From Herbaspirillum sp. LeCh32-8 (lineage in GTDB: Bacteria; Pseudomonadota; Gammaproteobacteria; Burkholderiales; Burkholderiaceae_D), in NCBI RefSeq assembly GCF_017814915.1, contig NZ_JAGIPZ010000002.1, forward strand, positions 465,084 to 529,083: 64,000 nucleotides of DNA. Direction: 5' to 3'. This document shows, piece by piece, positions 1-64,000 of the stretch. The notes beneath the pieces are model-generated. The model saw only the letters and a program-made list of their open reading frames with translations. It did not search any database and had not been told where the DNA came from. Each line of letters begins with the position of its first letter. Position 1 is the stretch's first letter. Made by a program: the position numbers and the translations under genes.

Positions 1-213
1 CGCGGCGCAGAAGCGCTGGCCGAACATGCGCAAAACGTGCTGGGCTGCGGCTTCCATGAAACCAGCGCCGACGGACAGTTCACGCTGGAGCCGGTCTATT
101 GCCTCGGCCAGTGCGCCTGCGGCCCCAACATCGTGATCGACGAGGAGCTGCACGCCCGTGTCGGCGCCGACAAATTCCAGCGGCTGGTGCAGGCCAAGCG
201 GGAGGCGACATGA
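1..213 (+). CDS. fdsG: NAD-dependent formate dehydrogenase gamma subunit, 3' part
   Basis: Only the last 70 codons lie in the window; the frame is open from base 1 to a TGA at 211-213. The segment CLGQCACGPN carries the last two cysteines of a NuoE-type [2Fe-2S] site. In this family the gamma subunit passes electrons between the alpha subunit and the FMN/NAD-binding beta subunit of the cytoplasmic formate dehydrogenase. The stop overlaps the fdsB start (ATGA), so the two are probably translationally coupled. The assignment rests on this motif and on the operon that follows. Confidence 0.9.
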   Translation, partial: RGAEALAEHAQNVLGCGFHETSADGQFTLEPVYCLGQCACGPNIVIDEELHARVGADKFQRLVQAKREAT

Positions 214-1778
214 GCGCCGATCTCAACAACGCCATCACCGTCTACGTCCCGCGCGACTCCACCGCGCTGGCGCTGGGCGCCAATGACGTGGCCGCGGCCA
301 TCGTCGCCGAGGCCGGCAAGCGCGGCATCAACGTCAACCTGGTGCGCAACGGATCGCGCGGCATGTTCTGGCTGGAGCCGCTGGTCGAGGTAGCCACCAC
401 GGCAGGCCGCATCGGTTACGGCCCGGTCGAGGCCGGCGATGTGGCATGCCTGTTCGATGCCAATTTCCTGAGCGGCGGCGAGCATCCACTTAAGCAGGGC
501 GAGGTCGACGCCTTGCCCTACCTGAAGAACCAGGAGCGCCTGACCTTTGCCCGCGTCGGCATTACCGATCCGGTTTCGCTCGACGATTATCTGGCGCACG
601 AGGGCTACGCCGGCCTGACCCGCGCGCTGGCCATGGAGCCCGAAGCGATCGTCCAGGCCGTGCTCGACTCCGGCCTGCGCGGGCGCGGCGGCGCGGCCTT
701 TCCGACCGGCATCAAGTGGCAGACCGTGGCCGGCGCCAAGGCCGACCGCAAGTACGTGGTGTGCAATGCCGACGAGGGCGACTCCGGCACCTTCTCCGAC
801 CGCATGGTGATGGAAGACGACCCGTTCATGCTGATCGAGGGCATGACGATTGCCGGCCTCGCCGTAGGTGCCACGCACGGTTACGTGTATGTGCGTTCCG
901 AATATCCGCACGCCATCGCCACCCTGAACGAAGCCATCGCCATCGCCGAGCAGCGCGGCTACCTGGGCGACGACATCCAGGGCTCCGGCAGGCAGTTTCA
1001 CCTGGAGGTGCGCAAGGGCGCCGGCGCCTACATCTGCGGCGAAGAAACCGCCATGCTGGAAAGCCTGGAAGGCAAGCGCGGCGTGGTGCGCGCCAAGCCG
1101 CCGCTGCCGGCACTGGAGGGCCTGTTCGGCAAGCCGACGGTGATCAACAACCTGATCTCGCTGGCGTCCGTGCCCATCATCCTGGCGCGCGGCGCGGACT
1201 TCTACAAGAACTACGGCGTGGGCCGCTCGATGGGCACGTTGCCGTTCCAGCTGGCCGGCAACATCAAACACGGCGGCCTGGTGGAGAAAGCCTTCGGCCT
1301 GACGTTGCGCCAGCTGCTGGAAGACTTCGGCGGCGGCAGCGAGAGCGGCCGCGCCATCCGTGCGGTGCAGATGGGCGGCCCGCTGGGCGCCTACATGCCG
1401 CCAAGCCAGTTCGACACGCCGCTGGACTACGAGGCCTTCGCCGCCATCGGCGCCATGATCGGCCACGGCGGCCTGGTGGCCTTCGACGATACGGTGGACA
1501 TGGCCAGGCAGGCGCGCTACGCGATGGAGTTCTGCGCGGTGGAATCCTGCGGCAAGTGCACGCCGTGCCGCATCGGCTCGACCCGCGGGGTGGAGGTGAT
1601 CGACAAGATCATCGCCAACCAGGAGCGGGCGCAGCAAGTGCACCTGCTGCGCAGCCTGTGCGACACCATGGTCAACGGCTCGCTGTGCGCCATGGGCGGC
1701 ATGACGCCGTTCCCGGTGCTGTCGGCGCTGAACCACTTCCCGGAAGACTTCGGCACGCCCCATGAGAAGGCGGCCTGA
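210..1778 (+). CDS. fdsB: NAD-dependent formate dehydrogenase beta subunit
   Basis: This 522-residue NuoF/HoxF-like flavoprotein subunit carries FMN and one [4Fe-4S] cluster and reduces NAD+ with electrons from formate. The start chosen is the ATG inside the ATGA overlap with fdsG (MSADLNNAI); the same frame stays open further upstream, but that region belongs to fdsG. Visible motifs are an N-terminal thioredoxin-like region, the glycine-rich nucleotide segment GRGGAAFPTG, the flavin-site segment GAGAYICGEETA, and a C-terminal cluster motif ESCGKCTPCRIG followed by a fourth Cys in RSLCDTM. The gene lies in the order fdsG-fdsB-fdsA known from Cupriavidus-type enzymes. Confidence 0.96.
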   Translation: MSADLNNAITVYVPRDSTALALGANDVAAAIVAEAGKRGINVNLVRNGSRGMFWLEPLVEVATTAGRIGYGPVEAGDVACLFDANFLSGGEHPLKQGEVDALPYLKNQERLTFARVGITDPVSLDDYLAHEGYAGLTRALAMEPEAIVQAVLDSGLRGRGGAAFPTGIKWQTVAGAKADRKYVVCNADEGDSGTFSDRMVMEDDPFMLIEGMTIAGLAVGATHGYVYVRSEYPHAIATLNEAIAIAEQRGYLGDDIQGSGRQFHLEVRKGAGAYICGEETAMLESLEGKRGVVRAKPPLPALEGLFGKPTVINNLISLASVPIILARGADFYKNYGVGRSMGTLPFQLAGNIKHGGLVEKAFGLTLRQLLEDFGGGSESGRAIRAVQMGGPLGAYMPPSQFDTPLDYEAFAAIGAMIGHGGLVAFDDTVDMARQARYAMEFCAVESCGKCTPCRIGSTRGVEVIDKIIANQERAQQVHLLRSLCDTMVNGSLCAMGGMTPFPVLSALNHFPEDFGTPHEKAA

Positions 1779-1808
1779 TCCACTTATCGCATTGCGGAGG
1801 TTTGCATC

Positions 1809-4682
1809 ATGAATCAGCTTAACGAAACCGATTACGGCACCCCGGCGCGGGTGTCCGAACAGGAAGTCACGCTGGAGATCGACGGCGTATCGATCACGGT
1901 GCCGGCCGGCACCTCGGTCATGCGCGCCTCGGTCGAGGCCGGCATCAACGTGCCCAAACTGTGCGCCACCGACAGCCTGGAGCCGTTCGGCTCCTGCCGC
2001 CTGTGCCTGGTGGAGATCGAGAAGGACGGCCGCAAGATGAAGGGCTATCCGGCCTCCTGCACCACGCCTTGCGAGCCGGGCATGAAGGTCAGCACCCAGA
2101 CGCCCAAGCTGGCCGAGATCCGCCGCGGCGTGATGGAGCTCTACATCTCCGACCATCCGCTGGATTGCCTGACCTGCCCCACCAACGGCAACTGCGAGCT
2201 GCAGGACATGGCCGGCGCCGTCGGCCTGCGCGAGGTACGTTACGGCTACGAGGGCGAGAATCACCTGGAGATGAAGAAGGACGAATCCAACCCGTACTTC
2301 ACCTACGATCCGTCCAAGTGCATCGTCTGCAACCGCTGCGTGCGCGCCTGCGAAGAGACGCAGGGCACCTTCGCGCTGACCATCAACGGCCGCGGCTTCG
2401 AGTCGCGCGTGTCGGCCGGGCAGATGGACAGTTTCATGGAGTCCGAGTGCGTCTCCTGCGGCGCCTGCGTGGAGGCCTGCCCGACCGCCACGCTCACCGA
2501 GAAGAGCGTGATCATGATGGGCCAGGCCAAGCAGAGCGCGGTCACCACCTGCGCCTACTGCGGCGTGGGCTGCTCGTTCAAGGCCGAGATGAAGGGCAAC
2601 GAGGTAGTGCGCATGGTGCCGTACAAGGACGGCCAGGCCAACCACGGCCACTCCTGCGTGAAGGGACGCTTCGCCTGGGGTTACGCAACCCACAAGGATC
2701 GCATCCTCAACCCGATGATCCGCAAGAGCATCAATGACCCGTGGCAAGAGGTGTCGTGGGAGGAAGCGCTGGCGTATGCGGCCAGCGAGTTCCGCCGCAT
2801 CCAGGCCAAGCACGGCAAGGATTCCATCGGCGGCATCACGTCCTCGCGTTGCACCAACGAAGAAACCTACCTGGTGCAAAAGCTGGTGCGCGCCGCCTTC
2901 GGCAACAACAACGTCGACACCTGCGCGCGGGTATGCCACTCGCCCACCGGTTACGGCCTGAAGCAGACGCTGGGCGAGTCGGCCGGCACCCAGACCTTCG
3001 ACTCGGTGATGAAGTCGGACGTCATCATGATCATGGGCGCCAACCCGGCCTCCGGCCACCCGGTGTTTGCCTCGCAGATCAAGCGCCGCGTGCGCCAGGG
3101 CGCCAAGCTGATCGTGATCGACCCGCGCTCGACCGAGATGGTGAAGTCGCCCCATGTGCAGGCCGACTACCACCTGAAGCTGCGCCCCGGCACCAACACC
3201 GCCATCATTACCGCGCTGGCGCATGCCATCCTCTCCGAGGGGCTGCAGCAGGAGGATTACATCCAGGAGCGCTGCGACGTGAAGTCCTACGAGGACTGGA
3301 AGGCCTTCGTGCTGCGCCCGGACAATTCGCCCGAAGCCATGGCTGAAGTCACCGGCGTGCCGGCCGAGGCGATCCGCGGCGCCGCGCGGCTGTTCGCCAC
3401 CGGCGGCAACGCGGCCATCTATTACGGCCTGGGCGTGACCGAGCATGCACAGGGCTCGACCACCGTGATCGGCATCGCCAACCTGGCCATGTGCACCGGC
3501 AACGTCGGCCGTGAAGGCGTGGGCGTGAACCCGCTGCGCGGCCAGAACAATGTGCAGGGTTCGTGCGACATGGGTTCCTTCCCGCATGAGCTGCCGGGTT
3601 ACCGCCACATCTCGGACTCCACCGTGCGCGGCCAGTTCGAGCAAGCCTGGGGCGTGACGCTGAACCCTGAGCCGGGCCTGCGCATTCCCAACATGTTCGA
3701 CGCCGCGCTGGAGGGCAGCTTCAAGGGCCTGTACTGCGAGGGCGAGGACATCGTGCAGTCCGACCCCAACACCCAGCACGTGGCCGCCGCGCTGCAGTCG
3801 ATGGAATGCATCGTGGTGCAGGACCTGTTCCTGAACGAAACGGCCAAGTACGCCCACGTGTTCCTGCCGGGTTCTTCCTTCCTGGAAAAGGACGGCACCT
3901 TCACCAACGCCGAGCGCCGCATCTCGCGCGTGCGCAAGGTGATGCCGGCCAAGGCCGGCAAGTCGGACTGGGAAGTTACGGTGGCGCTGGCCGAAGCGCT
4001 GGGTTACCCGATGCCGTACAATCATCCCTCGGAAATCATGGATGAAATCGCCGCGCTGACGCCAAGTTTCCACGGGGTCAGCTACGCCAAGCTGGAGAAG
4101 CTGGGCAGCATCCAATGGCCGTGCAACGACGCCGCGCCGAAAGGCACGCCGATCATGCACATCGGCAGCTTCATCCGCGGCAAGGGCAAGTTCCTCAACA
4201 CGCAATACTTCGCCACCGACGAGAAGGTGACGCAGCGCTATCCGCTGATCCTGACCACTGGTCGCATCCTGTCGCAGTACAACGTCGGCGCGCAGACGCG
4301 CCGCACCGAGAACTCGCAGTGGCATAGCGAGGACGTGCTGGAAATCCACCCGCACGACGCCGAGGATCGCGGCATTCGCGAAGGCGACTGGGTCGGCATC
4401 GAGTCGCGCGCGGGCCAAACCGTGCTGCGCGCGACCGTGAGCGAGAAGGTGCAGCCGGGCGTGGTGTACACCACCTTCCACTTCCCGGAGTCGGGCGCCA
4501 ACGTGATCACCACCGACAACTCGGACTGGGCCACCAATTGCCCCGAGTACAAGGTGACGGCGGTGCAGGTGCTGCCGGTGACGCAACCGTCGGAATGGCA
4601 GCGCCACTACCAGCGCTTCAACCGCGAGCAGCTGGATTTGTTGAAGGGGGAGAAGGCGGCGGAGCCGTTGGTGACGAAGTGA
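1809..4682 (+). CDS. fdsA: NAD-dependent formate dehydrogenase alpha (catalytic) subunit
   Basis: This 957-residue molybdenum/bis-MGD enzyme oxidises formate to CO2. In order it has an N-terminal NuoG-like [2Fe-2S] ferredoxin domain (Cys from about residue 51), a GNCELQ His/Cys cluster region near 127-130, two ferredoxin motifs (CIVCNRCVRAC and CVSCGACVEAC), then the molybdopterin oxidoreductase domain starting with a CAYCGVGC [4Fe-4S] motif near 248. The molybdenum ligand is Cys376, followed by His377 (ARVCHSPT), so this is a cysteine enzyme and not a selenocysteine enzyme. A strong GGAGG lies 8 bases before the ATG. The gap to fdsB is 30 bp. Confidence 0.97.
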   Translation: MNQLNETDYGTPARVSEQEVTLEIDGVSITVPAGTSVMRASVEAGINVPKLCATDSLEPFGSCRLCLVEIEKDGRKMKGYPASCTTPCEPGMKVSTQTPKLAEIRRGVMELYISDHPLDCLTCPTNGNCELQDMAGAVGLREVRYGYEGENHLEMKKDESNPYFTYDPSKCIVCNRCVRACEETQGTFALTINGRGFESRVSAGQMDSFMESECVSCGACVEACPTATLTEKSVIMMGQAKQSAVTTCAYCGVGCSFKAEMKGNEVVRMVPYKDGQANHGHSCVKGRFAWGYATHKDRILNPMIRKSINDPWQEVSWEEALAYAASEFRRIQAKHGKDSIGGITSSRCTNEETYLVQKLVRAAFGNNNVDTCARVCHSPTGYGLKQTLGESAGTQTFDSVMKSDVIMIMGANPASGHPVFASQIKRRVRQGAKLIVIDPRSTEMVKSPHVQADYHLKLRPGTNTAIITALAHAILSEGLQQEDYIQERCDVKSYEDWKAFVLRPDNSPEAMAEVTGVPAEAIRGAARLFATGGNAAIYYGLGVTEHAQGSTTVIGIANLAMCTGNVGREGVGVNPLRGQNNVQGSCDMGSFPHELPGYRHISDSTVRGQFEQAWGVTLNPEPGLRIPNMFDAALEGSFKGLYCEGEDIVQSDPNTQHVAAALQSMECIVVQDLFLNETAKYAHVFLPGSSFLEKDGTFTNAERRISRVRKVMPAKAGKSDWEVTVALAEALGYPMPYNHPSEIMDEIAALTPSFHGVSYAKLEKLGSIQWPCNDAAPKGTPIMHIGSFIRGKGKFLNTQYFATDEKVTQRYPLILTTGRILSQYNVGAQTRRTENSQWHSEDVLEIHPHDAEDRGIREGDWVGIESRAGQTVLRATVSEKVQPGVVYTTFHFPESGANVITTDNSDWATNCPEYKVTAVQVLPVTQPSEWQRHYQRFNREQLDLLKGEKAAEPLVTK

Positions 4683-4751
4683 CAGGCTGATGCGGTAGTG
4701 ACGCGCCCCGCAGTATTGGTACTGTGCTCACATCCCGCTGCTGTCGACATA

Positions 4752-4853
4752 TCACCCGTCATCCCGGCGCAGGCCGGGATCCAGCGTCGTTCAACGGCCG
4801 TTGAATCACAGCGAACGCCACTGGGTTGCGGCCTTCGCCGCAACGACAGGGTT
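4752..4853. repeat. inverted pair of a dispersed REP-like repeat, copy 1
   Basis: The gap between fdsA and fdhD holds two roughly 35-base units facing each other. The left unit contains CCCGGCGCAGGCCGGGATCC followed by CAGCGTCGTT. The right unit, read on the minus strand, contains GTTGCGGCGAAGGCCGCAAC followed by CCAGTGGCGTT. Similar paired units occur at 38839-38950 and 51926-52038. Each unit is itself a small hairpin. The element interrupts the fds operon and could act as an mRNA processing or partial termination structure; that role is inference. Confidence 0.75.
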
Positions 4854-4926
4854 ATACGGATCGGCCGCGATTTATCCGCATTATTTGTCAGCATCGTTAC
4901 ATCATTGAACAGAACCGCAGGAAGGC

Positions 4927-5772
4927 ATGAACGCACGCACCACCCCAAGCCCGAACATCGACGAAACCACCGGCGACTACGCCACCTCCGCTCGCGTCCA
5001 GGTAGACCGCTGGCGCGACGGCAAGCGTGAGACGGTGGACGACGTCGTCGCCGAGGAAGTGCCGATCGCGCTGGAATACAACGGCATCTCGCACGCCGTG
5101 ATGATGGCCACGCCGGCCGACCTGGAAGACTTCGCGCTCGGCTTCTCGCTGACCGAAGGCATCGTCGCCGATCCGAGCGAGTTGTATGAATGTGAAGTGG
5201 TGAGCGGCTGTGAAGGCGTGCAGGTGCAGATGCGCATCGCCACCGAACGCTTCGTGGCCTTGAAGGAAAAACGCCGCAACCTGACGGGCCGCACCGGCTG
5301 CGGCCTGTGCGGCGCCGAGACGCTGGAACAGGCGGTGCGTCATCCCAAGGCGGTGGCCGCCGGCGGCGCCGGCTTCACCATCACGCAGATTCACGCCGCG
5401 CTGGAAGCAATGCAAGGCGGCCAGCAACTGCAGCAACTCACCGGCGCCACCCACGCCGCGGCCTGGCTGGGCACCGACGGCAAGATTGCCCTGGTGCGCG
5501 AGGACGTCGGCCGCCACAACGCGCTGGACAAGCTAATCGGCGCGCTGGCCGAGGACGGAGCCGACTTTTCGCAGGGCGCGGCGATCATCACCAGCCGCGC
5601 CAGCTACGAGATGGTGCAAAAGGCGGCAACGGTGGGCATCGGCTTCATCGCCGCCATCTCGGCACCGACCGCGTTGGCGATCAGGCTGGCCGAAGAGACC
5701 GACGTCACGCTGCTGGGCTTCGTGCGCAAGCAGGGCCACGTGGTCTATGCAAGGCCGCACCGGTTGCGCTGA
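4927..5772 (+). CDS. fdhD: Formate dehydrogenase accessory sulfurtransferase FdhD (FdsC)
   Basis: The 281-residue protein delivers sulfur from a cysteine desulfurase to the bis-MGD cofactor, which formate dehydrogenase needs for activity. It contains the family's CxxC motif (Cys125 and Cys128 in TGCGLCGAE) and the conserved DVGRHNALDKLIG segment. AGGAAGG lies just upstream of the ATG. Its place between fdsA and fdsD matches the fdsGBACD gene order of Cupriavidus, where this gene is called fdsC. The 244-bp gap before it is longer than elsewhere in the operon and contains a repeat element. Confidence 0.95.
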   Translation: MNARTTPSPNIDETTGDYATSARVQVDRWRDGKRETVDDVVAEEVPIALEYNGISHAVMMATPADLEDFALGFSLTEGIVADPSELYECEVVSGCEGVQVQMRIATERFVALKEKRRNLTGRTGCGLCGAETLEQAVRHPKAVAAGGAGFTITQIHAALEAMQGGQQLQQLTGATHAAAWLGTDGKIALVREDVGRHNALDKLIGALAEDGADFSQGAAIITSRASYEMVQKAATVGIGFIAAISAPTALAIRLAEETDVTLLGFVRKQGHVVYARPHRLR

Positions 5773-5822
5773 ACGAGACAAAAGTCAATCAATAGATAAA
5801 ACCAGGACGCAGGAGACAGAAA

Positions 5823-6050
5823 ATGAACACCGAACACCTGATCAAGATGGCCAACCAGATCGGCAGCTTCTTCTCCACCATGCCCGACCACGAGCAGGCG
5901 GTGGCCGATTTGGCCTCGCACCTCAAGCGCTTCTGGGAGCCGCGCATGCGCAAGGCTTTCGTGGCGCATATTGAACAGACGCAGGGAGAAGGGCTGGATC
6001 CTATCGTGCTGGAGGCGGTGAGCAAGCATCTGCAGAAATTGGAAGCCTAG
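5823..6050 (+). CDS. fdsD: NAD-dependent formate dehydrogenase delta subunit
   Basis: This is a 75-residue acidic and helical protein beginning MNTEHLIKMANQIGSFF, typical of the small FdsD subunit that ends fds operons. Its exact role is poorly defined; it has been linked to assembly or stability of the complex. An AGGAG lies 7-8 bases before the ATG. The 50-bp gap to fdhD supports cotranscription. It is the last gene of the operon and converges with the minus-strand gene ending at 6086. Confidence 0.92.
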   Translation: MNTEHLIKMANQIGSFFSTMPDHEQAVADLASHLKRFWEPRMRKAFVAHIEQTQGEGLDPIVLEAVSKHLQKLEA

Positions 6051-6085
6051 CTTGCGCTGTTCTCCGATGCTGCAGCATGGCACCT

Positions 6086-6586
6086 CTAGCGTTGCGGCGT
6101 GTCAGGAAACATCGTCGCGGGGGCTGCGCAGCCATAGGCTCTGATGCGGTTAAGCAGTTGATTAACTGGCTCCCGCTTCAAGATATCGGTGCGCAGCACG
6201 GAAGCCGACAGACCTGAATTTCTTAACTCTTGCGTCAAGCCGTAGAAATCCGCGGGTGATAACTGACGTATCCCACATGCGGCATAAAGGCGTGCTTCGG
6301 GTGATGCTGTGGGGGAGCTCAATATCCTCGTCAATGTTGCCAAGGCACCATCCGATTGCATGATGGCCCGGTAACGTACTTCCCCCTCACTGATGTGAGC
6401 GACGAAACCTACCTGTCCAAGGGCGAAGACGTTGGTCTTCTCAAAGACTGTTATCTCGCTGGCAGGGATTTCACCAGCTTGCGCCAGCAATGCTGGATAA
6501 GCGAAGGCCGCAATCATGAGGCATTTTCTATATGAGAAGCGCCTCAATGCTTCATTGATCAATCGGTTCATGGGTTTTCGGTTCAT
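6086..6586 (-). CDS. MchS3-like small secreted protein of the microcin locus
   Basis: The 166-residue protein has a hydrophobic N-terminal segment (about 20-37, ending LLAQAGE) that looks like a signal peptide or membrane anchor. It is followed by a compact domain with the pattern GEVRYRAIMQS...ARLYAACGIRQLSPADF. That pattern resembles a small family I recall as MchS3, found in microcin gene clusters; the match is from memory and needs a profile search. It is the last gene of the island, 9 bp after the exporter gene. A second in-frame ATG at 6571 is possible, and neither start has a strong ribosome site. The function is unknown; a role in export, maturation or self-protection is inference. 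Confidence 0.6.
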   Translation of the reverse strand: MNRKPMNRLINEALRRFSYRKCLMIAAFAYPALLAQAGEIPASEITVFEKTNVFALGQVGFVAHISEGEVRYRAIMQSDGALATLTRILSSPTASPEARLYAACGIRQLSPADFYGLTQELRNSGLSASVLRTDILKREPVNQLLNRIRAYGCAAPATMFPDTPQR

Positions 6587-6595
6587 GGTTTTTTC

Positions 6596-8704
6596 TTAAG
6601 CCGAGATGCGCCGGGCATCACGATTGATTTCCTCCAGTCTGCCGTTTTGGATTGACACTACACGTTCAGCAGCGGCAATGGTCTCGGGCCGGTGGGCGAT
6701 CACAATTCTTGTCGTTCGCATCTGCGCCAGGGCCGCATTAACTCGCCGTTCGTTATCCACGTCCAGATGGCTGGTGGCTTCATCCAGCGCCAGAATCCGA
6801 GGTTGTTTGTACAGGGCTCGCGCGAGGAGAATTCTCTGTTTTTGCCCGCCGGACAATGTGCTTCCCATGTCTCCCACCAACGTTTGATATCCCATCGGCA
6901 TGGCCGCAATTTCGTCGTGAATTGCCGCCAGGGTTGCGCATTGCTGGACGCGCTGCGTGTCGAGCGGGGACGAGAAAAATGCGATGTTGTCCAGGATTGA
7001 GCCCGCCAGCAAGGTGTCGTCCTGCATGACTGTGCCGATCAATTTCCTGTAGTGCTGAAGGCCGATGTGGCGAATGGGAATTCCGTCGATATAAATTTCA
7101 CCTTCGGTTGGAACGATCAAGCCCAGGATAATTTTGCAGAGTGTGCTCTTTCCAGAGCCGCTTGGGCCAGTGATGGCCAGCGATTGTCCCGCCGGAATCT
7201 CCAGGCTGACGCCATCCACGATCCAGGGTTCGCCCTCTGCGTAGCGAAAGCGAATGTTGCGCAGGGTAATGTCACCTTTCAGTCTGTCGATATCCGATTC
7301 AATTGCGGCGCTTTCTTCCACTGGTTCCATGACGATGTCGGCCAGTCTTTCTGCATGCATGTTCAGCATTTTCAGATTGATCGCCAAATCGACAAGGGTG
7401 AACATGCGGCTGGAGAACGTTGATGCATAGCTGCTGAAGGCCATCAACATGCCGACCGTCAGGGTGTTCTGCATGATCAGTCCGGCCCCCAGATAAAACA
7501 GCGCCAGGCCTTGTGCACCGAAGATCGCAGTATTGGAAAGTTTGAACAGGATGCCCAGTTTTTGGGTTCGCACATCTCGATTGAGGACATCCTGTTTCAG
7601 GTTCTGCCAGCGGGCGCAGCGTTCCGCCTCGCGTCCAAAGAGCTTGACGGGAATGGAGGCACGTACGCTCTCAAGGAAATACGTATTTTCCTTGGCGGCC
7701 AGTAGCAGCCGCTCCTGGGAGGCTTCGCGAAACGGGCCGTAGAAGAAACTTCGTAGCAGAACGTACGCCAGCACGGCGATCAAGACGACAACGCTTAGTT
7801 TCGGGCTATAGAGCAACATCATGCCCAGCGCCAGCAGTGCCATCAGGCCATCCAGTGCGCTTTCGGCAAACAAGCTGGTTAACGTGGATTGGATGGTGCC
7901 GATGCTGCCGAAGCGGGAGACGATGTCGCCGATATGCCGCTTCTGAAAATACACCGCAGGCAACCGGCACAGATGTGCGAACACCCTGGTGCTCCATTGA
8001 AAGCTGATATCCATGCTCCAGCGCATTAGGAGCCAGCTTCTTCCCAATCCGATAATCGTCTGGATAACCAGCATCAGGCCGAAGCCAATCACCAGGACCG
8101 AGAGCAGGTCACGATCGCCGCTGACGATGACTTCGTCGATGACGAATTGATTGAACAAAGGCGCGCACACAGCGATTGCCTCTAATCCAAGCGCCAGGAC
8201 AATGGCCTGAACGGCAGCAGTGCGCAGGCCGGAGATGCGGCCAGTCAACTGCTTGATGGAAAGCTGCTTGCGTTCGTCGCCAGGTATGAATTCCGCCGTA
8301 GGCGTCAGTTCAAGGGCCACACCGGTGAAATTGCCCGAAATGGCCTGTAGGGGTAATGTGACTTCTCCCAGTGACGGATTGAGAATGGTGACGCGTTGCT
8401 GGCCCAACAGGTTCCTGTACACCCTTTTCATCACTACAAAGTGATTCAAGTTCCAGTGCAGGATGCACGGCGTTTTCAGGTGGCCAAGCGTTTCCAGTTC
8501 CACGCGCAGCGGTCGCGCCGCCAGATGCAGACTTGAGGCGCAGCGCATCAACTGCGCAAGGGTGGCGCCATTAGCGCTGACCAGGAAGCGCCGTCGCAGA
8601 TCGGCCAGGTCGAGATGATGACCATGGTAGCTGGCGACCATGGCCAGGCAGGCCAGGCCGCACTCGCTGGTTTCGGTTTGTCGTATGAAACGCATCAGGC
8701 TCAC
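6596..8704 (-). CDS. Peptidase C39-containing ABC exporter (microcin/bacteriocin processing transporter)
   Basis: The 702-residue CvaB-type inner membrane exporter should cut a double-glycine leader and export the peptide with an HlyD adaptor and TolC. The N-terminal C39 domain has Cys15 (TSECGLACL) and His88 (LNHFVV). The third triad position, normally Asp in a DPA/DPS context, is Asn109 here (ILNPSLG). About six membrane helices span roughly 160-440. The ATPase domain shows Walker A GPSGSGKST (513-521), signature LSGGQ (617-621) and Walker B ILALDE (637-642). It overlaps the upstream DUF3857 gene by 4 bp. A single such gene beside a leader peptide gene supports bacteriocin export over a general type I substrate. 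Confidence 0.93.
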   Translation of the reverse strand: MSLMRFIRQTETSECGLACLAMVASYHGHHLDLADLRRRFLVSANGATLAQLMRCASSLHLAARPLRVELETLGHLKTPCILHWNLNHFVVMKRVYRNLLGQQRVTILNPSLGEVTLPLQAISGNFTGVALELTPTAEFIPGDERKQLSIKQLTGRISGLRTAAVQAIVLALGLEAIAVCAPLFNQFVIDEVIVSGDRDLLSVLVIGFGLMLVIQTIIGLGRSWLLMRWSMDISFQWSTRVFAHLCRLPAVYFQKRHIGDIVSRFGSIGTIQSTLTSLFAESALDGLMALLALGMMLLYSPKLSVVVLIAVLAYVLLRSFFYGPFREASQERLLLAAKENTYFLESVRASIPVKLFGREAERCARWQNLKQDVLNRDVRTQKLGILFKLSNTAIFGAQGLALFYLGAGLIMQNTLTVGMLMAFSSYASTFSSRMFTLVDLAINLKMLNMHAERLADIVMEPVEESAAIESDIDRLKGDITLRNIRFRYAEGEPWIVDGVSLEIPAGQSLAITGPSGSGKSTLCKIILGLIVPTEGEIYIDGIPIRHIGLQHYRKLIGTVMQDDTLLAGSILDNIAFFSSPLDTQRVQQCATLAAIHDEIAAMPMGYQTLVGDMGSTLSGGQKQRILLARALYKQPRILALDEATSHLDVDNERRVNAALAQMRTTRIVIAHRPETIAAAERVVSIQNGRLEEINRDARRISA

Positions 8705-10551
8705 TTGAACAGGATGGCTGACTGATGGTCCTTGAGAATCGCTTCGGCGACGGGCATCCAGGATCGGAGTTGTGCCGGCGTGCAGACATGTGAAGCCAGC
8801 GGGCGATCCAGCACGCGTCGTACGATGACGGTGTTTCCTTCACGGTGGTAGCTTGCAAGATAACTCACGCCGCCGCTGTGCACATTCACATCCGGCGGCA
8901 GCGTCTGGACTCGCATACTCTTGGGGAAGGTCAACCGATAATCGAGTTCGACAGTCTTCCCCGGGCATATCGCATCCAGCTGCCGCTGCTGTCGTGCCTG
9001 CACGTTGCGTGCATAGACGGTCATGTCATTGGCTCTGGGCAGACGAGGGATGTTCAGGAACTTTCCTTTGACATTGGTAAGGTGCTCCAGACTTCCCTTC
9101 CATCGTACAGTGTAGGGGGACTTCAGCGGGCTGGCGGGATCATCCTCGACGGAGAGCTTGCCGTTCATTTTGCTTGCTTCCAGTAACGACTTTTCCCTTT
9201 CGCCGGTACTTTGCGTGGCGACGGCAATCCGGTACTTTGCGGACTCATAGCCGGCCATTTCCTTGCTTGCATTCACTGTTGCATTGCCTTTCCCGTCAAA
9301 GGCAACGTCCGCGCGAAAATGAGCGAAGGTATTGGACGATGAATGCGGCGGCGTCTTTTTGACTTCTCCTGTCTGGGTCAGCAGGGTAGGCTTGTCGCCC
9401 AGCGAGAAGGGGAGCTCTCCGAATGCGGCGTACTTGTTGGTGGCATCAACGAAGAGATCGAATTCAGGCAAATGCGTGATGATGTGATTGAACAGCGTAT
9501 TGCTGAGCGCAACATTAGGCATGCGATACGCCTCTCCCGCGTTGATCAGCGCTGGGGACGATTTGATACCTTTCGCGCGCAGCAACGCGGCCAGCAAGGT
9601 TACGTGATCTTTGCAGTCTCCATATAGGTTCGCCAAAATGACTGGCGCTTCATGTGGAACCACCGGGCCGGCGCCAAAATAGATCGCCACGTAGCGCAGA
9701 TTCAGATTGACCCAGTTGTACAGCAAGCGGGCTTGTTCCCGGCGATCATTGACACCTTGTGTAATCTTGTCAGCCAGTTCCTGGATGGCGGGCGTCACCG
9801 TCGCCTTGTCTGCTGCACGTGATTGATACTGCGCGGCGAATTCAGCCCAGTTGGAGAATGTGCTGACCACCAGCCTGGGGCCGGTGTCCAGTATCGAAGT
9901 CTCGCGGATTTCCTCTGGCTTCTCAGTCCATGGCGATGTATAGCGCCATTCATATTGTTTCCAGCCACCACTGTCGACGAGCTTGGCCGGTTCGATATCG
10001 ACCTGCTCCAGATTCAGTTTCAGATTGGCTGGCGCACGCAGGCTGATACGAGCATCTCCATATTGGAGCTCTTGCGGGAACACCGTCGTGAAACTGAAGG
10101 AGCCGGGAAACATCGATTCCTTCTCATGCAGGGAGTAACGCAACCGGATGCTGTCGCCAACCTCCAGTGCAGGGAAGACGACACTCTTGACGTACATCTG
10201 GCTGTACATCGGAGCTTGCATGGTTACGGGAAGTGGCTGGTCAAACACGCCCTTGTCTTTGTCAACGTCAATGATGCGACCATCCGCCTTGATGGTCTGA
10301 GCAGCATGTACCTCGACTTCGTTCATGCCCTTGATGTATGGCACAGGTATTTGACCGGATTGCTGAACACCTCTGATGGTATTGAGCTTGATGACCATGT
10401 CGATGGTCTGGTCTACATGACGTTGATCGTCTAGCTGGATCTGGTTGTCCAGTTTGGTGATGGTGTAATCGTAGGGCGCTGCCAGAGAGAGTTGTGCGCA
10501 GGTGAAAAGCGCCAGGGCGGCGCAGGATTTAATCAGGGGATGTGTGTACAT
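8701..10551 (-). CDS. DUF3857 / transglutaminase-like periplasmic protein
   Basis: The 616-residue protein has a signal peptide (about 1-25, ending LSLAAP), an N-terminal DUF3857-type beta domain (about 30-230) and a transglutaminase-like cysteine protease fold (about 260-380). The probable catalytic residues are Cys313 (YGDCKDH), His356 (FNHIITHL) and Asp369 (LFVDAT). Its gene overlaps the exporter gene by 4 bp, so the two are expected to be made together. DUF3857/transglutaminase proteins are widespread and mostly uncharacterised; one inside a microcin-type cluster could process, crosslink or protect against the peptide, which is inference. No strong ribosome site precedes the ATG. Confidence 0.88.
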   Translation of the reverse strand: MYTHPLIKSCAALALFTCAQLSLAAPYDYTITKLDNQIQLDDQRHVDQTIDMVIKLNTIRGVQQSGQIPVPYIKGMNEVEVHAAQTIKADGRIIDVDKDKGVFDQPLPVTMQAPMYSQMYVKSVVFPALEVGDSIRLRYSLHEKESMFPGSFSFTTVFPQELQYGDARISLRAPANLKLNLEQVDIEPAKLVDSGGWKQYEWRYTSPWTEKPEEIRETSILDTGPRLVVSTFSNWAEFAAQYQSRAADKATVTPAIQELADKITQGVNDRREQARLLYNWVNLNLRYVAIYFGAGPVVPHEAPVILANLYGDCKDHVTLLAALLRAKGIKSSPALINAGEAYRMPNVALSNTLFNHIITHLPEFDLFVDATNKYAAFGELPFSLGDKPTLLTQTGEVKKTPPHSSSNTFAHFRADVAFDGKGNATVNASKEMAGYESAKYRIAVATQSTGEREKSLLEASKMNGKLSVEDDPASPLKSPYTVRWKGSLEHLTNVKGKFLNIPRLPRANDMTVYARNVQARQQRQLDAICPGKTVELDYRLTFPKSMRVQTLPPDVNVHSGGVSYLASYHREGNTVIVRRVLDRPLASHVCTPAQLRSWMPVAEAILKDHQSAILFK

Positions 10552-10893
10552 AGCCGATCGTGGGGAGTGATAGTCGATGGCTGGCTATGGGCTGGCGTCG
10601 GTTGTGAAGGGAGGAGAGTGTGCCGTTCAGGACTAGGACTTGGCTGCGCTTATCGTTCTCTCGTATTTAAAATCGGCCTTACTTTCTTATTCGATAAAGT
10701 AGAAGCTGATTCTACAAAGCGTATAAGTTACGCAAAGAAAGGTAATCAGCTGAAAAAGGTGCTTCGGCATACACCGAGTAATTGTCTCTCCTTTTTCCGA
10801 TTGCACGAACAGATAGGCTAGAGACGCACAAAATGGAAGCGTCTTCATGTAAAGGAAAAATTGATCCACCTTAATTTCAATTCTGGTAAGAAG
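10552..10893. other. AT-rich gap between precursor gene and export genes
   Basis: There is no convincing gene here. On the minus strand the first bases after the precursor gene hold a small hairpin (GACGC/GCGTC arms near 10820-10842) and a second (GTAGAA/TTCTAC near 10696-10712) followed by TTTAT. Either could be a weak terminator or processing site that lets precursor mRNA outnumber exporter mRNA. A 27-codon frame with an AGGAG 17 bases before its ATG is too poorly placed to call. Confidence 0.4.
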
Positions 10894-11310
10894 TTATTTC
10901 TTTTGCTGAGAGCCACTCGTTTGGGTACTTGACTCAAAGTGATCGTATACGGCCACAATTGACGCTCCTATCGCTACCGCAGCGACACCTACTGCTCCTC
11001 CTAGGGCACCCCCTATAGCGATGGCGTCTCCAGCACCGACCATAGCAGCTCCTCCTGCTACCGAGCTTAACAAACCTGCTGTTCCTCCAGCGGCAGCACC
11101 CATGGTAAGTCCCTCTCCATATGATGCACCTTGCTCAACATTGGCTGTAACAGTTATCGTTGGCAGTGGCGTGTCTTGTGTGGGAACGTCATCCCCATCT
11201 TCGTCATATCCTCCGCCAACAAATGCCAGTTCCTCCTGGGTCAGTTCACGATATCCCCAGTACTGAGAGGCGATGTTTTCCTGCTTGGAATGTTGATTGA
11301 AGAATTTCAT
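10894..11310 (-). CDS. Double-glycine leader microcin-type precursor peptide
   Basis: This 138-residue peptide has the marks of a class II microcin precursor. The start is the ATG at 11310 because AAGGAG lies about 5 bases before it; the upstream in-frame ATG at 11328 lies before the ribosome site. The leader ends RELTQEELAFVGGG, matching the ELxxxELxxVxGG rule (Leu23, Glu27, Leu28, Val31), so cleavage is expected after Gly34. The predicted mature peptide has 104 residues: an acidic, Pro-rich head (YDEDGDDVPTQDTPLP), a TITVTANV segment, then a Gly/Ala-rich hydrophobic stretch (about 66-120) like that of colicin V, and a polar tail ending SGSQQKK. The mature part has no cysteine. Confidence 0.88.
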   Translation of the reverse strand: MKFFNQHSKQENIASQYWGYRELTQEELAFVGGGYDEDGDDVPTQDTPLPTITVTANVEQGASYGEGLTMGAAAGGTAGLLSSVAGGAAMVGAGDAIAIGGALGGAVGVAAVAIGASIVAVYDHFESSTQTSGSQQKK

Positions 11311-11373
11311 AGTTGCTCCTTTTTGCAAATAAAGATGAGGACGACAAGTGTTTGGTTGTACGGTGTATCGCTG

Positions 11374-12033
11374 TTACATTCCGCCATAGAACTCTTCATC
11401 ATCCGTTTCTGCGCTCGCCAATTTTGTTTTGAACATCAGCGTCACCCGGATGGCGGGGCAAATACGACTAACCCCGCGCGCAGCGTGAAGAACCCTGTTG
11501 TCGAAAATGGCGACGCGCCCCGACTTTGGCAGAACCGCTTGGATAATGTCGCTCTCTTCATTGAAGAACACGGTCTCTCCCGCCCATTCAGGTTTCCAAA
11601 TCGGGTTGAGATAAAGGATTGCGGTGAAATTGCCTGGTCGTCTTGAATCCACGTGCGGATAACCCTCTACTCCGTAGCTGTGTGCATTGGCATAGCAGCG
11701 GACCAGATGGTGATTACGCAGAAATGAATTCTTTAGTTTTTTCCAAACCATATTGACTGGGGAGAGCGAAGGGTCTTGGGCCAGCAGAGATGATTGATCA
11801 TCCTGATTGCTCTTGTGGGTCTTGAGGATGTCATGATTCCAATGTCCGAATACCATCTTGTCGCTGGCAGATTTCCAGCCATATTTCCAGAAAACATGTT
11901 CTTGGAAGTATTCCTGTAATGCTCCCAACTCAGTGTCGGTGAGTAGATTGTCTATTCGCACAAAGCTGCCATCGAAATTTTGTATGGGAGTATCTGCTGG
12001 CGGTTGAGCAACGCACGGATCATCGATAAGCAT
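11374..12033 (-). CDS. 2-oxoglutarate/Fe(II)-dependent oxygenase
   Basis: The 219-residue protein has a prolyl-4-hydroxylase-like C-terminal fold. The iron ligands are visible as His127-x-Asp129 (GYPHVDSRR) and His183 (VLHAARG), with Arg196 (IRVTLMF) placed to bind 2-oxoglutarate. The first 110 residues are less typical. The gene is 63 bp upstream of the precursor gene on the same strand, and its ATG lies inside the end of a 47-codon ORF, which suggests coupling. Hydroxylation of the precursor, whose mature head is rich in Asp and Pro, is the obvious hypothesis but is inference. There is no signal peptide, so it should act in the cytoplasm before export. Confidence 0.9.
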   Translation of the reverse strand: MLIDDPCVAQPPADTPIQNFDGSFVRIDNLLTDTELGALQEYFQEHVFWKYGWKSASDKMVFGHWNHDILKTHKSNQDDQSSLLAQDPSLSPVNMVWKKLKNSFLRNHHLVRCYANAHSYGVEGYPHVDSRRPGNFTAILYLNPIWKPEWAGETVFFNEESDIIQAVLPKSGRVAIFDNRVLHAARGVSRICPAIRVTLMFKTKLASAETDDEEFYGGM

Positions 12034-12163
12034 GTTTAATCTCCTTTAACTCTGCGTTGCAGAGCAGGTTGAATTTTTTTTCCGCAATAGAGGTTCCGAT
12101 GCCATTGCAGCAGCTTACTTTTCCTGATGCGGTTCTAATTTTTAGAAGTGTCCGATCTTCCAT
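12020..12163 (-). CDS. Small 47-residue ORF overlapping the oxygenase gene
   Basis: This short frame begins MEDRTLLKIRTASGKVSCCN and ends EIKHAYR. A GGAG sits 7 bases before its ATG, a better site than most starts in this island, and its TGA lies 14 bases inside the oxygenase gene, a layout typical of translational coupling. It has three Cys (18, 19, 35) and no membrane segment or double-glycine leader. I do not recognise it. It may be a real small protein (second peptide, chaperone or partner of the oxygenase) or simply a translated leader that opens the oxygenase start. Confidence 0.5.
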   Translation of the reverse strand: MEDRTLLKIRTASGKVSCCNGIGTSIAEKKFNLLCNAELKEIKHAYR

Positions 12164-12208
12164 GGGTGTTCTCCAGTTCGTCCGTTGAGTAATAAAAAGC
12201 TGCTTTCT

Positions 12209-12550
12209 TTATTTAACTTTTGCGCTGCCGAGGTTTAACGATAGAGATGTCGGAAGTACATATTCAAGATGAATTTCTTTTCCCGTCAGGCGTAAAGAGG
12301 CCGAAATGAAACCAATTAGAACGGGTATGAGTGCCATCGTTACGTGAAACCATGTTGAAGATGAATTGAAAACGGGGCGACGCGTCTTTCCCCATATGGA
12401 AACGACAGGAAATCCGAGGGCGAGAGCGAAAAAAGAGTATTTGCAATAGGTAAGGAATGCTGAATTCAGGAACGCATAAAAGAAGAGCAGTAAAAGGGCG
12501 AATCCAATGGATTGCGTGAAGATGTATATCGAGAGATAGTTTTTTTTCAT
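12209..12550 (-). CDS. Small integral membrane protein, putative immunity protein
   Basis: From the ATG at 12550 the product is 113 residues with three or four hydrophobic segments (about 6-30, 35-52 and 66-88) separated by a basic WGKTRRP loop. Such size and topology are typical of microcin immunity proteins, which are poorly conserved in sequence. The frame is open far upstream, but that part overlaps the preceding membrane-protein gene in another frame. No strong ribosome site is seen, so expression may depend on coupling to the upstream gene 38 bp away. It is not obviously related to the two paralogues upstream. Function is inferred only from context. Confidence 0.65.
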   Translation of the reverse strand: MKKNYLSIYIFTQSIGFALLLLFFYAFLNSAFLTYCKYSFFALALGFPVVSIWGKTRRPVFNSSSTWFHVTMALIPVLIGFISASLRLTGKEIHLEYVLPTSLSLNLGSAKVK

Positions 12551-12588
12551 GCGCCAAGATTGATCAATAACTGTGATGGGTGGTGAAC

Positions 12589-12888
12589 TTAAGGCGATTG
12601 TCGATCGGGCGCCGTATGTTGCGCGATGAAGTACACAACTGCGCCGACAAAAATCGGCGCTATTGCCAGAGATAGCGCTCGCCAAGCCACGTTTGGATCT
12701 TGTCTGAACGCGCCATAAAGAACAGTAAAGAAAAGATGGGGGGCGAACAGAAGCGCCGTTACGATCAAGAGGAAATGCCGATGCCTCTTCAGGCACCAAG
12801 GCATCCATCCGCCAGTAAATGCTCCTAGGAGATAGGCATTTAAATAAGCAAAAGAGTGTTCCAGGTAGAAGTTCTCAATCCAATGCAT
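12589..12888 (-). CDS. Small membrane protein, paralogue B of the microcin island
   Basis: The 99-residue protein begins MHWIENFYLEHSFAYLN. The ATG at 12888 is preferred to the one at 12906 because AAGGA lies 7 bases before it. Three hydrophobic segments are visible, and the sequence aligns by eye over its whole length with the protein at 12991-13284: both start with a FYxxH motif, have a basic loop (CLKRHRH here, WLRAYRR there) and end with an AxxPxxxGAxx segment. A tandem duplication of a putative immunity or accessory membrane protein is the simplest reading. The function is not known. Confidence 0.7.
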   Translation of the reverse strand: MHWIENFYLEHSFAYLNAYLLGAFTGGWMPWCLKRHRHFLLIVTALLFAPHLFFTVLYGAFRQDPNVAWRALSLAIAPIFVGAVVYFIAQHTAPDRQSP

Positions 12889-12990
12889 TTGGCGTTCCTT
12901 TGTCATGCCTCTTTTTCAGCGGCAATGTAGCGATATGGTTCTAAGTGGCGAATCTATGTGTGAGTACTCCTTGGTTGATTTTTGAAAGGG

Positions 12991-13284
12991 CTAGGCAGGT
13001 ATTGGGCGACCACTTCTTCCTGCAAATAGCAAAGCGCCAGCGACGTAGGGAAAGAGCGCGAATGCTATGGAGAGCGAGAGTTTGTATTCACTCTGGATGT
13101 GAAGAAAAGTCGAGAGAAATATGTGGATCGAGAGAAGCGGAGCCAAGATGACTAATTCCCTGCGATATGCCCGTAACCATGTATGCAGAAATGAGCCGCA
13201 CAGCAGGTTGGCAAAGAGATAGCCAACCAGGAAGTTAAAGAGAAAGAGATTGTGCTTCGCATAGAAGGTGGTAATGGATTGCAT
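12991..13284 (-). CDS. Small membrane protein, paralogue A of the microcin island
   Basis: The 97-residue protein begins MQSITTFYAKHNLFLFN. A GGAGG lies 12 bases before the ATG at 13284; the TTG directly before it (13287) is closer to ideal spacing and may be the true start. Three hydrophobic segments (about 12-32, 43-62 and 69-88) flank a basic WLRAYRREL loop. It is a paralogue of the next gene downstream. It follows the adaptor gene by under 30 bp, so it is probably in the same transcript. Candidate functions are immunity or an export accessory role; both are inference. Confidence 0.68.
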   Translation of the reverse strand: MQSITTFYAKHNLFLFNFLVGYLFANLLCGSFLHTWLRAYRRELVILAPLLSIHIFLSTFLHIQSEYKLSLSIAFALFPYVAGALLFAGRSGRPIPA

Positions 13285-13314
13285 CAATTTGGTTTTCCTC
13301 CGTTATTGAGTGAA

Positions 13315-14583
13315 CTATTCGGTTCGAGCGACCGCGAGCAGCGGCTCCGCCACCCACTCCCAAATCGCACGTCGGTCTTGCTTCACATCAGCGCTCAAGG
13401 TCATGCCTGCTTTCAGCTGTTTGGGTTGGCCGTAGGCATCGATAGCCTGCCGATTGAGCCGAACCTTGATGCGATAGAGCGCCTCCGTCGGTGCGGCAGA
13501 GGCCGTTGCGACAAGCTGCTGTGATTGCCCGATGATTGTGCTGGCCAGATTTGCCGGGAGCTCGCTGGGGGCAAATGGTGTCCGGCTTACATCAACGACG
13601 GTCCCTTGCTGTAATCCAAATTTCTGATACGGGTAGGCGTCATAACGGATGGCCACTTTTTGCCCTGCGTCGACAAACCCTGCGGTGCGGCTGGTGGCAT
13701 ACAAGTGAGCTTCCAGCGTGGGTGAAGCGGCTGGCCGATCTCCGGCATGCAGCGGGATGAGCGTTGCCAGCATTTGTCCCGGCGCTACGGTTTGTCCGCT
13801 CTGGTAGGAAATGGCGGTGATGGTCCCCGCTTGTGGGGCGGTGATCAGGGTGGAGTGTCGGCTGTGGTTCTCGGCGCTTTCTTGCCGAAGGCTGGCCAGT
13901 GAGCGTTCGATTTGGGCGAGATCGGTAGCCAGCTCTGTTTCGGTTGAGGCCAGTTCTGATTTCAGTGCAATGCGGTTCGCGGACAATTGGACCTTGCTGC
14001 GTTCCAGCGCATTGAGCTTACCTGTGACGTCGAGCAGATCTTCTTGCTTCTGTTGAAGTTGGGCATGTGACACGTAGCCGCTTTGCTGCAGCACTTCATA
14101 TTTCGATAAGGTTTGGCGTGCCAGTTCTTCGCGGCGTCTTGCGAGGGCGATCTCTTGCTCTAGTTTGTCAGTCTCCGCCCCCAGGTTTTGCTGGCGCTCC
14201 CGTATGTTCTGGGTCTTGTCGCGATACTGGCTCTGGCGGAGTCGTCGCTCCGATTCCAGTGATGCCTGTCGCGTGGCAAGTTGCTGGGCAATCAATTCGC
14301 TTAGTTCGCCCTCTTTACCCTGTCGCTCAGTGGCCAGTTCGAACAGCGGCTCCTCTGCCGCGACGGCGTCGCCCTCACGGACATATATCCGTTTCAATAC
14401 ACCAGCAGTGGCTGCTGCGACGGTGGCACTGCCATCTATAGGAACAATGACGCCGGCAATGTGCGCCTTTCTCGTGACGGAGCCGCAAGCGACAAACATC
14501 CCGATTGTGGCAACGGCGACCAATGACGCGGCCACGATAAGCCAGCCTGCCAATGGGCGTGCAAGCCGTATCGAACCGGCCAT
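13315..14583 (-). CDS. HlyD/CvaA-type secretion adaptor (membrane fusion protein)
   Basis: From the first ATG the product is 422 residues: one membrane helix (about 13-33), a biotinyl-lipoyl half near 45-70, a long coiled coil (about 80-210), and a second lipoyl and beta-barrel region (about 235-415). It should link the ABC exporter to a TolC-type outer membrane channel encoded elsewhere. The family's conserved N-terminus (LFRxEAL) is absent from this ORF but is encoded in frame directly upstream (LPLFRAEALSAHTDG, about 14584-14628). The true start is therefore probably upstream, with no ATG, GTG or TTG available before the stop at 14668-14670; ATA at 14661 would give about 448 residues. Confidence 0.88.
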   Translation of the reverse strand: MAGSIRLARPLAGWLIVAASLVAVATIGMFVACGSVTRKAHIAGVIVPIDGSATVAAATAGVLKRIYVREGDAVAAEEPLFELATERQGKEGELSELIAQQLATRQASLESERRLRQSQYRDKTQNIRERQQNLGAETDKLEQEIALARRREELARQTLSKYEVLQQSGYVSHAQLQQKQEDLLDVTGKLNALERSKVQLSANRIALKSELASTETELATDLAQIERSLASLRQESAENHSRHSTLITAPQAGTITAISYQSGQTVAPGQMLATLIPLHAGDRPAASPTLEAHLYATSRTAGFVDAGQKVAIRYDAYPYQKFGLQQGTVVDVSRTPFAPSELPANLASTIIGQSQQLVATASAAPTEALYRIKVRLNRQAIDAYGQPKQLKAGMTLSADVKQDRRAIWEWVAEPLLAVARTE

Positions 14584-14860
14584 ACCATCGGTGTGGGCAG
14601 ATAGTGCCTCCGCCCGAAAGAGCGGAAGCCTGGAGGATGTGTCTGGAGAAGTGATTTTTATCGGCTCTCAAGCAGGGCGCTTGGCTGACTGGCCGAAAAA
14701 AGTGGCGGGCTGGCGGCGTAAAAATAGATGCCGCGCACAATGCCATAAGACGCACCGAATGAGGTCGATATTGCTCTGTATACGCTAAGAAATGCTCCGC
14801 CCTTCGAAGTATGTCGAGAAGATGTTCTTCGGGGAGAGCAGAGCCATTCTTTTCACTATT

Positions 14861-16984
14861 TTAGTAGCGATACCCCAACGTCAGCATGACGGTACGATCG
14901 TCCCCCAGCGCCACGGCGCGTGCGAGGCCGCCGCTGTAGTACTGGGTGTTGAAGATGTTCTTCACGTTCAGCGCCGCGCGCCAGCGATCGGCGTTGTAGG
15001 CCACGCCGGCGTCAGCCAGCACGTAGCCGGGCAGGGTGTAGCCGTTGGTGCGCTGCATGCTCTGGCCGTGCACGCCGCCGTTCAATTCCCAGCCGTTCAG
15101 TTGACCCTTGAAGCGATAGCGACCGCTGGCGTTGAAGGTATGGCGCGGGACGTTGTCCAGCCATTGGCCGTTGGTGATGGAGCTGTTGCCGAGGTTGTCC
15201 ACAGTGATGGAGGCAGTGTAGGCGTAGCCGGCGGTCAGGCTCAGGCCGTTGCTGAAGTCGCTGGTGATGCCGATTTCGCCGCCTTGCGAACGCTGGTTGC
15301 TGGCGATCTTGAAGTTAGTGTTGCTGGGATCGCTGCTGAGCACGTTATTGCGGCGCAGGTCGAACACCGCCACGTTCAGGCTGGTGCGGCCGCCGTCGAG
15401 GTCGAACTTGACGCCGGCTTCCCATTGCTTGCCGGTCTCCGGCTGGAAGGTGTTGCCGGAGATCGAGGTGCCGACGTTGGGGTTGAACGAGGTGGTGTAG
15501 CTGACATAGGGGCGCACGCCGCGCAGGATCTCGTACATGACTGCCGCCGAGCCGGTGGTGGCCGAGGCCGGCGTGTCGGTGTGCACGCGGGTCAGCAGGT
15601 TGTCGGAGTAGGTCGAGGTGATGTCATGGCGCAGGCCGGCCAGCAGCTGCCAGCGCTGGCCCAGCGAGAGCGTGTCGCGCAGGTAGAGGCCGGTGTCGCG
15701 CACCGAGGTGGAGGTCCGCGTGTTGGGCGTGGCCGGGCAGGTCACGCGCGTGTACACCGGGTTGTACAGGTTCAGCGCAGGGACCGTGCAGGTGTAGGAG
15801 ACCGCATCTTCGCGCGTGTTCATGTAGTCGGTGCCGAAGGTCAGCGCGTGCTTGCCGAAGTCGGTGTCGAAGGTCTTCTGCAGGTTGGTGTCCATGACGA
15901 AGGTCTGGCCCGAGAAGGTCTGGTCGGTGGCGGTCCGGGTTTCGGTGGCGCCGGTCGCGGTGGAGACGTTGTTGGCCACCAGCTGGCCGCTCATGTTGAA
16001 CTGTTGCCAGCGCAGGTTGTGGTTCAGGGTCCAGCCGTCGTCAAATCGGTGCACCAAGGCATAGCCCAGGCGCGTCTCGGTGGCGTTGTAGGGACGCGCG
16101 CCGGTTTCGCCGGTGAACAGCGAGCGCGGCAAGCTGCCGTTGCGGTTGCTGTAGATCGAACCGTACAGCGGCAGCCCCTGCTGGCGCACGTAGCCGCGTT
16201 CCTGGAAGCTGGTGAGGATGGTGAAGTCGGTGCGTGGGCCCAGGTCCAGCGACAGCGAGGGCGCGATGTAGCGGTTCTTGAACCAGACGTGGTCGGTCGC
16301 GTCGTTGCTGTTGGAAATCAGGCCGTTGATGCGGAAGGCCTGCTTGCCGTTTTCCGACAGCGACTTGTTCAGGTCGAGCGTGGCCTGGCGGAAGTCGTGG
16401 CTGCCCACGGTCACGTCGGCGTTGGCGAAGCTCTCGGCCTGCGGGCGCTTGCTGACCATGTTGACCAGGCCGCCCGGCAATACCTGTCCGTATAGCAGCG
16501 AGCCGGGACCTTTCAACACTTCCAGTTGCTCCAGCCCGAAGATCTGCTCGGCCACGCGGCTGGAGGTGGTGGTGCGCAGACCGTCGAGGTAGAGCGAGTC
16601 CGAGGCTACCTGGCCGCGGATGATGAAGTCATCCCAGCCGCGCCGGCCGTACTGGCCCGAGACCACGCCGGGCACGTTCTTCAACGCATCGGCGACGCTC
16701 ACGGCTTGCTGGCTGTCCAGCATGGCGCGGGTGACGACGGTGATCGACTGCGGCGTTTCCGACAGGGGCTTGTCCGATTTGTTGACCTGCGCGCGCTTGG
16801 CCTTGAAGCCGGCCGGCGCGTCGCCTTCGGCGGTCACGTTGACCGTGGGAAGCTGGGTTGCTGCGGATGGACTGTTGTCGGCGGTCGCTGCAGTTGTATC
16901 GGCAGCGCTGGTCTGGGCTGCGGCAAGCAGCGGCGGAAATGCGAGCAATACGGCGAGCGTAGTGCGGGTGAGCAAGAAGGGCAT
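14861..16984 (-). CDS. TonB-dependent siderophore receptor
   Basis: The 707-residue outer membrane receptor has a signal peptide (about 1-24, ending LLAAAQT), a TonB-box-like LPTVNVTAEG segment, a plug domain (LSETPQSITVVTRAML, then VPGVVSGQYGRRGWDDFIIRG) and a 22-strand barrel ending in the terminal aromatic motif LTLGYRY. This architecture is that of FhuA/FpvA-type ferric hydroxamate or mixed siderophore receptors; the exact ligand cannot be told. A Fur-box-like site lies just before the ATG, fitting iron repression. It follows no other iron gene and may or may not be related to the microcin island that begins 190-280 bp downstream. Confidence 0.93.
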   Translation of the reverse strand: MPFLLTRTTLAVLLAFPPLLAAAQTSAADTTAATADNSPSAATQLPTVNVTAEGDAPAGFKAKRAQVNKSDKPLSETPQSITVVTRAMLDSQQAVSVADALKNVPGVVSGQYGRRGWDDFIIRGQVASDSLYLDGLRTTTSSRVAEQIFGLEQLEVLKGPGSLLYGQVLPGGLVNMVSKRPQAESFANADVTVGSHDFRQATLDLNKSLSENGKQAFRINGLISNSNDATDHVWFKNRYIAPSLSLDLGPRTDFTILTSFQERGYVRQQGLPLYGSIYSNRNGSLPRSLFTGETGARPYNATETRLGYALVHRFDDGWTLNHNLRWQQFNMSGQLVANNVSTATGATETRTATDQTFSGQTFVMDTNLQKTFDTDFGKHALTFGTDYMNTREDAVSYTCTVPALNLYNPVYTRVTCPATPNTRTSTSVRDTGLYLRDTLSLGQRWQLLAGLRHDITSTYSDNLLTRVHTDTPASATTGSAAVMYEILRGVRPYVSYTTSFNPNVGTSISGNTFQPETGKQWEAGVKFDLDGGRTSLNVAVFDLRRNNVLSSDPSNTNFKIASNQRSQGGEIGITSDFSNGLSLTAGYAYTASITVDNLGNSSITNGQWLDNVPRHTFNASGRYRFKGQLNGWELNGGVHGQSMQRTNGYTLPGYVLADAGVAYNADRWRAALNVKNIFNTQYYSGGLARAVALGDDRTVMLTLGYRY

Positions 16985-16995
16985 GTTATTTTAGA

Positions 16996-17017
16996 TGAGA
17001 ATAATTTCTATTTATCA
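16996..17017 (-). promoter_or_regulatory. Fur-box-like operator before the siderophore receptor
   Basis: The plus-strand sequence TGAGAATAATTTCTATTTA resembles the GAGAATAATTCTCATT form of Fur sites. It lies within 12-33 bases of the receptor start codon, overlapping where a promoter should be. The second half is imperfect. Iron-dependent repression of the receptor by Fur is expected from the family but is not proven here. Confidence 0.65.
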
Positions 17018-17271
17018 TATCGTATTTGTGTGCGTCGCAACAAAGATTTACACGATCCTGATGACCAGCACCTGCCCGTGCCCCTGCTGACGCCATGACC
17101 TGCAATCGCAGTGCAATATCAATGTCAGTGCGTCTTGCCACCTGAGAATCCGGCGGGGGCGGTGAGGGTGGATTACCTTCCGGCATGTTTTTTTGCGGTG
17201 GTCGGCTTCATCGCAGGGCCTCAAATTTTTCATCTGAAAACCGTTTGCCAAACATTTTTTGCGCTGCTATC

Positions 17272-17287
17272 TTGGAACCGGTTCCAA
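17272..17287 (+). promoter_or_regulatory. PtxS-type operator upstream of the LacI regulator
   Basis: TTGGAACCGGTTCCAA is a perfect 16-base palindrome with the central CCGG of LacI-family operators. It shares the AACCGGTT core with the TGAAACCGGTTTCA site described for Pseudomonas PtxS. It ends 12 bases before the regulator ATG, so it should give autorepression. A weaker related sequence, TGAAAACCGTTTGCCA, lies at 17235-17250. A similar site is found before the transporter genes at 18516-18531. Confidence 0.8.
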
Positions 17288-17299
17288 AAGATTCAATAA

Positions 17300-18499
17300 A
17301 TGAGCAGCCCGGAACCCAGGAAGCACAAATCGAGCAATATCGATCAACAGAGCGATCAACTGATTTGGCGGGCAACAGTGAGACAAAGCACAAAGACCGG
17401 CACCGACCGGGTCACGATCGCGCAGGTCGCGCGTGAGGCCGGGGTGTCGAAAACCAGCGTATCGCGTTACCTCGGCGGCGAATTCGACGCGCTGTCGGTG
17501 CGCCTGCGCGACCAGATCGGCAAGACCATCGCGCGCCTGGGCTATCAGCCCAGCCAGATGGCGCGCGGCCTGAAGGGCGGGCGCACGAAACTGATCGGCA
17601 TGCTGGTGGCGGACATCCTGAATCCTTATTCGGTGGCCGTGCTGCACGGCGCCGAAGCGGCCTGCCAGAAGCACGGTTACACGCTGATGCTGTGCAATAC
17701 CGGCAACGATGAAGAGCGTGAGAAGCAGTCGCTGGCCGCCTTGCACTCGTACAGCGTCGAAGGCTTGCTGTTCAACACCCAGGGACGCAACGTGACGCCG
17801 CTGAAGGAGCTCGGGCAGGCGGCCTTCCCGGTGGTGCTGCTGGACCGGCGCATCGAGGGCTGCGACTTCGACCTGGTGGGGCTGGACAACGTCAAGGCCG
17901 CGCAGCTGGCCACGCGGCATCTGCTGGCGCAGGGCTATACCGATATCGCGCTGGTGGTGCAGCCGCTGTATGGCGTCAGTTCGCGCCAGGGGCGCCAGGC
18001 CGGTTTCTTGCAGGCGATGGCCGAGCGCGGCGATTGTCACGGCGAGACGCTGGAAGTGCATCTGGACCAGCCCGGCCATACGGCCACGGTGCTGCGCGAG
18101 TTCTTCGAGCGTCGCCGCGACAGCCGCGGCCGCATCGCGATCCTGGCCGGCAACGGCATGGTGTCGCTGCAGATCGCGCTGGCGCTGCAGAGCATGAAAC
18201 TGAATTTCCCGCAGGATGTGGGCTTGCTGTGCTTCGACGAATTGTCTTGGTCACCGCTGGTCGGCAGCGGCATCAGCACCATCGAGCAGCCGACCTACGA
18301 GATCGGCTTTACCGCCATCGAGCGCCTCCTGGTGCGCATCAACGGCGAGCGCTCGGTGCGCATGGAGATTTTGCTGGACGGCCGCCTGATCAGTCGCGGC
18401 TCCAGCCGCAGCGTGGCCGGCAACGACGAGATGGCATTGAGCAGCATGGTGGCGCAGAAGATGGCGCGCGCGGGGGCGGAAGGCATTGTTGCCGCCTGA
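17300..18499 (+). CDS. ptxS: LacI-family repressor, PtxS-like (2-ketogluconate regulator)
   Basis: The 399-residue protein has an N-terminal helix-turn-helix (TIAQVAREAGVSKTSVSRYL, about 39-58) and a periplasmic-binding-protein-like sensor domain (about 95-375). The start at 17300 gives an N-terminal tail longer than usual; a GTG at 17378 is an alternative. Downstream genes match the kgu (2-ketogluconate) operon in content, and two matching palindromes lie before this gene and before the transporter genes. In Pseudomonas, PtxS represses kgu genes and itself and is released by 2-ketogluconate. The function here is inferred from that context and from the operators. Confidence 0.78.
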   Translation: MSSPEPRKHKSSNIDQQSDQLIWRATVRQSTKTGTDRVTIAQVAREAGVSKTSVSRYLGGEFDALSVRLRDQIGKTIARLGYQPSQMARGLKGGRTKLIGMLVADILNPYSVAVLHGAEAACQKHGYTLMLCNTGNDEEREKQSLAALHSYSVEGLLFNTQGRNVTPLKELGQAAFPVVLLDRRIEGCDFDLVGLDNVKAAQLATRHLLAQGYTDIALVVQPLYGVSSRQGRQAGFLQAMAERGDCHGETLEVHLDQPGHTATVLREFFERRRDSRGRIAILAGNGMVSLQIALALQSMKLNFPQDVGLLCFDELSWSPLVGSGISTIEQPTYEIGFTAIERLLVRINGERSVRMEILLDGRLISRGSSRSVAGNDEMALSSMVAQKMARAGAEGIVAA

Positions 18500-18515
18500 C
18501 TGATGTCGGCGCTGC

Positions 18516-18531
18516 CTGGTACCGGTTCCAG
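18516..18531 (+). promoter_or_regulatory. PtxS-type operator upstream of the kgu-like operon
   Basis: CTGGTACCGGTTCCAG is a 16-base palindrome with a single mismatched pair, sharing CCGGTTCCA with the operator before the regulator. It lies 17 bases after the regulator stop and about 240 bases before the binding-protein gene. The rest of the 272-bp gap (18500-18771) shows no gene. The site could control the transporter and catabolic genes from a promoter just downstream. Confidence 0.7.
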
Positions 18532-18771
18532 CCGGGCACGCATCGTCGCCTTTCAGGGCGGCATTGCGCCCCGGTGGTAAGACCTTAAAACGCGACCCGA
18601 TAGTTTGGCGCATTCAACGATTTGCAGAAGCAGGGCCGGCTCGCAAGGCCGGGAAACAGACCTGAGAGATATCAGGCATCGCAGCAAAGAGGGGCAGAAG
18701 GGCCCGCCGGGTCCGGAGCCGCACGGACTGCCGTGATCGTGACTGGCACGGCGCAATTTCAGGAGACTAGG

Positions 18772-19575
18772 ATGAGCATCAAAAAGCTTTTCAGCACCAA
18801 ATTCATCGCGCTGACCCTGGCCGCGACCTGCGCGGTCGCCGGTGCCGCCAGCGCCAGCGCGCAGAGCATCGCCGAGCTGACCAAGAAGGGCAAGATCACC
18901 ATCGGCGTGGTCAGCGGCACGCCGCCGTTCGGCAGTGTCGACGCCAAGGGCGTGCCCATCGGCTATGACGTCGATGTTGCCAACCTGATCGGCAAGTACC
19001 TGGGCCTGCCGGTGGAAATCGTGCCGCTGGTGCCGCCGGCCCGTATCCCGGCGCTGGAGTCGGGCAAGGTCGACATGCTGGCCGCAACGCTGGCGCCGAC
19101 CCCCGAGCGCGCCAAGGCGGTGCTGTTCACCATCCCTTACAGCGGCTTCGAGCTGTCCATCGTCGGCCCGGTCGGCTCCAATTACAAGAAGCTCGATGAC
19201 CTGGTGAAGAAGAAGGTCGGCGTCTCGCGCGGCTCCACCAACGACACCGCGCTGACCCGCCTGGCGCCTCCCGGAACCACGCTGGTGCGCTTCGAGGATG
19301 ACTCCACCGTGACCCAGGCGCTGCTGTCCAACCAGGTGGATGCGATCTCGATCCCCAACACCATGGCGACCGAAATCGTGAAGACCCGCGGCCAAGGCAA
19401 GATCGAAGTGAAGTTCCCGTACTCGGTGCAACCGAACTCGATGACCGTGCGCAAGGGTTCCTATGAACTGCAGCAATGGCTCAACAACTTCATCTATTAC
19501 GTGAAGCTGAACGGCGAGCTGGATGCCATCTCGCGCAAGTGGGCCGGTCCGCTGCCGAACCTGCCAGTGTTTTAA
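18772..19575 (+). CDS. ABC transporter substrate-binding protein (polar amino acid family, SBP type 3)
   Basis: The 267-residue periplasmic protein begins MSIKKLFSTKF with a signal peptide (cleavage near ASAQS, about 30). It has the bilobal SBP_bac_3 pattern (GKITIGVVSGTPPFG...GYDVDVANLIGKYLG...KVDMLAATLAPTPERAK). The start is the ATG with AGGAG 6-7 bases before it; the frame is open for 50 more codons upstream without a better site. Family members usually bind amino acids, but the setting (PtxS-like regulator, kgu-like enzymes) suggests a sugar acid such as 2-ketogluconate. That substrate is inference. Confidence 0.88.
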   Translation: MSIKKLFSTKFIALTLAATCAVAGAASASAQSIAELTKKGKITIGVVSGTPPFGSVDAKGVPIGYDVDVANLIGKYLGLPVEIVPLVPPARIPALESGKVDMLAATLAPTPERAKAVLFTIPYSGFELSIVGPVGSNYKKLDDLVKKKVGVSRGSTNDTALTRLAPPGTTLVRFEDDSTVTQALLSNQVDAISIPNTMATEIVKTRGQGKIEVKFPYSVQPNSMTVRKGSYELQQWLNNFIYYVKLNGELDAISRKWAGPLPNLPVF

Positions 19576-19715
19576 AACTTGTCTTATGTCCTACTGCGAG
19601 ACTGCCAACGTGGCGCATGCGATGCTCGGCATCCTCATGTACTTGAGTACATTCCGGTGTCTGCGCTTCTCTGCACCACGCTGGCAGCCTCTCGCTACGG
19701 ACCTAAGACAAGTTT
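19575..19715. repeat. 140-bp imperfect palindrome between binding-protein and permease genes
   Basis: The left arm AAACTTGTCTTATGTCC and the right arm, whose reverse complement reads AAACTTGTCTTAGGTCC, are the outer ends of arms of about 70 bases. These pair across a centre at GTACTTGAGTAC (19639-19650). The outer 40 bases pair almost fully (GCGAGA, CTGCCA and GTGG blocks also match); the inner part is weaker. It starts at the last base of the binding-protein stop codon. In RNA it would form a long hairpin, well placed to protect the binding-protein message or reduce read-through into the permease genes. It may also be a copy of a dispersed element. Confidence 0.85.
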
Positions 19716-19837
19716 GATGCATTTGGCCGATGTGACTATTCGGCATTGAAGAATCAAGCAAACCGGCGCTGTGTTGACGTATTCACGGCGCCGGACTTGC
19801 GCCCCCGGTTTGCCGGGTGTCGGGCGAGGAGTTAACG

Positions 19838-20533
19838 ATGCATTACGATTTTCAGTTCGCCTTCATCTTCCAGCATCTCGACCAGTTGCTGATGGGCGCG
19901 CTGCTTACCATCCGGTTGAGCGCGCTGTCGATGATCTGCGGTTTGGCGGTGGGTATCTTCGGGGCGATCGTGAGCATTCACGGCAGCGCGCCGGCCCGCT
20001 TTGCGGTGACGTCCTATGTGGAGCTGATCCGCAGCACGCCGTTCCTGGTCCAGTTGTTCATCATTTTCTTCGGCCTGCCGTCGATCGGCGTGCAGGTCGA
20101 TGCCAACATCGCCGCGCTGGTGGCGATGACGGTCAACCTCGGCGCTTACTCCACCGAGATTGTGCGCGCCGGCATGATGGCCATCCATCCCTCGCAGATC
20201 GAGGCGGCGCAGGCGCTGGCCATGACGCGCGGGCAGGTGATCCGCCACGTGGTATTGACGCCCGCGCTGGAGAAGGTTTACCCGGCGCTGGCCAGTCAAT
20301 TCACGCTGATGATGCTGGCCTCCAGCATCGTCTCGGCCATCTCGGCCGAAGAGCTGACCGCCACCGCGAACCTGCTTGACGCCGAGACCTTCCGCAGCTT
20401 CGAGATCTACCTGGTGGTGATGTTCCTCTACATCGCGCTGGCGCTGCTGTTCCGCCTGGCCTTCTGGCTGATCGGCCTGATCGTGTTCAAACGCCGTCGC
20501 CGTCTGGGCGTGGCTCGTCCGAGGAGAATGTAA
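19838..20533 (+). CDS. ABC transporter permease 1 (His/Glu/Gln/Arg type)
   Basis: The 231-residue inner membrane permease has about five helices and the EAA loop pattern (EAAQALAMTRGQVIRHVVLTPAL). The ATG at 19838 is chosen because GAGGAG lies 7 bases before it; a GTG at 19817 in the same frame precedes that site. The stop overlaps the start of permease 2 by one base (TAATG), so translation is coupled. It pairs with permease 2 to form the channel of the PAAT-type importer. Confidence 0.9.
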   Translation: MHYDFQFAFIFQHLDQLLMGALLTIRLSALSMICGLAVGIFGAIVSIHGSAPARFAVTSYVELIRSTPFLVQLFIIFFGLPSIGVQVDANIAALVAMTVNLGAYSTEIVRAGMMAIHPSQIEAAQALAMTRGQVIRHVVLTPALEKVYPALASQFTLMMLASSIVSAISAEELTATANLLDAETFRSFEIYLVVMFLYIALALLFRLAFWLIGLIVFKRRRRLGVARPRRM

Positions 20534-21169
20534 TGCTCGCCGAATTTTCCTTCGATAACTTCCTCTTCCTGCTGGAGGCGGCGCAGTGGACCCTGCTGTT
20601 GTCCGCGCTGGCCTTCGTGGGCGGCGGTATCGCTGGCTTCATCGTGGCGCTGATGCGCACCTCGCACATACAGGCGCTGCGCTTCCTGTCGGCGGTCTAC
20701 ATCCAGATCATCCAGGGCACGCCGGTGCTGATCATCCTGTTCCTGTCGTTCTACGGACTGGCGATCTTCGGCTACAAGCTGCCGCCGATGGTGGCCGCGA
20801 CGATTGCCATGACCATTTACTCCAGCGCCTACCTGGGCGAGATCTGGCGCGGATGCATCGAGGCGGTGCCGGTGCAGCAGTGGGAAGCCTCCACCGCGCT
20901 GGCCATGACGCGCTGGCAGCAGCTGCGCTACGTGATCCTGCCGCAGGCGGTGCGTATCTCGCTGCCGCCGACCGTGGGCTTCCTGGTGCAGATCGTCAAG
21001 AACACCTCGATCGCGTCCATCATCGGCCTGGTCGAACTGGCGCAGGCCGGCAAGCTGGTCAGCAACGCCACCTTCCAGCCGTTCCTGGTGTTCCCGATTG
21101 TTGCCGGTATCTACTTCGTTTTCTGCTATCCGCTGTCGCGGTTCAGCTTCGCCCTTGAGAGGAAATTAC

Positions 21170-21183
<14 letters not shown>
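20533..21183 (+). CDS. ABC transporter permease 2 (His/Glu/Gln/Arg type)
   Basis: The 216-residue inner membrane permease has five predicted helices and the coupling loop EASTALAMTRWQQLRYVILP. It begins in a TAATG overlap with permease 1 and its 3' end overlaps the ATPase gene by 14 bases. The segment IQIIQGTPVLIILFL is typical of PAAT permeases. It forms a heterodimer with the preceding product. Confidence 0.92.
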
Positions 21184-21900
<717 letters not shown>

Positions 21901-21904
<4 letters not shown>

Positions 21905-22650
21905 CGCCGGTCCTGGTCGCCGCCTCCGCCTACGGCGCCGACCTGGTGCGCCGCGTCGGCCATGCCGACCTGGTGCACATGGTGGCCGGGGCTGGCGCGG
22001 CCGGGCTGGAGATCCGGCGCGAGCTGTTCGCCGGCGAGGGCACGGAAGACCTGCCGGCGCTACGCGCCTTGCTGGAGCAGCACAAGCTGTTCTCGGTGTA
22101 TTCGGCGCCGTTCGAGCTGTTCGGCGCCGACGGCAAGTTCGACCGCGAGCAGATCGCCATGGCGATGGAGGAAGCCGAGCAGGTCGGAGCGCGCTACCTG
22201 AAGGTGTCGCTGGGGCATTTCTCGGCCGCCAGCGATTTGCCCAAGCTGTTGCGCTATCTCTCCAACGCCCCGACCGAGGTCTTGCTGGAGAACGACCAGA
22301 CGCCGCAGGGCGGCCGGCTGGAGCCGATCGTCAGTTTCCTGTCGCTGTGCACCGGCAACGGCGTGTCCTTCGGCATGACCTTCGACATGGGCAACTGGCG
22401 CTGGAACGGCATCGATCCCGAGCTGGCGGCGCGCACGCTGGCGCCGCACATCCGTTACGTTCATTGCAAGGGCGTGCGCGAGGACAAGGGCAAGCTCAAG
22501 GCCGTTCCGCTGCAGCCGCAGGACGCCGACTGGCAAAGCCTGTTCGGATATTTCCCCAAGGGCATCATGCGCGCCATCGAATTTCCGCTGGTGGGCGCCG
22601 ACCTGGAAGAAGTGACGCGGCGCCACGTGGCGATGCTGGCCACGGTATGA
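21901..22650 (+). CDS. kguE: Sugar phosphate isomerase/epimerase family protein, KguE-like
   Basis: The 249-residue predicted TIM-barrel protein of the AP endonuclease 2-like family has metal-site patterns such as EIRRELF, LKVSLGHF, LLENDQTP and FDMGNWRW. It overlaps the ATPase gene by 4 bases. KguE is part of Pseudomonas kgu operons, but its reaction has not been settled. The name follows from gene neighbourhood and fold; an epimerase for another sugar acid is possible. Confidence 0.72.
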
Positions 22651-22663
22651 CAAAGAGGATGCG

Positions 22664-23614
22664 ATGAGCGAGAACGCAGTACAACTGGACGTGGCGACCT
22701 ATGGCGAGGCGCTGGCCTTGCTGGTGGCCGACGAGGTCGGCGTCTTCGAGGATGTCGAAAAGTACACGCGCCGCCTGGCCGGCGCCGAGACCAACGTCGC
22801 CATCGGCCTGGCGCGGCTGGGCCTGAAAGTGGGCTGGGCGAGCCGGGTGGGCAACGATTCCTTCGGGCGCTTCATCAGGAAGCGCGTTGCGCAGGAAGGC
22901 GTGGACGTCAGTCGCGTGATCACCGACATGGAGTTTCGCACCGCGATCCAGCTGAAGGCCAAGGCGGTGGACGGCGCCGACCCCGCCATCGAGTATTACC
23001 GCAAGGGCTCGGCCGCCAGCCATCTGTCGGTGGCCGATTTTGACGAGGGTTACTTCGGCAACGCGCGCCACTTGCACGCTACCGGCATTGCCCCGGCGCT
23101 GTCGGCCAGCACCATGCAGTTCGCCCATCACGCGCTGGACTTCATGCGCGCGCGCGGCAAGACGATTTCCTTTGATCCCAACCTGCGCCCCATGCTGTGG
23201 TCGTCGCAGCAGGTGATGGCGCAGCAGCTGAATGCGCTGGCCTTCAAGGCCGACTGGGTGTTGCCCGGGCTGTCTGAAGGGAAAATTCTGACCGGGTACA
23301 CTGAGGCCCGCGATATCGCCGCCTTCTATCTGGAGCGCGGCGTGTCCATGGTGGTCATCAAGCTGGGCGCCGAAGGCGCCTACTGGCGCAACGCCATGGG
23401 CGAAGGCACGGTGGCCGGCGTCAAGGTGAAGGAAGTGGTCGACACCGTCGGCGCCGGCGACGGCTTCGCGGTGGGCGTCATCAGCGGCATGCTGGAAGGC
23501 CTGCCGGTCGAGCAGGCCGTGATGCGCGGCAACCGTATCGGCGCCTTCGCCATCCAGGTGGTGGGCGACATGGAGGGCCTGCCGACCCGGGCCCAGCTGG
23601 AGGCCGCCGGCTGA
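22664..23614 (+). CDS. kguK: PfkB-family sugar kinase, KguK-like (2-ketogluconate kinase)
   Basis: The 316-residue kinase has the N-terminal glycine-rich region (RRLAGAETNVAIGLARLG) and the C-terminal PfkB signature with catalytic Asp (DTVGAGDGFAVG). It resembles 2-dehydro-3-deoxygluconokinase (KdgK). In a kgu context it would make 2-ketogluconate-6-phosphate. It lies 13 bases after the KguE-like gene. The alternative, a KDG kinase, cannot be excluded from sequence alone. Confidence 0.78.
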   Translation: MSENAVQLDVATYGEALALLVADEVGVFEDVEKYTRRLAGAETNVAIGLARLGLKVGWASRVGNDSFGRFIRKRVAQEGVDVSRVITDMEFRTAIQLKAKAVDGADPAIEYYRKGSAASHLSVADFDEGYFGNARHLHATGIAPALSASTMQFAHHALDFMRARGKTISFDPNLRPMLWSSQQVMAQQLNALAFKADWVLPGLSEGKILTGYTEARDIAAFYLERGVSMVVIKLGAEGAYWRNAMGEGTVAGVKVKEVVDTVGAGDGFAVGVISGMLEGLPVEQAVMRGNRIGAFAIQVVGDMEGLPTRAQLEAAG

Positions 23615-23651
23615 ACCCGATCAATTCAAAAACACAAGGACAGGAAGACCG

Positions 23652-24611
23652 ATGAAACAGCGCGTGGTGGTGTACAAGACTTTGCCGGAACATCTGAACG
23701 AGCAACTGCGCGCTGAATTCGACGTCACGTTCTTCGACCGCATCAACGACGGCAATCGCGCCGCTTTCCTGGACTCCCTCAAGACCGCGCACGGCCTCCT
23801 CGGCGCCAGCCTGCCGATCACCAACGCCATGCTGGACGGCGCGCCGGCGCTGAAGATCGCTTCCACCGTCTCGGTCGGGGTCGACAACTTCGACCTGGAT
23901 TACTTCAAACGACGCGGCCTGATGCTGGCGCACACCCCCGGCGTGCTCAACGAAGCCACCGCCGACACCATCTTTTCGCTGATCCTGGCCAGCGCCCGCC
24001 GCGTGGTGGAGCTGGCCGAATTCGTCAAGGCCGGGCAATGGAAGGGCAGCATCGGCGAAGCCCAGTTCGGCGTGAACGTGCACGGCAAGACGCTGGGCCT
24101 GATCGGCATGGGGCGCATCGGCAGCGCGGTGGCGCGCCGCGCGCATCACGGCTTCGGTATGAAGATCCTGTACAACAATACCCGTCCCAATCCGGAGGCC
24201 GAGCGCGATCTGTCGGCCACCTTCGTCAGCAAGGACGAGCTGCTGGCGCAGGCCGACTTCGTCTGCCTGATGTTGCCGTTGACGCCCGAGACCGAGCGCA
24301 TGTTCGGCGCGCGCGAATTCGGCCTGATGAAGCGCAGCGCCATCTTCATCAACGCGTCGCGCGGACGCATTGTCGATGAGCAGGCGATGATCAAGGCCTT
24401 GCAGGACAAGACCATTTACGCCGCCGGCCTGGACGTATTCGAGGTTGAGCCGCTGCCGGGCGACTCGCCGCTGCTCAAGCTCTCCAATGTGGTGGCGCTG
24501 CCGCACATCGGCTCGGCTACGCACGAGACCCGCGTGGCGATGGCCGAGCTGGCCGTGGCCAATCTGGTCGCCGGGCTGCGCGGCGAGCAGGTGCCGCATC
24601 TGGCGGTCTGA
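23652..24611 (+). CDS. kguD: D-isomer 2-hydroxyacid dehydrogenase, KguD/GhrB-like
   Basis: The 319-residue NAD(P)-dependent reductase has the Rossmann motif GLIGMGRIGSAVARRA and catalytic Arg (SVGVDN region), Glu (VFEVEPLP) and His (LPHIGSAT) positions of the family. In kgu pathways this enzyme reduces 2-ketogluconate-6-phosphate to 6-phosphogluconate; GhrB/TkrA relatives reduce 2-ketogluconate, hydroxypyruvate or glyoxylate. The ribosome site is AGGACAGGAAG shortly before the ATG. It is the last gene of the operon. Confidence 0.82.
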   Translation: MKQRVVVYKTLPEHLNEQLRAEFDVTFFDRINDGNRAAFLDSLKTAHGLLGASLPITNAMLDGAPALKIASTVSVGVDNFDLDYFKRRGLMLAHTPGVLNEATADTIFSLILASARRVVELAEFVKAGQWKGSIGEAQFGVNVHGKTLGLIGMGRIGSAVARRAHHGFGMKILYNNTRPNPEAERDLSATFVSKDELLAQADFVCLMLPLTPETERMFGAREFGLMKRSAIFINASRGRIVDEQAMIKALQDKTIYAAGLDVFEVEPLPGDSPLLKLSNVVALPHIGSATHETRVAMAELAVANLVAGLRGEQVPHLAV

Positions 24612-25010
24612 ACGCTTAATTACCTGATCGTCATATTTTCACTGCCGCTTGCCGCGCCGATTCCGATCCGTGCAGCGAAACCGCCGCTGCGTGCTTGTGG
24701 TTTATGCTGCCGTGGGCGGAAACCATGGGGCGGGTTTGCGTGTCTTCCAGCAGGCTGCCGTGTGCCGCAGGATCGGATATTGCGGTGCGGTATCGCGCCT
24801 GCCGTCAGGTTCAAGGCCGAGCCCGGCCTCACTCCTTCGCGAAGTTTTTTCGGCGGCGGCCAGTTTTTGCTTCCGCTCGTATAAATTAGTGTGTATGCTT
24901 CGAATATTAAAAAGAACGATCGTGCTAAATTTCGGTGGCCGCTTCGTTTTGCTTTTATAATTCCGCAGAAGTTTACGTTTACGTCAATTTGTTTTTTCAA
25001 GGGCCATGCG
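24612..25010. other. Gap between kgu-like operon and etfBA, with probable etf promoter
   Basis: No gene is supported in these 399 bases. GC drops after about 24840, and TATAAA at 24880-24885 and TATGCT at 24894-24899 are possible -10 boxes for etfB, although no good -35 partner is seen. The transcribed leader of etfB would then be about 100 bases. No clear terminator for the upstream operon was found. Confidence 0.4.
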
Positions 25011-25766
25011 ATGAAAGTATTAGTACCAGTCAAGCGCGTCGTGGATTACAACGTCAAGGTGCGCGTCAAGAGCGACGGCAGCGGCGTGGATATCGCCAAC
25101 GTCAAGATGTCGATGAACCCGTTTGACGAAATCGCGGTGGAAGAAGCCGTGCGTCTGAAAGAGGGCGGCAAGGTCACTGAAGTGATCGCGGTGTCCGCCG
25201 GCGTGACGCAGTGCCAGGAAACCCTGCGCACCGCCATGGCCATCGGCGCCGATCGCGGCATCCTGGCCGAAGTCGGCGCTGACGTCGAGCTGCAGCCGCT
25301 GGCCGTGGCCAAGATCCTCAAGGCGCTGGCCGACAAGGAACAGCCGCAGCTGATCATCCTGGGCAAGCAGGCCATCGACGACGACTGCAACCAGACCGGC
25401 CAGATGCTGGCTGCGCTGCTGGGCTGGCCGCAAGCCACCTTCGCCTCCAAGGTCGTACTGGAAGACGGCAAGGTCACTGTGACCCGTGAAGTGGACGGCG
25501 GCCTGGAAACCCTGGCCCTGACCCTGCCGGCCATCATCACCACCGACTTGCGCCTGAACGAGCCGCGTTACGTGACGCTGCCCAACATCATGAAGGCCAA
25601 GAAAAAGCAGCTGGACACCGTCAAGCCCGACGAGCTGGGCGTGGACGTGGCGCCGCGCGTGAAGACCCTGAAGGTTGCCGAGCCGCCCAAGCGCAGCGCC
25701 GGCGTGAAGGTGCCGGACGTCGCGACGCTGGTGGCCAAACTGAAAAATGAAGCAAAGGTGATCTGA
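25011..25766 (+). CDS. etfB: Electron transfer flavoprotein beta subunit
   Basis: The 251-residue subunit begins [20 protein letters not shown], the standard EtfB start; the longer open frame upstream is not used by the family. It contains the AMP/nucleotide region and the signature near VALP-like [24 protein letters not shown]. With EtfA it takes electrons from acyl-CoA dehydrogenases and passes them to ETF:ubiquinone oxidoreductase. EtfA follows after 2 bases. Confidence 0.96.
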
Positions 25767-25768
25767 TC

Positions 25769-26698
25769 ATGACCGCACTCGTTATTGCCGAACACGACAA
25801 CGCCAGCCTGAAGGGCAGCACCCTCAACACCATCACCGCCGCCACGCAAGTGGGCGGGGACGTCCACGTCCTGGTTGCCGGCGCCAACGCCAAGGCCGTC
25901 GCCGACGCCGCCGCGCAAGTCGCCGGCGTGGCCAAGGTCTTACTGGCCGACGGCGCGCAGTTCGCCGACGGCCTGGCCGAGAACGTGGCCGAGCAGGTCC
26001 TGGCGATCGCCAAGGACTACAGCCACATCCTGGCGCCGGCCACCGCCTACGGCAAGAACATCCTGCCGCGCGTGGCTGCCAAGCTGGACGTGGGCCAGAT
26101 CTCCGACATCACCAAGGTCGATTCGCCGGACACCTTCGAGCGCCCGATCTACGCCGGCAATGCGATCGCCACCGTGCAGTCGCTTGATGCCGTCAAGGTG
26201 ATCACCGTGCGCACCACCGGTTTCGACCAGGCGGCGCAGGGCGGTTCTGCCACCGTGGAAACCATTTCGGCCGTGGCCGATTCGGGCAAGTCCAGCTTCG
26301 TCGGCCGTGAGGTGGCGAAGTCGGACCGTCCGGAGCTGACCGCCGCCAAGATCATCGTCTCGGGCGGTCGCGGCATGGGCTCTTCGGAAAGCTTCAAGAT
26401 CCTGGAACCTCTGGCCGACAAGCTGAACGCCGCCATGGGTGCCTCGCGCGCCGCGGTGGACGCCGGCTACGTGCCCAACGACTGGCAGGTCGGCCAGACC
26501 GGCAAGATCGTCGCGCCGCAGCTCTATATCGCCGTCGGTATTTCCGGCGCGATCCAGCATTTGGCCGGCATGAAGGACTCCAAGGTGATCGTGGCGATCA
26601 ACAAGGATGAGGAAGCGCCGATCTTCTCGGTGGCCGACTACGGCATCGTCGGCGACCTGTTCGAGGTCGTGCCCGAGCTGGTCAAGCAGCTGGGCTGA
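25769..26698 (+). CDS. etfA: Electron transfer flavoprotein alpha subunit
   Basis: The 309-residue subunit has the C-terminal FAD-binding signature ([19 protein letters not shown], then [18 protein letters not shown] and [17 protein letters not shown]). It partners EtfB. A strong terminator follows at 26731-26755, so the acyl-CoA dehydrogenase downstream may have its own promoter or depend on read-through. Confidence 0.97.
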
Positions 26699-26730
26699 TC
26701 CTTCGGTCCGACGCATCCACGGCAGTTTCT

Positions 26731-26755
26731 ACCCCGGCGCTTGCCGGGGTGTTTT
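26731..26755 (+). terminator. Rho-independent terminator after etfA
   Basis: ACCCCGGC and GCCGGGGT form an 8-bp perfect stem around a GCTT loop, followed by GTTTT. It lies 33 bases after the etfA stop. Confidence 0.85.
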
Positions 26756-26853
26756 CATCCGGCGCCGCTTTCATTGTCGGCTGCGCGCCGGAGGCTTTTT
26801 TCGCAAGCAAGGAGCGACGTCAGATCGCTTCAGTTTTACTCAGGAGGTTGGAG

Positions 26854-28641
26854 ATGAGTTATACCGCGCCATTGAAGGATATGTTGTTCGTCATGAACGA
26901 GCTGGCCGGCCTGGCCGAAGTCAGCGCCATGCCGGGCTGCGAGGACGCCACGCCGGAGACGGCCGAGGCCATCCTTGAAGAGAATGCCAAGTTTTGCAGC
27001 GAGGTCGTGGCGCCGCTGAACCATTCCGGCGACCAGGAGCCGAGCTCCTGGTCCGACGGCCGCGTCACCACCAGCCCCGGTTTCAAGGAAGCCTTCAAGC
27101 AGTTCGGCGACGCCGGCTGGCAGGGCGTGCAGCACCCGGTGGAGTTTGGTGGCCAGGGCTTGCCCAAGCTGCTGGCCACGCCGTGCATCGAAATGCTGAA
27201 CTCGGCCAACCTGTCCTTCGCGCTGTGCCCGCTGCTGACCGACGGCACCATCGAGGCGTTGATGACCGCCGGCACCAAGGAACAGCAGGAGACCTACATC
27301 GCCAACTTCATCTCCGGCAAGTGGACCGGCACGATGAACCTGACCGAGCCGCAGGCCGGCTCCGACCTGGCGCTGGTGCGCACGCGCGCTGTGCCGCAGG
27401 GTGACGGCACCTTCAAGCTCTCCGGCACCAAGATCTTCATCACCTACGGTGAGCACGACATGGCGGAGAACATCGTGCACCTGGTGCTGGCGCGCACGCC
27501 GAACGCGCCGGAAGGCGTGAAGGGCATCTCGCTGTTCATCGTGCCGAAATTCCTGATCAATGCCGACGGCTCGCTGGGCGAGCGCAACGACGTGCATTGC
27601 GTGTCGATCGAGCACAAGCTGGGCATCAAGGCCAGCCCGACCGCAGTGCTACAGTTCGGCGACCATGGCGGCGCCATCGGTACCCTGGTGGGCGAAGAAA
27701 ATCGCGGCCTGGAATACATGTTCATCATGATGAACGCCGCGCGCTTCGCGGTGGGCATCCAGGGCTTGTCGGTCTCCGAGCGCGCTTACCAGAAGGCCGT
27801 GGCGTACGCCAAGGATCGCGTGCAGTCGCGCGACCTGGCCGGCTCGGCCGGTTCGGTCACCATCATCCATCAGCCCGACGTGCGCCGCATGTTGATGTCC
27901 ATGCGCGCCCAGATCGAAGGAGCGCGGGCACTGGCCTACGTGGCCGCCGCCACTTCCGACGCCGCGCACTTCCATGCCGACCCCGAGACGCGCAAGGCCA
28001 ACCAGGCCTTCTATGAATACCTGGTGCCCATCGTCAAGGGCTGGTCGACCGAGCTGGCCATCGATGTCACCTCCACCGGCGTGCAGGTGCATGGTGGGAT
28101 GGGCTTCATCGAGGAAACCGGCGCCGCGCAGTATTATCGCGACGCACGCATCTTGTCGATCTATGAAGGCACCACCGCGATCCAAGCCAACGACCTGGTC
28201 GGCCGCAAGACCGTGCGCGACGGCGGCGCCGTCGCCAAAGGCATTATCACCCAGGTGCGCAAGACCGCAGCCGAACTGGACGGCGGCGACGCGCAACTGA
28301 AGGTGATCGGCGCGCGCCTGAACGAAGCGGCCGGCGCGCTGGAAGAGGTGGTCGACTACGTGGTGGCCAATATCAAGGGCGAGATCAAGTCGGTGTTCGC
28401 CGGCAGCGTGACCTACCTGAAGATGGCCGGCATCGTGCTGGGCGGCTGGCAGATGGCGCGCGCCGCCGCGGTGTCCGCGGCGAAGCTGAAGGCAGGCGAG
28501 GGCGACGTCAAGTTCTACGACGCCAAGCTGGCGACCGCGCGTTTCTTCGCCGACCAGATCCTGCCGCAGGCATTGGCGTATCGCACCGCCATCGTGGAAG
28601 GCGCGGAGTCGGTGCTGGCGTTGTCCGAAGATCAATTCTGA
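26854..28641 (+). CDS. Acyl-CoA dehydrogenase (long form, DmdC-like family)
   Basis: The 595-residue FAD enzyme begins MSYTAPLKDMLFVMNE; AGGAGG lies 6 bases before the ATG. It shows the N-terminal, middle (MNLTEPQAGSDLALVRTRA) and C-terminal dehydrogenase domains (VQVHGGMGFIEETGAAQYYR, IYEGTTAIQANDLVGRK) plus an extra C-terminal helical domain. The length and extra domain match the family that includes DmdC (3-methylmercaptopropionyl-CoA dehydrogenase) and related fatty-acyl-CoA dehydrogenases. The substrate cannot be told. Its place after etfBA fits electron transfer to ETF. Confidence 0.93.
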   Translation: MSYTAPLKDMLFVMNELAGLAEVSAMPGCEDATPETAEAILEENAKFCSEVVAPLNHSGDQEPSSWSDGRVTTSPGFKEAFKQFGDAGWQGVQHPVEFGGQGLPKLLATPCIEMLNSANLSFALCPLLTDGTIEALMTAGTKEQQETYIANFISGKWTGTMNLTEPQAGSDLALVRTRAVPQGDGTFKLSGTKIFITYGEHDMAENIVHLVLARTPNAPEGVKGISLFIVPKFLINADGSLGERNDVHCVSIEHKLGIKASPTAVLQFGDHGGAIGTLVGEENRGLEYMFIMMNAARFAVGIQGLSVSERAYQKAVAYAKDRVQSRDLAGSAGSVTIIHQPDVRRMLMSMRAQIEGARALAYVAAATSDAAHFHADPETRKANQAFYEYLVPIVKGWSTELAIDVTSTGVQVHGGMGFIEETGAAQYYRDARILSIYEGTTAIQANDLVGRKTVRDGGAVAKGIITQVRKTAAELDGGDAQLKVIGARLNEAAGALEEVVDYVVANIKGEIKSVFAGSVTYLKMAGIVLGGWQMARAAAVSAAKLKAGEGDVKFYDAKLATARFFADQILPQALAYRTAIVEGAESVLALSEDQF

Positions 28642-28689
28642 CGCAGCCGTCCCGCCATCGTGCGGGCAGCGGGTGATGCGCAAGAAAAC

Positions 28690-28718
28690 AAAAAGCCCGG
28701 AGATTATCCGGGCTTTTT
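28690..28718. terminator. Bidirectional rho-independent terminator
   Basis: AAAAAGCCCGGA and TCCGGGCTTTTT form a perfect 12-bp stem around GATTA. The A run on one side and T run on the other let it stop transcription both from the acyl-CoA dehydrogenase (+) and from the convergent TM2 gene (-). Confidence 0.92.
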
Positions 28719-28741
28719 GCTTGGGCGAAAGGGGCTCGGCG

Positions 28742-29164
28742 TCAGCCGAATGCGCCGCCGGTAAACAGCAGGTCAAAGCTGCGCGCCAGCAGGGCGATCA
28801 ATCCCATCGCGCCCAGGCCGACTGTCAGCACGATGATCACCGCCAGGATCCAGTGCGACTCCGATTGCCTGCCGCTGCCGGCGTTGTGCTTCAGGTCCCA
28901 TTTGTCGTCGGGCGTGAGGCCGATCACCAGCGCCTCCAGGCAGCCGCACAAGATCGAGATGACGAAAGGCAGGCCGGTGAACAGTTTGGGCGCATCGGGA
29001 TTGGCCGCCATCAGCGCCAGCGACAGCGGGATGGCGAGGATGTGCAGCCAGCCGAAGCGGTCGCGCATGCCGTGCAGGTAAAAACGATGGAGGCCGATGC
29101 CGCCGGTGACGGCCGCGATCAGGGTGGCCAGGGTCTTGTTCTTGTGCTTGCCGGTCTGCTGCAT
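28742..29164 (-). CDS. TM2-domain-containing membrane protein
   Basis: The 140-residue protein starts MQQTGKHKNKTLATLIAAV and has a TM2/NINE-type domain (GGIGLHRFYLHGMRDRFGWLHI) followed by two more hydrophobic segments (about 62-83 and 105-130). The family's function is not established. It is monocistronic, divergent from the rpsP operon and convergent with the acyl-CoA dehydrogenase. Confidence 0.82.
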   Translation of the reverse strand: MQQTGKHKNKTLATLIAAVTGGIGLHRFYLHGMRDRFGWLHILAIPLSLALMAANPDAPKLFTGLPFVISILCGCLEALVIGLTPDDKWDLKHNAGSGRQSESHWILAVIIVLTVGLGAMGLIALLARSFDLLFTGGAFG

Positions 29165-29500
29165 CTGGTGGGGTCTCGGGGTGGCCGTCGGGTTTGCCGG
29201 CGGCGATGTTGTTATGGAAGTATCGGATGAGTATAGCGTATCGCGCGTGGCGGATTCCCCGGCAGCAAGAGGCGTACACGCTGGGGTCGCATCTTGTCAT
29301 CCGGGCATGAACCGCGGTTTTGTGGGCGTCCAAACGGCGGCGGGGCGCTTGCCCTGATGTAATTTCACATCAGAATCGGCGCTGTTTGCCCGCTTTCTGC
29401 GTTGGATAAGTACACAAAAGCGGTAAGCAGGTTGCCCAGTTGGCCGGAAGTCCGTTATAATTTGCGGCTTTTCCGTGTCCGTATTCTTACTGGAACCATT
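29165..29500 (+). promoter_or_regulatory. Promoter region of the rpsP-rimM-trmD-rplS operon
   Basis: No gene lies in this 336-bp divergent gap. TTGCCC (29432-29437) and TATAAT (29456-29461) are spaced 18 bases and lie 39 bases before the rpsP ATG, a good sigma-70 promoter. Upstream, CTGATGT and ACATCAG (29354-29373) form a palindrome that could be a regulator site; no regulator is suggested by the context. Confidence 0.75.
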
Positions 29501-29752
29501 ATGGTCGTTATTCGTTTAGCTCGTGGCGGCGCCAAGAAGCGCCCCTTCTACAACATCGTTGCAACTGACTCGCGCAACCGTCGCGACGGTCGTTTCATCG
29601 AGCGTATCGGCTTCTACAACCCGGTTGCATCGGGCAAGGAAGAAACCGTTCGCGTCGCTGCAGACCGTCTGGCTTACTGGCAAGGCGTTGGCGCACAACT
29701 GTCGCCGACCGTCGCTCGCCTGGTTGCTGACGCTGCCAAGAAGGCTGCCTAA
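29501..29752 (+). CDS. rpsP: 30S ribosomal protein S16
   Basis: The 83-residue protein [20 protein letters not shown] is a standard S16, needed for 30S assembly. The internal ATG at 29501 is the family start; the frame is open upstream without meaning. It is the first gene of the conserved rpsP-rimM-trmD-rplS operon. Confidence 0.98.
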
Positions 29753-29818
29753 TTAAGGTCTCAGGTCTGTTTCACGCGTCCGTCGGACGCATGGACGCAG
29801 GCCAGGTTCGGCGCATCA

Positions 29819-30436
29819 GTGAATAATCCAGTCCAGTCCGGCTTCTCCGCACCCGATGATCTTGTGACCATCGGTCATGTGACAGGGGCCTACGGCATCC
29901 AGGGTTGGATTCGCGTGCGTCCGTATTCGGCCGAGGCGGATGCCTTGCTGAGTGCGAAGACCTGGTGGCTGGAGAAATCCGGCGCACCGAAGCAGGACGT
30001 TGAAGTCATGCAGTCCAAGGGGCACAGCGGCGATGTCGTTGCGCGCCTGACCGGGGTAGCCGACCGCAATGCGGCCGAGGCCTTGAAGGGAACGGTGGTC
30101 TACGTTTCCCGCAAGCACTTCCCGGTGCTGGATGACAACGAATTCTATTGGGTCGATCTGATCGGCTCATCGGTTGAAAACCTGCAGGGCGAACAGCTGG
30201 GCGTGGTGTCCGACATGATGGACAACGGCGCTCACCCGATCCTGAGGGTGGTCATGCCGGTGCAACAAGCTGCACCGCAGACCGCAGACGCCGACAATGC
30301 CGTGCCGGCAAAGAAGGGCGACAAGGAGAAATCCTCAGCCGCGCCCGAAATGCTGATTCCGTTTGTCGACCAGTTCGTCAAGACGGTGCAGGCAAAAGAA
30401 AAGAAGATCATCGTCGATTGGGGCATGGATTACTGA
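29819..30436 (+). CDS. rimM: Ribosome maturation factor RimM
   Basis: The 205-residue protein starts with GTG. It has the RimM N-terminal barrel ([20 protein letters not shown]) and the PRC-like barrel ([20 protein letters not shown]...[13 protein letters not shown]...IIVDWGMDY). It binds S19 and helps 30S maturation. A low-complexity insert of about 30 residues (about 142-171, Ala/Lys/Asp-rich) splits the PRC domain between VVMPV and EMLIPF, making it longer than the E. coli protein. Confidence 0.96.
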
Positions 30437-30504
30437 CTGCGGTCAGTTTTTTCATTTCCGGCGTCGGTGGTGTTTCAACAAGATTCATTGGGGATGGAGG
30501 CGTG

Positions 30505-31254
30505 ATGCAGTTCGATGTCGTCACTCTGTTTCCCGAGATGTTCGCTGCGCTGACGCAGTCCGGCATTACCCGCCGGGCGCTGGAGCAAAAGCGCTGGGGC
30601 CTGTCGCTGTGGAATCCGCGTGATTTCACCACCGACAATCACCGCACCGTGGATGATCGGCCGTATGGCGGCGGTCCCGGCATGGTGATGCTGGCCAAGC
30701 CGCTGGAGGCTGCCATTGGCGCCGCCCGGCAGCGCCAGCAGGAGCTCGGCGTGGCCCGGCCCCGGGTGATCTACCTGTCGCCGCAAGGCGCTCCGCTGAC
30801 GCATGAGCGCGTGGTGGGCTTGTCGCAGGAGCCCGGCGTGGTGTTGTTGTGCGGCCGCTATGAAGCGATCGACCAGCGCCTGCTCGACAAGTGCGTGGAC
30901 GAAGAAATCAGCATCGGCGATTTCGTGCTCTCCGGCGGCGAGTTGCCGGCGATGGCGTTGATGGATGCAGTGATCCGTTTGTTGCCCGGCGCGTTGAACG
31001 ACGGCGCTTCGGCGGTCGAAGACAGTTTCGTCAACGGCCTGCTGGATTGCCCGCATTACACGCGGCCCGAGGTCTACCAGGACGAGCCTGTGCCGGCCAT
31101 CCTGCTGGGCGGCCACCATGCCGAGATCCTGAAGTGGCGTCGCCAGCGCGCACTGGAAGCGACGCAGGCCAAACGGCCCGACCTGATCGCCAAGGCCCGC
31201 GCAAGCGGCTTGCTGAGCAAGGCGGACGAAAAGTTTTTGAGCGGTTTGCAGTAA
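30505..31254 (+). CDS. trmD: tRNA (guanine-N1-)-methyltransferase
   Basis: The 249-residue SPOUT-class enzyme makes m1G37 in tRNA. It begins [13 protein letters not shown], with GGAGG before the ATG at 30505. Motifs include [32 protein letters not shown] and the knot segment [19 protein letters not shown]. It is the third gene of the operon. Confidence 0.98.
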
Positions 31255-31428
31255 AATGCGGGCCGCGGATGCTAGGCATCCCGAAAGAAGTAGTAGCAAG
31301 CAGTATTGCCGGCATGCCGGCAGCAACGTGCAGCGGTTCGGCCGCTGTGATTGAAACCCCATCCTCTACCGGGCATACGGAAGGTCGCAAGACCCCAGGC
31401 GCCGGCAAGATGGTTACAGGAGCAAAAA

Positions 31429-31806
31429 ATGGATCTGATCCAGCAACTCGAGCAAGAAGAGATCGCGCGTCTCGCCAAGAACATTCCCGACTTCGCCCCC
31501 GGCGACACCGTGATTGTCAGCGTCAACGTGGTTGAAGGCACCCGCAAGCGTGCTCAGGCCTACGAAGGCGTCGTGATCGCACGTCGCAATCGTGGTCTGA
31601 ATTCGAACTTCATCGTTCGCAAGATTTCGTCCGGTGAAGGCGTCGAGCGTACTTTCCAGCTGTATTCGCCGCTGATCGCTTCGATCGAAGTGAAGCGTCG
31701 TGGTGACGTTCGCCGCGCCAAGCTGTACTACCTGCGTGAGCGTTCGGGCAAGTCGGCTCGCATCAAGGAAAAGCTGCCCAGCCGCGCTGCAAAGGCTGCA
31801 GAGTAA
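31429..31806 (+). CDS. rplS: 50S ribosomal protein L19
   Basis: The 125-residue protein [20 protein letters not shown] is a standard L19, at the 30S-50S interface. AGGAG lies 6-7 bases before the ATG. A 174-base gap after trmD precedes it, holding no convincing gene but possibly a leader structure. A strong terminator follows. Confidence 0.98.
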
Positions 31807-31830
31807 TTTCAGGCATGCTAATGCTTCAGG

Positions 31831-31861
31831 AAAAAGGGGTGTCTCACGACGCCCCTTTTTT
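31831..31861 (+). terminator. Rho-independent terminator of the rpsP-rplS operon
   Basis: AAAAAGGGGTGTC and GACGCCCCTTTTT pair along 13 positions with one G-T pair around TCAC, ending in a T run. It closes the ribosomal operon. Confidence 0.92.
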
Positions 31862-31912
31862 CATTTCCGCTCTGCTTTAACGAGCTTACCGTTACGCTGA
31901 ACCGATCACGCC

Positions 31913-32584
31913 GTGGCCAGTTTTGATCCAGTCAATTTGCCAGTGGACGCCGTTGCCGGCGAGGGCGCGCTCGATGCTGCGCGCCTGAACGCCGACTGGT
32001 TGCGCCGCCGCTTCGCCGACCCGCCGCGCTGGGAGCCGGAGCACAGCGGTGACCAACTGGCACGCCTGGCGGAATCCAAGGGGCGTTTTCGCCTGGCGTC
32101 GGTGCTGATCCCCATCGTGCTGCGTCCGGAAGGGCTGACCGTGTTGTTCACCCAGCGCACCGCCGACCTCAAGGATCACGCGGGTCAGATCAGCTTCCCG
32201 GGCGGCCGCCGCGAGGACTACGACAGCTCGGCCATCGAGACCGCGCTGCGCGAGACCGAGGAGGAAATCGGCCTGGGCCGCGCCCACGTGGAAGTGATCG
32301 GCTCGCTGCCCGACTACTTCACCGGCACCGGTTATCGCGTTACTCCCGTGGCGGGCCTGATCGCGCCGCCGTTCGAGACCGTGCCCGAATCGCGTGAGGT
32401 GGCCGAGATCTTTGAGGTGCCGCTGTCTTTCCTGATGGACGGCGTCAATCACCAGCGCCGCTCGGTCGACCTGCCGCAGCCGGCCGGCCGCCGCAGCTTC
32501 TACACCATGCCTTACCAGCGTTACTTCATCTGGGGCGCCACCGCCGGCATGCTGCGCAATCTCTTCCATTTCCTGCGTACCTGA
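31913..32584 (+). CDS. NUDIX CoA pyrophosphatase (NudL/YeaB-like)
   Basis: The 223-residue hydrolase starts with GTG. It has the CoA pyrophosphatase variant of the NUDIX box (ISFPGGRREDYDSS followed by TALRETEEEIGL) and the C-terminal family motif near YFIWGATAGMLRNL. Family members split CoA into 3',5'-ADP and 4'-phosphopantetheine. It appears to be alone, starting about 50 bases after the rplS terminator. Confidence 0.9.
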   Translation: MASFDPVNLPVDAVAGEGALDAARLNADWLRRRFADPPRWEPEHSGDQLARLAESKGRFRLASVLIPIVLRPEGLTVLFTQRTADLKDHAGQISFPGGRREDYDSSAIETALRETEEEIGLGRAHVEVIGSLPDYFTGTGYRVTPVAGLIAPPFETVPESREVAEIFEVPLSFLMDGVNHQRRSVDLPQPAGRRSFYTMPYQRYFIWGATAGMLRNLFHFLRT

Positions 32585-32734
32585 TTTTTGGCGTCCCCGA
32601 CGCGGTTCGTGGGATGCGAAAACAGCCTAAATACGCGATCAATGCATGATTGACCGGCGTCAACGAATCAATTGTTTGATTCCCATCATGCACTGCGCTA
32701 TCGTACCGGCTATAGAGACATATAAGGCCGTTTG

Positions 32735-33694
32735 ATGACATTCCTCTCCATTCTCTTTGCGCTGTTAATCGAACAACTCAAACCACTGCGTGCGGACAAT
32801 CCGGTTTATGCATCGATCAAGTCTTTCGCCGGCAGTATAGAGGGCTGGTTCAACGCCGGCCACGCCCATCACGGGCGCCTCGGCTGGGCCGTGATGGTCG
32901 GCGCGCTGACCGTGCCGGTGGCGCTGATTTACTGGCTGTGCGTGCACATCAGTCCGATCGCCGCGTTCGCCTGGAACGTGCTGATCGTCTACCTGACGCT
33001 GGGCTTCCGCCATTACAGCCACTATTTCACCTCGATTCAGCTGGCCCTGAACAGCGGCGATGAAATGACCGCGCGCGCGTTGCTGGCCGAGTGGACCAAG
33101 CAGGACACCGCCGGCATGGACGTCAGCGAGATCTCTCGCATCGCTTCCGAGCGCGCGCTGATCACGACTCATCGTCACGTGTTCGGTGTGTTCTTCTGGT
33201 TCCTGATGCCCGTCGGCCCGGCGCTGGCCGTGATGTACCGCGTGGCCGAATACCTGTCGCGCGCCTGGAACGAGCCGGACCACATGAAGTTCGAGGCCTT
33301 CGGCCGCTTCGCCGCGCGCGCCTTCTACTGGATCGACTGGATCCCGGCCCGCCTGACCGCCGCGGCCTTCGCCGTGGTCGGCAACTTCGAGGATGCCATC
33401 TACGCCTGGCGCAACTTCGCCAGCCGCTGGGACGACGAAGCCGCAGGCATCATCCTGGCTGCCGGCGGCGGCGCCATGGGGGTGCGCTTCGGCACGCCGA
33501 AGGAGGCTGCGGCAGGCATCATCCTGCCGGCTGATGCCGCCACGGTCGATTCCATGCCCGAAGAAAGCGACGGCCTGCCGGGCGACACGCCCACACCGCG
33601 TACCTTGCAAAGCACGGTCGGTCTGGTCTGGCGCGCATTGCTGCTGTGGATGTTCCTGTTGCTGCTGCTGTCTGTCGCAGTGTGGATGGGTTGA
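32735..33694 (+). CDS. CobD/CbiB-family membrane protein
   Basis: The 319-residue protein has several membrane helices (about 1-20, 48-66, 77-95, 148-168 and a C-terminal one about 298-317). Its N-terminus, MTFLSILFALLIEQLKPLR, is typical of the CobD/CbiB/AmpE-like family in betaproteobacteria. No other cobalamin genes are present, so a role in B12 synthesis is doubtful. The gap before it contains a GAATCAA/TTGATTC palindrome at 32665-32682. A TTG three bases upstream of the ATG is an unlikely start. Confidence 0.85.
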   Translation: MTFLSILFALLIEQLKPLRADNPVYASIKSFAGSIEGWFNAGHAHHGRLGWAVMVGALTVPVALIYWLCVHISPIAAFAWNVLIVYLTLGFRHYSHYFTSIQLALNSGDEMTARALLAEWTKQDTAGMDVSEISRIASERALITTHRHVFGVFFWFLMPVGPALAVMYRVAEYLSRAWNEPDHMKFEAFGRFAARAFYWIDWIPARLTAAAFAVVGNFEDAIYAWRNFASRWDDEAAGIILAAGGGAMGVRFGTPKEAAAGIILPADAATVDSMPEESDGLPGDTPTPRTLQSTVGLVWRALLLWMFLLLLLSVAVWMG

Positions 33695-33712
33695 TCCAGC
33701 GGGATGTTCAGA

Positions 33713-33741
33713 TAAGCGGGCTTAGGCCCGCTTAGTTTTTT
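33713..33741 (+). terminator. Rho-independent terminator after the CobD/CbiB-like gene
   Basis: TAAGCGGGC and GCCCGCTTA form a perfect 9-bp stem around TTAG, followed by GTTTTTT. It begins 19 bases after the stop codon. Confidence 0.92.
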
Positions 33742-34024
33742 GCAACGCAAAATCTCCGTCCCGGTATACTTCCGGTTTGTGCACAGGCGCCGCCGAGGAT
33801 TCATCCCCATGCGTCTGATGCATGAATGGCAAGAGCCCGGGCAAACAGACCCAAGCGGGCGGAGCGGCGGGAAGACCGGTAGAAGCCAAGTCTTCTATAA
33901 GATATAATACTCAGTAGAGCCGCAGGCACCCACGCGGATGATCGCGAAGGCACCTCGGATTCAGGGCTCCGGTCCCACCAGGACAAGGGCATTCGGTTGC
34001 AAGCGCTTTAGAAGAACTGCATGT
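33742..34024 (+). other. Gap with possible promoters before the DUF3579 gene
   Basis: No gene is seen. TATACT at 33765-33770 has a TTGCAA 19 bases upstream, and TATAAT at 33903-33908 in a local AT-rich stretch is a likely -10 box with no clear -35. The second lies 117 bases before the DUF3579 ATG. Confidence 0.4.
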
Positions 34025-34369
34025 ATGGCTGATCCCATCAAACCCACCGCGCCGGCGAAAGAATTCATCATCTTTGGAAAGACCAAGGATGGCAGGCAGT
34101 TCCGCCCCAGCGACTGGGCCGAGCGGCTGTGTGGCGTGATGTCGTGCTTCCGCCCCGAGGGCAGCGGCGGTCGCAATGCCCACCTGCAATATTCCCCCTA
34201 CGTGTTGCCGACCCATATCGATGGCGTGCGCTCGGTGGTGGTCAACGAGGCCCTGCGCGACCTCGACCCGCTGGCCTATCACTTCGTCGTCAACTTCGCC
34301 AAGGACAACGACCTGCAAGTGCTGGACGCCTGTGTCCTGCCGGATCCGCCGAAGGACAAGCAGGGCTGA
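34025..34369 (+). CDS. DUF3579 domain protein
   Basis: The 114-residue protein MADPIKPTAPAKEFIIFGKT matches the pattern of a small betaproteobacterial family (PSDWAERLCGVMSCF, then VNEALRDLDPLAYHFVVNFA). Its function is not known. The ATG at 34025 is chosen on family start; the open frame extends 29 codons upstream. The ribosome site is weak. The 293 bases after it show nothing recognisable before fumC. Confidence 0.8.
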   Translation: MADPIKPTAPAKEFIIFGKTKDGRQFRPSDWAERLCGVMSCFRPEGSGGRNAHLQYSPYVLPTHIDGVRSVVVNEALRDLDPLAYHFVVNFAKDNDLQVLDACVLPDPPKDKQG

Positions 34370-34662
34370 GCAGTTCGCAAAATCGCAGCCCACAGCCCAC
34401 AGCTCACAGCCCCAATCCATGACCGTCGCCGCGCGCGCCGGTTCGCCGCAGCACCGACACGCCAGCTCCCCCAGTCGCCCGACCATGCAGGCGGCCTCGC
34501 CAGCAGTTAAACTAAACAGGTTTTCATTCGCCGCCGCCGGGCACCAGCTAGCGCGCGGCATCGGTTTCAGCATCTCATATTGCTCAGCCGGCAGTGCTTA
34601 GCCAGAGCCGTACGGGGTTATCGGGCCGTTCCCGGCCCTTACAATGACGGAGAAGAAGCATC

Positions 34663-36051
34663 ATGAAACACCGCATGGAGCGCGACACCTTTGGCCTGAT
34701 CGAAGTCCCCGATGACCGGCTCTGGGGCGCGCAGACCGAACGTTCGCTGCATCACTTCCACATTTCCACCGAACGCATGCCGACCGAGCTGGTGGTGGCC
34801 CTGGCTGCGGTCAAGCGCGCCTGTGCCGCGGTCAACCGCGACCTCGGCAAGCTCGACGCCAAGAAGGCCGACGCCATCATCGCCGCCGCCGATGAGGTGA
34901 TCGCCGGCAAGCACCCGCTGGAATTCCCGTTGTCGGTGTGGCAGACCGGCTCCGGCACCCAGAGCAACATGAACATGAACGAGGTGCTGGCCAACCGCGC
35001 CTCGGAGCTGCTGGGCGGCGTGCGCGGCGAAGAGCGCGTGATCCACCCCAACGACGACGTCAACCGCGGCCAGTCCTCCAACGACATCTTCCCGACCGCT
35101 ATGCACGTGGCGGCCTGCATGGCTGTGGCGACGCACCTGATTCCGTCGCTGCACAAGCTGCGCGCCACCCTGCAGGACAAGTCCGGCAAGTTTGCCGACG
35201 TGGTCAAGATCGGCCGCACCCACCTGCAGGACGCCACGCCGCTGACCCTGGGCCAGGAGTTCTCCGGCTACGTCGCGCAGCTGGAGCATGCCGAGGCCGC
35301 CATCATCGCGACGCTCAACGGCGTGTCGGAACTGGCCGCCGGCGGCACCGCGGTCGGCACCGGCCTGAACGCCCATCCGGAATTCGGCTCGCGCGTGGCA
35401 GCCGAGCTGGCCAAGCACTTCGGTTTCCCGTTCAAGACCGCGCCCAACAAGTTCGCCGCACTGGCCGGCCATGATGCGTTGGTGGCGTCGCACGGCGGCC
35501 TGAAGACGCTCGCGGCATCGCTGATGAAGATCGCCAACGACGTGCGCTGGCTGGCTTCCGGCCCGCGCTCCGGCCTGGGTGAGATCACCATTCCCGAGAA
35601 CGAGCCGGGCAGCTCCATCATGCCGGGCAAAGTCAACCCGACCCAGTGCGAGGCGCTGACCATGCTGTGCGCCCAGGTGTTTGGCAACGACGTCGCGCTC
35701 AACATCGGCGGCGCGTCCGGCAACTTCGAGCTCAACGTGTTCAAGCCGTTGATCATCCACAACTTCCTGCAGAGCGTGCGCCTGCTGGCCGACGGCATGG
35801 CCAGCTTCGAGGAGCACTGCGCGCGCGGCATCGAAGCCAACCGCGAGCGCATCGGCGAGCTCATGGAGAAGTCGCTGATGCTGGTGACCGCGCTGGCGCC
35901 GCACATCGGCTACGACAAGGCCGCCAAGATCGCCAAGCAGGCCCACCACGACGGCACCACCCTGAAGGAGGCTGCGCTGGCGCTGGGTTATGTCACCGAG
36001 CAGCAGTTCGCCGAGTGGATCAAGCCGGAAGAGATGACCCGCCCGGGCTGA
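34663..36051 (+). CDS. fumC: Class II fumarate hydratase
   Basis: The 462-residue iron-free fumarase catalyses fumarate to L-malate in the TCA cycle. Motifs include the substrate segment [17 protein letters not shown], the [18 protein letters not shown] region and the lyase signature [17 protein letters not shown]. The length and motif spacing match FumC. GAGAAGAAGC precedes the ATG. A strong hairpin follows the stop. Confidence 0.98.
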
Positions 36052-36077
36052 TCTCCCCGCCAAGAACCTGAGGCAGG

Positions 36078-36118
36078 ACGGGACATGGATGCATGCCATC
36101 CATGTCCCGTTTCATTTG
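36078..36118 (+). terminator. Terminator-like hairpin after fumC
   Basis: ACGGGACATGGATG (36078-36091) and CATCCATGTCCCGT (36097-36110) form a perfect 14-bp stem around CATGC, followed by a weak T-rich tail TTCATTT. The remaining gap to 36444 shows no gene; TTGCAA and TATAGC spaced 18 bases near 36172-36201 could be a promoter for the next gene. Confidence 0.8.
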
Positions 36119-36444
36119 GCGCGGCGGACGATCCTCCATGCATCCTGGAAAGCCTTGCCGGGCCCCGGATTGCAAAGGATGCGCAGCCTTATGTATAGCA
36201 ATATTGATTTGGGTTACGAATTGAAACAACTCAGGCTTTCCGGCAGGCTGCGGCGTATATTGTTTTCATGCGCTCAATGCGTGCGCAGGCAGCCCGTGCA
36301 AGGCTTGCCGGCGAGCCAGGGGATGGCGGGCAGACAGCGCGACAGCAATGCAACAACCAACGCGACAAGCAGCGCGACGCCGCAAGGCAAGCAAGGAAAG
36401 CCGGCCGTCATCGGCCGTACATGGGCAATTCCCAAAGGCAAATC

Positions 36445-36774
36445 ATGAAGAAATTAGCGGCAATCGGAATCTGCGGCGCGCTCGCCGTGGCCGGCCTGAT
36501 GGCCAGTGCGTCGACTTACGCGCACACGCGCTTTTACGGCGGCGTGGTGATCGGCGGCCCGGTGTGGGTGCCGCCCCCGGTCTACTATCCGCCGCCGGTC
36601 TACGTCGAGCGCGTGCCGCCGCCGGTCTATATCGAGCCGCAGCCGCGCCAGGACTACTGGTACTACTGCCAGGAGTCCAAGGCGTACTACCCCTACGTCC
36701 AGAGCTGCCCCAGCGCCTGGATGAAGGTGGTGCCCAACACGCCGACGCCGCCGGGCTACGGTCCGCCGCAATAA
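36445..36774 (+). CDS. Exported Pro/Tyr-rich small protein
   Basis: The 109-residue protein has a signal peptide (about 1-27, ending STYAHT) followed by a Pro/Val/Tyr-rich segment (PPPVYYPPPVYVERVPPPVY) and a C-terminal YWYYCQESKAYYPYVQSCP motif with two Cys that probably pair. This C-terminal motif is common in small proteobacterial envelope proteins of unknown function. It precedes a lipoprotein with similar Pro/Tyr repeats and is probably cotranscribed with it. Confidence 0.8.
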   Translation: MKKLAAIGICGALAVAGLMASASTYAHTRFYGGVVIGGPVWVPPPVYYPPPVYVERVPPPVYIEPQPRQDYWYYCQESKAYYPYVQSCPSAWMKVVPNTPTPPGYGPPQ

Positions 36775-36834
36775 GCCGGGCCCACGCCGATAACGACTCA
36801 ACGCCATGCCGCTGAAGCGGCCAAAGGAAACATC

Positions 36835-37395
36835 GTGAAACCCATCTACAAGACAGCTACCGCAGTCACCGCCGTGGGCGCCATGCTGGCGCTGGGCGGC
36901 TGCGTCAGCGTGCCGACCGGTCCCTCGGTCATGGCCATGCCGGGCAAGGACAAGACCTATGAACAGTTCCGCGCCGACCAGCAGCTGTGCCAGCAATACG
37001 CCCAGGACGCCATCGGCGGCCAGGCCCAGCAGACCCAGAACAACACCGCCAACAGCGCCGCAGTCGGCACTGCCGTAGGCGCAGTGGCCGGGGCCCTGAT
37101 CGGCGCGGCTTCCGGCAATGCCGGCGCGGGTGCGGCAATCGGCGCCGGCGGCGGCCTGCTGGTGGGCAGCGCGGCCGGCAGCAATGTGGCCGCGGGCGGC
37201 AACTATTCGATGCAGCAGCGCTACGACATGACCTACACCCAATGCATGTACAGCAAGGGCAACCAGGTCGAGACCCAGCGCCAAGCCACTGCCTACACCT
37301 ATCATCCGCGCCGCTACTATTACGCGCCGCCGCCGCCTCCGGGCTACTACGGGCCGCCGCCGGTGTACTACGGCCCGCCGCCGGGCGCGTATTGA
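36835..37395 (+). CDS. Glycine-zipper outer membrane lipoprotein-like protein
   Basis: The 186-residue protein starts with GTG (AAAGGAAACATC before it). It has a lipobox (MLALGGC, Cys23), a glycine-zipper helix pair (about 78-125, AVGAVAGALIGAASGNAGAG...) and a Tyr/Pro-rich tail with PPPxYYGPP repeats. Related YMGG-like proteins are envelope-associated; their role is unclear. A terminator follows directly. Confidence 0.85.
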   Translation: MKPIYKTATAVTAVGAMLALGGCVSVPTGPSVMAMPGKDKTYEQFRADQQLCQQYAQDAIGGQAQQTQNNTANSAAVGTAVGAVAGALIGAASGNAGAGAAIGAGGGLLVGSAAGSNVAAGGNYSMQQRYDMTYTQCMYSKGNQVETQRQATAYTYHPRRYYYAPPPPPGYYGPPPVYYGPPPGAY

Positions 37396-37421
37396 GCCCG
37401 GCGCGCGCGGGCAGCAAGAAG

Positions 37422-37447
37422 AACCGCATCCGGGGATGCGGTTTTTT
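37422..37447 (+). terminator. Rho-independent terminator after the glycine-zipper gene
   Basis: AACCGCATC and GATGCGGTT pair around a short G-rich loop, followed by TTTT. It lies 27 bases after the stop. Confidence 0.88.
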
Positions 37448-37512
37448 ATTGCCTCAAGGACAAGGCGCGCCGTCCGGGCCCCGGCTTTTTCCGCGCCAAC
37501 GCGCGATGCGGC

Positions 37513-37541
37513 GCAACATCGGCGCACGGGAGTGCTATACT
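37513..37541 (+). promoter_or_regulatory. Probable trpS leader promoter with extended -10
   Basis: TGCTATACT (37533-37541) is an extended -10 box; GCAACA 17 bases upstream is a weak -35. The expected start of transcription, about 7 bases downstream, falls at or next to the A of the leader peptide ATG at 37549. The mRNA may thus begin with the start codon. Confidence 0.6.
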
Positions 37542-37548
37542 CGCCGCC

Positions 37549-37599
37549 ATGCTTTGCCGAATTCAACTTGCGAAAATCCAGCATTGGTGGCGCGCCTGA
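37549..37599 (+). CDS. trpS leader peptide with tandem Trp codons
   Basis: A 16-codon ORF encodes MLCRIQLAKIQHWWRA and ends with TGA. Two adjacent Trp codons (TGGTGG, 37585-37590) come four codons before the stop, the hallmark of tryptophan attenuation leaders; Trp is the rarest amino acid, so the pair is unlikely by chance. It lies between a likely promoter and a terminator hairpin, and the downstream gene is tryptophanyl-tRNA synthetase. There is no ribosome site at normal distance, which fits leaderless translation if transcription starts at 37548-37549. Confidence 0.75.
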   Translation: MLCRIQLAKIQHWWRA

Positions 37600-37676
37600 C
37601 CCGGGCGGCCAGCGAAGTAATTCGCTTTCACACAGTTTGACCATGTGATGCCGCCGGTTCCGGCGGCATTGTTTTT
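37585..37676 (+). promoter_or_regulatory. Tryptophan attenuator of trpS
   Basis: Segment 1 (TGGCGCGCC, 37588-37596, covering a Trp codon) can pair roughly with segment 2 (CCGGGCGGCC, 37601-37610). Segment 2 can instead pair with the left arm of the terminator (ATGCCGCCGG, 37648-37657). Ribosome stalling at the Trp codons would free segment 2 to form the antiterminator. Left free, ATGCCGCCGG and CCGGCGGCAT (37660-37669) form a 10-bp terminator stem followed by TGTTTTT. A further small stem (AGCGAA/TTCGCT, 37611-37626) lies between. The pairing was assessed by eye only. Confidence 0.7.
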
Positions 37677-37726
37677 ACGCTTCGGGACCGGCGGCATTCC
37701 AGACAGATACTCGATCAGGAATGACC

Positions 37727-38761
37727 ATGTCTTCGAACGCACCAGCCAGCACCTCCACCGCACATCCCACCGTCCTCACCGGCGACCGTCCCACCGGCCC
37801 GCTGCACCTCGGCCACTACATCGGCTCGCTCAAGTCGCGCGTGGCGCTGCAGGAAAGCGCCAACCAGTTCCTGCTGCTGGCCGACACCCAAGCCATGACC
37901 GACAACGTCGGCCGCCACCAGAAGGTCACCGACAACGTGCTGGAAGTAGCGCTGGACTACCTGGCCGTCGGCATCGATCCGGAGAAATCGACCATCTTCA
38001 TCCAGTCGCAGGTGCGCGAGCTCTACGAGCTGTCGATGGTGCTGCTGAACCTGGTGACGGTGTCGCGCCTGGAGCGCAACCCCACCATCAAGGAAGAGAT
38101 CCGCCTGCGCGGCTTCGAGCGCGACATCCCGGCCGGCTTCCTGACCTACCCGGTGAGCCAGGCCGCCGACATCACTGCCTTCAAGGGCCAGCTGGTGCCG
38201 GTGGGCAGCGACCAGTTGCCGATGATCGAGCAGACCAACGAGCTGGTGCGCAAATTCAACGCCACCGTCGACCGCCAAGTGCTGGTCGAGTGCAAGGAAG
38301 TGCTGTCCGAAACCGGCCGCCTGCCCGGCATCGACGGCAAGGCCAAGATGAGCAAATCGCTGGGCAACGCCATCGCGCTGGGCGCATCGGCCAAGGAAAT
38401 CAAGCAGGCCGTGCACCAGATGTACACCGACCCCAACCACCTGCGCGTGGATGATCCGGGCCAAGTCGAGGGCAATGTGGTGTTCACCTTCCTGGACGCC
38501 TTCGATCCTGACCGTGACGCCGTGGCCGAGCTCAAGGCGCACTACACCCGCGGCGGCCTGGGCGACAGCGTGGTCAAGCGCCGCCTGGAAGGCATCCTGC
38601 AGGAAATGCTGGAGCCGATCCGCACCCGCCGCGAAGAGTTCGCCAAGGATCGCGGCGAAGTCATGGCCATCCTCAAGCGCGGCACCGAGCGCGCTAGCGC
38701 AGTGGCGGCGCAGACCATGTCGGAAGTGAATGCAGCGCTGGGCTTGAATTACTTCGGCTGA
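37727..38761 (+). CDS. trpS: Tryptophan-tRNA ligase
   Basis: The 344-residue class I synthetase charges tRNA-Trp. The HIGH-type motif is [11 protein letters not shown] and the KMSKS motif is [12 protein letters not shown]. Family motifs [18 protein letters not shown] and [20 protein letters not shown]-like segments are present. The ATG at 37727 is preferred since AGGA lies 6 bases before it; the ATG at 37721 abuts that site. It follows a Trp-codon leader and attenuator. Confidence 0.96.
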
Positions 38762-38782
38762 AGCTGCTGAGTTTCCATGTAA

Positions 38783-38820
38783 AAAGCCGCACTGCCCGGG
38801 AGGGGAGTGCGGCTTTCTTT
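38783..38820 (+). terminator. Rho-independent terminator after trpS
   Basis: AAAGCCGCACT and AGTGCGGCTTT form a perfect 11-bp stem around a G-rich 12-base loop, followed by CTTTCTT. It lies 22 bases after the trpS stop. Confidence 0.88.
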
Positions 38821-38838
38821 CTTGTTGCGTCGATTTGA

Positions 38839-38950
38839 CAGCCAACGACGCCGGGCCCTGCTTTCGCAGGGGCGACGGAGGTGAAAACATAGGTAAGGAA
38901 CGCACAGATAAGCTGTCGTTCCTGCGAAAGCAGGAACCCAGTGTCGTTCA
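38839..38950. repeat. Inverted pair of a dispersed REP-like repeat, copy 2
   Basis: The left unit contains GGCCCTGCTTTCGCAGGGGC. The right unit, GTCGTTCCTGCGAAAGCAGG then AACCCAGTGTCGTTC, is its approximate reverse complement over about 33 bases. It has the same layout and ends (CCCAG(T/C)GTCGTT) as the pairs at 4752-4853 and 51926-52038 but a variant central stem (CCTGCGAAAGCAGG). It separates trpS from the convergent histidine kinase gene. Confidence 0.78.
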
Positions 38951-38970
38951 GCCTGCGCCAACGATACCGC

Positions 38971-40344
38971 TCAAGCCCGCTTCGCCGCCGGCATCACCGG
39001 CAACTCCAGCAACACCTCCAGCCCGCCCTCCGCCAAGTTGCGCAGCTGCAGCCGTCCATGGTGGTTCTCGGCGATGTTGAGCGCAATCGTCAGGCCCAGT
39101 CCGGTGCCGCCGGTGTCGCGCGAGCGTGAGGTCTCCAGGCGGTAGAAGGGCTCGAACACCGACTCCAGCTCGGCCTCGGGAATGCCCGGCCCGTGGTCGC
39201 GGATGCGGATGGCAACCTTCTGCGATTCCAGTGCGATGGTCACGCGCGCGGCCTGGCCGTATTTGCAGGCGTTGTCGATCAGGTTGGTCAGGCAGCGCCG
39301 CAGCGCGCCGGTCTGGGCCATGACAAAGGCACGGGTGGCGCCCTCCAGCATCACGTCCTGGCCGGCATCGGCGGCATCGGCGCACACGCTGTCGAGCAGC
39401 GAATCAATATCCAGCGCCTGGATCTTTTCGGACGAATCCATGCTGCGCGCCAGATCCAGGCCCTCGCGCACCATGCCGTGCATGACGCCCAGGTCGTCGA
39501 TCAGCTTTTGCTGCAGCTCCCGGTCAGCCACCTTTTCCAGGCGCAGGCGCATGCGCGTCAGCGGCGTCTGCAGGTCGTGCGTGATGGCGGCCAGCATGTG
39601 CGTGCGGTGCTGGATCTGGCGCCGGATGCGCGCCTGCATGGCATTGAAGGCGTGCGCCGCCTGGCGGATCTCGGTCGGGCCGGCCTCGGCCAGCGGCGGG
39701 TGGTCGATGTCGCGGCCCAGCTGCGAAGCTGCCTGCGCCAGCTGGCGGATCGGACGGGTCGCCATGCGCGCCACCAGGTAAGCCAGGATCGCGATCAGGA
39801 TCAGGAACAGCGCAATGTACTGCGCGCCGAAGAAGCCTTGGCCGTGCCCACGCAGCGCCGGCGGCTCGCCCGGCTGGTGCAGGCGCAGGCGCATCAGCGC
39901 CTGGTCGTGCAGGCTGATGTAGATCACGCGGCAGGTCTCGCGGCGCGGGCCCTCGCGGCCGTCGGGCCGGCGCGGCGGCGCGCATTCGGTCTCGCGCTGC
40001 ACCGCCACGCTGCGCTCGCTGCCCAGGCGCGCCTTGAGGATGTCGACCATCGGGCTGCTGCTGGCGTTGGCGCCCACGGCATCGTTCATGTTGTCCACCA
40101 TGCTGGCTTCGAAGCCGAAGTTGGTGGCGGCCTGCAGCACGATGGGGCGCTGCTCGGCGGGAATGTCGTCGACCGCCTGCACGATCTGCTCGACGCGGTC
40201 GGCCAAATGCTGGAAGCGCACTTCGCGCAGCGTGTTCTTGCGTTCGTTGGAGGCTAGCCAGGTAGTGGCCAACACCGACAGCACGATGCCGGCCAGCAGC
40301 AGCACGAAGATGCGGTTGCCGATGGAGCCGAGGACGTCTTTCAT
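38971..40344 (-). CDS. Sensor histidine kinase (EnvZ/BaeS-like class)
   Basis: The 457-residue membrane kinase has helix 1 (about 11-30), a periplasmic sensor (about 31-172, with an Arg/Pro-rich middle), helix 2 (about 173-193), a HAMP domain and a HisKA box with His256 (AAITHDLQTPLTRMR). The ATPase domain shows N box NLIDNACKYG, G1 DHGPGIP and G2 GGTGLGL. It overlaps the response regulator gene by 4 bases. The signal is unknown; the neighbouring Spy-like and MdtABC genes suggest envelope stress. Confidence 0.94.
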   Translation of the reverse strand: MKDVLGSIGNRIFVLLLAGIVLSVLATTWLASNERKNTLREVRFQHLADRVEQIVQAVDDIPAEQRPIVLQAATNFGFEASMVDNMNDAVGANASSSPMVDILKARLGSERSVAVQRETECAPPRRPDGREGPRRETCRVIYISLHDQALMRLRLHQPGEPPALRGHGQGFFGAQYIALFLILIAILAYLVARMATRPIRQLAQAASQLGRDIDHPPLAEAGPTEIRQAAHAFNAMQARIRRQIQHRTHMLAAITHDLQTPLTRMRLRLEKVADRELQQKLIDDLGVMHGMVREGLDLARSMDSSEKIQALDIDSLLDSVCADAADAGQDVMLEGATRAFVMAQTGALRRCLTNLIDNACKYGQAARVTIALESQKVAIRIRDHGPGIPEAELESVFEPFYRLETSRSRDTGGTGLGLTIALNIAENHHGRLQLRNLAEGGLEVLLELPVMPAAKRA

Positions 40345-41090
40345 GATGCGCGGCCCGGGGTTTGTCCCGCATTGTCGGCGGCCACGCTGGTGGCCAGTAC
40401 GTAGCCTTCATTACGCACCGTCTTGATGATGGTGGGTGTGCGGGCGTCGTCCCCCAGCTTCTGGCGCAGGCGGCTGATCTGGATATCCACCGAGCGGTCG
40501 AACGGGTCGGACTCGCGGCCCTGGGTCAGCTCCAGCAGCTGGTCGCGGTTGAGCACGCGATTGGGATGGTCAAGGAAGACCTTGAGCAGGCGGAACTCGG
40601 CGCCCGACAGCGCTACCACCACGCCGTCCTGGTTCACCAGGTGGCGCGCGGTCAGATCCAGCGTCCAGTTGGCGAAACGCATCGCGGCCACGTCCGGTTG
40701 CGCCATGTTGGGCGGCAGCGCCTGGGTGCGGCGCAGGACGCTGCGGATGCGCGCGAACAGCTCGCGCGGCTCGAAGGGCTTGGCCAGGTAATCGTCGGCG
40801 CCCATCTCCAGGCCAAGGATGCGATCCAGCGGCTCGCCGCGCGCGGTCAGCATGATCACCGGCACATTGGAGGTGGCGCGCAGGTTGCGGCACAGGGTCA
40901 GGCCGTCCTCGCCGGGCAGGGTCAGATCCAGCACGATCAGGTCCACGCGCGACTCTTCAAGCGTCTTGCGCATCTCCGTGCCGTTGGTGGCGGTCAGCGT
41001 GCGCAGGCCGTTGCCGTCCAGGTATTCGGCCAGCAGGGTGCGGATATCGCGGTCGTCGTCGACGATGAGGATGTGAGTATTTGTATCCAT
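40341..41090 (-). CDS. OmpR-family response regulator
   Basis: The 249-residue regulator has a receiver domain (VDDDRDIRTLL, phospho-acceptor Asp55 in LIVLDLTLPG, switch-region KPFEPRELFARI) and a C-terminal winged helix (LVNQDGVVVALSGAEFRLLKVF...SVDIQISRLRQKLGDDARTPTIIKTVRNEGYVL). It is transcribed ahead of the kinase with ATGA coupling. The divergent gap to the Spy-like gene holds inverted repeats that could be its sites. Confidence 0.95.
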   Translation of the reverse strand: MDTNTHILIVDDDRDIRTLLAEYLDGNGLRTLTATNGTEMRKTLEESRVDLIVLDLTLPGEDGLTLCRNLRATSNVPVIMLTARGEPLDRILGLEMGADDYLAKPFEPRELFARIRSVLRRTQALPPNMAQPDVAAMRFANWTLDLTARHLVNQDGVVVALSGAEFRLLKVFLDHPNRVLNRDQLLELTQGRESDPFDRSVDIQISRLRQKLGDDARTPTIIKTVRNEGYVLATSVAADNAGQTPGRAS

Positions 41091-41108
41091 GAGCTGAATT
41101 ATGCCGAA

Positions 41109-41212
41109 CTTGTTAAATCGTGGACGCGGGATTTGTATCGCCTCTTAACAAGCGTCGTCACCGACATAAAACGATACTCGGCGGCGCCGGGAATATACAA
41201 AACGATACAAAT
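41109..41212. promoter_or_regulatory. Inverted repeats in the divergent control region
   Basis: Two pairs of perfect inverted repeats lie between the response regulator and the Spy-like gene: CTTGTTAA (41109-41116) with TTAACAAG (41145-41152), and ATTTGTATCG (41131-41140) with CGATACAAAT (41203-41212). A further ACGATACTCG is at 41171-41180. They are candidates for regulator binding; no proof is available from sequence alone. Confidence 0.5.
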
Positions 41213-41336
41213 GCCGCCACAGGGGAAAAATTGGCGTTACACGCGGCCGGTTTAATGGGAACCGTGCAAAGACAGCACGAAACAGAGAGACGGTTTCTTT
41301 GTGAAGCGGTCTCCAGACACACCGAAAGGAGCAATC

Positions 41337-41879
41337 ATGTTGAAATTCAAGACCCGCATCCTGGCCGGCATCGCCGCCGTGAGCATCAGCGCCGTGACCG
41401 CAGCCGCCTTCGCGCAGGTTCCGCCGCCGCCGGGAGGCCCGCACGGTCGAGCTCCCAGCGCCGAGCAAATCGCCAAGTTCGAGCAAATGCGCGCCAAGCA
41501 CCAGGCTGAGCTGCACGACAAGCTGAAGATCACCGCGGCACAGGAAGCCGGCTGGAAGCTGTTCCTGGACAAGACCAAGCCGGCCCCATTCGACGCCGCC
41601 GGCCGTCCCAACAAGGAAGAGTTCGCTAAGCTGACCACCCCGGAACGCCTGGACAAGAAGCTGGAACTCATGCGCAAGCGTGAAGCCTTCGCCGAGCAGC
41701 GCATCGCGGCCACCAAGGACTTCTATGCGACCCTGTCGCCGGAACAGCAGAAGACCTTCGACGCCGAGTTCGCCAAGATGGAGCGTCACCGCTTCGATCA
41801 CATGCGTCATGGCGATCGCAAGGGCCCGCCGCACGGCAAGCCGGGCGCACCTGATGCAGCAGCGCCGGCCGCCAAGTAA
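41337..41879 (+). CDS. Spy/CpxP-family (LTXXQ motif) periplasmic protein
   Basis: The 180-residue protein has a signal peptide (about 1-26, ending AAAFAQV), a Pro/Gly/His-rich linker, two long helices with LTXXQ-type motifs (LTTPERLDKK and LSPEQQKTFD) and a His/Pro-rich tail. AAGGAG lies 6 bases before the ATG at 41337. E. coli Spy and CpxP are periplasmic chaperone or stress-sensor proteins controlled by Bae and Cpx systems. It is divergent from the two-component genes and probably controlled by them. Confidence 0.87.
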   Translation: MLKFKTRILAGIAAVSISAVTAAAFAQVPPPPGGPHGRAPSAEQIAKFEQMRAKHQAELHDKLKITAAQEAGWKLFLDKTKPAPFDAAGRPNKEEFAKLTTPERLDKKLELMRKREAFAEQRIAATKDFYATLSPEQQKTFDAEFAKMERHRFDHMRHGDRKGPPHGKPGAPDAAAPAAK

Positions 41880-42330
41880 GGCAAGCGAGAAGGCGCAAAA
41901 GAACGCGCCAGGCATCATCCGCCCGCCGGCTTTGCCGCCGGCGGCGGATCTACCCAAAAGCCTTGCGGTCAATACGCAAGGCTTTTGCCGTACTGGCCCC
42001 TGGCGTCATTGTCGATCTCTCGCGGGAGATGGCGCGCTTTCCGCCCCTTGTTGTCCGTGGCGCAAGCCGGGTTTGCTGGGTACACTGCCTGCCTGTCCAC
42101 TGCGGGCGCGCCGGATGGCGTCGGCGCCGGGCACCTCCGTGGCGAGGATAGCGGCAAGAAGAAACAGAATGTTGCAATGATGTAAGGTTGTTGCGGGAAA
42201 ATACCGGATGGCGGCTCCGAGGGCGCGACAAGGCGCGTGGCCGCCATCCCGTATCTTTTTGCTTGCAAGCAGCGTCGGCTCGGCCATGGGCCCGGCCGCG
42301 CTACCGTGATCAGTTCGTTGGCCCCCCAAA
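41880..42330 (+). other. Intergenic region before the RND pump operon, with a terminator
   Basis: No gene is supported in 451 bases. CAAAAGCCTTGCG (41955-41967) and CGCAAGGCTTTTG (41975-41987) form a perfect 13-bp hairpin that probably ends the Spy-like transcript, although only four T follow. The rest should contain the pump operon promoter, but no clear -35/-10 pair stands out. Confidence 0.6.
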
Positions 42331-43944
42331 ATGACAAACACACCAAATTCCGGACCGCAATCTTCCTCCAACCCGACCCCGCCGCAAGGCGGCCGGCCTC
42401 CTTCGAAGGGCAGCGTGTTGCGGCGCTGGTGGTTCTGGGTGCTGGTGGCGGCGCTGGCGGCCGGCGGCGGCTACAAGTACTGGAGCAAGAAAAAAGCCCA
42501 GCAGGAGCAGATGGCCGCCATGGGCGGCGCTCCCGGCGGGCCGGGCGGACGTCCGGGCGGCATGCGCCCCGGCGGCCCGGGCGGCGCAGGCGGATTCGCC
42601 CAGACCATGCCGGTGGGCGTGGCCAAGGCCAAGATCCAGAACGTCGACGTCTACCTCAACGGACTCGGCTCGGTTACGCCGACCGCCACCGCCACGGTGC
42701 GTGCGCGGGTGGACGGCCAGCTGATGAAGTTGCATTACACCGAAGGGCAGGTGGTCAAGGCCGGCGACCTGCTGGCCGAGATCGATCCGCGCGCGCTGCA
42801 GGCCACCGTCACCCAGGTCGACGGCCAACTGGCGCGCGACCGCGCGCTGCTGAACTCGGCGCGGCTGGACCTGAAGCGCTACCAGACCCTGCTGTCGCAG
42901 GATTCCATCGCCAGCCAGCAGGTCGATACCCAGGCCGCGCTGGTCAAGCAGTATGAAGGTACGGTCAAGGCCGACGAGGGTTCGCTGGCCAGCGCCAAGC
43001 TGCAGCTGTCGTTCACCCGCGTGATCGCGCCGATTTCCGGCCGCCTCGGCCTGAAGCAGGCCGATGTGGGCAACAACATCACCACCAGCGACACCAACGG
43101 CCTGGTGATCATCACCCAGCTGCAGCCGATCACCGCCATCTTCAGCATCCCCGAAGACAATATCCCCAGCGTGCTGCGCCAGCTGCAAAGCGGCCGCAAG
43201 CTGCCGGTCGAGGCCTGGGATCGCGAGCAAAAGAAAAAGCTGGCCGAGGGCGTGCTGCTGACCATCGACAACGTGGTCGACGCCACCACCGGCACCGTCA
43301 AGCTGAAGGCGCAGTTCCCCAACAAGGACTACGCGCTGTTCCCCAGCCAGTTCGTCAACATCCGCCTGCTGCTCAACACCGAAGACGGCGCCACCGTGAT
43401 CCCGACCGCGGCCATCCAGCGCGGCTCCAAGGGCCTGTTTGTCTACGTGGTCAAGGAAGACAACACCGTCACCGTGCGCAATATCAAGACCGGAGCGGTG
43501 CAGGGTGACCTGACCGCAATCACTGACGGCGTAGCCGCCGGCGAGACCGTGGTCATCGACGGCATCGACCGCCTGCGCGAAGGCGCCAAGGTGGAAGCCG
43601 TGACCCGCGGCGGCGCTGATGACCCGGCCAACAAACTCTCCACCGAGAACCCGAACGCACGCCGCCACGGCAAGCGCGGCCAGGGACCGAACGGACAAGG
43701 CGGACAAGCGGGGCAGGGCGCACCCGGCGCGCAGGCAGGCCAGGGCGGCCAGGCCGACATGAGCCCGGAAGAGCGCCAGAAGCGCTGGGCCGAGATCAAC
43801 AAGCGCATCGACGCCGGCGAGTTCGGCGAAGAAATCAAGAAGCTGCCGGAAGACCAGCGCCGCCAGAAAATGATGGAGCTGCGTCGCAAGCAGCAGGAGA
43901 GCGGCGGCAACGCGGGCGGTAACTCCGGCGCCAATGCAAAGTAA
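42331..43944 (+). CDS. mdtA: RND efflux periplasmic adaptor subunit, MdtA-like
   Basis: The 537-residue adaptor has an N-terminal membrane helix (about 33-48), a Gly/Pro/Met-rich linker (about 58-90), a lipoyl half (VRARVDGQLMKLHYTEGQVVKAGDLLAEIDP), a helical hairpin, a second lipoyl half and beta-barrel (TRVIAPISGRLGLKQADVGN...). It ends in an unusual C-terminal extension of about 100 residues rich in Gly/Gln, then charged helices (MSPEERQKRWAEINKRI, DQRRQKMMELRRKQQ). E. coli MdtA lacks most of this tail. It links the two RND pumps downstream to the outer membrane factor. Confidence 0.93.
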   Translation: MTNTPNSGPQSSSNPTPPQGGRPPSKGSVLRRWWFWVLVAALAAGGGYKYWSKKKAQQEQMAAMGGAPGGPGGRPGGMRPGGPGGAGGFAQTMPVGVAKAKIQNVDVYLNGLGSVTPTATATVRARVDGQLMKLHYTEGQVVKAGDLLAEIDPRALQATVTQVDGQLARDRALLNSARLDLKRYQTLLSQDSIASQQVDTQAALVKQYEGTVKADEGSLASAKLQLSFTRVIAPISGRLGLKQADVGNNITTSDTNGLVIITQLQPITAIFSIPEDNIPSVLRQLQSGRKLPVEAWDREQKKKLAEGVLLTIDNVVDATTGTVKLKAQFPNKDYALFPSQFVNIRLLLNTEDGATVIPTAAIQRGSKGLFVYVVKEDNTVTVRNIKTGAVQGDLTAITDGVAAGETVVIDGIDRLREGAKVEAVTRGGADDPANKLSTENPNARRHGKRGQGPNGQGGQAGQGAPGAQAGQGGQADMSPEERQKRWAEINKRIDAGEFGEEIKKLPEDQRRQKMMELRRKQQESGGNAGGNSGANAK

Positions 43945-43953
43945 GGCGGCAGC

Positions 43954-46900
43954 ATGAATCCCTCCCGCCAGTTCATCCTGCGGCCGGTCGCCACATCCTT
44001 GCTGATGCTGGCGATCCTGCTGGTGGGCATTGTCGCCTACCGCTTGTTGCCGCTGTCGGCCTTGCCCGAAGTCGATTACCCGACCATCCAGGTCACCACC
44101 CTCTATCCCGGCGCCAGTCCGGACGTGATGACGTCGTCGGTCACCGCGCCGCTGGAGCGCCAGTTCGGCCAGATGCCGGGCCTGAAGCAGATGTCGTCCA
44201 CCAGTTCGGGCGGCGCCTCGGTGATCACGCTGCAGTTCAACCTCGACCTTAACCTCGACATCGCCGAGCAGGAAGTGCAGGCCGCCATCAATGCCGGCGG
44301 CAACCTGCTGCCGTCCGACCTGCCGATGCCGCCGGTGTACAGCAAGGTCAACCCGGCCGATACCCCCATCATCACGCTGGCGGTGACCTCCAGGACCATG
44401 CCGCTGCCCAAGGTGCAGGATCTGATCGACACCCGCCTGGCGCAGAAGATATCGCAGCTCTCCGGCGTCGGCCTGGTCAGCCTGTCGGGCGGCCAGCGCC
44501 CGGCCGTGCGCATGCAGCTGAACCCTCGCGCCATTGCCGCGCTCGGCCTGAACCTGGATGACATCCGCACCGCCATCGGCAACGCCAACGTCAACCAGGC
44601 CAAGGGCAGCTTCGACGGCCCCACGCGCGCCTCCACCATCGACGCCAACGACCAGCTGCGCTCGGCCGATGAATACAAGAACCTGATCATCGCCTACAAG
44701 AACGGCGCGCCGATCCGCGTCTCCGACGTGGCCGACGTGGTCGACGGCGCCGAGAACGTGCGCCTGGGCGCCTGGGCCAACGAGCAGGCCGCGGTGATCG
44801 TGAACATCCAGCGCCAGCCCGGCGCCAACGTGATCGCCGTGGTCGACAGCATCAAGAAGATCCTGCCCTCGCTGCAGGCCAGCTTGCCAGGATCGATCGA
44901 CGTGCAGATCCTGACCGACCGCACCACCACCATCCGCTCCTCGGTGGCCGACGTGAAGTTCGAGCTGCTGCTGTCGGTGATGCTGGTGGTGATGGTGATC
45001 TTCGTGTTCCTGCGCAACGTGCCGGCCACCATCATCCCCAGCGTAGCCGTGCCGCTGTCGCTGGTGGGCACCTTTGCGATCATGTACATCGCCGGTTTCT
45101 CGATCAACAACCTGACGCTGATGGCGCTGACAATCGCCACCGGCTTCGTGGTCGACGACGCCATCGTCATGATCGAAAACATCTCGCGCTACATCGAAGA
45201 GGGCATGCAGCCGATGCAAGCAGCGTTGAAGGGCGCCGAGCAGATCGGCTTCACCATCATCTCGCTGACCTTCTCGCTGATCGCGGTGCTGATCCCGCTG
45301 CTGTTCATGGGCGACGTGGTGGGCCGCCTGTTCCACGAGTTCGCAGTGACGCTGGCGGTCTCCATCCTGATCTCGGCCGTGGTGTCGCTGACGCTGACGC
45401 CGATGATGTGCGCGCGCCTGCTGCGTCACCAACCGGAAGAAGAGCAGGGCTGGTTCTATCACAAGAGCCAGCTGTTCTTCGACCGCGTGATCGCCCGTTA
45501 CGGCGTCATGCTGGAGTGGGTGCTGGAGCGCCAGAAGCTGACCCTGCTGGTGGCCGTCGGCACGCTGGTGCTGACCGGGCTGCTGTACGTGTTCGTACCC
45601 AAGGGCTTTTTCCCGCTGCAAGACACCGGCGTGATCCAGGGCATCTCGGAGGCGACGCAATCGGTTTCCTTCGGCGCCATGGGCGAGAAGCAGCAACAGC
45701 TGGCCAAGGTGGTGCTGCAGGACCCGGCGGTGGACAGCCTGTCGTCCTTCATCGGCGTCGACGGCACCAACGCCACCTTGAACAGCGGCCGCATGCTGAT
45801 CAACCTGAAGCCGCATGAAGACCGCGACGTTTCCGCCTCGGACGTGATCCGCCGCCTGCAGGTCAAGCTGGCGCAAGAGGTGCCGGGCGTGACGCTGTAC
45901 ATGCAGCCGGTGCAGGATCTGACGATCGAAGACAGCGTCTCGCGCACCCAGTACCAGTTCACGCTGGAGGATGCCGACCCGGATACGCTCAGCGAGTGGG
46001 TGCCCAAGCTGATCGCCCGCCTGCAGCAGCAGCCCGAGCTGGCCGACGTGGCCAGCAACCTGCAGGACAAGGGCTTGCAGGCCTACATCCAGATCGACCG
46101 CGACGCCGCCTCGCGCTTGGGCATCACCACCGCCGCCATCGACAACGCGCTCTACAACGCCTTCGGTCAGCGCCTGATCTCCACCATCTACACCCAGTCC
46201 AACCAGTATCGGGTGGTGATGGAGGTCAAGCCTGAATTCCAGCGCGGCCCGCAGGCGCTCGACAGCATCTACCTGGTGACCTCGGCCGGCCGCCAGGTGC
46301 CGCTGTCGTCGATCGCCACCGTCACCGAGCGTACCGCGCCGCTGGTGGTGAACCACATCGGCCAGTTCCCGGCCGCGACGATTTCCTTCAACCTGGCCAA
46401 GGGCGCCGCGCTGGGCGAGGCGGTCAAGGTGATCAAGGCGGCCGAGCAGGAAATCGGCATGCCGGCCTCCACCGTCACCAACTTCCAAGGCGCGGCGCTG
46501 GCCTTCCAGGCCTCGTTGTCCAACACGCTGTGGCTGATCCTGGCGGCGATCGTGACCATGTACATCGTGCTGGGCGTGCTCTATGAGAGCTACATCCACC
46601 CGATCACCATCCTCTCCACGCTGCCTTCGGCCGGCGTGGGCGCGCTGCTGTCGCTGATGATCTCGGGCACCGACCTGGGCATCATCGGCATCATCGGCAT
46701 CATCCTGCTGATCGGCATCGTCAAGAAGAACGCGATCATGATGATCGACTTCGCGCTGGAAGCCGAACGGCATGAGGGCAAGAGCCCGCGCGAGGCGATC
46801 TACCAGGCCTGCCTGCTGCGCTTCCGGCCGATCCTGATGACCACCATGGCCGCGCTCTTGGGCGCGCTGCCGCTGATGCTGGGCACCGGTGTGGGTTCCG

Positions 46901-47109
46901 AGCTGCGCCAGCCGCTGGGCATTACCATGGTCGGCGGCCTCCTGGTGTCGCAGGTGCTGACGCTGTTCACCACGCCGGTGATCTACCTCGGCTTCGACAG
47001 CCTGGCGCGCCGCATGCGCGCGCGCTTCGGCCAGCGCGAGCCGGGTCATGGCGACGACGGTGACGACGACGACCATGCGCATCCGGCCTCGCTGCCGCCG
47101 GCGGTGTAA
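43954..47109 (+). CDS. mdtB: RND multidrug efflux pump subunit, MdtB-like
   Basis: The 1051-residue inner membrane transporter has 12 predicted helices, two large periplasmic loops and the RND motifs ([15 protein letters not shown]-like [15 protein letters not shown] in helix 4 and [18 protein letters not shown] in helix 10). It starts 10 bases after mdtA. In E. coli, MdtB and MdtC form a mixed trimer that exports bile salts, novobiocin and related compounds. A charged Asp/His-rich tail ends the protein. Confidence 0.95.
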
Positions 47110-47120
47110 GCGGAACGGCA

Positions 47121-50100
47121 ATGAACATCTCGCTTCCCTTCATCCAGCGGCCCATCGCCACCACGCTGCTGACCATCGGCATCGCGCTGGCCGGCATCGT
47201 GGCCTTCCGCTTGCTGCCGGTGTCGCCGCTGCCGCAGGTGGATTACCCCACCATCTCGATCTCGGCCTCGATGCCCGGCGCCAGCCCGGAAACCATGGCC
47301 GCCACCGTGGCCACGCCGCTGGAGCGGGCTATGGGCTCGATCGCCGGCGTGACCGAGATGACCTCGACCAGCTCGCAGAACTCCACCCGCATCACACTGC
47401 AGTTCGACCTCAACCGCGACATCGACGGTGCCGCGCGCGACGTGCAGGCGGCCCTGAACGCGGCGCGCAACCTGCTGCCGTCGGGCATGCCGAGCAACCC
47501 GACCTACCGCAAGGTGAACCCGGCCGACGCGCCCATCATGATCCTGGCCATGACCTCGGACACCATGACCCAGGGCCAGATGTACGACGCCGCCGACAGC
47601 ATCGTCGCGCAGAAGCTGTCGCAGGTGCGCGGGGTGGGGCAGGTGAGCGTGGGCGGCAGTTCGCAGCCGGCGGTGCGCATCGAGTTGAACCCGACCGCGC
47701 TCAACAAGTACGGCATCGGCAGCGCCGACGTGCGCACCGCGGTGGCCGCCACCAATGCCAACCGGCCCAAGGGCATCCTGGAAGACGGCGAACGCAACTG
47801 GCAGATCTACGCCAACGACCAGGCCAAGACCGCCGCCGAATACGCGCCGCTGATCGTCTCCTATCGCAACGGCACGCCGGTGCGCGTGCGCGACGTGGCC
47901 GAAGTGCGCGACTCCGTGGCCGACGTGCGCAACGCCGGCTCGGCCAACGGCAAGCCGTCCATCCTTGTGATCATCAATCGCCAGCCCGGCGCCAACATCA
48001 TCGAGACGGTGGACGCCGTCAACGAGCTGCTGCCGCAGCTGCAGGCCTCGATCCCGGCCGCCATCGACATGAAGACGGTGATGGACCGCACGCCCACCAT
48101 CCGCGCCTCGCTGAAGGAGACCGAGTTCACCCTGATCATGTCGGTGGCGCTGGTGATCATGGTGGTGTTTTTGTTCCTGCGCAGCGCGCGCGCCACGCTG
48201 ATCCCGGCGGTGGCCGTTCCGGTGTCGCTGATCGGCACCTTCGGCATCATGTACCTGGCCGGCTTCAGCCTGGACAACCTGTCGCTGATGGCGCTCACCA
48301 TCGCCACCGGCTTCGTGGTGGACGACGCCATCGTGGTGCTGGAAAACATCTCGCGCCACATCGAGGCCGGCATGAAGCCGGTCAAGGCGGCGCTGCTGGG
48401 CGCGCGCGAAGTCGGCTTCACCGTGTTGTCGATGAGCATCTCGCTGATTGCCGTGTTCATCCCCATCCTGATGATGGAAGGCATCGTCGGCCGCCTGTTC
48501 CGCGAGTTCGCCATCACGCTCTCGGTGGCCATTTTGGTGTCGCTGGTGGTGTCGCTGACCACCACGCCGATGATGTGCGCGCGCCTGCTGCGCCATGACC
48601 CCAAGGCCGATGAAGAGCGTCGCCGGCGCCGCCATCCGTTGCTGCAAAAGCTGGCCGACCAGACCGAGCACATCTTCAACGACCTGCTGCTGGGCTACGA
48701 GCGCACGCTGGCCTGGGCGCTGCGCGCGGCGCCGTTGATGATGCTGATCCTGGTGGGCACCATCGCGCTGAACGTGTATCTCTACAAGGCCATCCCCAAA
48801 GGCTTCTTCCCGCAGCAGGACACCGGCCGGCTGGTGGGCGGCATTCGCGGCGACCAGGCGATTTCCTTCCAGGCGATGAAGGTCAAGCTCAACGATTTCA
48901 TCGAGATCGTGCGCGCCGACCCGGCGGTGGCCGACGTGGTGGCCTTCACCGGCGGCCAGCGCCGCAACGGCGGCAACATGTTCGTGACCCTGAAGCCGCT
49001 GTCGGAGCGCAAGGAGTCGGCCGACCAGGTGATCGCCCGGCTGCGCGTGAAAACCGCCAAGGTGGCGGGCGCGCGCGTGTTCCTGGTGCCGGTGCAGGAC
49101 ATCCGCATCGGCGCGCGCCAGAGCGATTCGCAGTATGAGTACTCGCTCAAATCGGACGACGTCGCGTTGTTGCGCGTGTGGGAACCCAAGATCCGCGCCG
49201 CGCTGTCCAACCTGAAGGAGCTGGAAGACCTCAGCACCGACCAGCAGGACAACGGCCTGCAGACCACGCTGACCATCGACCGCGAGACCGCGATCCGCGC
49301 CGGCGTGACGCCGCAGCTGATCGACGCCACGCTGTCGGATCTGTTCGGCCAGCGCCAGATCTCCACCATCTACAGCGGTATGAACCAGTACCACGTGGTG
49401 ATGGAAGCCGCGCCGCAGTATTGGCAAAGCCCGGAGATCCTGCGCGACACCTACGTCAGCCTGGCGGGATCGTCCAACCTGTCGCCGACTACCTCCACGC
49501 TGTCGACGCCGCCGGCGCTGTCGGCGGCTGGCAAGCTGAACTCCAACACCGGCCTGGCGCAGACCATCTCCACCGCGGCCTCGACCCAGATCCCGCTGGC
49601 GGCCTTCTCCAGCTTCGCGCCGACCACCACCGCGTTGTCGGTCAGCCATGAAGGGCAGTTCGTGGCCTCGACCATCTCGTTCAACCTGGCCGAGGGCGTG
49701 TCGCTGTCGCAGGCGACCGAGGCGATCGACCGCGCCATGGCCTCGCTGGGCGTGCCCACCGGCGTGCACGGCACCTTCGCCGGCACCGCCAATGCCTTCC
49801 AGTCCTCGCTGTCGTCCCAGCCGCTGCTGATCCTGACGGCGCTGCTGGCGGTGTACATCGTGCTGGGCATCCTCTACGAGAGCCTGATCCACCCGATCAC
49901 CATCATCTCCACGCTGCCCTCGGCCGGCGTGGGCGCCTTGCTGGCGTTGCTGGTGACCGGCACCGACTTCAGCCTGATCGCGCTGATCGGCGTGATCTTG
50001 CTGATCGGCATCGTCAAGAAGAACGCCATCATGATGATCGACTTCGCGCTGGACGCCGAGCGCAACCGCGGCCTGTCGCCGCGCGACGCGATCTTCGAGG

Positions 50101-50357
50101 CCTGCAAGCTGCGCTTCCGCCCGATCATGATGACCACCATGGCGGCCCTCTTGGGTGCGATCCCGCTGGCCATCGGCCATGGCGACGGCGCCGAGCTGCG
50201 CCAGCCGCTGGGCATCGCCATCGTCGGCGGGCTGGTGGTGAGCCAGCTGCTGACGCTCTACACCACGCCGGTGGTCTACCTGTATATGGAAAGGCTGAGC
50301 GCGTGGGGACATCGCAAGTTCGGCCGCAAGAACAAGACGCAAACCTCGGCCGCCTGA
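47121..50357 (+). CDS. mdtC: RND multidrug efflux pump subunit, MdtC-like
   Basis: The 1078-residue paralogue of the preceding product has the same helices and motifs ([38 protein letters not shown]). It carries a roughly 40-residue Ser/Thr-rich insert ([20 protein letters not shown]...) in the second periplasmic loop that is longer than in MdtB. It begins 12 bases after mdtB. Two adjacent different RND genes sharing one adaptor is the MdtABC arrangement. Confidence 0.95.
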
Positions 50358-50390
50358 TCCCGCACCGGGACGGCTGCCACGGAGAGAACC

Positions 50391-51917
50391 ATGAAACATC
50401 AAGAAACTCAGCAACGCCAGCAACAACCGAACATCAAGCCGCTGCTGCTGGCGCTGGCCGCATCCTTTGCGCTGGCGGCCTGCTCGGTCGGTCCCGACTA
50501 TGTGCGTCCGCAGATGCAGGAGGCCGGCGCGCCGGCCGTCTTCAAGGAAGGCCAGAACTGGCAGCCGGCGCAGCCGCGCGACCTGGCGGCCGACGGCAAG
50601 TGGTGGGAGATGTTCGGCGATGCGCAGTTGAACGCGCTGGTGGACCAGGTGGAGATTTCCAACCAGAACCTGGCGCTGGCCGAGGCCAACTTCCGCAGCG
50701 CCATGGCGCTGGTGCAGAGTTCGCGCGCGGCCTACTCGCCGACGCTGGATGCATCGGCTTCGGCCACCCGGTCGCGTTCCGCTTCCGGCAGCACCTCGTC
50801 GTCCAGCACCGGCGTGCGCAACGCTTACTCGTTCGCATTGAACGCCTCGTGGGAGGCGGACATCTGGGGCCGCGTGCGGCGTGACGTCGAGGCCAGCTCG
50901 GCCAGCGCCCAGGCCAGCGCTGCGGATCTGGCCGGCGCGCGGCTGTCGGCCCAGGCGTCGCTGGCGCAGAGCTATCTGCAGCTGCGCGTGCTGGACGCCC
51001 AGCAGAAACTGCTGGACGAAACGGTCGAGGCGTACCAGCGCTCCTACCAGCTGACCCAGAACCAGTACGCCGCCGGCATGGTGGCCAAGTCCGACGTGAT
51101 CCAGGCGCAGAGCCAGCTGAAGTCGGCGCAAGCCTCGGCGCTGGACAACGGCGTCTCGCGCGCCCAGGTCGAGCACGCCATCGCGCTGCTGGTCGGCAAG
51201 ACGCCGTCCAACTTCAACCTGCCCAAGGCGCCGCTGGCGGCTGGTGCGCCGCCGATCCCGCAGGGCGTGCCGTCGATGCTGCTGGAGCGCCGTCCCGACG
51301 TGGCCGCGGCCGAGCGTCGCGTGGCCTCGGCCAACGCCAGGATAGGCGTGGCCAAGGCGGCCTATTTCCCCAGCCTGACGCTGTCGGCCTCGGGCGGTTA
51401 CCAAAGCTCCAGTTTTGCCGACTGGTTCTCCTTGCCCGGCCGGGTGTGGTCGCTGGGCCCGCAGCTGGCGCAGAGCATCTTCGACGGCGGCGCCCGCCGC
51501 GCGGCCACCGATCAGGCCATCGCCACTTATGACGGCACCGTCGCCACCTACAAGCAGACCGTGCTGACCGCCTTCCAGGAGGTGGAAGACAACCTCGCCG
51601 CGCTGCGCATCCTGGAGCAGGAAGCCGCCGTGCAGGACGAGGCGTTGCAGGCGGCAAGGCAGGCAGTGACGTTGGTGACCAACCAGTACAAGGCCGGCAC
51701 GGTCAGCTACGTCAACGTCATCACCGCGCAGGCCACGGCGCTGTCGGCCGAGCGTACTTCGCTGGACATCCTGAACCGCCGCATGTCGGCCAGCGTGCTG
51801 CTGGCCAAGGCCCTGGGCGGTGGATGGAATGAGGCGAGCCTGGCGGATCTGCAGCCGCTGGCGGAGCAGAGTGGGGAGAAAGCCAAGTCGCTGAAGGAGA
51901 ATGCGGCGTTGCGTTGA
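50391..51917 (+). CDS. Outer membrane factor lipoprotein (NodT family)
   Basis: The 508-residue TolC-like channel has a Gln-rich N-terminus, a signal with lipobox (FALAACSVGPDYVRP, Cys36) and two repeated OEP domains with the family patterns ISNQNLALAEANFRSA, GLLLERRPDVAAAE-like SMLLERRPDVAAAERRV and YKAGTVSYVNVITAQ. It completes a tripartite pump with the upstream adaptor and RND genes, replacing TolC. It might also serve other exporters, which is speculation. Confidence 0.95.
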   Translation: MKHQETQQRQQQPNIKPLLLALAASFALAACSVGPDYVRPQMQEAGAPAVFKEGQNWQPAQPRDLAADGKWWEMFGDAQLNALVDQVEISNQNLALAEANFRSAMALVQSSRAAYSPTLDASASATRSRSASGSTSSSSTGVRNAYSFALNASWEADIWGRVRRDVEASSASAQASAADLAGARLSAQASLAQSYLQLRVLDAQQKLLDETVEAYQRSYQLTQNQYAAGMVAKSDVIQAQSQLKSAQASALDNGVSRAQVEHAIALLVGKTPSNFNLPKAPLAAGAPPIPQGVPSMLLERRPDVAAAERRVASANARIGVAKAAYFPSLTLSASGGYQSSSFADWFSLPGRVWSLGPQLAQSIFDGGARRAATDQAIATYDGTVATYKQTVLTAFQEVEDNLAALRILEQEAAVQDEALQAARQAVTLVTNQYKAGTVSYVNVITAQATALSAERTSLDILNRRMSASVLLAKALGGGWNEASLADLQPLAEQSGEKAKSLKENAALR

Positions 51918-51925
51918 GGCAGCCT

Positions 51926-52038
51926 AACGACGCTGGGTCCCGGCCTGCGCCGGGACGACAGGAGAGAGAGACTCGACCAACCAAGGGTTCAAGCTACCTC
52001 CTCAATGTCGTCCCGGCGCAGGCCGGAACCCAGTGTCT
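51926..52038. repeat. Inverted pair of a dispersed REP-like repeat, copy 3
   Basis: The left unit AACGACGCTGGGTCCCGGCC plus TGCGCCGGGACGACA and the right unit TGTCGTCCCGGCGCAGGCCG plus GAACCCAGTGTC are near-perfect reverse complements of about 35 bases, separated by about 40 bases. They match the units at 4752-4853 closely. The element lies between the convergent pump operon and the pabB-pabC gene and may serve as a terminator for both. Confidence 0.82.
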
Positions 52039-52058
52039 TTTGTCATGCCGCGATGACG

Positions 52059-53882
52059 TCAGCCCAGCGTTGCCTTGAGCGCACCGCGTAAAGCATTGCA
52101 GATAACGATCTCTCCCGCCGCCAGCAATTCCACGCGACTCACAGTCCGCTCAGCGGCATCCCAGGCCGGATCTTCCAGCAACATCGCGCGCATGACACCC
52201 GGCAGTACACCTGCTGACAACGGCGGCGTCACCCAGCGTCCGTCAATTTTCACGAACACATTGCTGCGGCCGCCTTCGGTCAATTCATCGCGCTCATTGA
52301 AGAACAGCATGTCGAAGCCGCCGCGCCGCTCCGCTTCCTGCCACGCCGCATCGTAGACTGCGCGGCGCGTGCTCTTGTGGCGCAGGAACAGGTCGTCGCT
52401 GGCGCTGCGCTGATCGGCCAGGAACACGTTCACCTCGTCGCCCAGCGGCGCCAGCGGCGCATGCTGGAATACGACGCCGCCTTGCGCGTCCAGCGCCAGC
52501 TTCATGCGGTGCGCGCAGGCAGGATCCAGCGTCGCGCAGAGTTGCTCCACCTGCGTCCGGATCGCCGCCTCGTCGAAGGGGATAGCAAAGGCCCGCGCCG
52601 ATGCGCCCAGCCGGCGCAGGTGCCGCTCCAGGTGGCGGCACCCTTCGCGCGTGGCGTGCATGGTCTCGAACAGGCCGAATTCATGTCCCAGCCCCGTCAG
52701 GAACGCCGCCTTCAACTGGCACTCGGCAAATTCCGACGCCGCCTCGCTGTCGTAGACGATGCCCGCGCCCACGCCCAGCACGCCGCGGCGCAGTCCTTGT
52801 GCCGGCGGTTGCAGTTCCAGCGTGCGGATCGGTACTGACAGGCAGAAGTCGCCCACCGTATGGCTGCCTGCGCGCGGCGCCTCGAACCAGCCGATGGCGC
52901 CGGTGTAGAGGCCGCGCGGGGTCGATTCCAGTTCGTCGATGATTTGCATGGTGCGGCGCTTGGGCGCGCCGGTGATGGAGCCGCAAGGGTAGAGCGCGGC
53001 GATGGCGTCGGCCAGCGTCGCGTCCTTGCGCAGGCGGGCGCGGATGGTGGAGGTCATCTGCAGCACCTGGCCGTAGCGGCGCACGTCGAACAGGTGCGGC
53101 ACCTGCACCGAACCCGGTTCAGCTACGCGGCCCAGGTCGTTGCGCAGCAGGTCGACGATCATCAGGTTCTCGGCGCGGTTCTTTTCGTCCGCGGCCAGCG
53201 CCAGCGCGCGGCGCGCATTGATGGCGTCGGCGTCGGCATCGCCGGGCGTCGCCGCGCGCGCCGTGCCTTTCATCGGTTTGGCCTTGAGCGTGCCGCCGGC
53301 ATGCGCCACAAACAATTCCGGCGAGAACGACAGCACCGCGCCGCCGTCTTCGGCCAGCACCAGCGCGCCGTAGGGCACCGGCTGGCGTGCGCGCAGGCGG
53401 CGGTACAGGTCGACGGCATCACCGTAGGCGTCGAAGTGTAGCCGATAGGTGTAGTTGACCTGATAGGTGTCGCCGGCGGCGATGTAGTCGCGGATGCGGC
53501 CGATGGCGGCGGTGAATTCGGTTTCGTCGACGCTGGCGCGGACGTTGGCGACGCCGGCCGGCTGGCCGTCTGCGCGTTGCAGCAGCCAGGCGTCGACCTG
53601 CGCGGCGGTAACAAGCTCGCAGCGCTCGAACAGCATCACCCGCGCCAGCGGCTCATTGATGGGATGGTGCGGCAGCGCCTGCATGGCCGCGCCCAGTTCG
53701 TAGCTCCACAGCGCCACGGCCTGGCGGCCGGCGGCGAGCTCGGCCTCCATCTCGCCCAAGAGCGCCGCAAAACCCGCGGCGTCGTGGCAGGCCAGCGTGC
53801 GCAGGTAGCCGGTGAACAGGCGCGAGCGCGGCTCGGCCGGCGTGGCAAGGTGGTCGTCGAGGAGGGCGAAGCAATCGGTCAT
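52059..53882 (-). CDS. pabBC: Fused aminodeoxychorismate synthase component I and 4-amino-4-deoxychorismate lyase
   Basis: The 607-residue fusion makes p-aminobenzoate for folate. The N-terminal chorismate-binding domain (about 1-375) shows PVPYGALVLAEDG, the KPMKGTARA motif, NLMIVDLLRNDLGRVAEPGSV and CGSITGAPKRRTMQIIDELE. The C-terminal class IV aminotransferase-like PLP domain (about 380-607) shows FGLFETMHATREG, the Lys region in FLRHKSTRRAVYD and FFNERDELTEGGRSNVFV. Such PabB-PabC fusions are common in betaproteobacteria. It appears monocistronic; the PabA amidotransferase is not in the window. Confidence 0.94.
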   Translation of the reverse strand: MTDCFALLDDHLATPAEPRSRLFTGYLRTLACHDAAGFAALLGEMEAELAAGRQAVALWSYELGAAMQALPHHPINEPLARVMLFERCELVTAAQVDAWLLQRADGQPAGVANVRASVDETEFTAAIGRIRDYIAAGDTYQVNYTYRLHFDAYGDAVDLYRRLRARQPVPYGALVLAEDGGAVLSFSPELFVAHAGGTLKAKPMKGTARAATPGDADADAINARRALALAADEKNRAENLMIVDLLRNDLGRVAEPGSVQVPHLFDVRRYGQVLQMTSTIRARLRKDATLADAIAALYPCGSITGAPKRRTMQIIDELESTPRGLYTGAIGWFEAPRAGSHTVGDFCLSVPIRTLELQPPAQGLRRGVLGVGAGIVYDSEAASEFAECQLKAAFLTGLGHEFGLFETMHATREGCRHLERHLRRLGASARAFAIPFDEAAIRTQVEQLCATLDPACAHRMKLALDAQGGVVFQHAPLAPLGDEVNVFLADQRSASDDLFLRHKSTRRAVYDAAWQEAERRGGFDMLFFNERDELTEGGRSNVFVKIDGRWVTPPLSAGVLPGVMRAMLLEDPAWDAAERTVSRVELLAAGEIVICNALRGALKATLG

Positions 53883-54079
53883 GGTGCGGCGGGCAGGGCA
53901 GGTGGCGCAGGGCGGGGCCGGGGCAAGTCAGGGGAATCGCCCCGGCAGCATCATAGCGTAAAAGGTATACTTGACGGCTCTGCATGGCATCGCGGCATGG
54001 CGGGCTAATGGCCTTGGTTGCCCTGATGGCCCCGGCCGCTCCGTGCTTCGCGCCTCACATAACAAACTGCCAACACCTG

Positions 54080-55492
54080 ATGTCCATCCCCCGCACCTTC
54101 ATCATCCCGCTGATCGTCGCCTGCGCGCTCTTCATGGAGCAGATGGACTCCACCGTGATCTCGACCTCGCTGCCGGCGCTGGCGCTGGACATGCACGTCG
54201 ACCCGATCTCGCTGAAGCTGGCACTGACCTCCTATCTGGTCAGCCTGGCGGTGTTCATCCCGATCTCCGGCTGGATGGCCGACCGCTTCGGCTCGCTGAC
54301 CATCTTCCGCTCGGCCATCTGCGTGTTCATGCTGGGCTCGATCCTGTGCGGCGTGTCGTCGACCTTGCCGGAGTTCGTCGCTGCGCGCTTCTTCCAGGGC
54401 ATCGGCGGCGCCATGATGGTGCCGGTCGGCCGGCTGGTGATCCTGCGCAGCGTGGAGAAGGTCAACCTGGTCAAGGCGCTGTCCTACCTGACCATCCCCG
54501 CGCTGTTCGGCCCGGTGCTGGGCCCGCCGCTGGGCGGCTTCATCACCACTTATTTCCACTGGCGCTGGATCTTCTTCATCAACATCCCGATCAGCATCCT
54601 CGGCCTGTACCTGGCCACGCGCTTCATTCCCGATCTCAAGGCCGATGAAGTCGCACCGCTGGACTGGCCGGGTTTCCTGCTCTCCGCGCTGGGCTGTTCG
54701 CTGCTGATGATGGGGCTGGCCACCGCCGGCCGCCACCTGATCTCGGGCCAGGTCTCGCTGGCCTGTGTGGCCGGGGGCGTGCTGTTCCTTGCGCTCTATG
54801 TCTGGCACGCGCGTCGCGCCAAGGCGCCGCTGATCGACCTGACGCTGCTGAAGATCCCCACGCTGCAGGCCGGCGTCTACGGCGGCTCGTTGTATCGCAT
54901 CGGCATCGGCGCCATTCCCTTCCTACTGCCGCTGATGCTGCAGCTGGGCTTCGGCTACACGCCGTTCCACTCCGGCTTGCTGACCTGCGCCTCGGCCGCC
55001 GGCGCCATGTTCATGAAGACCATCGCGTCGCGCTTCCTGCAGCGTTTCGGTTTCCGCAAGGTGTTGCTGGTCAACGGCGCGCTGGGCATCCTCGGCTTGT
55101 GGGCGATCGCGCTGTTCACGCCGCATACGCCTTACATCGTGATGATGCTGGTGCTGCTGGTGGGCGGCTGCTTCCGCTCGCTGCAGTTCACCAGCCTGAA
55201 CGCCATCTCCTACGCCGACGTCGACAAGGTTCGCCTGAGCCAGGCCACCAGCATGGCCAGCGTGGCGCAGCAGTTGTCCATCGGCATGGGCGTGGTGCTG
55301 GCCGGCTTCGCGCTGCAGGCGTCCAACGAGATCCAGGGCCACGCCGCGCTGGTGGCGGCCGACTTCTGGCCGGCCTTCCTGACGGTGGGCGCGGTGGCAT
55401 CGTGTTCGCTGTTCATGCTGCGCCGCCTGCCGCCCAACGCCGGCGCCGAGATGGCCGGTCGCAGCGCCGTCGAACCCGCCAAACCGGCCTGA
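54080..55492 (+). CDS. MFS transporter, DHA2-type (EmrB-like)
   Basis: From the ATG at 54080 the protein has 470 residues with about 14 membrane helices. Motifs are MEQMDSTVISTSLPALALDM in helix 1, the motif-A loop GWMADRFGSLTIFR, and the GPVLGPPLGGFI motif C seen in drug:H+ antiporters. The frame is open to 53984, and ATG codons there or at 54008 are alternatives, none with a strong ribosome site. The substrate is unknown. No membrane fusion partner is adjacent, unlike EmrAB. Confidence 0.9.
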   Translation: MSIPRTFIIPLIVACALFMEQMDSTVISTSLPALALDMHVDPISLKLALTSYLVSLAVFIPISGWMADRFGSLTIFRSAICVFMLGSILCGVSSTLPEFVAARFFQGIGGAMMVPVGRLVILRSVEKVNLVKALSYLTIPALFGPVLGPPLGGFITTYFHWRWIFFINIPISILGLYLATRFIPDLKADEVAPLDWPGFLLSALGCSLLMMGLATAGRHLISGQVSLACVAGGVLFLALYVWHARRAKAPLIDLTLLKIPTLQAGVYGGSLYRIGIGAIPFLLPLMLQLGFGYTPFHSGLLTCASAAGAMFMKTIASRFLQRFGFRKVLLVNGALGILGLWAIALFTPHTPYIVMMLVLLVGGCFRSLQFTSLNAISYADVDKVRLSQATSMASVAQQLSIGMGVVLAGFALQASNEIQGHAALVAADFWPAFLTVGAVASCSLFMLRRLPPNAGAEMAGRSAVEPAKPA

Positions 55493-55517
55493 GCCCCTCC
55501 TTGAAGAGAGACCACGC

Positions 55518-56414
55518 ATGCAACTGAAATACATCTGGTTCCCGCTGGGCGCCGTGCTGATCTGGGCCGGCAACACCGTCATCAGCAAGATGGCCGCCGG
55601 TGTCATCGCGCCGGAAGACATTTCCTTCTACCGCTGGGTGCTGGCGGCGCTGCTGATGTCGCCGTTCCTGGCCCGCCAGACCTGGCGCGACCGCGCGCGC
55701 ATCCGCCCGTATCTGGGCAAGATCGTGGTGCTGGGGCTGCTGGGCATGGTGCTGTTCCAGAGTTTGGCGTATTTCGCGGCGGCCACGTCCTCGGCCACCA
55801 GCATGGGCATGATCGTCTCGCTGATGCCCCTGCTGACCTTGCTGCTGAGCATTCGTCTCCTCTCCGAGCCGCCCACGGTAGGCACCGTCGCCGGCGGGCT
55901 GGTGTCGCTGGTGGGCATTGCCATCCTGATCGGTCGCGGCCATCCGCTGGATCTGTTCGACCACGGCGTGGTGGTGGGCGACCTGCTGATGCTGCTGGCC
56001 GCGGTGTTCTACGGCCTGTATGGCGTGCTGCTGCGCCGCTGGGCCTTGCCGCTGCCGACTTGGCAGTTGCTCTACATGCAGGTGCTGACGGCGGTGGTGC
56101 TGCTGTTCCCGGGCTTCGTGATCGGCCATCATTCGCCGATCACCGCCGACAACCTGCCCATCCTGCTGTATGCCGGCATTGCCGCGTCCATCATTTCGCA
56201 GTTCCTGTGGATGCGCGGGGTCGCCCACCTGGGTGCCAATCGCAGCTCCATCTTCGTGAACCTGATGCCGGTTTTCACCGTCATAATTGCCATGGTGGCG
56301 CTGGGCGAGGAGCTGCACGGCTATCACGCCGTGGGCGGCCTGATCACGCTGGCCGGCGTGATCATGGCCCAGCTCCTGAAGCAGCGTCTGGGTCTGCGCG
56401 CCAAGGCCGGCTGA
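55518..56414 (+). CDS. DMT-family transporter with two EamA domains
   Basis: The 298-residue membrane protein has ten predicted helices in two EamA repeats (about 1-140 and 150-290). Typical segments are WAGNTVISKMAAGVIAPEDISFYRW and LGANRSSIFVNLMPVFTVIIAMVALGEELHGYH. Relatives export amino acids or metabolites, but the substrate cannot be told. It begins 25 bases after the MFS gene and may be cotranscribed with it. Confidence 0.92.
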   Translation: MQLKYIWFPLGAVLIWAGNTVISKMAAGVIAPEDISFYRWVLAALLMSPFLARQTWRDRARIRPYLGKIVVLGLLGMVLFQSLAYFAAATSSATSMGMIVSLMPLLTLLLSIRLLSEPPTVGTVAGGLVSLVGIAILIGRGHPLDLFDHGVVVGDLLMLLAAVFYGLYGVLLRRWALPLPTWQLLYMQVLTAVVLLFPGFVIGHHSPITADNLPILLYAGIAASIISQFLWMRGVAHLGANRSSIFVNLMPVFTVIIAMVALGEELHGYHAVGGLITLAGVIMAQLLKQRLGLRAKAG

Positions 56415-56469
56415 CACGCCTGGGGGCGGCGTCGCCGGGCCGGCAATAACGAGAACAGAGGAGCCAAAC

Positions 56470-57456
56470 ATGATCGACGCCAACATGATCGTCAACTGCA
56501 CGGTCTACAAGAAGGGTAAGAAGCTGCGCGACATCTCGCTCGACGAAATCAGCGACGTGCTGGAGGAAGAGGGCACCTTCGTCTGGCTCGGCCTGCTCGA
56601 GCCCAACGTCGAGCTGATGAACAAGATCAAGGAAGAATTCAACCTGCACGAACTGGCGGTGGAAGACGCCTACGCCGCCCATCAGCGTCCCAAGATCGAG
56701 GAATACGGCGACACCCTGTTCGTGGTGCTGCACACCGCCCAGCTCTCCGGCGGCGAGGTGCAGTTCGGCGAGACCCACATCCTGACCGGCCCGCGCTTCG
56801 TGGTGACGGTGCGCCACGGCGCCTCGCGCAGCTACGCCAAGGTGCGCGAGCACTGCGAGATGCTCCCCGAACGCCTGGGCCGCGGTCCCAGCTTCGTGCT
56901 GTACGCCATCATGGACTTCGTGGTCGACAATTACCGCCCGATCATGGACGACCTGGAAGCCAAATTCACCCAGTACGAAGGACAACTGTTCGATCCCGCC
57001 GCCAACACCGGCAAGGAATATTTGCAGGAGCTGTACCAGCTGAAGCGCCAGCTGATCCGCCTGCGCTCGGCGGCCTCGCCGCTGCTGGACGTGTGCACCC
57101 AGCTGCTGCGCTTCCACGAAGGCCTGATCACCAAGGAAGGCAAGGCCTACTTCCGCGACATTTACGACCACGTCGTGCGCTTCATCGACACCGGCGATCG
57201 CCTGCGCGAAATGGTGGAGTCGGCGGTGCAGATCAACCTGGCGCAGGTCACTATCCATCAGAACGAAATTGTGCAGACCCTGGCCGGCTGGGGTGCGATT
57301 CTCGCCATCCCGACCATGGTGTTCAGCCTGTACGGCATGAACTTCGCCAACATGCCGGGGCTGTCCTGGCAGTGGAGTTTCCCGGTGGTGCTGGTGGGCA
57401 TCTTTACCTGTTGCTCGCTGCTGTGGAGGCGCTTGCGCAAGGCCGGGTGGCTTTAG
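56470..57456 (+). CDS. corA: Magnesium/cobalt transport protein CorA
   Basis: The 328-residue channel has a long cytoplasmic alpha/beta N-terminal part and two C-terminal helices; the signature YGMNFANMPG lies at the end of the first helix (about 286-295), followed by W-rich helix 2 and a basic tail RRLRKAGWL. GAGGAG lies 6-8 bases before the ATG. It imports Mg2+ and can carry Co2+ or Ni2+. A terminator follows. Confidence 0.95.
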   Translation: MIDANMIVNCTVYKKGKKLRDISLDEISDVLEEEGTFVWLGLLEPNVELMNKIKEEFNLHELAVEDAYAAHQRPKIEEYGDTLFVVLHTAQLSGGEVQFGETHILTGPRFVVTVRHGASRSYAKVREHCEMLPERLGRGPSFVLYAIMDFVVDNYRPIMDDLEAKFTQYEGQLFDPAANTGKEYLQELYQLKRQLIRLRSAASPLLDVCTQLLRFHEGLITKEGKAYFRDIYDHVVRFIDTGDRLREMVESAVQINLAQVTIHQNEIVQTLAGWGAILAIPTMVFSLYGMNFANMPGLSWQWSFPVVLVGIFTCCSLLWRRLRKAGWL

Positions 57457-57500
57457 TACGCCGTCGGGCAGCCGCGCACGTGTGCAGGTACGACACGCAG

Positions 57501-57528
57501 AAACGCCCGCGCAGGCGGGCGTTTTCGT
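57501..57528 (+). terminator. Terminator after corA
   Basis: AAACGCCCGC and GCGGGCGTTT form a perfect 10-bp stem around GCAG, then TCG. The inverted A and T ends make it usable from both sides, also for the convergent amidotransferase gene. Confidence 0.85.
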
Positions 57529-57553
57529 TGGCGGGCGGCGTGCGCGGCGTTGC

Positions 57554-58261
57554 TCACTCCTGATCCTGCGCGCGTTGTAGCCAGTGCGACAGCATCTCGG
57601 CGGCCGCCGTCTCCAGCCGGCTGCCAACTGCGCCGGCCTCGGCGCGCAGCGTGCGCGGGTCGATGCCGCATTGTCCCAGCTCGCCGGCGTGGCCGACCAG
57701 CCAGCGTTCGATGGTCCGGGTTTGCGCCTCGACGTGGAATTGCAGGCCCAGCACTTTCTCCCCCAGCGCAAACGCCTGGTTGGCGCCGATTGCCGTGGCC
57801 GCGAGATGGTGGGCCCCGGCGGGGATGTCGAACTGGTCGCCGTGCCAGTGCAGCACCGGCACGCCGGCCAGCGCCGCCAGCGGCGAGGCCTCGCCCTGCG
57901 CGGTGAGCGTCAGCGTGCCGTAGCCGATTTCCTTCACGCCCATCGGATAGACCCTGGCGCCCAGCGCCCGCGCGATCAGTTGCGCACCCAGGCAGATGCC
58001 CAGCAGCGGCCGGCCGCAGTCCAGCCGTTTGCGCACCAGGGCGAGTTCTGCTTCCAGGAAGGGGTAGAGCGCATCGTCGAAGGCCCCAATCGGCCCGCCC
58101 AGCACCACCAGCAGGTCCGGCGCGGACGCGTCGATGGCGCGCAGGTCGTCGACGGCGGCGTCGACATACTCGATACGATAGCCGCGCGCTTGCAGCAGCG
58201 GCGCCAGGCTGCCGAGGTCTTCGAAATGCACGTGGCGGATGGCGAGGGCGGTACGGGTCAT
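57554..58261 (-). CDS. Class I glutamine amidotransferase-like protein
   Basis: The 235-residue protein resembles the glutaminase domain of GMP synthase. The nucleophile Cys is in LLGICLGAQLIARALG and the His/Glu pair in VLGLQFHVEAQTRTIE; VLGGPIGAFDD provides the oxyanion region. Stand-alone members have mostly unknown substrates (some cleave gamma-glutamyl compounds). AAGGA precedes the ATG, which overlaps the stop of the upstream yggS-like gene (ATGA). Confidence 0.88.
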   Translation of the reverse strand: MTRTALAIRHVHFEDLGSLAPLLQARGYRIEYVDAAVDDLRAIDASAPDLLVVLGGPIGAFDDALYPFLEAELALVRKRLDCGRPLLGICLGAQLIARALGARVYPMGVKEIGYGTLTLTAQGEASPLAALAGVPVLHWHGDQFDIPAGAHHLAATAIGANQAFALGEKVLGLQFHVEAQTRTIERWLVGHAGELGQCGIDPRTLRAEAGAVGSRLETAAAEMLSHWLQRAQDQE

Positions 58262-59067
58262 TCTGTTTCCTTGTCGGGGGAGTGGGGCTCGTCTTGCGGC
58301 CAGTAGTGGCTGTCCGGTGTGCTGCGTGCGCCGAAGATGGCCTGGCCGACGCGCACCACGGTAGCGCCTTCCTCGATCGCCACTTCATAGTCGCCGGACA
58401 TGCCCATCGACAGTTCATCCAGAGCGAGGCCGGGCGCCAGCTGCGGGCGCAATCGGTCGCGCAGCTCGCGCAACCGGACGAAGCAGGCGCGTACCCGGTC
58501 GATGTCGCCGGAGAAGATCGCCAGCGTCATCAGTCCGCGCACGCGCAGCGACGGGCAGGCCGGCAACTGCGCCAGGAAGGCCGGCACATCCTCGGGGGCG
58601 AGGCCGAACTTGCTGGCTTCGCCCGAGGTATTGACCTGCACCAACACATCCAGTGTACGGCCTTCGGCCTGCAGCCGGCGTTCCAGCGCCTCGGCCACGC
58701 GCAGGCTGTCCAGCGCCTGGAACTCCGCGGCAAAGCGCGCCACCAGTTTGGCCTTGTTGGTCTGCAAATGGCCGATGACCGACCAGCGCAGGTCGGCGAG
58801 GTCGGCCATGGCCTCCCATTTGCGGCCGGCTTCCTGCACCTTGTTCTCGCCCAGCGAACGGCATCCGGCGGCATACGCCAGCCGGATGCGCGCCTCAGGC
58901 ACCGTCTTGCTGACCGGCAGCAGCCGCACCGAGGCCGGATCGCGGCCGGCGCGCACGCAGGCGGCCGCGATCCTTGCCTGCACCTGCGCCAGGTTGCGGC
59001 GCAAGTCTTCCACCGACTCCGCCGGCGGCCAGTGCTGCTGCTTGCCCTGATGGAAGTACTGCGTCAT
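58258..59067 (-). CDS. YggS-family pyridoxal phosphate homeostasis protein
   Basis: The 269-residue single-domain PLP-binding TIM barrel has the PLP-lysine segment LLPVSKTVPEARI and the motifs SLGENKVQEAGRKW, WSVIGHLQTNKAK and LSMGMSGDYEVAIEEGATVVRVG. Family members buffer PLP and affect amino acid balance. Its N-terminus is about 25 residues longer than E. coli YggS; later starts are possible. It overlaps the AhpD-like gene upstream (TAATG). Confidence 0.95.
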   Translation of the reverse strand: MTQYFHQGKQQHWPPAESVEDLRRNLAQVQARIAAACVRAGRDPASVRLLPVSKTVPEARIRLAYAAGCRSLGENKVQEAGRKWEAMADLADLRWSVIGHLQTNKAKLVARFAAEFQALDSLRVAEALERRLQAEGRTLDVLVQVNTSGEASKFGLAPEDVPAFLAQLPACPSLRVRGLMTLAIFSGDIDRVRACFVRLRELRDRLRPQLAPGLALDELSMGMSGDYEVAIEEGATVVRVGQAIFGARSTPDSHYWPQDEPHSPDKETE

Positions 59068-59600
59068 TACTTCAGCGCGATCTTGGGGAAATCGACCGGC
59101 ACGTCGAAGGCCACGTTCACGTAGTTGGTGAACAGGTTCAGCGCGATGTGGGCCATGATTTCCACCACCTGCTCGTCGCCGAAGCCGGCCTCGCGCAGGG
59201 CGGCGACATCCGCGTCGCCGACTTGGGCGCGCTGCTCCACCACCTTCAGCGCGAAGGCCAGCGCGGCGGCGGTGTTGACATCGGTCGAGCGGCCGACCTG
59301 CGCTTCACCCATCTGTTCGGCGCTGGCGCCGGCGTTCTGGCCTAGCACTGTGTGCGCGGCCAGGCAGTATTCGCAGCGGTTGCGATTGGCGATGGCCACC
59401 GCGATCTGCTCGCCCAGCAGTGCGCCGATGCTGCCCTTGCCGAGCGCGCCGAACGCGGCCCACATGCTTTGCAGCGCGGCCGGCGAGTTGGAGACCGCCT
59501 TGAACATGTTGGGCGTGGCGCCGAAAGCGCCGTGGATCTGCGCCAGCAGCGGTTGGCTGGCGGCGGGGGAACGTTGGGTATCGAGGTTGACGCGGGACAT
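59067..59600 (-). CDS. AhpD/carboxymuconolactone decarboxylase-family protein
   Basis: The 177-residue protein begins MSRVNLDTQRSP; the ATG at 59600 is chosen because AAAGG precedes it, although the frame is open for 23 more codons. It has the AhpD-type redox motif NRCEYCLAAHT (CxxC then His) of peroxidase-like CMD proteins. It is divergent from an AraC regulator, 117 bases apart, and cotranscribed with yggS and the amidotransferase. A role in oxidative stress is likely but not shown. Confidence 0.9.
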   Translation of the reverse strand: MSRVNLDTQRSPAASQPLLAQIHGAFGATPNMFKAVSNSPAALQSMWAAFGALGKGSIGALLGEQIAVAIANRNRCEYCLAAHTVLGQNAGASAEQMGEAQVGRSTDVNTAAALAFALKVVEQRAQVGDADVAALREAGFGDEQVVEIMAHIALNLFTNYVNVAFDVPVDFPKIALK

Positions 59601-59717
59601 GGGGCTTGCCTTTCGTTGGTGATGCAGCGGTGAGTAGGAGGCCTCAGTATCGGCAAACAGAATGTACAATTGGGTTCATTTTGTAAAATAAACATACCAA
59701 TTCGTACTGACACACTG

Positions 59718-60620
59718 ATGCAGCCCTCGCAGCCTTTACCTCCCATCGACCGTCTCTCCGGCATCCTCGAACGCTTCCGTGTGCAGGCGCAGCTGCATCA
59801 CACCGGCGCGCTTTGCGGCCATACGCATTTCGACGCCGGCGCGGGCTTCGGCTATCTGCACTTGCTGCGCCGGGGCGAGCTGAAGGTGTCCCATCCGGGC
59901 GCGCGCGACGTGCCCAAGTCGATGCGCTTTGACGAGCCGACGCTGCTGTTTTACCCGCGCCCCTTCACCCATCATTTCCACAATCCGCCCAAAGAGGGGG
60001 CGGACTTCACCTGCGCCCGCCTGATCTTCGACGGCGGCGCGCACAATCCGCTGGCGCGTGCCTTGCCGTCGTTGATCGCCTTGCCGCTGGCCACCGTTCC
60101 CGGGCTGGATCTGGCGCTGGAGCTGCTGTTTGCCGAGACCGACCGGGTGCGCTGCGGCCAGCGCCTGCTGGCCGACCGCCTGTTCGAGGTAGTGGTGTTG
60201 AAGCTGCTGCGCTGGCTGCTGGACAACCCGCAGCAGGCGGGGATACAGCCGGGACTGGTGACCGGCATGTCGGATCCGCGCCTGTCGCGCGCGCTGGTAG
60301 CCATGCATGAAGACCCGGGCCGGGCCTGGACGCTGGACCGTATGGCCGAATGCGCAGGCATGTCGCGCACGGCGTTCGCCAATGTTTTTCGCGAGACGGT
60401 GGGGCAGACCCCGGCCGACTATCTCGCCAACTGGCGCATCGCGCTGGCGCAGGCGCGCCTGCGCGAGGGACGACCGATCAAGCTGCTGGCCGCGGAGCTG
60501 GGCTACGCCAATCCGTCGGCGCTGTCACGCGCCTTCGCCGCCCGCATCGGCATGTCGCCGCGCGACTGGCTGGCCAGGGATGGCGCGCCGGTCGCGGGCC
60601 TGAGCACCACGTTGCGGTGA
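59718..60620 (+). CDS. AraC-family regulator with cupin sensor domain
   Basis: The 300-residue regulator has an N-terminal cupin-like domain (about 1-185) and a C-terminal AraC double helix-turn-helix (about 195-290: WTLDRMAECAGMSRTAFANVFRETVGQTPADYLANWR, split by eye, then AAELGYANPSALSRAFAARIG). The ATG at 59718 is chosen over 59670 on family length. It is divergent from the AhpD-like gene and probably controls it. Such pairs often respond to oxidants or reactive chlorine, which is inference here. Confidence 0.9.
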   Translation: MQPSQPLPPIDRLSGILERFRVQAQLHHTGALCGHTHFDAGAGFGYLHLLRRGELKVSHPGARDVPKSMRFDEPTLLFYPRPFTHHFHNPPKEGADFTCARLIFDGGAHNPLARALPSLIALPLATVPGLDLALELLFAETDRVRCGQRLLADRLFEVVVLKLLRWLLDNPQQAGIQPGLVTGMSDPRLSRALVAMHEDPGRAWTLDRMAECAGMSRTAFANVFRETVGQTPADYLANWRIALAQARLREGRPIKLLAAELGYANPSALSRAFAARIGMSPRDWLARDGAPVAGLSTTLR

Positions 60621-60648
60621 GCACCGCGCTCAGCCATCTTCCGTCATC

Positions 60649-63600
60649 TCAGTCATAGCGACGGTTGAACAGGATGTTCAAGCCGTTGATCGTGCCGGCG
60701 CGCGCCACCACCGACCAGCGACGCGAGATCTGCCAGGTGGCCTTGGCCACGCTGGCCGCGCCCTGCAGGCTTTGCTCGTAGCCCAGCGTGATCTTCTCGG
60801 TGATGGCCTTGCCCAGGTTGACGACCTGGTCGTCGGTCAGGCCCGATTCGCTGGAGCCGATCGAGAACTGGTCCAGACCGATGTCCTTGGCGATGCGCTT
60901 GCCGCCCATATTGCCCACCAGCGCCAGGGCCTGGCTGCTGGCGCTGCGCTGGCCGATGCTGGAGCTGTCGGTGCCGTGGCCGAACATCATCCACGAGAGC
61001 TTTTCGTCGTCCGGCACGTTGGGCTCGGACACCAGCTGCACGCGCGGCTGGTTGGCGTTGCCGGTGACCGAGACGCCGGCTTCCACATCCTGGTTGCGGC
61101 GCATGGCGAGGATGTTGATGTTGGGGTTTGCAATCGGCCCCTGGAAGTTGATGATGCCGCGCTCGATGTTGAGCTTGGTGCCGAAGGCCTCGTAGGTGCC
61201 GTCGGCCACGTGGATGGTGCCGGTGGCGCGCAGCGGCGAGAGCGGCTCGCTGCGCACCATCATGTCGCCGGTCAGGCGCAGGTCGGCGCCGCTGCCGCGG
61301 AAGCGGAAGTCGTTGCCCAGGTCCACCGCCAGGGCGATCACCGGGGCGAATTTGCCGGCCGGCTTTTCGGTGGCGGCCTGCAGTTTTTCCTTCGAGCTGG
61401 CGTTGGCGCCGACCTTGGCCTTGCCGTCGCGCCTGATCACCACCACGTCGTCGCCCAGCTTGGGCGCGCTGCTCTTGGGCAGGTCGAACAACGCCTTGTC
61501 GACGCGGAACTTGCCGTCCACGCGCAATTGCTCCTTGACGTTGGCGATCGTGCCCTGGCCGGACAGCATCAGCTGGCGGTCCGGGCTGGCAAAGAGCTCC
61601 AGCCGCTCGGCGGTGATGGTGGCGTTCAGGTCCGGATTCTCCGCGTCCAGCTGCACCTTGCCGCCGGCCTTGAGCGTGCCGCGTCCGCCATGGAATTCGA
61701 TTTGCCGCAGGTCGATCACGTTGTTATCCATGACGATGCGCACGATGCCGTCCTTTAACTGGATGCCCTGGTCGAATTGCGTCACTGCCAGGTTGTCGCC
61801 GTTGATCGCGCCTGACAGCTTGGGTTGGCCGAGCGTGCCGGCGGCGCTGAGCTCGGCGCCCAGCTTGCCGTTCAGGCTCACTTGCGGGCCGATCAGGTCT
61901 CCCACGCGCTTTACCTCCGGCACGTCCAGCCTGGCCTTCAGGTTCAGCGGCGAGCCGTCGGCCAGCGTCAGCAGCCGGTCGATACGCTGCAGGCCGATGT
62001 CGCCGCCCAGGTCCAGCGTGCCGATGCGCCCGGCATTGACGCGGCCGTTCACGCGCATCTGCTGGCCCTGGAAGTCGCCGCGCAGCCGCAGTTCGGACAG
62101 GCCGAGGGCGGCTTCGCCGTTGCTGGTGGTGACTCGCATGTCACCCGACTTGCGCTGGACCTGCAGGTGGCCGGAGGCGCTTTCGGCCAGCGAAAAGTCC
62201 CAGTCGGCGTCCAGCACCAGGTCGGTCTTGAGCGGCGGCGGGGTGCCGGTGAACTCTTGCACGATCTGCAGGATGCGACCGATATCCAGCGCGTTGGCCT
62301 GGCCGGCCGAGGCGATGCGGCCCTGCTGGTACGAGAGGTGTTTCAGGTCGACCGCCATGCGGTCGATCGCGATGCGCGTGCTGCCGGCTTCGACTGCATC
62401 GGCGGCCACGTCCAGCGTGAGCGGGCGGTCCATGGCGATGCGCGGGAAGCCCTTGTTCTCCAGCTTGGCGATGGTGCCGGCCCAGCCGTAATTTCCTTTG
62501 GTCTTTTCCGTCACCTTGCCGTGCGCGCCGAAGGCGAGGTCCAGCGGGTGATCCAGCAACTTGCCCTTGGTCTGCAGGTCCAGCGTGTGATCGGCCCAGG
62601 TGCCGGAGAGGTTCAGCGAGAGCTTGTCCAGCGCGGCCTGCGGGCCGCTGTAGCCGTCGCCTTCCAGTGTCAGCGAGAGCCGGTTGTCCGGCGAGGCGAC
62701 GCCGGCGGCGAGGTTGGTGCGCAGGTCGGCGTCGCCGGCCAGGTGGCGCAGCTTGTGCGGGCCGAAGGCCAGTTGCTCGGCGCGATAGCTGGCGCGCAGG
62801 TTGGGGCGCTGCTGGGTGCCGGTGAGCTGGCCGTCCAGCTGCAGCAGGCCGGACAGGCCGTAGCCCAGGCGCTGCAGTTGCGGCGCGTCGATCTTGAGGT
62901 TCAGCCGGTCGGCGGCGGCGCCGAAGCTGCCGTCCAGATCCACCGTGTTGCCCGCGATCTGCAGATTGGCCTTGCTGGGCAAGAGCCGTTTGCCGGCCAG
63001 GCTGATGTTGCCCTTGCCGCCCATGGGCAGCTCGCCGTAGCTGCTGTCGTGCACGGCGAAGGCCAGTTTCAGGCGCAGTTCGGGCGATATGTTGCCTGCC
63101 GCATCGAAGTCCATGTTGATGCGGGCCTGCACCGGCTTGGCGGGCGCGGCTGCGGCGTTGGCATTGCGATGGCCTTGGGCCGGCGCCGGCGTCACCGCCT
63201 GCAGCACCGCGGTGGGGTCGAAGTCCACCAGCTTGCCCTTGATGGCGTAGTCCATCGCCTCCACGGTCTTGAGCGTACCGGTCGCTTCCAAGCGCGACTT
63301 GCCCGCGGTCAGCCGGGCCTGCGCCAGTTCCACCTGGTCCGGCTTGATGGTGCTGTCCAGACGCAGTGTCAGGTCGCGGTCGTCCAGCGCCAGCTTGATC
63401 TGTTGCGCGCCGGGGGCCAGTGTGAGCTCCAGCGGGCCGGCCAGTTGCGTGGGTTTGAGTTGGCGGTGGATCTGGCTCAGGTCGAGGCCGGCGATGCGCA
63501 GCGCGAACTTGCCGCCCATGTCTTCTTTCTTGCCGGCGTCGTCGCTGCCCGGGCGGAACGTGCCGCCGCCTTCGATGCGCGCGTTCTTCGGCAGGCGGAT

Positions 63601-64000
63601 GTCGAGGTTGGCGATCTTCTGTTCTTGCAGGTCGAGCGCGACATCGGCCTTGGCCGAGATCAGCGGCAGCAGCTGCTGATCGATGCTGCCGGGCTTGGCG
63701 TTGTCGATGGCGATCTTGCCGGCCACCTTCAGCGCATCGCCGGCGCCACCCGCTTGCTGCGGCCTAAGATCGGCGCGCAGGCGCAGGTCGGCTTGCGGCG
63801 CGCCGGCGCTGAAGGCTTGCGGATTGATGTGCTGCAGATCGACCCTGGCGCTTTTCAGCGGCACCGGCGCGAACGGCGTGGCCTGGATGTCGGCGGTGCC
63901 GTTGAGCTTGTCGCCGCTGGCTTTCAAGGCCACGCCCAGCTCATGCAGCGAGCCCGAGAGCTGGGCTGCCAGCTGGTATTTCTCCTGCAGGCTGGCGTTC
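60649..64000 (-). CDS. tamB: Translocation and assembly module protein TamB, 3' part
   Basis: The reading frame enters from beyond base 64000 and ends at 60649, giving about 1116 residues of the C-terminal part. It is made of repeating beta-taco segments (AsmA/DUF490-type) and ends in the conserved TamB C-terminal domain (GTYEAFGTKLNIERGIINFQGPIANPNINILAMRR, in pieces, then YEQSLQGAASVAKATWQISRRWSVVARAG). With TamA it moves lipids or outer membrane proteins between membranes. The in-frame ATG at 63933 is not the start; the frame continues to the window edge. Confidence 0.93.
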   Translation of the reverse strand, partial: NASLQEKYQLAAQLSGSLHELGVALKASGDKLNGTADIQATPFAPVPLKSARVDLQHINPQAFSAGAPQADLRLRADLRPQQAGGAGDALKVAGKIAIDNAKPGSIDQQLLPLISAKADVALDLQEQKIANLDIRLPKNARIEGGGTFRPGSDDAGKKEDMGGKFALRIAGLDLSQIHRQLKPTQLAGPLELTLAPGAQQIKLALDDRDLTLRLDSTIKPDQVELAQARLTAGKSRLEATGTLKTVEAMDYAIKGKLVDFDPTAVLQAVTPAPAQGHRNANAAAAPAKPVQARINMDFDAAGNISPELRLKLAFAVHDSSYGELPMGGKGNISLAGKRLLPSKANLQIAGNTVDLDGSFGAAADRLNLKIDAPQLQRLGYGLSGLLQLDGQLTGTQQRPNLRASYRAEQLAFGPHKLRHLAGDADLRTNLAAGVASPDNRLSLTLEGDGYSGPQAALDKLSLNLSGTWADHTLDLQTKGKLLDHPLDLAFGAHGKVTEKTKGNYGWAGTIAKLENKGFPRIAMDRPLTLDVAADAVEAGSTRIAIDRMAVDLKHLSYQQGRIASAGQANALDIGRILQIVQEFTGTPPPLKTDLVLDADWDFSLAESASGHLQVQRKSGDMRVTTSNGEAALGLSELRLRGDFQGQQMRVNGRVNAGRIGTLDLGGDIGLQRIDRLLTLADGSPLNLKARLDVPEVKRVGDLIGPQVSLNGKLGAELSAAGTLGQPKLSGAINGDNLAVTQFDQGIQLKDGIVRIVMDNNVIDLRQIEFHGGRGTLKAGGKVQLDAENPDLNATITAERLELFASPDRQLMLSGQGTIANVKEQLRVDGKFRVDKALFDLPKSSAPKLGDDVVVIRRDGKAKVGANASSKEKLQAATEKPAGKFAPVIALAVDLGNDFRFRGSGADLRLTGDMMVRSEPLSPLRATGTIHVADGTYEAFGTKLNIERGIINFQGPIANPNINILAMRRNQDVEAGVSVTGNANQPRVQLVSEPNVPDDEKLSWMMFGHGTDSSSIGQRSASSQALALVGNMGGKRIAKDIGLDQFSIGSSESGLTDDQVVNLGKAITEKITLGYEQSLQGAASVAKATWQISRRWSVVARAGTINGLNILFNRRYD

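What the first reader, a model, noticed from the sequence alone, without database searches (positions are those of the whole stretch)
6086..14670. Microcin-type bacteriocin island with unusual tailoring and periplasmic genes
A double-glycine precursor with a Gly/Ala-rich mature part, a C39 ABC exporter and an HlyD/CvaA adaptor form a class II microcin core. The same strand also holds a 2OG-Fe(II) oxygenase, a signal-peptide DUF3857/transglutaminase-like protein, three small membrane proteins, a 47-residue ORF and an MchS3-like protein. I know of no characterised microcin system with this set, but that is from memory. GC looks lower than in the flanks, fitting acquisition as a block. The genes are close or overlapping, so they look like one system.
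Basis: partly seen in the sequence, partly recalled or inferred. Interest (0 to 1): 0.88.

Follow-up and report, generated by a model that had tools for sequence, protein, structure and literature searches.

The report
Microcin island with TonB-box toxin
A bacterium carries an acquired gene block for a small antibacterial peptide that seems to bring its own 'TonB box' door-opening motif and sits beside the iron-uptake receptor it may exploit, while some related species keep only the likely protective genes at the same spot.

Summary
A low-GC block (53% against 65% on both sides) at 6086-14583 (-) encodes a C39 exporter, an HlyD adaptor, a double-glycine precursor (104-105 aa mature), a 2OG-Fe(II) oxygenase, an exported DUF3857/transglutaminase-like protein with an intact Cys-His-Asp triad, three small membrane proteins and an MchS3-family protein. 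Reviews name mchS3 as the microcin I47 immunity gene. The best reading is a class II-type microcin island with extra tailoring and protection genes. (1) The block lies between MchS3 and a FoxA/FhuA-like TonB receptor. Three sister species keep relatives of the small membrane genes plus MchS3 beside the same receptor, without precursor or exporter: possible orphan immunity. (2) The mature peptide carries LPTITVTAN, which fits the genus's receptor TonB boxes (0 of 60,000 shuffles), as group B colicins do; microcin V is reported to lack one. (3) The oxygenase is replaceable (JmjC in the sister locus). Related exporters recur with JmjC enzymes and with peptidase-type neighbours of many folds. No function was tested. 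I rate it a new variant of a known kind.

The parts
6086..6586 (-). MchS3-family protein (microcin I47 immunity family) with a hydrophobic N-terminal segment
   Evidence: NF041432 102.7 bits, cut-off 100; mchS3 named as MccI47 immunity in PMC6795089 and PMC7472721 passages
6596..8704 (-). C39-peptidase ABC exporter (PCAT)
   Evidence: PF03412, PF00664, PF00005 above cut-off
8701..10551 (-). DUF3857/transglutaminase-like protein with signal-peptide-like start, predicted cysteine hydrolase; C313, H356, D369 present
   Evidence: PF12969, PF01841; triad invariant in 9 aligned proteins; only PDB sequence match at E 0.001 or better is 3kd4 'Putative protease'
10894..11310 (-). Microcin precursor, 138 aa: leader ...ELTQEELAFVGG(G), mature 104-105 aa, about 9.9 kDa
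   Evidence: sequence; PF10439 below cut-off; mass and pI
11140..11166 (-). TonB-box-like motif LPTITVTAN at mature residues 15-23
   Evidence: matrix from 18 TonB boxes of same-genus receptors: 0 of 60,000 shuffles reach the score
11374..12033 (-). 2OG-Fe(II) oxygenase, putative precursor hydroxylase (H127xD129, H183, R196)
   Evidence: PF13640 38.2 bits; residues
12020..12163 (-). 47-aa ORF overlapping the oxygenase start; role unknown, possibly not a gene
   Evidence: sequence only; no family
12209..12550 (-). mem1: small membrane protein, candidate immunity; family motif EY[VL]LP
   Evidence: relatives L125:7151-7495 (beside the precursor) and L175, L219 (beside the TonB receptor)
12589..12906 (-). 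mem2: small membrane protein, no relative found in the fetched loci
   Evidence: sequence
12991..13287 (-). mem3: small membrane protein, candidate immunity
   Evidence: relatives in L175, L219, L215, each beside the TonB receptor
13315..14583 (-). HlyD/CvaA-type periplasmic adaptor
   Evidence: TIGR01843 121.7 bits; 62% identity to L125
14861..16984 (-). FoxA/FhuA-like TonB-dependent siderophore receptor, proposed entry route (GC 0.651, like the flanks)
   Evidence: TIGR01783 320.5 bits, cut-off 223.5; PDB relatives FoxA/CntO, enantio-pyochelin receptor, FhuA

Best explanation
This is an acquired class II-type microcin island. The 138-aa precursor is trimmed after its double glycine by the C39 exporter and leaves through C39-HlyD and, presumably, TolC. 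The mature peptide has an acidic N-terminal uptake part with its own TonB-box-like motif and a Gly/Ala-rich C-terminal part that probably inserts in the target's inner membrane. It probably enters relatives through the FoxA/FhuA-like TonB receptor next to the island, handing its TonB box to TonB as group B colicins do. mem1 and mem3 (small membrane proteins) and MchS3 protect the producer; some sister species that lack the microcin keep these genes beside the same receptor. The 2OG-Fe(II) oxygenase hydroxylates the precursor before export. The exported DUF3857 cysteine hydrolase acts in the periplasm, most likely destroying microcin that comes back in, as a second layer of immunity. Shown by sequence: gene content, the motif match, receptor neighbourhood, orphan copies, catalytic residues. 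Inferred: killing, receptor use, hydroxylation, peptidase role, immunity.
For: Gene content. Sister locus L125 has HlyD, mem1-type, double-glycine precursor, JmjC enzyme, DUF3857, C39 and MchS3. MchS3 is named as MccI47 immunity in the passages read from PMC6795089 and PMC7472721. Orphan copies in transcription order: TonB-mem3-mem1-MchS3 in L175, TonB-mem1-mem3-MchS3 in L219, TonB-mem3-MchS3 in L215; tblastn found no C39, HlyD or precursor relative there. MchS3 occurs in 14 of 34 genus genomes; in 9 of the 18 receptor loci, window included, it is beside the receptor. TonB box: score 24.0, 0 of 60,000 shuffles; 2 of 60,000 when the five receptor-orthologue boxes are left out of the matrix; in 373 proteins of own-genus loci the 16 windows scoring within 1 bit of it or above are all TonB boxes of the receptor orthologues. 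Two related precursors, L020 and L022, show motifs of their own group's receptor type (3 and 10 of 60,000 shuffles). Related exporter loci recur with peptidase-type and JmjC neighbours.
Against: No activity, expression or mass data. The precursor has no close homologue, so the motif cannot be checked by conservation, and 30 of 33 precursors tested do not stand out, the sister L125 among them. I noticed the motif by eye before testing it, and the receptor boxes in the matrices were picked by eye. MchS3 in L125, L179, L180, L240, L241 and L242 is not beside the receptor, so it may have another role; 8 of 18 receptor loci have no MchS3. If export runs straight through C39-HlyD-TolC, a periplasmic DUF3857 protein would not meet the outgoing peptide; this argues against a maturation role but is itself an assumption. 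65 of 69 fetched DUF3857 regions have no C39 exporter (9 of the 69 are shorter than 15 kb), so the family's usual role is something else. TolC was not sought in this genome. No Fur-box match in the window.
Confidence: 0.55

Rival explanations
1. A plain class II microcin island whose TonB-box-like stretch is coincidence, with the oxygenase and DUF3857 gene as unrelated passengers.
For: Only 3 of 33 precursors stand out. The 2OG oxygenase is not shared with the sister locus. DUF3857 is mostly elsewhere.
Against: Receptor-type motif with 0 of 60,000 shuffles and no non-receptor hit in 373 proteins. DUF3857 overlaps the exporter gene and recurs with exporters in L125, L071, L158, L161 and L204. 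The sister has another presumed iron/2OG hydroxylase in the same place.
Confidence: 0.25
2. The exported DUF3857 protein (and the other peptidase-type neighbours) matures the peptide by a second cleavage or cross-link rather than giving immunity.
For: Transglutaminase-like domain with intact triad. The gene is coupled to the exporter gene, not to an immunity gene.
Against: It has a signal-peptide-like N-terminus, while the exporter should bypass the periplasm (inference). The peptidase families differ from locus to locus, as expected for peptide-specific immunity more than for acting on a shared leader. Microcin S immunity McsI is a CAAX-protease-family protein (PMC6795089 passage).
Confidence: 0.3
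3. MchS3 and the small membrane proteins are accessory parts of siderophore uptake by the receptor, and the island is not a toxin but a secreted signal or iron-related peptide.
For: MchS3 lies beside the receptor in 9 of 18 receptor loci. Genomes with MchS3 have the receptor orthologue more often: 11 of 14 against 7 of 20 (Fisher p 0.017; species not independent).
Against: mem1-type and MchS3 also occur in the microcin cluster L125, whose receptor orthologue lies elsewhere in the genome. The literature names mchS3 as an immunity gene. Double-glycine precursor and C39 exporter are the standard microcin set (PMC10233263 passages).
Confidence: 0.15

Closest known systems
Class II microcins (MccV, MccI47, MccH47/M)
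   Same: Double-glycine precursor, C39 ABC exporter, HlyD-type adaptor, small membrane proteins, MchS3-family protein; mature size within 5-10 kDa
   Different: Not in Enterobacteriaceae; oxygenase and DUF3857 hydrolase in the cluster; own TonB-box-like motif, while MccV is reported not to have one (PMC12511343 passage)
Group B colicins (colicin M, klebicin E)
   Same: TonB-box-like motif in a presumably disordered N-terminal part (ColM E2TLTV6, ColD residues 17-21 per PMC8469651 and PMC10906532 passages)
   Different: Small peptide with a double-glycine leader and C39 exporter, not a large multidomain protein (release of colicins by lysis is recalled)
Microcin S with CAAX-protease immunity McsI
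   Same: Peptidase-family protein as immunity (PMC6795089 passage); five Rce1-like ORFs near related exporters, one of them below the Pfam cut-off
   Different: The window has a DUF3857/transglutaminase-like hydrolase, a different family
JmjC-hydroxylase RiPPs (biphenomycin clusters)
   Same: JmjC hydroxylase proposed to act on a ribosomal peptide (PMC12257519 passage)
   Different: Different peptide type, enzymes and leader; the window enzyme is of the 2OG-FeII_Oxy_3 family

Membership tests
Class II microcin system | Precursor with double-glycine leader | tested here: met
   Leader ...ELTQEELAFVGG(G) by sequence; PF10439 found but below its cut-off
Class II microcin system | C39 ABC exporter and HlyD-type adaptor beside the precursor | tested here: met
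   HlyD below the NCBIfam cut-off but 62% identical to L125
Class II microcin system | Adjacent small inner-membrane immunity protein | tested here: inconclusive
   mem1-mem3 and MchS3 present; immunity not assayed
Class II microcin system | TolC present | not tested
   Not sought in this genome
Class II microcin system | Antibacterial activity | not testable with these tools
   No experiment
Class IIb siderophore-microcin | Glycosyltransferase and linker genes of the MchA/C/D kind in the cluster (names recalled), Gly/Ser-rich C-terminal motif | tested here: not met
   No such gene among the island ORFs by Pfam/NCBIfam; rest of the genome not searched; C-terminus ESSTQTSGSQQKK lacks the motif by eye
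MchS3 family (NF041432) | Score above curated cut-off | tested here: met
   102.7 bits, cut-off 100
NHLP bacteriocin system | TIGR03796/TIGR03794 above cut-off | tested here: not met
   483.5 of 853.3 and 73.9 of 156.2 bits
DUF3857/transglutaminase-like hydrolases | Both domains and Cys-His-Asp triad | tested here: met
TonB-box bacteriocin (works like) | TonB-box motif in N-terminal part of the mature toxin | tested here: met
   Match to receptor TonB boxes, 0 of 60,000 shuffles
TonB-box bacteriocin (works like) | Motif needed for TonB-dependent killing | not testable with these tools
   Needs mutants

The most novel reading that the evidence does not exclude
A type of double-glycine microcin that carries its own lineage-matched TonB box, is hydroxylated by a swappable iron/2OG enzyme, is guarded by membrane immunity proteins plus a swappable exported peptidase, and whose immunity genes persist as orphans beside the exploited siderophore receptor in related species.
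Probability: 0.35. Interest if true: 0.82.

Novelty: new variant of a known kind. Interest (0 to 1): 0.66.

Why it matters
The established microcins are described from Enterobacteriaceae (abstract of PMC10233263, seen in listings; [quoted passage not shown] A microcin with a TonB box would make that question directly testable by point mutants. The orphan immunity genes beside a receptor would give a way to read a microcin's receptor from genomes alone. The recurrent, unrelated peptidase families beside these exporters suggest proteolytic self-protection as a wider feature, and the oxygenases suggest hydroxylated microcins.

Tried and rejected
Structure prediction of the DUF3857 protein from a two-sequence alignment was poor (mean pLDDT 43.6) and was not used or searched. 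The precursor search over 195 family genomes found only itself and a 20.8-bit match in a 942-aa open frame. NHLP/NHLM bacteriocin identity rejected on cut-offs. Siderophore-microcin (class IIb) identity rejected because no modification gene is in the island. The 2OG oxygenase as a conserved partner rejected (L170 and L171 contexts). A Fur box (0 matches with up to 3 mismatches) and promoter/terminator patterns (5 and 13 found against 6.6 and 11.7 expected) gave nothing. MchS3 against the PDB gave only weak matches, the best to designed constructs (E 0.003). PDB sequence search of the window oxygenase gave nothing significant.

Weak points of my own method. My simple gene caller misses small genes of the island, so neighbourhood lists may lack genes; the listing was cut. 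The peptidase control is weak: for the 72 control ORFs only 25 of 145 matching families were shown, so the Fisher value printed is not relied on. One of the five Rce1-like ORFs (L011, 20.4 bits) is below the Pfam cut-off of 22.4. The ClpP-like label for some neighbours is by eye; no library confirmed it, and its models hit 4 near and 2 far ORFs. For the TonB-box matrices I took 18 boxes from 27 receptor N-termini shown and 19 from 30 loci: near-duplicates were left out, as were receptors whose box my script did not show or that I could not place. A planned check of the JmjC-linked C-terminal motif in more Pseudomonas genomes could not be run. The genus is not named by any search; Herbaspirillum is only my guess from genome size and GC.

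Full report
The observation. Family searches support the C39 exporter, HlyD adaptor, DUF3857/transglutaminase protein, 2OG-Fe(II) oxygenase and MchS3 protein. The precursor has the leader ending ELTQEELAFVGG(G) and a mature part of 104-105 residues, about 9.9 kDa and pI 4.05: an acidic N-terminal stretch with few Gly/Ala (6 of 34) and a C-terminal stretch that is 46% Gly+Ala. GC is 53% in the block and 65% on both sides, so acquisition as a block is credible. The 47-aa ORF has no family match and may not be a gene.

Whose genome. The window is part of a 5.03-Mb genome in 43 contigs. Among named genomes its nearest exporter relatives are in Undibacterium, Sapientia and Massilia. The genus is not named by any search.

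The sister locus. Among 34 genomes of the genus one other, G205, has a close relative of the DUF3857 protein (62% identity; three more genomes match at 21-25% over part of it). Its locus L125 reads HlyD, a mem1-type membrane protein, a double-glycine precursor with a different body, a JmjC_2 enzyme (106.8 bits), DUF3857, C39 (73%) and MchS3 (117.7 bits). So DUF3857, exporter, mem1 and MchS3 stay together while precursor and oxygenase type change. The JmjC enzyme's PDB relatives are NO66, the ribosomal protein L16 arginine hydroxylase and MINA.

Immunity and receptor. Passages read in two reviews (PMC6795089, PMC7472721) name mchS3 as the immunity gene of microcin I47. In this genus MchS3 occurs in 14 of 34 genomes (13 over cut-off). 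In a class-level sample it occurred in 1 of 274 genomes, the own one, and in the family sample in 7 of 195, all of this genus. The gene after the island is a siderophore receptor (TIGR01783 above cut-off; PDB relatives FoxA/CntO and FhuA). Its orthologue at 62% identity or more is in 18 of 34 genomes. I looked at the surroundings of all 18. MchS3 lies beside the receptor in 9 (window, L174, L175, L176, L177, L178, L211, L215, L219), not in 8 (L210, L212, L213, L214, L217, L218, L220, L221), and one is cut by a contig end (L216). In three of the nine, relatives of the window's small membrane proteins stand between receptor and MchS3, and tblastn found no exporter, adaptor or precursor: mem3 and mem1 in L175 in the window's order, mem1 and mem3 in L219, mem3 in L215. 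The simplest reading is that mem1, mem3 and MchS3 are immunity genes and that the receptor is the entry port of the microcin. MchS3 also occurs away from the receptor in G185 (two copies), G197, G201, G205 and G212. In G197 (L242) it lies in two frames beside fdsD at a contig end, fdsD being the window's own left neighbour of MchS3. In G201 (L241) a gene beside MchS3 is, by eye, also beside it in the G205 microcin locus, and small membrane-type ORFs accompany MchS3 there without an exporter in 20 kb, which looks like a second orphan site.

The TonB-box-like motif. I noticed by eye that the mature peptide's TPLPTITVTAN resembles the receptor's TQLPTVNVTAE, then tested it. A matrix from 18 TonB boxes of same-genus receptors, picked by eye from 27 N-termini, gives LPTITVTAN (mature residues 15-23) a score of 24.0; 0 of 60,000 shuffles of the mature peptide reach it, and 2 of 60,000 when the five receptor-orthologue boxes are left out. 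Among 373 proteins (127,339 residues) of own-genus loci, only 16 windows come within 1 bit or better, all TonB boxes of the receptor orthologues; some of these boxes are in the matrix, so the point is the lack of other hits. Of 33 precursors tested with two matrices (66 tests, 5,000 shuffles each), three stand out with no shuffle reaching them, each with the matrix of its own group: the window, L020 (IQRVEIVGNR) and L022 (MQTVEITGNR). With 60,000 shuffles and a uniform background the latter two are reached 3 and 10 times. The other thirty do not stand out (best 0.0066 for L037), L125 included. Group B colicins carry such boxes near the N-terminus (PMC8469651, PMC10906532 and PMC11658791 passages). 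[quoted passage not shown] A search for 'TonB box' with 'microcin' gave 15 papers, 14 listed; [quoted passage not shown] the rest I saw as listings.

The wider exporter group. One search kept the best 80 of 283 loci that encode a C39 relative. I listed neighbours for 79 of them (L026 was lost by the script). Of 72 ORFs of 150 aa or more within 1.5 kb of the exporter, Pfam finds TraB/PrgY/GumN 6, Rce1/CAAX 5 and M16 4, and single members of aspartyl protease, M61, M23, DUF3267 zincin and rhomboid families: 20 of 72. Of 72 control ORFs at least 5.5 kb away, two peptidase families appear among the 25 of 145 families shown, so the control count is a lower bound. With models built here, TraB is found in 6 of 165 near and 0 of 271 far ORFs, M16 in 6 and 1, CAAX in 5 and 0, JmjC in 6 and 0, the two ClpP-like sets (label by eye) in 4 and 2 each. 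The near set defined these models, so only the location bias is informative, and the species are not independent. DUF3857 lies between precursor and C39 in the window, L125 and L071, and beside exporters in L158, L161 (opposite strand) and L204. L158 adds a GlcNAc-type glycosyltransferase and L053 has a radical SAM enzyme. A CAAX-family protein is the reported immunity factor of microcin S (PMC6795089 passage), so proteolytic-type immunity has a precedent. In the usual class II model export runs from the cytosol through C39, adaptor and TolC, so a periplasmic hydrolase would meet the peptide mainly on re-entry; this favours immunity over maturation but is inference.

Side result. Seven of eight precursors in JmjC loci (L039, L040, L041 twice, L045, L057, L074; not L125) end in GT[NP]Y, mostly GTNYN; none of the other 25 does. 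It looks like the JmjC target or a related recognition site.

Verdict. The class II microcin core is well supported by sequence. The receptor assignment, TonB box, hydroxylation and peptidase immunity are inferences of falling strength. Paper searches for DUF3857 with bacteriocin (0 papers), microcin with Massilia and C39 (0), JmjC with microcin (3 listed, passages of one read) and JmjC with bacteriocin (2 listed) showed no description of this arrangement; the library holds open-licence papers only. A 2026 paper screens class II microcin candidates of Pantoea, Erwinia and Xanthomonas (PMC13174018 passages), so microcins outside the gut bacteria are being looked for; the genus was not identified here, so I cannot say whether its microcins have been listed.

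Noticed in passing
L039, L040, L041, L045, L057, L074 (Pseudomonas, Marinobacter, Nitrincola and one unnamed gammaproteobacterium): C39 exporter loci with a JmjC_2 enzyme whose double-glycine precursors end in GT[NP]Y(N)(R), mostly GTNYN: 7 of 8 JmjC-locus precursors, 0 of 25 others. Possibly a family of JmjC-modified microcins.
   Followed up: partly
L241:9506-11417 and L125:13054-14177: The site of the G205 microcin cluster seems to exist in G201 with MchS3 and three small membrane-type ORFs but no exporter: a possible second orphan-immunity site. The MchS3-type frame that is one 250-aa ORF in L241 is split in two ORFs in L125.
   Followed up: partly
L242:100-838 (G197): MchS3 relative in two frames beside fdsD at a contig end, the same left neighbour as in the window; its better piece is 68% identical to the window's protein.
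   Followed up: partly
L019, L021, L033, L036 precursors: Four Undibacterium/Burkholderiales precursors share a [PS]GxN[ST]WG stretch; some lie beside an exported family that by eye looks ClpP-like.
   Followed up: no
L053:6485-9949: Radical SAM enzyme, short double-glycine precursor and an M61-like peptidase between HlyD and C39.
   Followed up: no
window 14583-14640: By eye, likeness of the HlyD adaptor to L125 continues upstream of its first ATG, but the frame has no standard start codon there; the cytoplasmic tail may be lost or start unusually.
   Followed up: no
window 10687-10869: A 60-aa GTG ORF with membrane-like segments between precursor and DUF3857; no family match, probably not a gene.
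   Followed up: no
L153, L162: Double-length DUF3857 proteins of about 1,220 aa in two same-family genomes.
   Followed up: no
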